Shown here piece by piece: positions 1 to 21,870 of a DNA stretch of 21,870 nt. The position numbers and the translations under genes were made by a program. The stretch spans positions 1 through 21,870 of the IMG/VR virus record IMGVR_UViG_3300032284_001551; one strand, 5' to 3'. The notes under the pieces are model-generated. The model was given only the letters and a program-made list of their open reading frames with translations, was not told where the DNA came from and searched no databases. The stretch's first letter is position 1. Every line of letters begins with the position of its first letter. Source of the stretch: a virus.

Positions 1-2747
1 CCACTTGTTCCGCTATAGCCAGAGATTCCACTAAAACCGCTATAACCGCTAATACCTGAAAAACCAGAAAAACCACTAATACCATTTGCAATTGCAAAAA
101 TGATTGGCAAGTTATTAATAAAACCTGTAGTGCCTGTGCCAGCAGAAGAAACTAATGAAACAGGAATTGTCCAATAAGTTGTGTTATTAATTGGATTTGA
201 AGTAATCTTCCATGTTTGTGAATTAGAACTATTAGTTTGATCTTGTATAACTACTTCTTCAGTTGCAGCAAGTAAAGCTAAAAATACGCTTATATCAACA
301 TTATTAGCTGCTAAATTGCTAACATTTAATTGAGTTGCATTAATTTGAATTAAATTATTCCAAAGCAAATAATCTGAACCTGGATCGCCACTAATAGATA
401 AAGAGTTTGCTTTGTAAAGATAATAATTGCTTGATACGCCACTTGCGCCAGAATATCCACTAATGCCAGAAAAACCAGAATAGCCAGAAATACCAGAATA
501 CCCTGAGATACCACTAAAACCAGAGTAACCAGAAATTCCACTATAGCCTGAATATCCTGAGATACCGCTATATCCGCTTATACCGCTATAACCACTATAA
601 CCACTATAACCAGAAATTCCACTATATCCGCTTATACCGCTATAGCCACTTATTCCAGAGAATCCAGAGTAACCGCTTGTTCCAGAATAACCTGAAATCC
701 CACTAAATCCAGATGTTCCACTATATCCAGAAATGCCACTAAAACCAGAATATCCACTAATTCCAGAAATACCAGAATAACCAGAAATACCAGAAATACC
801 AGAGTAGCCAGAAATACCAGAGTCACCACTAAAACCTGAAATACCACTATCTCCAGAATAACCAGAGATACCAGAATCACCGCTATAACCACTAATGCCA
901 GAATCTCCTGAGAAACCTGAGATACCAGAATCACCGCTAAAGCCACTAAATCCTGAGATACCACTATCACCAGAATATCCGCTTAGACCTGAGTAGCCAC
1001 TAATTCCGCTATATCCAGAAAATCCAGATATACCACTATATCCACTTATGCCCGAATAACCAGACCTACCAGAATAACCTGAAATTCCAGAATAACCTGA
1101 AATTCCAGAATAACCTGATCTACCAGAATACCCAGAAAATCCTGATCTGCCAGAATAACCACTTATTCCGCTAAATCCAGAAATTCCTGAAAAACCAGAA
1201 ATACCAGAATATCCAGAATATCCACTTATTCCTGAGTCGCCAGAAAATCCGCTATAGCCTGAAATTCCACTATCTCCAGACCAACCAGAAATACCTGATT
1301 CTCCAGAGTAACCAGATTCGCCAGACCAGCCACTATAGCCACTAATTCCGCTTCCAGAATAACCTGAGATTCCGCTATCACCAGACCAGCCTGAGATTCC
1401 GCTATCACCAGACCAGCCTGAGATTCCGCTATATCCACTTTGAGCAATTAATTCCCAGCGAACAGGATCAACTTCTGGGGGGCTGCCTGAGTTACCAGGT
1501 TCAGCACTTATCCATGTAAAAGAACTTCCAGCAGAACTTACTAAATCATTTTGATTGTAGGTTGCTAGAGCATCCCATTCACCTCTAGGTACAAGGCTAA
1601 TTCCTGAATATCCACTTGTTCCGCTATAACCAGAAAAACCTGAATAACCTGAGAAACCTACAATTCGACCAGCATTAAACCATTCAGTACCATTCCAGAC
1701 CCAAAGATCGCCATCTGAATCAACAATGTAAGCATCATTAACTTGATTGCCAGTAGGGGGCAAATCGGCAGGGGTTGGAACAGTTCCTAATAAATTAATT
1801 GAAGTACCTTGTTGTCCACTAAATCCGCTATAGCCTGAAAATCCAGAAGTTCCAGAGTAACCAGAGGTGCTATCACCAGAGTAACCAGAAGTCCCTGAAT
1901 AACCGCTTTCGCCACTATATCCAGAGAACCCACTTATTCCGCTAAATCCGCTATAGCCTGAAGTACCCACTCCAGAAAATTGTGTCCAAATAATTGGAGT
2001 TACATTGATTGTTCCAGCTATAGGAGCAATAACTACCCAACCTGTGCTGCCATTAACAGTTCCATATTCAATGAAAGTAAAAGCACCTGGGACTTCAGCC
2101 CAAATGTCCATATCGGTTGATCTTGACCAGGCTGCTTCTGAAGCTACATAAATACCATTTTGAGCAGGATTTTGTTGATCTTTTACGCAAACACGATCAC
2201 CAGCCACAATTTGATAATCATCAACAATAGGCAAACCAATAAGATCAATATCGCCCTGGGCAGGGGTAGTAGCGCATTGACATGATGCTTTAGGAGTAAC
2301 GCCTTGAGCAACACCATCTACATACGCTTTATTTGCTATATCAATAGGGTTTACAGGTAAGGTATCAACTTGACCTGTAACAGCAAACATATTTTGAAGG
2401 GCTGCTGAATAATAGCCATTTTCTAAACCATAAAGCTGTGCAAATGCAGCAGCAGTTCCAGCAGTCATTAAATTTGTTACAAAATCGCCACGATACCAGG
2501 CTCTTGCTACAGTTCCTTCTTGACCACGAACAACAGTTAAAGCATCACCAGTAATATTAGTGCAGGAAACTATTTCAACAATTAAATTATTTGTGGAATT
2601 TACAAGAGTAAGAGTTACCGCTTCACTAACCCCAGGCGCAGGAAAATATGAACCAGTACCACCAGCAACATAAATTACTGTATCAGTACTAGATACTGGT
2701 AGCGCAAGGGTAGTTTGCGCTTGATTGGCAAATAATAGTATTGTCAT
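1..2747 (-). CDS. Large modular tail fibre with Gly-X-Ser collagen-like repeats (3' end outside window)
   Basis: The frame is open from ATG at 2747 to the left edge (at least 915 residues), with no stop, so the gene is partial. AAAAGGG lies six bases before the ATG. Residues 1-100 resemble the start of the fibre gene at 3058-4437, including the motif RGQEGT, and probably anchor to the baseplate. Residues to about 254 hold a typical fibre module (GDRVCVKDQ, NGIYV). Gly-X-Ser blocks then alternate with globular modules: one near 316-360 (DGDLWVWNGTEWFNAG), one near 385-434 resembling a CBM5/12-type carbohydrate-binding fold (RGEWDALATYNQNDLV), and one near 770-885 (VVIQDQTNSSNSQTW) known from other phage repeat fibres. 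X is mostly Tyr, Ile, Phe, Asp or Trp, and Pro is absent from the repeats. The role as a host-recognition fibre is inferred from position and domains. Confidence 0.88.
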   Translation of the reverse strand, partial: MTILLFANQAQTTLALPVSSTDTVIYVAGGTGSYFPAPGVSEAVTLTLVNSTNNLIVEIVSCTNITGDALTVVRGQEGTVARAWYRGDFVTNLMTAGTAAAFAQLYGLENGYYSAALQNMFAVTGQVDTLPVNPIDIANKAYVDGVAQGVTPKASCQCATTPAQGDIDLIGLPIVDDYQIVAGDRVCVKDQQNPAQNGIYVASEAAWSRSTDMDIWAEVPGAFTFIEYGTVNGSTGWVVIAPIAGTINVTPIIWTQFSGVGTSGYSGFSGISGFSGYSGESGYSGTSGYSGDSTSGYSGTSGFSGYSGFSGQQGTSINLLGTVPTPADLPPTGNQVNDAYIVDSDGDLWVWNGTEWFNAGRIVGFSGYSGFSGYSGTSGYSGISLVPRGEWDALATYNQNDLVSSAGSSFTWISAEPGNSGSPPEVDPVRWELIAQSGYSGISGWSGDSGISGWSGDSGISGYSGSGISGYSGWSGESGYSGESGISGWSGDSGISGYSGFSGDSGISGYSGYSGISGFSGISGFSGISGYSGRSGFSGYSGRSGYSGISGYSGISGYSGRSGYSGISGYSGISGFSGYSGISGYSGLSGYSGDSGISGFSGFSGDSGISGFSGDSGISGYSGDSGISGYSGDSGISGFSGDSGISGYSGISGISGYSGISGISGYSGFSGISGYSGTSGFSGISGYSGTSGYSGFSGISGYSGISGYSGISGYSGYSGYSGISGYSGISGYSGYSGISGYSGFSGISGYSGISGYSGFSGISGYSGASGVSSNYYLYKANSLSISGDPGSDYLLWNNLIQINATQLNVSNLAANNVDISVFLALLAATEEVVIQDQTNSSNSQTWKITSNPINNTTYWTIPVSLVSSAGTGTTGFINNLPIIFAIANGISGFSGFSGISGYSGFSGISGYSGTS
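432..1440 (-). repeat. Main Gly-X-Ser triplet block, about 110 triplets
   Basis: Nearly every third codon is Gly and the residue before it is Ser, giving strings such as SGYSGISGFSG. Smaller blocks of the same type lie at about 1800-1980, 1595-1660 and 1-90. The periodicity fits a collagen-like triple helix or another Gly-packed helix. The usual Pro-rich pattern is absent and aromatic X residues are very frequent. One register break (GGA AGC GGA) lies near 1347-1355, and another (GGT GAT AGC ACC TCT) in the smaller block near 1860-1877. Confidence 0.92.
1363..1416. repeat. Two perfect 27-bp tandem units inside the Gly-X-Ser block
   Basis: The 27-base unit at 1363-1389 recurs exactly at 1390-1416, and a third partial copy of 16 bases follows. 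Each unit encodes nine residues (DSGISGWSG in register). A separate 18-base perfect tandem lies at 1069-1086 and 1087-1104. These perfect copies stand out against surrounding repeats that are identical in protein but varied in DNA, and suggest recent unit duplication. Confidence 0.9.
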
Positions 2748-2768
2748 GGCAAACCCTTTTGAACACTA

Positions 2769-3041
2769 TTAAAGAATACTATAAGTATCGTCTGCTGCAC
2801 CAGTAAATTTTACATTTGTTACAGGGAAAGTTAATACATAAACAATTTGACTTGTTTCTGTATAAGTAGGTGTAACTGCTGAATAATAAGTTGCGCCATT
2901 ATCAAATGAAAGCTGAATTGCACGACTACCATTGGCAGAATTTAAAACTAAAGTTGCTGGATATTGTAAATTTGGAACAGATACACTCGCAAATGTACCA
3001 GCTAAAGTTCCTTTAATTGGGCTTCCAAAATTGTATGTCAT
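2769..3041 (-). CDS. Small probable virion protein (90 aa) between two fibre genes, function unknown
   Basis: The protein begins MTYNFGSPIKGT and ends AADDTYSIL. I chose ATG at 3041 because AAAGGAA lies five bases upstream. An upstream ATG in frame at 3077 would overlap the end of the previous gene and lacks such a site. The sequence is rich in Ser, Thr, Val and Tyr, has no charged clusters, signal peptide or membrane segment, and reads as a compact beta-strand protein. It contains a short stretch (IQLSFDNGATYY) seen in small fibre-associated proteins. Its place between two fibre genes suggests a fibre or baseplate accessory role, but I do not recognise the family. Confidence 0.72.
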   Translation of the reverse strand: MTYNFGSPIKGTLAGTFASVSVPNLQYPATLVLNSANGSRAIQLSFDNGATYYSAVTPTYTETSQIVYVLTFPVTNVKFTGAADDTYSIL

Positions 3042-3046
3042 ATCTA

Positions 3047-3053
3047 TTCCTTT
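3047..3053 (-). promoter_or_regulatory. Ribosome binding site that decides the start at 3041
   Basis: The minus strand reads AAAGGAA, then five bases, then ATG at 3041. This favours the 90-residue product over the 102-residue frame that starts at 3077. Confidence 0.7.
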
Positions 3054-3057
3054 AAAA

Positions 3058-4437
3058 TTAACTGCTGCCAAGTACAAGCCAGCGACATTCAGTTTGAGCT
3101 GGCAAACTCATATAAAATCCATTTGATTGTTGGGATTGTGATCCAGCAGGATTATGACCATTATTATCAGTAATTTGTAAAGACCAAACATTTGTCATTG
3201 CAATTGAGAAATTAACAAAATCTCCATTGTTATATGTACCAACACCCCATTGCATCAATAAGCCATTAAAAAGATAACAATATCCAACACCAGTAAGAGA
3301 TATTTTTCCAGCTTCTAAATAATTAAAACTTTGTCCATCAACATTACCACCGCCATCAATAGCAGCTAGTCTTGTTCCTGTTTGTGTCCAAGCACCAAAG
3401 AAATCAAAACCGCTTGCACCAGTTTCCGCAGTTGCAATAAATCCTGTTCCAGCACCAGTAATAATATTTGCTGAGAAAACATTGCCACCGCCAGAAGTGT
3501 TTATGCCAGTAACTACACCAATATCAAAAGGAGTCGTTGTACCAATAACAGCAGAATTAGTTTTAACAGTATCGCCAGTAATGCTACCAATGCTGTAAAC
3601 ATTACCACCGCTATCAATAGCAGCTAGTTTTGTTCCTGTTTGTGTCCAAGCACCAAAATAATCAAATCCACTTGCGCCTGTTGCTGAAGTTGCAATAAAA
3701 CCTGTACCAGCCCCATTTAAAATATTTGCACTAAATACATTACCGCCACCTGTTGTATCAATTGCAGTTATTACACCACCAAAAAAAGGTGTTGAAGTTC
3801 CAGCTACTATAGAGTTAGTAGTAACTGTTCCACCAGATGTTACATTGGTTGCATTTACAGCATTAGTAGCGTTTGTTGCAGAATAAGCTGTTGAAGCATT
3901 TCCATTAATATTTAATGTATATGTACCGCCATCACTTTTAACAAGAGCATAATAATTAACACCATTATTTGTGCTAATAGTTGCATCGTTTTTAAATATT
4001 ACATTTACATTTGGTGAATTTGCACCAATTTGTAAAGAACCACCAGGTAAATATGCAGTATTGGCAGTAAGAAGTCCACTAGCTGTTAAAGTAGTTGCGC
4101 TAACTGCACCAGTAAAAGCTGCTCCAGAAATTTGAGCAAAGTTTTGCATTGTTCCAGCAGTAGGAAACATAGCAACAGTATCGCCAGCGTTCCAATTTAA
4201 AGGAGTTGTACCTTCTTGACCCCTTGCAACTATTAGGGTATTCCCTGATCTAGTAGTGCAGCTTGCTATTTCATAAAGTAAACCAGTTGAAGCATCTACA
4301 AGAGTAATTAAAAAAGTTTGTCCAGTTGTAGGAACAGGCATACCAGCACCAGAAGAAACTGTAATAGTCGTGCTGGTAGTAGTAATAGGCGCAGATAGGG
4401 TTGTCTTTATATTATTTGCAAATAATAAAGTAGTCAT
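3058..4437 (-). CDS. Tail fibre / receptor-binding protein with gp53-like C-terminal domain
   Basis: This 459-residue protein begins MTTLLFANNIKTTL and shares its first 100 residues in pattern with the larger fibre downstream (LLFAN, EI.SCT, RGQEGT, MTAGT/PTAGT), so both probably dock on the same baseplate part. The middle is Ser/Thr/Asn/Gly-rich, typical of trimeric fibre shafts, with an 86-residue internal duplication (copies near 205-281 and 291-367). The last 85 residues (CYLFNGLLMQWGVG, then NVWSLQITDN, ending ECRWLVLGSS) resemble the phage gp53-like C-terminal fibre domain, which usually forms the receptor-binding tip. It lies ten bases after the baseplate gpI-like gene. Function is inferred from these similarities. 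Confidence 0.82.
   Translation of the reverse strand: MTTLLFANNIKTTLSAPITTTSTTITVSSGAGMPVPTTGQTFLITLVDASTGLLYEIASCTTRSGNTLIVARGQEGTTPLNWNAGDTVAMFPTAGTMQNFAQISGAAFTGAVSATTLTASGLLTANTAYLPGGSLQIGANSPNVNVIFKNDATISTNNGVNYYALVKSDGGTYTLNINGNASTAYSATNATNAVNATNVTSGGTVTTNSIVAGTSTPFFGGVITAIDTTGGGNVFSANILNGAGTGFIATSATGASGFDYFGAWTQTGTKLAAIDSGGNVYSIGSITGDTVKTNSAVIGTTTPFDIGVVTGINTSGGGNVFSANIITGAGTGFIATAETGASGFDFFGAWTQTGTRLAAIDGGGNVDGQSFNYLEAGKISLTGVGYCYLFNGLLMQWGVGTYNNGDFVNFSIAMTNVWSLQITDNNGHNPAGSQSQQSNGFYMSLPAQTECRWLVLGSS
3337..3825 (-). repeat. 86-residue internal duplication in the fibre gene
   Basis: Copies at about 3595-3825 and 3337-3567 are spaced exactly 258 bases (86 codons). Both contain GGGNVFSANI, GAGTGFIAT, TGASGFD and FGAWTQTGT. 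The DNA is also clearly similar (for example around 3363-3420 and 3621-3678), which points to a tandem duplication of a shaft module followed by divergence. Confidence 0.88.
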
Positions 4438-4447
4438 AATTTAAGCC

Positions 4448-5053
4448 CTAATAAGTTACATTGTAAGTATACTGGAATGGCAACTCTAAAGCACCTGAAT
4501 TTATACCAGATTGCATAATAAAAGCAAATTGAGTTAAGCCACCAGTAGTAATATGAATATTAACTACATTATCAGCAGCAAAAGTTACGCTAACTTGATA
4601 AGTATTGTCTAAAACAGCCAAAGTACCATTAGTACCTTGTAAAAATCTTTGAATACGCTTTTTTAACCAAGTTATATTAAATTGGTATCCATCGCCTTTA
4701 TAAAAATTCCAAGTAATAATTCTTTTAAAAATATCATCAGTTGTTATATAAAAACTGGTTGGAGAAATTAATTTTTCTGTATCATAAGAAAGTGTGTCAT
4801 AAGGTACTGAATCATATTCACCTAATCTTAAATAAGAACCTTGAGGAAGTGTAGGTCTTACAAGTCCATAAAGACCTAAAGCAACCCAATCTAAAGCAGC
4901 ACCATTTTGAACTGTATAAATAGGCAAATTAAGATTATTAAACCAATCTAAATATTCCTGAGCCAAAGTATTATATGCACCAACAAAAGCCTGAAGATCA
5001 CTATCATCATAATATTGTTGATATAAATAGGAAGGAATAATAGTTTTTAACAT
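4448..5053 (-). CDS. Baseplate protein, P2 gpI / Mu gp48-like by position
   Basis: This 201-residue protein starts MLKTIIPSYLYQQYYDDSD and contains LDWVALGLYGLVRP, a pattern seen in phage baseplate proteins encoded between the J-like wedge and the fibres. The C-terminal half, after KKRIQRFLQGTNGT, looks like a small beta domain. In P2 and Mu the equivalent protein (gpI, gp48) links the wedge to the tail fibres. ATG follows CAAGG in the end of the J-like gene, two bases after that gene's stop codon, so translation is probably coupled. The family assignment rests on context and general pattern and not on a catalytic motif. Confidence 0.66.
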   Translation of the reverse strand: MLKTIIPSYLYQQYYDDSDLQAFVGAYNTLAQEYLDWFNNLNLPIYTVQNGAALDWVALGLYGLVRPTLPQGSYLRLGEYDSVPYDTLSYDTEKLISPTSFYITTDDIFKRIITWNFYKGDGYQFNITWLKKRIQRFLQGTNGTLAVLDNTYQVSVTFAADNVVNIHITTGGLTQFAFIMQSGINSGALELPFQYTYNVTY

Positions 5054-5055
5054 TA

Positions 5056-6465
5056 TTAACCTTGATTAATAACTACTGAAGCTGTATTGGTTTCAAAATA
5101 ACTCTCTGGATCACCATAAATTAAACCAGTTCCAGCTTCAGGTGAAACTTCATCTCCATTAATATATATTGTAAAAACCATTCTTGAAAGCAATTGAGGT
5201 GGAATAATAGTAACAATTGCATTTTGGAATACATTTTGTAATTCAAATATATTAATTGGTTGCCCAACATAAATGCTATTAATATAATTAACTATTGCTG
5301 GATTGCCTAATTGCGCTACAGCAATAGGTGATACATAATTAGTAGAGGTTGTATTCCAAAGCAAATTAACACTAACTGTTTGTTGCAATGGATTTACAAA
5401 AGTAATGTTATAAGAATCAGGATAGTCATTAATAGAAACAGTTACATTACGAACATTAGGCGTAATAACCGCACCGCCTATATAACTTCCAGAACTTGTT
5501 GTATTTGCATTTAATTGGAAGGTATTAGGGGTTAATACTGTAATAGTATAAGTTCCATTAAATGCACTAGGATTAGACCCTGCAATAACAATAACTTGAC
5601 CTGTAGAATAACCATGAGTCAAATTGGTTGTTACTACTCCATTGGTAGCATTAGTAATGGCTGTAGCTTCTAAAACTGATCCTACAATGCTTGAAATATC
5701 AAATAGACCAGTAAAAATGGCATTTCCTACAGCATAAGGATCGCCACCGCCTACAATAATTTGCCAAAGATTTGTAGCAGCAATTCTGACTGCAATTAAT
5801 CTACGCTGCACTCCAGATACATTAGCCAATTGAGTTTTAAGAAATGTAGGCATACCAGAAGCTACTGCAAGACCAGCTTGAATAACTTGAGATTGATAAT
5901 CTTCTAAAGGTTGAGCAGTTGCACCAGGCAAGCCAGTAGTGGGATTAGTAACAGTTAAACTAACACCAGAAGGAATAGATGTAATGATTTGGGTTACAGT
6001 TCCAACAGGTACAGCCCATGATCCAGCATTAGTAGCCAAACAATACAAAGATACGCTTTGACCATCAGTTTCAACAATTCCACCATCTTGAACTGTATAT
6101 TGATGAGTACCATCAGAAACTACAAAACCCCTTGAAATGACAAATCCAGGCGTTCCAGAAAAAATAACATAAACAGATGTATTAGAACCTACACCTTGCT
6201 GAACACCATAAATTTGACCTAATTGATTTAATAAAAATGAATTAGCAGAATAAGGCGTAATACTATTAAAAAGTTCAACTCTAGCTGAATCTATGAGGGA
6301 CAAAGCACCTACATCTGTAGAACTAATATCTTCAATTAAGCTGCCTGGCAAGTTAGCTGTATAGCCAGGATTAGTAGCTGAAACTAAGGCAATCAACTCT
6401 TGCTGCAATACAGTTGGTGAAATTGGTTGTAATCCTGAAGAATTTACATCTGTTGTAATTGTCAT
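5056..6465 (-). CDS. Baseplate wedge protein, gpJ / gp47-like
   Basis: This 469-residue protein has the features of the baseplate J family (P2 gpJ, Mu gp47, T4 gp6): an N-terminal helical part (IEDISSTDVGALSLIDSARVE), a G-V-Q-Q-G-V-G segment, a beta domain with FVVSDGTHQYTVQDG, and the conserved stretch GLPGATAQPLEDYQSQVIQ. An extra beta module of about 70 residues is inserted at 266-336 (HGYSTGQ...SAFNGTYTIT...NTFQL); a related module sits in the sheath protein. The product forms the wedge ring around the hub that triggers sheath contraction in related phages. ATG overlaps the stop of the upstream gp25-like gene as ATGA. Confidence 0.86.
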   Translation of the reverse strand: MTITTDVNSSGLQPISPTVLQQELIALVSATNPGYTANLPGSLIEDISSTDVGALSLIDSARVELFNSITPYSANSFLLNQLGQIYGVQQGVGSNTSVYVIFSGTPGFVISRGFVVSDGTHQYTVQDGGIVETDGQSVSLYCLATNAGSWAVPVGTVTQIITSIPSGVSLTVTNPTTGLPGATAQPLEDYQSQVIQAGLAVASGMPTFLKTQLANVSGVQRRLIAVRIAATNLWQIIVGGGDPYAVGNAIFTGLFDISSIVGSVLEATAITNATNGVVTTNLTHGYSTGQVIVIAGSNPSAFNGTYTITVLTPNTFQLNANTTSSGSYIGGAVITPNVRNVTVSINDYPDSYNITFVNPLQQTVSVNLLWNTTSTNYVSPIAVAQLGNPAIVNYINSIYVGQPINIFELQNVFQNAIVTIIPPQLLSRMVFTIYINGDEVSPEAGTGLIYGDPESYFETNTASVVINQG

Positions 6466-6806
6466 GCTGCCACCTGTGATTGAATTTTAGTTCCTAAAGT
6501 TGTTACCACATTAACATTATATGTGGGGGTTGGGTTTTGTTCTTTAGTAATTTGTAAACTTGCAAAAAATGGAGCAAATTGTTGTTGAGTAACGATTACA
6601 TAGTAATCAGGAAAAACTTGCTGTATAACTGCTCTTTGAGCAGGTATTCCATAATTGGCATAAAAAGGAGATTCTCCTAGGCTTAGTTTTAAGACCTGAA
6701 TTAAAGTAGTTGCATAACCATACTCAAAATTGCCAGAAGCATCTTGGTCTATTTGTACCCAGGTTTGACCGCCACTTTCATTTGGTACTCTGCCATAAGT
6801 TCTCAT
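6462..6806 (-). CDS. Baseplate wedge protein, gp25 / gpW-like (Mu gp46 position)
   Basis: The 114-residue protein contains LGESPFYANYGIP near the middle, a pattern typical of small baseplate wedge proteins of the Mu gp46 / T4 gp25 group encoded just before the J-like protein. It probably joins sheath to wedge as a sheath initiator. No transmembrane or signal segment is present. It overlaps both neighbours by ATGA, so the three genes are likely translated as a coupled set. The assignment combines the short motif with strict gene order. Confidence 0.72.
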   Translation of the reverse strand: MRTYGRVPNESGGQTWVQIDQDASGNFEYGYATTLIQVLKLSLGESPFYANYGIPAQRAVIQQVFPDYYVIVTQQQFAPFFASLQITKEQNPTPTYNVNVVTTLGTKIQSQVAA

Positions 6807-7549
6807 GTTGGAGTTCCTGTAGTTCCACTACCAGTTTGTACACCACCATGTGTATGTGTACTTCCAACTGCTTTACCATTATTTGTAAGAGTTCCAGTAT
6901 TTTGGAAATTACCAGTTTGATTAATGTTTCCAGTAATGTTCATAGTTCCACCTGTACCACCACTAATGGCAAATCCATTTGTACCTGTGATTAATCCATT
7001 AACAGTTAAATTACCATTCATAGTTGTATTACCATTGTTTACAATTAAATTACCACCATTAAGATCAATTGTAATTCCTGATGCTGTTAAAGTCAGCTTA
7101 CAATCTTGATTTTTAGTAGTTATTTCTACCCCAGTTTCTCCATACATAACTAGGTATTGACCATTTACTGTAAAGAAATTGGTATTACCAAAAGGAAAAA
7201 ATACCAAAGCTGTAAGGTTTCCAGGCTCACTTAAATCAGGTGGCGCACCACCAGCCCCCAATCCAGAAGCATTTCTAAGGCTTACATTGGCAGGGATGCA
7301 ATAACCTTTGCAACCTGGTTGAATAGGGTATCTAATATATTCAGAACCAGCTATAGGGCAGGTTACTTCTGGAAGGGTAATACCTTCTGGGACTGTTACA
7401 TCAAATTTAACTGTAACAATAGACCCATTGACCGCAGTTACATAGCAAGGAAAAGATTGCCCATAAGATTGCAAGGCATCATTAATTTTACGATCTGTAA
7501 AATAATTAATGGATTGGGCAAAAGGGATTTTTTGATCTACATTTGACAT
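6803..7549 (-). CDS. Baseplate spike, gpV / gp138-like with HxH tip
   Basis: The 248-residue protein has an N-terminal region (about 1-120) of the gp138/gpV type, with an OB-fold pattern (FPCYVTAVNGSIVTVKFDV) followed by PGCKGYCIP and NLTALVFFPFG. Residues 150-228 form a Gly/Asn/Thr-rich repeat (GGNLIVNNGNTTMNGNLTVNG) expected for a triple-stranded beta-helix needle. The C-terminus holds THTHGGVQTGSGTTG, where His232 and His234 match the HxH pair that binds a metal ion at the needle tip in P2 gpV and phi92 gp138 trimers. The protein should pierce the outer membrane at contraction. No lysozyme domain is fused to it. Confidence 0.87.
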   Translation of the reverse strand: MSNVDQKIPFAQSINYFTDRKINDALQSYGQSFPCYVTAVNGSIVTVKFDVTVPEGITLPEVTCPIAGSEYIRYPIQPGCKGYCIPANVSLRNASGLGAGGAPPDLSEPGNLTALVFFPFGNTNFFTVNGQYLVMYGETGVEITTKNQDCKLTLTASGITIDLNGGNLIVNNGNTTMNGNLTVNGLITGTNGFAISGGTGGTMNITGNINQTGNFQNTGTLTNNGKAVGSTHTHGGVQTGSGTTGTPT

Positions 7550-7551
7550 AA

Positions 7552-8625
7552 TTATTTAATTATTGATCCTGCATCTTTGTTATAGGCTTGAACAACTGTA
7601 ACCCAACTATTTGCATCTGGTGATCTAAAAATTCCCAAATGTCGAACATTTTGAATAAAAAATGTTCCTTGAAAATTAATTACTTCTTTATACTGCGATT
7701 GAGATGCTGGGGCGGTTAAAATAAGCCCTTTTTGCGCTGATTGTTGTGGCATTGTTATTAAACCACCAACCTTTAAATCATATCTCATGACTGTTTTAAA
7801 AGTTAAAATATAAGGTGCAATCCAGGTTGGTTGACCAATTAAATCAGTAAATGCTATTGCTATAGGTTTTGTAGTTGGTGGAATTGTATAGTCATAAACA
7901 TTAATAATATTATCTATATACGATATTTGAATACCAGGATAAGCAGTACCACCAATAATACTAATACTTCTTTTTTGTAAAAATTTATTAAAATCTGTCA
8001 AAGTAAAATTTTGAACAGTAATATCTTCTGGTGCTACTAATTTAGGACTAATATTGACATTAATAGCAGTAGCATTTTTAAAAACATCTTGTAATGTATT
8101 TTTAATGGCTGTTGCTAAAGGCTGACCTTTGGGGCATTTAAAACTAAAATTAAAAGGACTTTCTTTAGAGCCAGCAGGTTGAATCATTATTAAATCTAGG
8201 GTTTGTGAAGTTCCTTGCCAATTACCAAAGGCTTGCTGAATCCTGGCATTAAGTACAACTCCATATTGTTCAGGATTAGCCAAAGGAAGTCCTTCTGCCA
8301 TTCCAACTGAAATCTTAATATTGCAATATGTTTTTCCATCCTGGCTGGGGTTAAAGTTAGCAGCTTGACTAATCAAAGGTAAACCCACCCCATAAACTCT
8401 CAAGGATGCGCCCCCAAGGGGTGAATTATAAGTAGATACTGGGATGTCTAATTCCACTTCTAAAGCACCTGCTATGGGCGTATTCGCAGCCCCTATACCA
8501 CCAAAAACACTACCAATTGATCCAGTACTGGTAAAAGTACCATTAAATAAAGTTTCGCCATTTGAACCTTTTACAACTTTTGGCTTGCCATCCTGATCAG
8601 TAATGACAATTTCATACCTTCTCAT
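7552..8625 (-). CDS. Baseplate hub protein, gpD / gp27-like
   Basis: This 357-residue protein begins RRYEIVITDQDGKP, a start I associate with hub proteins of PB1/E217-type and Pam3-type myoviruses, and ends in a beta domain (YKEVINFQGTFFIQNVRHLGIFRSPDANSWVT is typical of hub C-termini). It sits directly before the spike gene, as hub genes do. The hub trimer closes the tail tube and carries the spike. ATG overlaps the stop of the plug gene as ATGA. The call depends on gene order and overall pattern; there is no enzymatic motif. Confidence 0.76.
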   Translation of the reverse strand: MRRYEIVITDQDGKPKVVKGSNGETLFNGTFTSTGSIGSVFGGIGAANTPIAGALEVELDIPVSTYNSPLGGASLRVYGVGLPLISQAANFNPSQDGKTYCNIKISVGMAEGLPLANPEQYGVVLNARIQQAFGNWQGTSQTLDLIMIQPAGSKESPFNFSFKCPKGQPLATAIKNTLQDVFKNATAINVNISPKLVAPEDITVQNFTLTDFNKFLQKRSISIIGGTAYPGIQISYIDNIINVYDYTIPPTTKPIAIAFTDLIGQPTWIAPYILTFKTVMRYDLKVGGLITMPQQSAQKGLILTAPASQSQYKEVINFQGTFFIQNVRHLGIFRSPDANSWVTVVQAYNKDAGSIIK

Positions 8626-9026
8626 CCTATTACCTCAAATTGTTGAGTAGGTTGTCTATAAACTAATTGGGTTGTAAAGTAACCAGCAGTCAAAGAAATG
8701 TTGTAATTTAAAGGTGATCCAATTAAAGCTACACAAAGTATCAAAGCATTATTTGTATCATAAATATTGATGTAATATCTTTCACCATAAATATTCCAAT
8801 TAACAATCACATTGTATTGAACATTATCAAAAGTAGCCTGAAATTGAAAATTGGAATTATTAGAAGGTGTAAATTGAATTACATTACTTACATTAGGATT
8901 TATATTTTGATTGGAACTATAAGTTGATGCTGCGCCCTGGGTATTAACCAATCCATTTACAAAAGGAGTTGTAACTGAATTGGAGTTTCCAATTGCACTA
9001 CCTGATCCTGACCATAAATTTGCCAT
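8622..9026 (-). CDS. Baseplate plug protein, Pam3 gp18-like
   Basis: The 134-residue protein has a low-complexity N-terminus (about 1-47, Ser/Asn-rich) and then a beta domain: FQFQATFDNVQYNVIVNWN, then ERYYINIYDTNNALILCVALIGSP. This matches the pattern of the cyanophage Pam3 baseplate plug domain, a small beta fold that seals the tube lumen near the hub. The extended N-terminal tail may thread into the tube. It is placed two bases after the preceding tail gene and overlaps the hub gene. I am fairly sure of the domain and less sure of its exact place in the baseplate. Confidence 0.7.
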   Translation of the reverse strand: MANLWSGSGSAIGNSNSVTTPFVNGLVNTQGAASTYSSNQNINPNVSNVIQFTPSNNSNFQFQATFDNVQYNVIVNWNIYGERYYINIYDTNNALILCVALIGSPLNYNISLTAGYFTTQLVYRQPTQQFEVIG

Positions 9027-9028
9027 AA

Positions 9029-9631
9029 TTATTTCGCTGGTGTACCACTACTAAAAGCGTTCATTAATGCGCTTAAAGTATTTTGTGGGGATTGTGATAA
9101 TAAAGGTTGTATAAAATCAAATTGCCAAGCATTTTGTGGCTGCTGGCTATCTGGTCTTGAAACATCAGTTAAATTTGTAAGGATGCAATTTAAATATACA
9201 TAGGAAGGTGTAGCAATAATATATGTTCCACCTGCTTGGGCGTGAGCCTGTAAAGCTGCTTGCAATGCTGTAAAAGTAATCATTTTAGAAATATACCCAC
9301 CATTTGAATTGGCTGGGCAATTCATAAGCATAGAAATCTTTAATGGCTTGGCAATAGTGGCATTGGCAGCATAATTTTGATTGGCAAAAGGATATTGAGC
9401 CACTTCATAATCTATTAAAGAAGCCCCTGGCAATGGTCTAAAATGACCAAAAAAGTTATTTAACTTTAAAGGATTGTTGCCATTTAATAGACTAAAACCA
9501 AAATTAGCTGCTTCAGTTATAGCAATAATTGGTAAAAGGCTTCCCCAGATTTTTTTTGCAATTCCATCTTTTAAAATAATAGGGGATATTTCAAAGCCTA
9601 ATTGATAAATTGATTGTCCAATATTTGCCAT
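9029..9631 (-). CDS. Baseplate / tube-junction protein of E217 and Pam3 type
   Basis: The 200-residue protein begins MANIGQSIYQLGFEISPIIL and contains FFGHFRPLPGASLIDYEVAQYPFANQ, a stretch conserved among contractile phages of the PB1/E217 type. It lies between the tape measure and plug genes. Proteins at this place form the adaptor between the last tube ring and the hub, sometimes called the ripcord in E217; that exact name is a guess here. Two moderately hydrophobic segments (about 20-45 and 105-130) look like parts of a soluble fold and not membrane helices. Confidence 0.6.
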   Translation of the reverse strand: MANIGQSIYQLGFEISPIILKDGIAKKIWGSLLPIIAITEAANFGFSLLNGNNPLKLNNFFGHFRPLPGASLIDYEVAQYPFANQNYAANATIAKPLKISMLMNCPANSNGGYISKMITFTALQAALQAHAQAGGTYIIATPSYVYLNCILTNLTDVSRPDSQQPQNAWQFDFIQPLLSQSPQNTLSALMNAFSSGTPAK

Positions 9632-9633
9632 AT

Positions 9634-11439
9634 TTAAACCTGTCTAAAGCCTGTATAGTAACCGCCAGCATTTAACATATTGACATTAGTGTCTTGTCCT
9701 GGGATTTTTACTGTATTAATATCCAATGAAATAGAAGTAGGATTCCAAGGCATCATTGCTACATTTTGTCCAGAAGTAGAGTCATAGCTGCTTTTTTGTT
9801 GTATTGGCTTAATCTTTCCTTCTTTTTCTAATTTCTTACGAATTTCATCAGTTAATAATTCAAGATGATTTACTTCTGTATCATCGGAATATGGGCGATA
9901 CAAGCCCATTGCTGCTAAATCTTCATCAGATAATTTTTTAGCTTGTTCAGTATCAATATCTAATGCTTGCCCTACAGTATGTTTACTTTTAACTCCAGGT
10001 GGAGTTGTTAAATGACCAGAATAAGTTCTCCATTGACCATCAGCACCTTTTACTTTTCCTAGAGCATCTTCTTCTGCTTGAGTTCTATAACCACCACCTT
10101 TAACAACTTTTAAATTATTTTTAATGGCAATATCAACTAAATTAGGATCAACATTACTTAAATTACTCCACCAAGCGTTTAAACCTTTCCAATATTTTTC
10201 CCTAGTAACTGATTTAGGATCAAATTTTTCTAAGTTTTTATCTTTAGCTTCTTGAGGAGTCATAACGATGTTATGCTCTGGATCAGGATTTAAAGGATTT
10301 TTAAATAATTTTGCAAGCCAAATAATTGCATCAGCCAATAACATTGCTGCTTGACCAATTTTTTCAACATTTAAAATAAAATCTTTTACATCTTCTTGAA
10401 ATTTAGGCGTGGTTAAATATTTAGAAAAATCTTCTATTCCTTTGCCAGCACCTTTAATCCAATCTTTGACCTTTGGATCACCTAAAAATATTTTTATTGC
10501 ATTAGAAAATGATTCAGATAAACCTTCTAATGGCGTTACTAAACCTTCCAAAGCACCAAGGAAAGTTTTTTCAATTTTTTCTTTTGACCTATTTAATTGA
10601 ATGTCTAATGCTTGCCATCTTTTTAATAGATTATCAGTAACATCTAATAGTTTTGCATCTTTATTTGCTTGTTTTTCGGTTTGATCTATTTCATCTTTTC
10701 TTAAAGATGCCATCCTTCTAGCAGTTTCTATATCAATTCCAAGGGCAGATAATCCGCTTACTTCTAATCTTTGTTGAGCAGTCCCAGGTTCACCCTGTTT
10801 ATAAACTTCACCAGCTTTTTTCAAAGCCTGTTGCATAATCTTAAATGCACTTTGCTCTGGATTAATACCTGCTGCCTGGAAAGAAACCTGTTTATTAATG
10901 TCGGTTTGTGCATTTGCTATGCTTCCCAATAAAGCATTGGGATCAGTAGCAAATTTTCCATAATTTACTTGAGCAGATTTTAATTCTCCTGGTGATACTC
11001 CCACACCTTGTGCTTGTTTTCTGGTATTACCAGCATTACTAGCCAGATTTGCAAGACCAAATAAGCCAGTTCCAGCACCAATAAGACCTGTAGCTAGACC
11101 AATACTTCCCCATTTCAATAAATTAAAAGTGGTAGAAGAAACACTTTTAGCTATAGAAGAAGCATTTTTTCCAATTTGAGAAAAATGATTTGCAGTATTT
11201 TTAGCGACTCTATCTGTATTTTGTAAAGTCGTATAGTTTTTATCAAGGCGTTTTGCCACAGTATCCAAAGCGTGTTGGATTTTATCAAAATTACCTTGTA
11301 ATGAAGCAGAAGATTTATTAATCTTGCCCCATTGACCAGGCATTTTGTCTAAAGATTTTTGATATTTTTCAAAAAGTTTTTGGAATTCCTTAAACTTTTC
11401 GTCATTAATCTCTATGTCAATTACGCTTTTAGTAGCCAT
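9634..11439 (-). CDS. Tape measure protein with C-terminal M15-type peptidase domain
   Basis: The 601-residue protein lies directly after the tail chaperones, as tape measures do. Residues 1-100 are helical and charged (coiled coil), 104-134 are hydrophobic and Gly/Ala-rich (possible membrane-inserting segment), and 150-380 are mostly helical. Residues 437-530 hold an LAS/M15 (VanY-like) metallopeptidase pattern: SKHTVGQALDID gives His487 and Asp494, and EVNH gives Glu522 and His525, the expected zinc ligands and general base. The protein therefore sets tail length and probably cuts peptidoglycan cross-links during DNA entry. At about 1.5 angstrom per helical residue the tape would suit a short to medium tail. 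ATG follows AAAGGA and overlaps the end of the frameshifted chaperone frame by 11 bases. Confidence 0.87.
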   Translation of the reverse strand: MATKSVIDIEINDEKFKEFQKLFEKYQKSLDKMPGQWGKINKSSASLQGNFDKIQHALDTVAKRLDKNYTTLQNTDRVAKNTANHFSQIGKNASSIAKSVSSTTFNLLKWGSIGLATGLIGAGTGLFGLANLASNAGNTRKQAQGVGVSPGELKSAQVNYGKFATDPNALLGSIANAQTDINKQVSFQAAGINPEQSAFKIMQQALKKAGEVYKQGEPGTAQQRLEVSGLSALGIDIETARRMASLRKDEIDQTEKQANKDAKLLDVTDNLLKRWQALDIQLNRSKEKIEKTFLGALEGLVTPLEGLSESFSNAIKIFLGDPKVKDWIKGAGKGIEDFSKYLTTPKFQEDVKDFILNVEKIGQAAMLLADAIIWLAKLFKNPLNPDPEHNIVMTPQEAKDKNLEKFDPKSVTREKYWKGLNAWWSNLSNVDPNLVDIAIKNNLKVVKGGGYRTQAEEDALGKVKGADGQWRTYSGHLTTPPGVKSKHTVGQALDIDTEQAKKLSDEDLAAMGLYRPYSDDTEVNHLELLTDEIRKKLEKEGKIKPIQQKSSYDSTSGQNVAMMPWNPTSISLDINTVKIPGQDTNVNMLNAGGYYTGFRQV

Positions 11440-12126
11440 TGTTCCTTTGTAATGCTCTCAATATATGTCTTTGGCGAAACTCATGTGCGCTTGACTTAAA
11501 TTCTATATCAATATCCTCTAAAAACTTAGAAAATCCTACCCCAGCTACATGATCTAAACAGGCAGAGATGAGGTGATCTCCATCTCTCCAGTATTCTCTA
11601 CCTCTGTCAATGTCGTCAAAGAACTCATGTATTCCATAGAGCCTAATGATGTTATTTGCGAACCCCATAATCCATTGACTGTATCCATAATGCCCGCTAT
11701 CTGATTCTTTTTGTTCATCATGGATACTGATGTAAAAAAAACTAATTCACCCTCGATTTCTGCAAGGGTTTCTTTGTCAATAATCTCTTTTTCAATTGCT
11801 GTATGCAAGGGAATACTTTTCCAGCCTTTTGTGGATGGCATCATTACATTCGACAGTCTAATAATTTCATTCACTAATCCAGCCTTGACCCCAGAAGTTC
11901 CATTCCATACGCCCATGTTTTCTGATACTTGTTTCAACATAAGATATGCAACTCTCGTTCCTGCAATCGCCCCAAGCCCTTCAGAAAAGATTGCAGCAAA
12001 TGTCTTAGATATTACTAAGAAATATTGCTCAAAAATTTCTCTTGAAATTGGGGTGCTGTGAACATATAGCTGTCCTTTTTCCGAATCAATCGGAATTACT
12101 AAGTTCAAGGCTCGATTAATTTTCAT
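11429..12126 (-). CDS. Tail assembly chaperone, -1 frameshift fusion (gpGT / P2 E+E' analogue), 232 aa
   Basis: Codons 12126 to 11734 are read in the first frame (131 residues). The ribosome then slips back one base and continues from TAC at 11734-11732 to the stop at 11431-11429, adding 101 residues (YISIHDEQKESDSGHYGYSQ...). The -1 frame has a TGA at 11749-11747 just before the slip site and is open all the way after it, exactly what a programmed shift needs. An ATG at 11668 in that frame has no ribosome binding site, so separate initiation is unlikely. In lambda the shifted tail recruits tube protein to the tape-bound chaperone. Confidence 0.85.
11554..12126 (-). CDS. Tail assembly chaperone, unshifted product (gpG / P2 gpE analogue)
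   Basis: The 190-residue protein begins MKINRALNLVIPIDSEKG. It is mostly helical and sits between tube and tape measure, the standard place of tail assembly chaperones. At codons 130-131 the ribosome meets the slippery run (GTT TTT TTT ACA), and a -1 shift there replaces the last 59 residues by a different 101-residue tail. The start has only a weak GGGG upstream, four bases after the tube gene's stop, so coupling to tube translation is likely. In lambda and P2 these chaperones coat the tape measure during tail assembly and are absent from the mature virion. Confidence 0.83.
   Translation of the reverse strand: MKINRALNLVIPIDSEKGQLYVHSTPISREIFEQYFLVISKTFAAIFSEGLGAIAGTRVAYLMLKQVSENMGVWNGTSGVKAGLVNEIIRLSNVMMPSTKGWKSIPLHTAIEKEIIDKETLAEIEGELVFFTSVSMMNKKNQIAGIMDTVNGLWGSQITSLGSMEYMSSLTTLTEVENTGEMEITSSLPV
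11681..11727 (-). promoter_or_regulatory. Frameshift-stimulating stem-loop
   Basis: Arms GTATCCATGATG (11727-11716) and CATTATGGATAC (11692-11681) pair over 12 bp with a single G-U. The loop is 23 nt. The first stem base lies six bases after the slippery heptamer, within the usual range for a ribosome-pausing structure. Bases in the loop could pair further downstream to make a pseudoknot, which I cannot test by eye. Confidence 0.8.
11734..11740 (-). promoter_or_regulatory. Slippery heptamer T TTT TTT for -1 frameshifting
   Basis: The minus strand has a run of eight T residues (11741-11734). In the chaperone frame it reads GTT TTT TTT ACA, so the heptamer T TTT TTT fits the X XXY YYZ rule exactly and allows re-pairing of both tRNAs after a one-base backward slip. 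It is the same type of site as in phage P2 E+E'. Confidence 0.88.
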
Positions 12127-12130
12127 CTAT

Positions 12131-12571
12131 TTATAGACCCCAAAGTTTTGAATTAACATTGTAAATACCAGTTAATGTAACAACAAAACCAGCTACATTA
12201 CCATCATAAGTAATATCACGAATACCTTTTAAAATACAATTGGTAAGATCATAATCGCCCAGGGTTGCTGAATCGGAAATGATCGCTACATCACCAACAT
12301 TTACATAAGTTTCAAATTGTGTTTTATAAACATTCGCTAATGATTGGCTTTTTAACAAGTTAATTGTTACTGTTGCCATTTGATATGGTTCAGGGGATGT
12401 AACACCGCCTGTAAGAGTTGGGATTAGCAAACCAGCATCGTTTTCAAAAGCGATACTGATAGCTTCCCTAGCCAAATAGGGGGCTGTTACATTAAGTGTT
12501 GGATTGCTTGAATAGACCACACTACCACGCAGTCTATTAAGTGTACCTTGCTGAATTAATGGGGTTGCCAT
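12131..12571 (-). CDS. Tail tube protein
   Basis: The 146-residue protein begins MATPLIQQGTLNRLRGSVVY and follows the sheath gene by 11 bases, the standard tube position in contractile phages. Its pattern (FENDAGLLIPTLTGGVTSPEPYQMATVT, then KTQFETYVNVGDVAII and a final beta segment) fits the tube family of PB1/E217-type phages with a beta-barrel ring fold. Size is normal for tube proteins (about 140-160). It should form hexameric rings around the tape measure, inside the sheath. Confidence 0.78.
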   Translation of the reverse strand: MATPLIQQGTLNRLRGSVVYSSNPTLNVTAPYLAREAISIAFENDAGLLIPTLTGGVTSPEPYQMATVTINLLKSQSLANVYKTQFETYVNVGDVAIISDSATLGDYDLTNCILKGIRDITYDGNVAGFVVTLTGIYNVNSKLWGL

Positions 12572-12582
12572 GATTTATTCCT

Positions 12583-13884
12583 TTATGCTAAAGCAAAGCT
12601 AGAAACATTCACATTAAATATAATCTGAATGAATCCTCTTGCTGGGGTGTAAGTTACAGAAAGACCTGCATATTTGCCAATAGCATAGTCGCTTGGATTA
12701 TCTGTTACATAAGTATTAAATGAAACAGCCTGGACATTTGCAGGTGCTAATACTAATCCATAAGCAATACCGCTATTCATAGTACCCTGTGCTACTTTTT
12801 GCAGAGTATTAATGCCAGCTTGGTTATAGTACAAAGGATTAATTGGGTTATTAGAACCATTAATAATTGCATTAGAAATGCTCAAGTTAATGTTAATTTG
12901 TACCCAATCTACAGAATACCAATAAGTGTAGTCTTTACCATCACAAGTTACACCCCAAAGAACTAGGGTATTACTAATACCACCTTCAGCACCAGTACCA
13001 ATATAGTTCACATTAACAGTTTTTAATGCTTGTTGTTGTGCATTAGTACCAGTAAATGCAGTAACTCCAGAAACATATTGGAAAGCCATTGGAGCAACTT
13101 TATTTGTATCGCTTGGATTGTAATTCAAAGCGTTATACATCATTGCAGCAGCAGACCATTCTGTAACTGGTGCAGAAACATCCTGAATTACTGAAACTAC
13201 AGATTTAACATTATTGTAATTTCCATAATTGTCAATTGTTTCTAATACCCAGAAATAAACCTGGGAAGTTGTAGATTCATAATTTTTAGTTAATGCTAAG
13301 AATGTCGTATCAAGGGACATTTCTGTTGTAACCATGTACGCATAATACTTGTACAAGTTAGCAGCAATATATGTAGTTAATGCAGTTACGCCTTGTTCGC
13401 CTGTACCAGCACCTAATTCAAGAACATAAATACCATTTGCATTACCTTGTGCAAAATAAGTAGTTGCCATAGCAACTAAATCTTGTACAGATTCATTGGT
13501 AAATAAACCTTGAGTTGTTACTGAACCAGGGTTGCTTGCTAAAGGATAAGTAAAGGTAGTTGTGCCTGTTGATGTAACAGTATATTGACCATTATATCCA
13601 GTAGGTGTAACACCAGCAATAATTCCTAAAATTGCATCACCAATAGGAATTCCATGAGGTGTACTTGTTGTAACAGTAACTATACTTGAAGCCCATGTCA
13701 TTGAAGAAATGGTAATTGAACCTTGAAGAATAGCCGATAAATCAGCAAATTGAGTTAAAAGATAAGAACTACCTGTTGATAATGTAGTCGAACCCTGCGA
13801 CACAAAACAACCAGTTCTTTGCAGAGTATTGGGTGCTGGCGCAATGGTTTGAGTTACATTTACTGTAACGATTTGAGTTGTCAT
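12583..13884 (-). CDS. Tail sheath protein, DUF3383 family
   Basis: The 433-residue protein begins MTTQIVTVNVTQTIAPAPNTLQRTG and is of the DUF3383 type used as sheath by PB1/E217-like and many Burkholderia phages. An accessory beta module at residues 56-126 (HGIPIGD...TGYNGQYTVT...TTFTY) interrupts the N-terminal domain, probably facing outward. The presence of this gene together with a hub, J-like wedge and spike shows a contractile tail. It lies immediately before the tube gene. Confidence 0.86.
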   Translation of the reverse strand: MTTQIVTVNVTQTIAPAPNTLQRTGCFVSQGSTTLSTGSSYLLTQFADLSAILQGSITISSMTWASSIVTVTTSTPHGIPIGDAILGIIAGVTPTGYNGQYTVTSTGTTTFTYPLASNPGSVTTQGLFTNESVQDLVAMATTYFAQGNANGIYVLELGAGTGEQGVTALTTYIAANLYKYYAYMVTTEMSLDTTFLALTKNYESTTSQVYFWVLETIDNYGNYNNVKSVVSVIQDVSAPVTEWSAAAMMYNALNYNPSDTNKVAPMAFQYVSGVTAFTGTNAQQQALKTVNVNYIGTGAEGGISNTLVLWGVTCDGKDYTYWYSVDWVQININLSISNAIINGSNNPINPLYYNQAGINTLQKVAQGTMNSGIAYGLVLAPANVQAVSFNTYVTDNPSDYAIGKYAGLSVTYTPARGFIQIIFNVNVSSFALA

Positions 13885-13897
13885 TATTGACTCCTAA

Positions 13898-14212
13898 TTA
13901 ATTAAAGCTAACAGAAACAACCATACCAGTACCAGGAGTAATAACAATTCCATTAGCACATGGGAAATCAATAATATAAGAACCAATTGTATCTGGAATA
14001 ACTGCAACTAAATTAGCTGCGCCTGTGCCAGAAGTGGTTGCATGGTCATAAATTGCACCATTTGTAGAGCCAGCAGTAGTAACATTGACTTTTACAATGC
14101 GACCCCTGCTAGATTTAATTGCTGTAGCAGCAGAAATATTTAAAAAAGTATTAATGCCTTGTGCTGTGATAGCTGCGCCATTAATTACTGCTGGATTTGA
14201 GGTAATTGCCAT
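13898..14212 (-). CDS. Small virion-type protein of unknown function (104 aa)
   Basis: The protein begins MAITSNPAVINGAAITAQGI and ends IVITPGTGMVVSVSFN. It contains SSRGRIVKVNVTTAGSTNGAIYDHATT, a pattern that recurs in small beta-rich phage proteins near head or tail genes. It has no Cys, no signal peptide and no membrane helix. Position between the 348-residue protein and the sheath suggests a decoration, neck-whisker or sheath-associated role, but function is unknown. RBS-like AGGAGT lies shortly before the next gene (sheath), supporting a compact operon. Confidence 0.68.
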   Translation of the reverse strand: MAITSNPAVINGAAITAQGINTFLNISAATAIKSSRGRIVKVNVTTAGSTNGAIYDHATTSGTGAANLVAVIPDTIGSYIIDFPCANGIVITPGTGMVVSVSFN

Positions 14213-14233
14213 TTTGAAACTCCTTTTTTACAC

Positions 14234-15280
14234 TTAAATTTGAGAGGGTACAACAATTTGGGTTGGTTGATAACTAACAAAAGCTGATTTAATTAATTGT
14301 AATGCAACATCGTTTACAGTATTTTGATAATAACTAATTTTAAAAGTAACACTTTTCTTCTGAGCAATAATTCCAAATTCAGATTGAGTAAGTTTTTCAT
14401 CCTGAATAATGGGCATATTTTGAATTCCGATATTATCAGTATTCAAACTATATTGAAACACATAATTTAGAAAGTTTAAAGCCTCGTTATTGCGTATTCC
14501 ATAAATAATAATCTTGACTGTATCAGTTGCTAATTGCCTTATAGTGGTTTGTTCACTTGGTGTCATACCGCCATTAATAACAATATTATTTACAATTGGA
14601 AATTGACCAATTGCTTCAGTATTTGAAGAAATGACATCTACAGCAGCATAGGCTGGCGGTAAATTCTGCTCTACTAAATAAGCTGGATATAAAGGAAAGT
14701 ATTGATTGAGTGCAAGCCAAATAGGAAGGCTATTAGAAACAATAACGCTTGTACTATCAAAATCTGTCATGGAATCAATAAGCTGAGTATCCATAATAGA
14801 ATACAAAGCATCGCCACGATAATGATATAAATCCGCTTGTTTGTAGTAATTATCCCTGCTATTAAAAGCAAATCTAATACCTTGATAAGTTGCCACATAT
14901 AAAAATTGAGGATTAATTAAATTAAAGTCATCAATTTTTACTAAAGAAGTGAAAATAGTATGATTAAAGACAGTTTGCCGATCTTCTAGCATTTGCACAT
15001 TACTATTAAAATGGAATGATCCCTGGGCAGTTAAAGTCCTGGCTGGTACTCCATTTTGATAATTATCATAAAGCAAGCGATCATATTGAGAAGCGTTATA
15101 AAGAGCAGAATCAGTTAATAACGCAGCATTGACCCAAAATACATAACCATCCAGGGGCAATACCAATTTCACATAAAGAGTAAAGGTAACAGTTTCATTA
15201 CCTGATATGGTATTTACGCCTTCTGCTAATCCAGAAGCTAATTGCGGTTTAACGCCTATGGTTTCTTCTACTGTAGCCAT
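14234..15280 (-). CDS. Neck or tail-gateway structural protein (348 aa), function uncertain
   Basis: The protein begins MATVEETIGVKPQLASGLAEG, with a beta-rich N-terminal half (ETVTFTLYVKLVLPLDGYVFWVN) and a C-terminal part containing TDTVKIIIYGIRNNEALNFLNYVF. Its ATG overlaps the stop of the upstream neck gene as TAATG. Phages with similar head and sheath proteins encode collar or gateway proteins in this interval, so a role where the tail meets the neck is likely. I see no enzymatic motif, and the exact family is not recognised. Confidence 0.55.
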   Translation of the reverse strand: MATVEETIGVKPQLASGLAEGVNTISGNETVTFTLYVKLVLPLDGYVFWVNAALLTDSALYNASQYDRLLYDNYQNGVPARTLTAQGSFHFNSNVQMLEDRQTVFNHTIFTSLVKIDDFNLINPQFLYVATYQGIRFAFNSRDNYYKQADLYHYRGDALYSIMDTQLIDSMTDFDSTSVIVSNSLPIWLALNQYFPLYPAYLVEQNLPPAYAAVDVISSNTEAIGQFPIVNNIVINGGMTPSEQTTIRQLATDTVKIIIYGIRNNEALNFLNYVFQYSLNTDNIGIQNMPIIQDEKLTQSEFGIIAQKKSVTFKISYYQNTVNDVALQLIKSAFVSYQPTQIVVPSQI

Positions 15281-15738
15281 TAATCAATCCAAGATTTAAA
15301 AGATGCTTGCATAACCCCAGAATCAATAAAAGATGGTCTACGAACTCCAACTTTTCTTGTAAATCCAGCCCTTTTTCCTTTGACATAGCCTTTAGCAGTA
15401 ACTTTATTTTTAAAGCGAATACTTCTGCCTTCTAAAGCTGCCTTGGTAGGAACACCAGGAATACCCTGTCTTTCAGCTTCTTGAGAACTTAAAAAGTTCT
15501 TAAAATCCGCTTCAATTTCGCTTGTGGCATCTTTATATGGGTCTTGTACACTACCCCCTTGGAGCAATGTTTCTAAAGCCCCTGCCATGCTTTCTGTAAG
15601 GCTGTTGACGATTTTTTGCTCATAGACATTGGCAAAAGTAGAAAACAATCCATACTTTTCTTCTAAAATGGTTGCAACCCCATAGGTTGTATTTCCTTCT
15701 GGCTCTGGAACATCAATTACGCCCAGGTGAAGGATCAT
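15280..15738 (-). CDS. Neck / tail-completion protein (152 aa)
   Basis: I place the start at ATG 15738, which overlaps the previous stop as ATGA. A longer frame from TTG at 15750 is possible but less likely. The protein starts MILHLGVIDVPEPEGN, has a helical centre (NVYEQKIVNSLTESMAGALE) and a strongly basic C-terminal part (KNKVTAKGYVKGKRAGFTRK, then VRRPSF). A size near 150 and a basic face are common in neck and tail-completion proteins. The role is inferred from position. Confidence 0.55.
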   Translation of the reverse strand: MILHLGVIDVPEPEGNTTYGVATILEEKYGLFSTFANVYEQKIVNSLTESMAGALETLLQGGSVQDPYKDATSEIEADFKNFLSSQEAERQGIPGVPTKAALEGRSIRFKNKVTAKGYVKGKRAGFTRKVGVRRPSFIDSGVMQASFKSWID

Positions 15739-16193
15739 GTCAACCCCCAAAGAGTACCAAGGGTTTGCATATAAGCAAGTGCTTGTCTACCATAAGGGTC
15801 TTTAATTGCTTGTAGGTCTAAAAGGGTAAGATTTTGTAGCCCTTGTCCTACAGATAAGGCTTCACTTGTGCTTACATCTGAAGCAGAATTAATTACTCCA
15901 GCGACAAAGCCACTCATGTTATAAGCTGCCCTGGCATCCTTAAAAAAGGTTTGCCCAGGAATGTCTTGCTGGAATTGCAATAAATTGCTGCCACCCCAGT
16001 TATAAACTGTAATAGTATAAATATCTGGTGAATAGGCAGAAAAATCTAAAGGAACTACATCAAGTGCGATCTGGAAAGCATAGGCATATCCAGGATCATT
16101 ATCTGGAATAGCGGTAGTAGGGATGCCCATTACTGCCCTTGTCCAAGCAATAAAACCAGCTAATGTTGGGGGTGAAGTAATGGGATCGGACAT
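15735..16193 (-). CDS. Head-tail connector / adaptor protein (152 aa)
   Basis: The protein starts MSDPITSPPTLAGFIAWTRAVMGIP and ends AYMQTLGTLWGLT. The pattern WTRAVMGIPTTAIPD, then FVAGVINSASDVSTSEALSV and LTLLDLQAIKDPYGR is typical of a small phage protein encoded after the capsid gene in PB1-like and related phages and placed at the head-tail adaptor position. The predicted helices fit a connector ring that binds under the portal. No experiment-based family is recognised from sequence alone. Confidence 0.63.
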   Translation of the reverse strand: MSDPITSPPTLAGFIAWTRAVMGIPTTAIPDNDPGYAYAFQIALDVVPLDFSAYSPDIYTITVYNWGGSNLLQFQQDIPGQTFFKDARAAYNMSGFVAGVINSASDVSTSEALSVGQGLQNLTLLDLQAIKDPYGRQALAYMQTLGTLWGLT

Positions 16194-16218
16194 ATTTCAT
16201 CTACCTATAGTTATTAAT

Positions 16219-16728
16219 TTACTGCTTTCTGGGTCTACCCCTACTTTTCATAGGTTCAGCACCTTCACGCAAAACTTCAATTGTTTGTTCAAACTTAACA
16301 CTATTATCACCTGCATTTCGTTTTTCTTCCACTACTTCTATCTCAAGTCCTGATTTTTGTCTTAATCCCATTTCTTGAGCTTTGTTGGAAAGAATTTGAT
16401 CCGCAGCAGCAGCAGTAATATTTCGTGCATTTTGCGCCCTATCAATAGCTTCTTGATCACTCTGGCTTAAACCAGCTTCAATCGCTTCAACATTAATAGG
16501 TTTATCAATACGATAAGCAATACCGCCAAAGCCTTTTTTGACCTTGTTTGCTTCCATCATTCCATAAATAGAATGTTGTTTGATGATGTGATCAATTTCT
16601 TCCTGGTTTCCCTGGATTTCCCATTGACCGCCAGCACGAATTCTATGATGGAATGGGCGTGGATTTTCCAACAACATATAAGTGAAGTTGAAATCTTGTT
16701 TACTACAATTAGCTACAAATAATTTCAT
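16219..16728 (-). CDS. Post-capsid phage protein with AT-hook-like C-terminus (169 aa), function unknown
   Basis: The protein begins MKLFVANCSKQDFNFTYMLLE. Its N-terminal 60 residues (PFHHRIRAGGQWEIQG...IIKQHSIYGM) resemble a small phage protein found after capsid genes in several myoviruses. Residues 90-150 are helical and charged. The last residues RGRPRK at 163-168 match the GRP core of an AT-hook, a minor-groove DNA-binding motif, although such a short tail can arise by chance. It is the first gene after the terminator and structured intergenic region, so it may have its own transcript start or separate translation control. AGGGA lies eight bases before the ATG. Confidence 0.7.
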   Translation of the reverse strand: MKLFVANCSKQDFNFTYMLLENPRPFHHRIRAGGQWEIQGNQEEIDHIIKQHSIYGMMEANKVKKGFGGIAYRIDKPINVEAIEAGLSQSDQEAIDRAQNARNITAAAADQILSNKAQEMGLRQKSGLEIEVVEEKRNAGDNSVKFEQTIEVLREGAEPMKSRGRPRKQ

Positions 16729-16747
16729 GATATTTTCCCTAAAGGGT

Positions 16748-16793
16748 GGGGGACAGATGATGCGGAATCTTTTTTAATGATTCCCTGCCCCCC
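16748..16793 (-). other. Long inverted repeat with inner hairpin in the 5' leader of the next gene
   Basis: Outer arms GGGGGGCAGG (16793-16784) and TCTGTCCCCC (16757-16748) pair over 10 bp with two G-U. Inside them GGAATC (16784-16779) and GATTCC (16769-16764) form a perfect 6-bp hairpin with a 9-nt loop; the two elements share one G. No T-tract follows, so it is not a standard terminator. It could be a stability element, a processing site or a translation control element. Confidence 0.65.
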
Positions 16794-16836
16794 ATTGAAT
16801 CAACACTCGGCATCACACAAGTAGTATTACTATAAC

Positions 16837-16864
16837 AAAAAACCACCTCGAAAGGTGGCTTTTT
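16837..16864 (-). terminator. Rho-independent terminator after the major capsid gene (bidirectional shape)
   Basis: The stem CCACCT / AGGTGG with a TTCG loop is flanked by AAAAAG and TTTTTT, so the run of T follows the hairpin on the minus strand. It starts 18 bases after the capsid stop codon. The mirror-like A and T flanks would also let it act on the plus strand. A partial terminator here would raise capsid message over the tail genes, a common arrangement. Confidence 0.85.
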
Positions 16865-16881
16865 GATTAAGGCTAGATTGC

Positions 16882-17907
16882 TTAATAAGCAGCAGACAAT
16901 AAGCTGATTGCTTCTGGGCGAATACCCCAACCTGAAGTGCTACGCATAGTGTAGAGGGTAGTAATACCACCATCAGCAATAGGAGTAGGAATTTCAGTAG
17001 GAGCAGACACATCAGTAAGCATCAATGTTGTAGCTGTTTGATTAGGTGTTAAAGTTGCAAAAATGTTGGTATTGATTTGTGAATTAGCTTTAGGAACTTT
17101 GAGTTCTGGAGCAGTTAAAACGATCAAATCTGTACCACCAGCACCTTGACCAATCAAAGTGTCATCAGCAGCGAAAGATACATCATCGCCACCTGCCCAT
17201 TGAGCAACAGTTTCGACCAAGCCAGCAGCAGTTTCAACACCAGCACCAATACGCTGGAATTGTGTCAATGACACTACACCAGAATAGCTGATTTGGCTAA
17301 TAAAACGCTGTGGAGCAAGGAAAACTAAACGCAAAGGCTGACCGATTTGCAATGTAGACACTTTCAAGCTACCAATCATGTTCAATAGATATTGAGCAAG
17401 TTGACCGCTATCCCATGTGCTATAGCCAGTATTACCATTGGTATCAGAACCCAAAACTTGATGCGTTGCACCATTGGTATTAACTAGACCTTCACCATTT
17501 GCAGGGTTATAGCCATACAAAAGGGCATTACGCAATTGTTGAGCAATACCTTGACGAGCAGCTAAACGCATAGCCTGGGGTAAAGCATAGCCCCATGCGC
17601 CTGTAGCAGCTTCATCAAAATTGTCATATTGCGCCCTAGTTTGCAAGCGATAAGTTGCAGTAGAGATCATTGAAGGAATAACAGATGCGCTAGGCAGTTG
17701 GTTTACAGTAGATTGATTTGCATTAACTTGTGTAGTTAATTGAATCTTTTTAGCGTAAACATACAAATCCGCTTCACCAAGGCGAGGCATAGGATTCTCT
17801 GTTGCGAGGGTTGTAAAAGCACCAGAAGCCAAGCTGTACTGCATAATCAACTCAGGCATCATGAAATGCGGATTTACTGTTACAAATGAAGGAGCAAAAC
17901 CTGACAT
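16882..17907 (-). CDS. Major capsid protein, DUF2184-like HK97 fold
   Basis: This 341-residue protein begins MSGFAPSFVTVNPHFMMPELIMQ and lies after the protease/scaffold and decoration genes, directly before a strong terminator. Segments such as TRAQYDNFDEAATGAWGYALPQAMRLAARQGIAQQLRNALLYGYNPANGEGLVN and the C-terminal SGWGIRPEAISLLSA match the general pattern of DUF2184-type capsid proteins of PB1-like phages. Ribosome binding site AAAGGAAAAATATT precedes the ATG. The length fits this family. The N-terminus may be cut by the prohead protease, but no clear cleavage site is visible. Confidence 0.85.
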   Translation of the reverse strand: MSGFAPSFVTVNPHFMMPELIMQYSLASGAFTTLATENPMPRLGEADLYVYAKKIQLTTQVNANQSTVNQLPSASVIPSMISTATYRLQTRAQYDNFDEAATGAWGYALPQAMRLAARQGIAQQLRNALLYGYNPANGEGLVNTNGATHQVLGSDTNGNTGYSTWDSGQLAQYLLNMIGSLKVSTLQIGQPLRLVFLAPQRFISQISYSGVVSLTQFQRIGAGVETAAGLVETVAQWAGGDDVSFAADDTLIGQGAGGTDLIVLTAPELKVPKANSQINTNIFATLTPNQTATTLMLTDVSAPTEIPTPIADGGITTLYTMRSTSGWGIRPEAISLLSAAY

Positions 17908-17922
17908 AATATTTTTCCTTTG

Positions 17923-18564
17923 TTAGATTAGAACAACTGCAATATAGCCAGTTGAAGTCCAGTTAGCAGTACCAGCCATACCATCGTATGAAACTAGCTT
18001 GTTATTGGCAGTACTTGTTCTCAAGACTTTTACTGAAATGGTAAAAGCACCAGCAGAAGTAGTAGTCAAAAGATTAGTAGTTGGATTCCAATAAATAGGT
18101 GTAGTTGCAATAGTAGCACCATCCAAAGCTACGATAGAAGCATCGCAAGGAAGGGGAATTCTTGCACCACTACCAAAGCGGTAGAAGTTTACTGACATAC
18201 CTGGGGAAAACAATGGAGCAGTACTTTGTGGGGTTGTGATACCAGAAAATGCCTGGTTGTATACACAAATACCAGTAGCTTCATAAGTAGAGCCATCAGC
18301 TTGGATAATAGTGCCACCAAGAGAATCAGTACCAGGCTGGGGTTGTGAATAATATCCATTTTGCAAAGTTGGGATCAACTCAGTAATTGGAACACCGCCC
18401 CATAATGGAATAGTAGCATCAGTTGAAAAAACACCACCAGATAGAGCAAACTTAACTGCTGGATCATCTAGTGCATCGCCTTGTGTAAAACCATTACTAT
18501 TGGTATTAAATAGACCAGCAGCATTGGTTGTTGCCATAGGCTGTAAAGAAATTTGAGCAGACAT
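17923..18564 (-). CDS. Capsid decoration / stabilising protein
   Basis: The 213-residue protein begins MSAQISLQPMATTNAAGLFNTN and lies between the protease/scaffold and capsid genes, the usual place for decoration proteins. It is beta-rich, with a central PGTDSLGGTIIQADGSTYEATGICVYNQAF and a C-terminal TSTGYIAVVLI. Size and position match the cement proteins of PB1/E217-type phages that cap capsid surfaces. Function is inferred from gene order and general features. Confidence 0.68.
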   Translation of the reverse strand: MSAQISLQPMATTNAAGLFNTNSNGFTQGDALDDPAVKFALSGGVFSTDATIPLWGGVPITELIPTLQNGYYSQPQPGTDSLGGTIIQADGSTYEATGICVYNQAFSGITTPQSTAPLFSPGMSVNFYRFGSGARIPLPCDASIVALDGATIATTPIYWNPTTNLLTTTSAGAFTISVKVLRTSTANNKLVSYDGMAGTANWTSTGYIAVVLI

Positions 18565-18574
18565 GATTTATTCC

Positions 18575-19441
18575 TTATCGCTTGTTATTGAACAAATGGA
18601 ATTCTTTGACACGCATAGAAGGCACTTTAAAATCGCCTAACCATGCTTCCATAGAACCCTTGAATTTCGTAATAGTACGACCAGCACGATCTTTTTCATT
18701 GATTTCAATCAATTGATCCGCAGCAAACATTGTTGGTGATTTAGCAGCAGCTAAAGCATCAGCAAAAATTGTTTTTTCTGCGATATTCAATAATTGAACA
18801 TCTTTAATTGAAGTAAGATTTACTGATTTGTAGCTATCAGAATAGGCTTGCAGACCACGCAATAAACGCTTGCGATAAGACAATAAACCTTCGCCTTTTA
18901 ATGGGCGTGAAGCAGATTTACCAAATGAAGCAAGTACTGAATCAGCTTTAGCCTGAGCATCAGCGTATTCGGCTTCTTCTTCATCAGCTTTCATAGCTTC
19001 TTCTTCATCATCTTTTTTAAATTCCATGTGTCCAGGATGCTCAACCATACCTTCATCATCAGGTTTGATTTCACCAGCCTTACCATGTTCTTTAGGATCA
19101 GAACCTTCTGCATCTTTGCGCTTTTTCATATCTTTACGCATTTTCATGTCATCTTCGTCATCATCACACATAGCGTCATCATCATCTTTACGCTTTTTAG
19201 AATCCATTTTGCGTTCCATGAATTTTTTGGCTTCAGATTCAGATTCTTCATCATCATCACACATTGCATCATCATCATCTTTGCGCTTAGATTTTTTATC
19301 GGCAGCAGTAACGAGGGGAGCAGCAGGTAAATCCTTCTCCATCTCATCAACTCTTGCTGATAAACCACTAATCGCAGCTAGTATTGCATCTAACTTATCA
19401 CCTTGGGCATCTGCCTTTGGTGCAATCGTATTGTCATTCAT
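18575..19441 (-). CDS. Probable nested scaffold protein (288 aa) from an internal start
   Basis: Met547 of the large protein (ATG at 19441-19439, reading MNDNTIAPKADAQGDKL) is preceded by AGAGGTG with seven bases between GAGGT and ATG, an ideal internal ribosome binding site. The start falls exactly between the protease domain and the coiled-coil scaffold. Lambda (C and Nu3) and many other phages make a separate scaffold this way from within the protease gene. The product has a coiled coil (LDAILAAISGLSARVDEMEKD), acidic-basic repeats and a helical C-terminus that likely binds capsid protein. Not proven by sequence alone. Confidence 0.55.
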   Translation of the reverse strand: MNDNTIAPKADAQGDKLDAILAAISGLSARVDEMEKDLPAAPLVTAADKKSKRKDDDDAMCDDDEESESEAKKFMERKMDSKKRKDDDDAMCDDDEDDMKMRKDMKKRKDAEGSDPKEHGKAGEIKPDDEGMVEHPGHMEFKKDDEEEAMKADEEEAEYADAQAKADSVLASFGKSASRPLKGEGLLSYRKRLLRGLQAYSDSYKSVNLTSIKDVQLLNIAEKTIFADALAAAKSPTMFAADQLIEINEKDRAGRTITKFKGSMEAWLGDFKVPSMRVKEFHLFNNKR

Positions 19442-21079
19442 ATCAGACACCTCTTGGTTATTTAAAAGAACTCCTGTGGCATCGCCACCCTTATCCCATA
19501 CCCCTTTTGATCCTCTAGCTTTCGTTACGATAGCTATATGATCTAAGAGAAATGGAACACCTTCTATTAAGAGTGGTTCACCATTCTCAGTAGTTAGTGT
19601 AGTGTTTCCAGCAGTATTGTCAAATACTACTGAAGGGGAAGTGCTAATTTCACCTTCAAGAATCTCATCAACTGAGTCCTGATCGTAAATCTTAGCAATA
19701 CCCCAAACTTCATCGCCTTTAATATAAGGCAACATAATAGAACCAACTGCACGATCTTTAAATTCTTTAGAAGTAAGAACCGCAGTTTCAGGATGATCCA
19801 TGATGACCATTAAGCCATTACACCGCTTTAAGAATTCTTCATTCAAATAAAGAGATGGATCACGCCATACATTTTCGCCAATACTTGATCTGTAAGCCAG
19901 CCCAGTACCAGTAATGCGAATAGCCAAAAGCATAATATTGGCATACATCTGTGGGCTTGGCAGCAAATCTTGAGCCATTAATTGTGCTACATCGGTTTCA
20001 GTTTTAACCATTGCAATTTTGAAAGCATTATGTAAGCCTGGGTGCAATGGCATTGGTGGATTGCTTGGATCGCACCAATCGTAACCTGTAGATTCGTAAT
20101 TCAGTTTTACATCGGTCTTTTTAACATCTCTGGCAACATAAGTGCAGAATTGACCATCATCATGTAAAACTTCTAATTTTCCATCGTATTTAATACCTGT
20201 TTCTTCTTCGCACTCTCTACGAGCAGCTTCTTCCAGGGTTTCACCAGATTTTTGATGTCCACCAGGTACGCACCAGGTATTAGGATAATCGCCACCGCCA
20301 GAACCTCTGCGGATTAAAAGGGTTTCACCATCACCAGTAATAAACATAATTCCAGATGCTCTGCCACCTGCGCCAGCATTATTAGCAATAGGCATGACTA
20401 CTTCTGGTGTTTTAGCTACTAGATCGGCTGCATCAGGTACGCAATTAGGAACTTCCTTACCATCTTTTTCTTTCATTCCAAATTGCTCATAACCTTCCCA
20501 GCAAGGATCAGCATCCACATAATCTATAAGTTGATCAATGATCATACCCATATCAGATCGAATGGCATCACATTTCCATTTACGCAAGGATTTATTAATT
20601 CTGGAATCAGGATCGTGAGCAGTAGCAGGGGATGTTAATTTTGCTTTCATGCCCTTCATCCTGGCGCAGAAAGATTCTTTACGAGAACCGCCTTCTGGCT
20701 GGGGTGCTTTTAAATGTGCGCCATGTTCCTTATTATAGGATTCACGCCCTTTTTCATTTAAACCACCATTTTTGTTTTTGCCTTCTTTTGTTGTCCAGGC
20801 TTCGGAATCATCAAGAGTTGTATTTTCAGTACGATTTATTTGCTCTTTATATTCCTGGACAGATCGTGTAATGTCCTGCAATCGTGTACGCAACTCACTT
20901 AAATCTTCATCCTTATATTCAGGTGTAGATAATAAAGTTGGTTCTTCTGGGAAATCGCCAGAGTTATCTTCGCTATGCTTAATGAATTTCTTTGCCACTT
21001 CTTTAGGGATGCCAATATTGCTCTTGCCTTTAGCAGCAGCATACATGGCTTTCCTTTGGGCTTCAGATTCAAATGGCAT
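18575..21079 (-). CDS. Fused prohead protease (DUF2213), Nudix hydrolase and scaffold protein, 834 aa
   Basis: Domains in order: residues 1-36, a short phage module (SEAQRKAMYAAAKGK...GIPKEVAKKF); 60-90, coiled coil; 93-170, DUF6321-like (EAWTTKEGKNKNGGLNEKGR... SFCARMKGMK ... LRKWKC); 193-216, a Cys motif (CWEGYEQFGMKEKDGKEVPNC); 240-350, Nudix with a complete box at 274-296 (Gly274, Glu280, Arg288, Glu289, Glu292, Glu293, Gly295); 380-545, DUF2213 prohead protease with candidate His429 (MDHPE) and Ser481 (STSPS); 547-834, scaffold with a coiled coil, acidic-basic repeats and a helical end. It should shape the procapsid and cut scaffold and head proteins during maturation. The Nudix part may act on a nucleotide; its substrate is unknown. 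Fusion of protease and scaffold is known; this many modules is unusual. Confidence 0.85.
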   Translation of the reverse strand: MPFESEAQRKAMYAAAKGKSNIGIPKEVAKKFIKHSEDNSGDFPEEPTLLSTPEYKDEDLSELRTRLQDITRSVQEYKEQINRTENTTLDDSEAWTTKEGKNKNGGLNEKGRESYNKEHGAHLKAPQPEGGSRKESFCARMKGMKAKLTSPATAHDPDSRINKSLRKWKCDAIRSDMGMIIDQLIDYVDADPCWEGYEQFGMKEKDGKEVPNCVPDAADLVAKTPEVVMPIANNAGAGGRASGIMFITGDGETLLIRRGSGGGDYPNTWCVPGGHQKSGETLEEAARRECEEETGIKYDGKLEVLHDDGQFCTYVARDVKKTDVKLNYESTGYDWCDPSNPPMPLHPGLHNAFKIAMVKTETDVAQLMAQDLLPSPQMYANIMLLAIRITGTGLAYRSSIGENVWRDPSLYLNEEFLKRCNGLMVIMDHPETAVLTSKEFKDRAVGSIMLPYIKGDEVWGIAKIYDQDSVDEILEGEISTSPSVVFDNTAGNTTLTTENGEPLLIEGVPFLLDHIAIVTKARGSKGVWDKGGDATGVLLNNQEVSDMNDNTIAPKADAQGDKLDAILAAISGLSARVDEMEKDLPAAPLVTAADKKSKRKDDDDAMCDDDEESESEAKKFMERKMDSKKRKDDDDAMCDDDEDDMKMRKDMKKRKDAEGSDPKEHGKAGEIKPDDEGMVEHPGHMEFKKDDEEEAMKADEEEAEYADAQAKADSVLASFGKSASRPLKGEGLLSYRKRLLRGLQAYSDSYKSVNLTSIKDVQLLNIAEKTIFADALAAAKSPTMFAADQLIEINEKDRAGRTITKFKGSMEAWLGDFKVPSMRVKEFHLFNNKR
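19155..19295 (-). repeat. Acidic-basic repeat in the scaffold part
   Basis: The 14-residue string KRKDDDDAMCDDDE occurs at residues 598-611 and again at 629-642, 31 residues apart. It is coded by GAT-rich DNA in two stretches, near 19249-19289 and 19157-19199. The region around it alternates Lys/Arg and Asp/Glu blocks, so it is probably disordered. Confidence 0.85.
19448..19454 (-). promoter_or_regulatory. Internal Shine-Dalgarno for the nested scaffold
   Basis: The minus strand reads AGAGGTG, then TCTGAT, then ATG at 19441. GAGGT matches the anti-Shine-Dalgarno end of 16S rRNA and the spacing is seven bases. It also encodes part of the parent protein (Gln-Glu-Val), so it could be a chance match, but its place at a domain border argues against that. 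Confidence 0.55.
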
Positions 21080-21087
21080 AAACTACC

Positions 21088-21870
21088 CTACGATATTTTT
21101 GATGATTGTAACGCTAATTCACCCTTTTTTGTCAAAAATTCTTTTGGCAATTTACGCAAGCTATAAATATATTTATAGAAACACCGACAATAAACTTCCT
21201 CACCTGGAGAAGTTATGTCATCAGTATAACCATTAATTGCTTTTATGTAACCTTTATCACTTGCCCAGTTATTGCGAATAACATAAACTTTTTCATCTCT
21301 CTCTTTATGATCTTTGCGATAATCATAATTAATTTGTTTCCAATGACTATGCCATATTCCAGCAATTGCGCCATTATCTACTGCGACAATATCATTAATA
21401 TTTGAAATGAGTTTATGAGTTTGATCTATTACAACACGCCTTTGATTAAAAGGCATTTTAGTTAATGACTTTTTAATATCCTGCTTTTCTTTTCTTTTAT
21501 CAACAGCTAAAGAACCGCCTTTAGGAATTGAAGTTGCCCAACCTTCAAATCTTCGTAATACATCTGTAATAGATTGTTCACGATTATATTTAATCAGATT
21601 CGCTGAAGCCATTATTCTGCGATCTAATTCAGCCCTAAGTTTAGGCTTTAGCTTGTCAACATCGTACTTGGATACTGTCTTATTAACCAGACCACCTTTA
21701 GTTACCAGGCGGTCAAAGGCTGCATTTAAAGCCTTTTCCATTTCCCTTTGCATTTGTTCATCAGACATCAGAACATTGTTTGCTGCATCTTTGATTTTTT
21801 TAAGCCAATGCTCTACTCGACTCTGGGAGTCAAAGCCATACTCAATAAAATCATTGATGGCAGCAGTTAG
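21088..21870 (-). CDS. Head morphogenesis / minor head protein, Mu gpF / SPP1 gp7-like (5' end outside window)
   Basis: The frame is open from the right edge; the visible part is 260 residues, beginning LTAAINDFIEYGFDSQSRVEHWLKK. An internal ATG at 21768 is not the true start because the frame continues upstream in well-formed protein. Features of the Mu F family include long helices (ALNAAFDRLVTKGG...RRIMASANLIKYNREQSITDVLRRFEGWATS), then WHSHWKQINYDYRKDHKERDEKVYVIRN and the C-terminal EEVYCRCFYKYIY with paired Cys. Such proteins attach near the portal and may be ejected with DNA. It lies eight bases before the protease gene. Portal and terminase genes would be expected just to the right. 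Confidence 0.8.
   Translation of the reverse strand, partial: LTAAINDFIEYGFDSQSRVEHWLKKIKDAANNVLMSDEQMQREMEKALNAAFDRLVTKGGLVNKTVSKYDVDKLKPKLRAELDRRIMASANLIKYNREQSITDVLRRFEGWATSIPKGGSLAVDKRKEKQDIKKSLTKMPFNQRRVVIDQTHKLISNINDIVAVDNGAIAGIWHSHWKQINYDYRKDHKERDEKVYVIRNNWASDKGYIKAINGYTDDITSPGEEVYCRCFYKYIYSLRKLPKEFLTKKGELALQSSKIS

Follow-up and report, generated by a model that had tools for sequence, protein, structure and literature searches.

Introduction

Programmed -1 frameshifting in tail assembly chaperone genes is an established class, with members in the phages lambda, P2 and SPP1 (PMC5009743, PMC3091744, PMC6316719). In lambda, a -1 shift near the 3' end of g, between the genes of the major tail protein and the tape measure, leads to the two products G and G-T (PMC5009743). 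The E/E+E' pair of P2 depends on a -1 shift at T TTT TTG (products of 91 and 142 aa), and P2 and its relatives are without a hairpin (PMC3091744). For the SPP1 pair gp17.5/gp17.5*, a putative -1 shift on UUUUUUC has been placed between the tube and tape-measure genes (PMC6316719). The first 112 residues are common to both SPP1 products; the 0-frame product has 173 aa, of which about 61 form a private tail, and the extended product has 297 aa (PMC6316719).

Here we describe a locus of this kind in a viral DNA stretch of 21,870 nucleotides (IMG/VR record IMGVR_UViG_3300032284_001551), referred to below as the window. Judging from the sequence and its relatives, a -1 programmed frameshift very probably produces two putative chaperones from one start, G and a minority product G-T, in the window's clade probably with the help of a hairpin.

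Organization of the locus

Two overlapping ORFs are located between the inferred tube gene and the tape-measure gene, with the sheath gene upstream, and a similar order was found in all eight phage records inspected. The features, listed in the direction of transcription, are as follows.

12583..13884, minus strand: tail sheath protein, 433 aa, phrog_205 (E=2.5e-33)
12131..12571, minus strand: probable tail tube protein, 146 aa, phrog_6566, for which no function is given (role suggested by gene order)
11554..12126, minus strand: G, the 0-frame ORF of the putative tail assembly chaperone, 190 aa (ORF call; phrog_11810, E=4.6e-57; pLDDT 86.8)
11734..11740, minus strand: slippery heptamer T TTT TTT, 0-frame F130 F131, within a run of eight T (TTTTTT in 143/143 relatives)
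11728..11733, minus strand: spacer ACATCA, 6 nt (alignment A2, columns 11-16)
11681..11727, minus strand: probable stimulatory stem-loop with 12 bp in the window, of which 11 are conserved, and a loop of 23 nt (folding and alignment)
11429..11734, minus strand: T, the -1 frame extension, 101 aa plus stop (phrog_14324, E=1.7e-16; -1 codon signature)
9634..11439, minus strand: tape-measure protein, 601 aa (ORF call and PHROG; relatives are annotated as tape measure or transglycosylase)

The position of the phrog_6566 protein between sheath and chaperone suggests its role as the tube. Because a tail sheath (phrog_205), a probable tube and a tape measure are encoded around the chaperone gene, the window comes from a contractile-tailed phage. 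T runs into the start of the tape-measure gene, and its end overlaps the tape-measure ATG (ATGGCTACTAA); the tape-measure start is found at -8 relative to the T stop in 74 of the 143 distinct relatives described below. A -1 shift at 11740-11734 would yield a G-T fusion of 232 aa (131 aa of G and 101 aa of T) that ends at 11429 and carries the predicted junction peptide ETLAEIEGELVFFYISIHDEQK. An earlier note on this DNA had described an in-frame T TTT TTT, a 6-nt spacer, an upstream TGA and an open -1 frame of 101 residues, all of which we located. The overlap, its position and its neighbours also agree with the lambda G/GT-type chaperone reading proposed there.

Other genes in the window have features of their own. 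The tape-measure protein (9634-11439, minus strand) has a C-terminal VanY/M15-like motif (SKHTVGQALDID...EVNHLEL) with a Pfam E-value of 0.003, which is below the cut-off, whereas the tape-measure gene of relatives contains a transglycosylase domain. An ORF of more than 900 residues on the minus strand (1-2900), which runs off the contig end, has about 146 G-x-y steps (GISGYSGFSG...) and is a collagen-like tail fibre. Near the head genes, the minus strand encodes an 834-aa protein (18575-21079) that combines DUF6321, a NUDIX hydrolase domain and DUF2213; this domain combination is unusual, and the protein carries acidic, Lys/Asp-rich repeats.

Conservation of the slip site

The 0-frame codons at the slip site are GTT TTT TTT ACA, with the two TTT codons encoding F130 and F131. 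Homologues drawn from viral contigs, bacterial genomes and phage records gave 143 distinct regions, a number of distinct sequences and not of separate events; the relatives are not independent, and the counts given here therefore overstate the number of events. Two partial matches, L125 and L190, are outside the 143. Of the two search patterns, one contained the FF pair, but as amino acids with degenerate codons, so the TTT TTT codons were not forced by the search.

The Phe pair is encoded by TTT TTT in all 143 distinct relatives and is preceded by T in 138, by G in four and by C in one. If the overlap were fortuitous, the T run would be a mere Phe-Phe constraint of the 0-frame protein, and F130-F131 are indeed invariant at the protein level. 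However, TTC never occurs at these two codons, and the preceding T is far more frequent than expected from codon usage. Upstream in the same genes, TTT accounts for 46% of Phe codons, GTT for 27% of Val codons and ATT for 42% of Ile codons, and in the Shewanella-type clade (65% GC) TTT makes up 0% of the other upstream Phe codons while the slip site is still kept. Codon usage therefore cannot account for the invariance of TTT TTT. Because the downstream -1 frame is, in addition, under protein-level selection of its own (see below), we regard the probability of a fortuitous overlap as practically negligible.

The same T run raises the question of transcriptional slippage, in which RNA polymerase would add a U on the run of eight T and the T frame would be read without any ribosomal shift. 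Homopolymer runs can make the polymerase slip (PMC5009743), and most relatives have the eight-T run, with GTT or ATT preceding TTTTTT in 127 of the 143. However, the run is only seven T long in 11 distinct relatives (TGT, GCT or ACT before) and six in five, its phase is exactly X XXY YYZ in every case, and in the window's clade a conserved RNA stem follows 6 nt downstream. Transcriptional slippage is thus highly improbable, and we favour a shift of the ribosome.

In the five relatives with G or C before TTTTTT (L180, L179, L173, L162 and L063), six identical bases are left and the -1 frame is intact. These relatives, which do not have the X base, are natural tests of its weight.

Selection on the -1 frame

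In-frame XXXYYYZ heptamers are common in this AT-rich genome, with 39 in 6116 codons. A TGA closes the -1 frame just upstream of the slip, after which the frame is open for 101 residues to 11429; -1 open runs starting from other codons in the genome have a mean of 7.9 codons and a maximum of 49. It is the long open -1 frame after the slip that is remarkable, and not the slippery heptamer alone. Among the 143 distinct relatives, the 0 frame continues for 53-76 codons past the slip, and the -1 frame for 94-115 codons in all but L153, whose -1 frame has 64 codons because the contig ends there.

Within the window's clade, variability in the first 90 nt past the slip peaks at the 0-frame third position (0.38 vs 0.09 and 0.10). 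From 90 nt to the 0-frame stop, the variability among codon positions is mixed, and beyond the 0-frame stop it peaks at the -1 third position (0.36 vs 0.11 and 0.19). The same 0-to-(-1) trend was found in two further clades. As read from these substitution patterns, the coding frame under selection switches from 0 to -1, as a frameshift would predict. The T extension is conserved as a protein, with nearly invariant YG, L, GF and R positions, and phrog_14324 was matched by the T of all 43 aligned relatives.

T could in principle be made independently from an internal start, since an ATG lies in frame at 11668 of the window (79-aa ORF) and recurs at the same place in many close relatives. However, in 61 of the 143 distinct relatives the overlap is free of -1 frame start codons (ATG, GTG or TTG). 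This holds for 52 of the 63 members of the Chronis-like clade, and L063 has CTG at the position of the ATG. An internal start would also leave the invariant slip site without a reason. We therefore find independent synthesis of T scarcely credible, and the 61 overlaps lacking a start make a shift the simplest route to T.

In the frameshift that we propose, most ribosomes would make G (190 aa), and in a minority both tRNA-Phe would slip back by one base on U UUU UUU, giving the 232-aa G-T. The hairpin located 6 nt downstream would help this slippage in the window's clade. By analogy with lambda, G may coat the tape-measure protein and G-T may recruit tube subunits, in which case the ratio of G to G-T would matter for tail assembly.

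The downstream stem-loop and other candidate stimulators

The stem starts 6 nt past the heptamer and has 12 bp in the window, including one G-U. Its 5' arm GTATCCATGATG (11727-11716) pairs with the 3' arm CATTATGGATAC (11692-11681) across a 23-nt loop (11715-11693). The stem energy is -16.8 kcal/mol, with a z-score of -5.75 against dinucleotide shuffles for the 54 nt after the heptamer. Of 500 synonymous recodings, nine reach a fold as good as that of the window, placing it among the best 2%, and this signal is weaker for several close relatives.

When 14 close relatives, 13 of them distinct, are aligned, 93.6% of the cells are paired; sliding the partner lowers this to 16-50%. Six alignment cells are changed on both sides of the stem, a covariation that rests on one base pair: pair 19-61 is G-C, A-U, G-U or U-A across the relatives, and two other pairs vary on one side only. 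The innermost pair (columns 28-52) is unpaired in eight of the 13 distinct sequences, which leaves 11 pairs conserved across the clade, and RNAalifold recovers this 11-bp helix. The 12-bp stem with one G-U and a 23-nt loop described in the earlier note is thus present in the window, and clade-wide one pair shorter.

That note had also suggested that the loop leaves room for a pseudoknot and had singled out 11660-11745 for folding. The stem does fold in this segment, with a weaker z-score of just -2.1, but we found no pseudoknot: no helix of more than 3 bp between the loop and the downstream sequence is common to at least 13 of the 14 sequences, and the duplex energies are no better than those of shuffles. 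As for its expectation of conservation among homologues, TTTTTT is universal in the set, T TTT TTT nearly so, and compensatory change in the stem was seen in the window's clade; the stem itself does not extend to distant relatives.

Distant relatives keep the slip site without the window-type stem; some of them fold well with different pairings, others do not. This makes the hairpin specific to the window's clade and not a trait of the family. In L065, a different hairpin (TATCTTCG...CGAAGATA) is found just past the slip, with its 5' arm at nearly the spacing of the window's stem. A search for an upstream Shine-Dalgarno stimulator of the dnaX type, 10-14 nt upstream, revealed no GAG/GG codon bias before the slip, and no known RNA family was found in the window.

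The G and T proteins

The G of all 43 aligned relatives matched phrog_11810, which is listed as 'unknown function'. The AlphaFold model of G has a pLDDT of 86.8 and places residue 131 inside a predicted helix (residues 118-137). The -1 product would end its G part 59 residues early; helices 140-154 and 163-174 are unique to the unshifted product, so the shift would replace part of G and not extend it. Selection in the 0 frame acts on this C-terminal part for at least its first 30 residues.

No chaperone match was found for the G or T half among the Pfam and NCBIfam models. Searches of the PDB by sequence and by fold gave no match for G, and the sequence search with T gave one match at chance level. 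A BFVD fold search with G revealed weak matches only, several of which are annotated as tail assembly chaperones (best probability 0.95, E 0.02); together with the gene order, these weak matches would fit a putative chaperone function. The structure of the T domain was poorly predicted (pLDDT 63).

We tentatively suggest, with rather more doubt than confidence, that the ends of G and G-T are mutually exclusive, helices 140-154 and 163-174 being swapped for T, that the U-run alone may suffice throughout the family, and that individual clades may have added their own ratio-setting hairpins.

Annotation status and significance

As the earlier note had expected of standard gene calling, the records inspected (Rac-SA53, Apl-pPE4, Chronis, PdC23, two Yersinia phages, QDWS, RothD and E. 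coli W) contain no joined CDS; all of them, the eight phage records as well as E. coli W, show the gene as one hypothetical CDS. In PHROGs its halves fall into two separate 'unknown' families, 11810 and 14324. Frameshifting is absent from the main text of the paper founding Felixviridae (PMC12629751), and in a literature search of incomplete coverage we found no paper describing this frameshift.

Our analysis names phrog 11810 and phrog 14324, both of unknown function, as two halves of one gene, and would supply the missing tail chaperone for Felixviridae and the Rac-SA53-like prophages. E. coli W carries one Rac-SA53-like prophage copy, for which RefSeq gives only a hypothetical protein. Because the family keeps the slip site and varies the downstream structure, it offers natural variants for the added effect of a hairpin on U-run frameshifting.

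Comparison with known systems

Close counterparts are the Felixviridae isolates (RothD, Chronis and PdC23) and the Rac-SA53-like prophages. Their G is homologous to that of the window (about 34-48% identity), their T belongs to the same family, and T TTT TTT occupies the corresponding Phe pair, but the window's stem is not present. Like P2, the window combines a contractile tail with a probable -1 shift, whereas P2 is without a hairpin and the window's clade has one. In lambda the shift takes place close to the 3' end of g (PMC5009743); here, the -1 product would lose 59 residues from the end of G, and two predicted helices with them. Replacing rather than extending the end of G is not new, since SPP1 gp17.5 and gp17.5* have 112 residues in common, out of the 173 of gp17.5 (PMC6316719). 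In layout, with the shift well inside G, the window and SPP1 are nearly the same. The differences are that SPP1 is a Bacillus siphophage with UUUUUUC, whereas the window has U UUU UUU, a private tail of 59 aa, a T part of 101 aa and a stem confined to one clade. By analogy, the gene would work like lambda G/GT, and it most resembles SPP1 17.5/17.5*.
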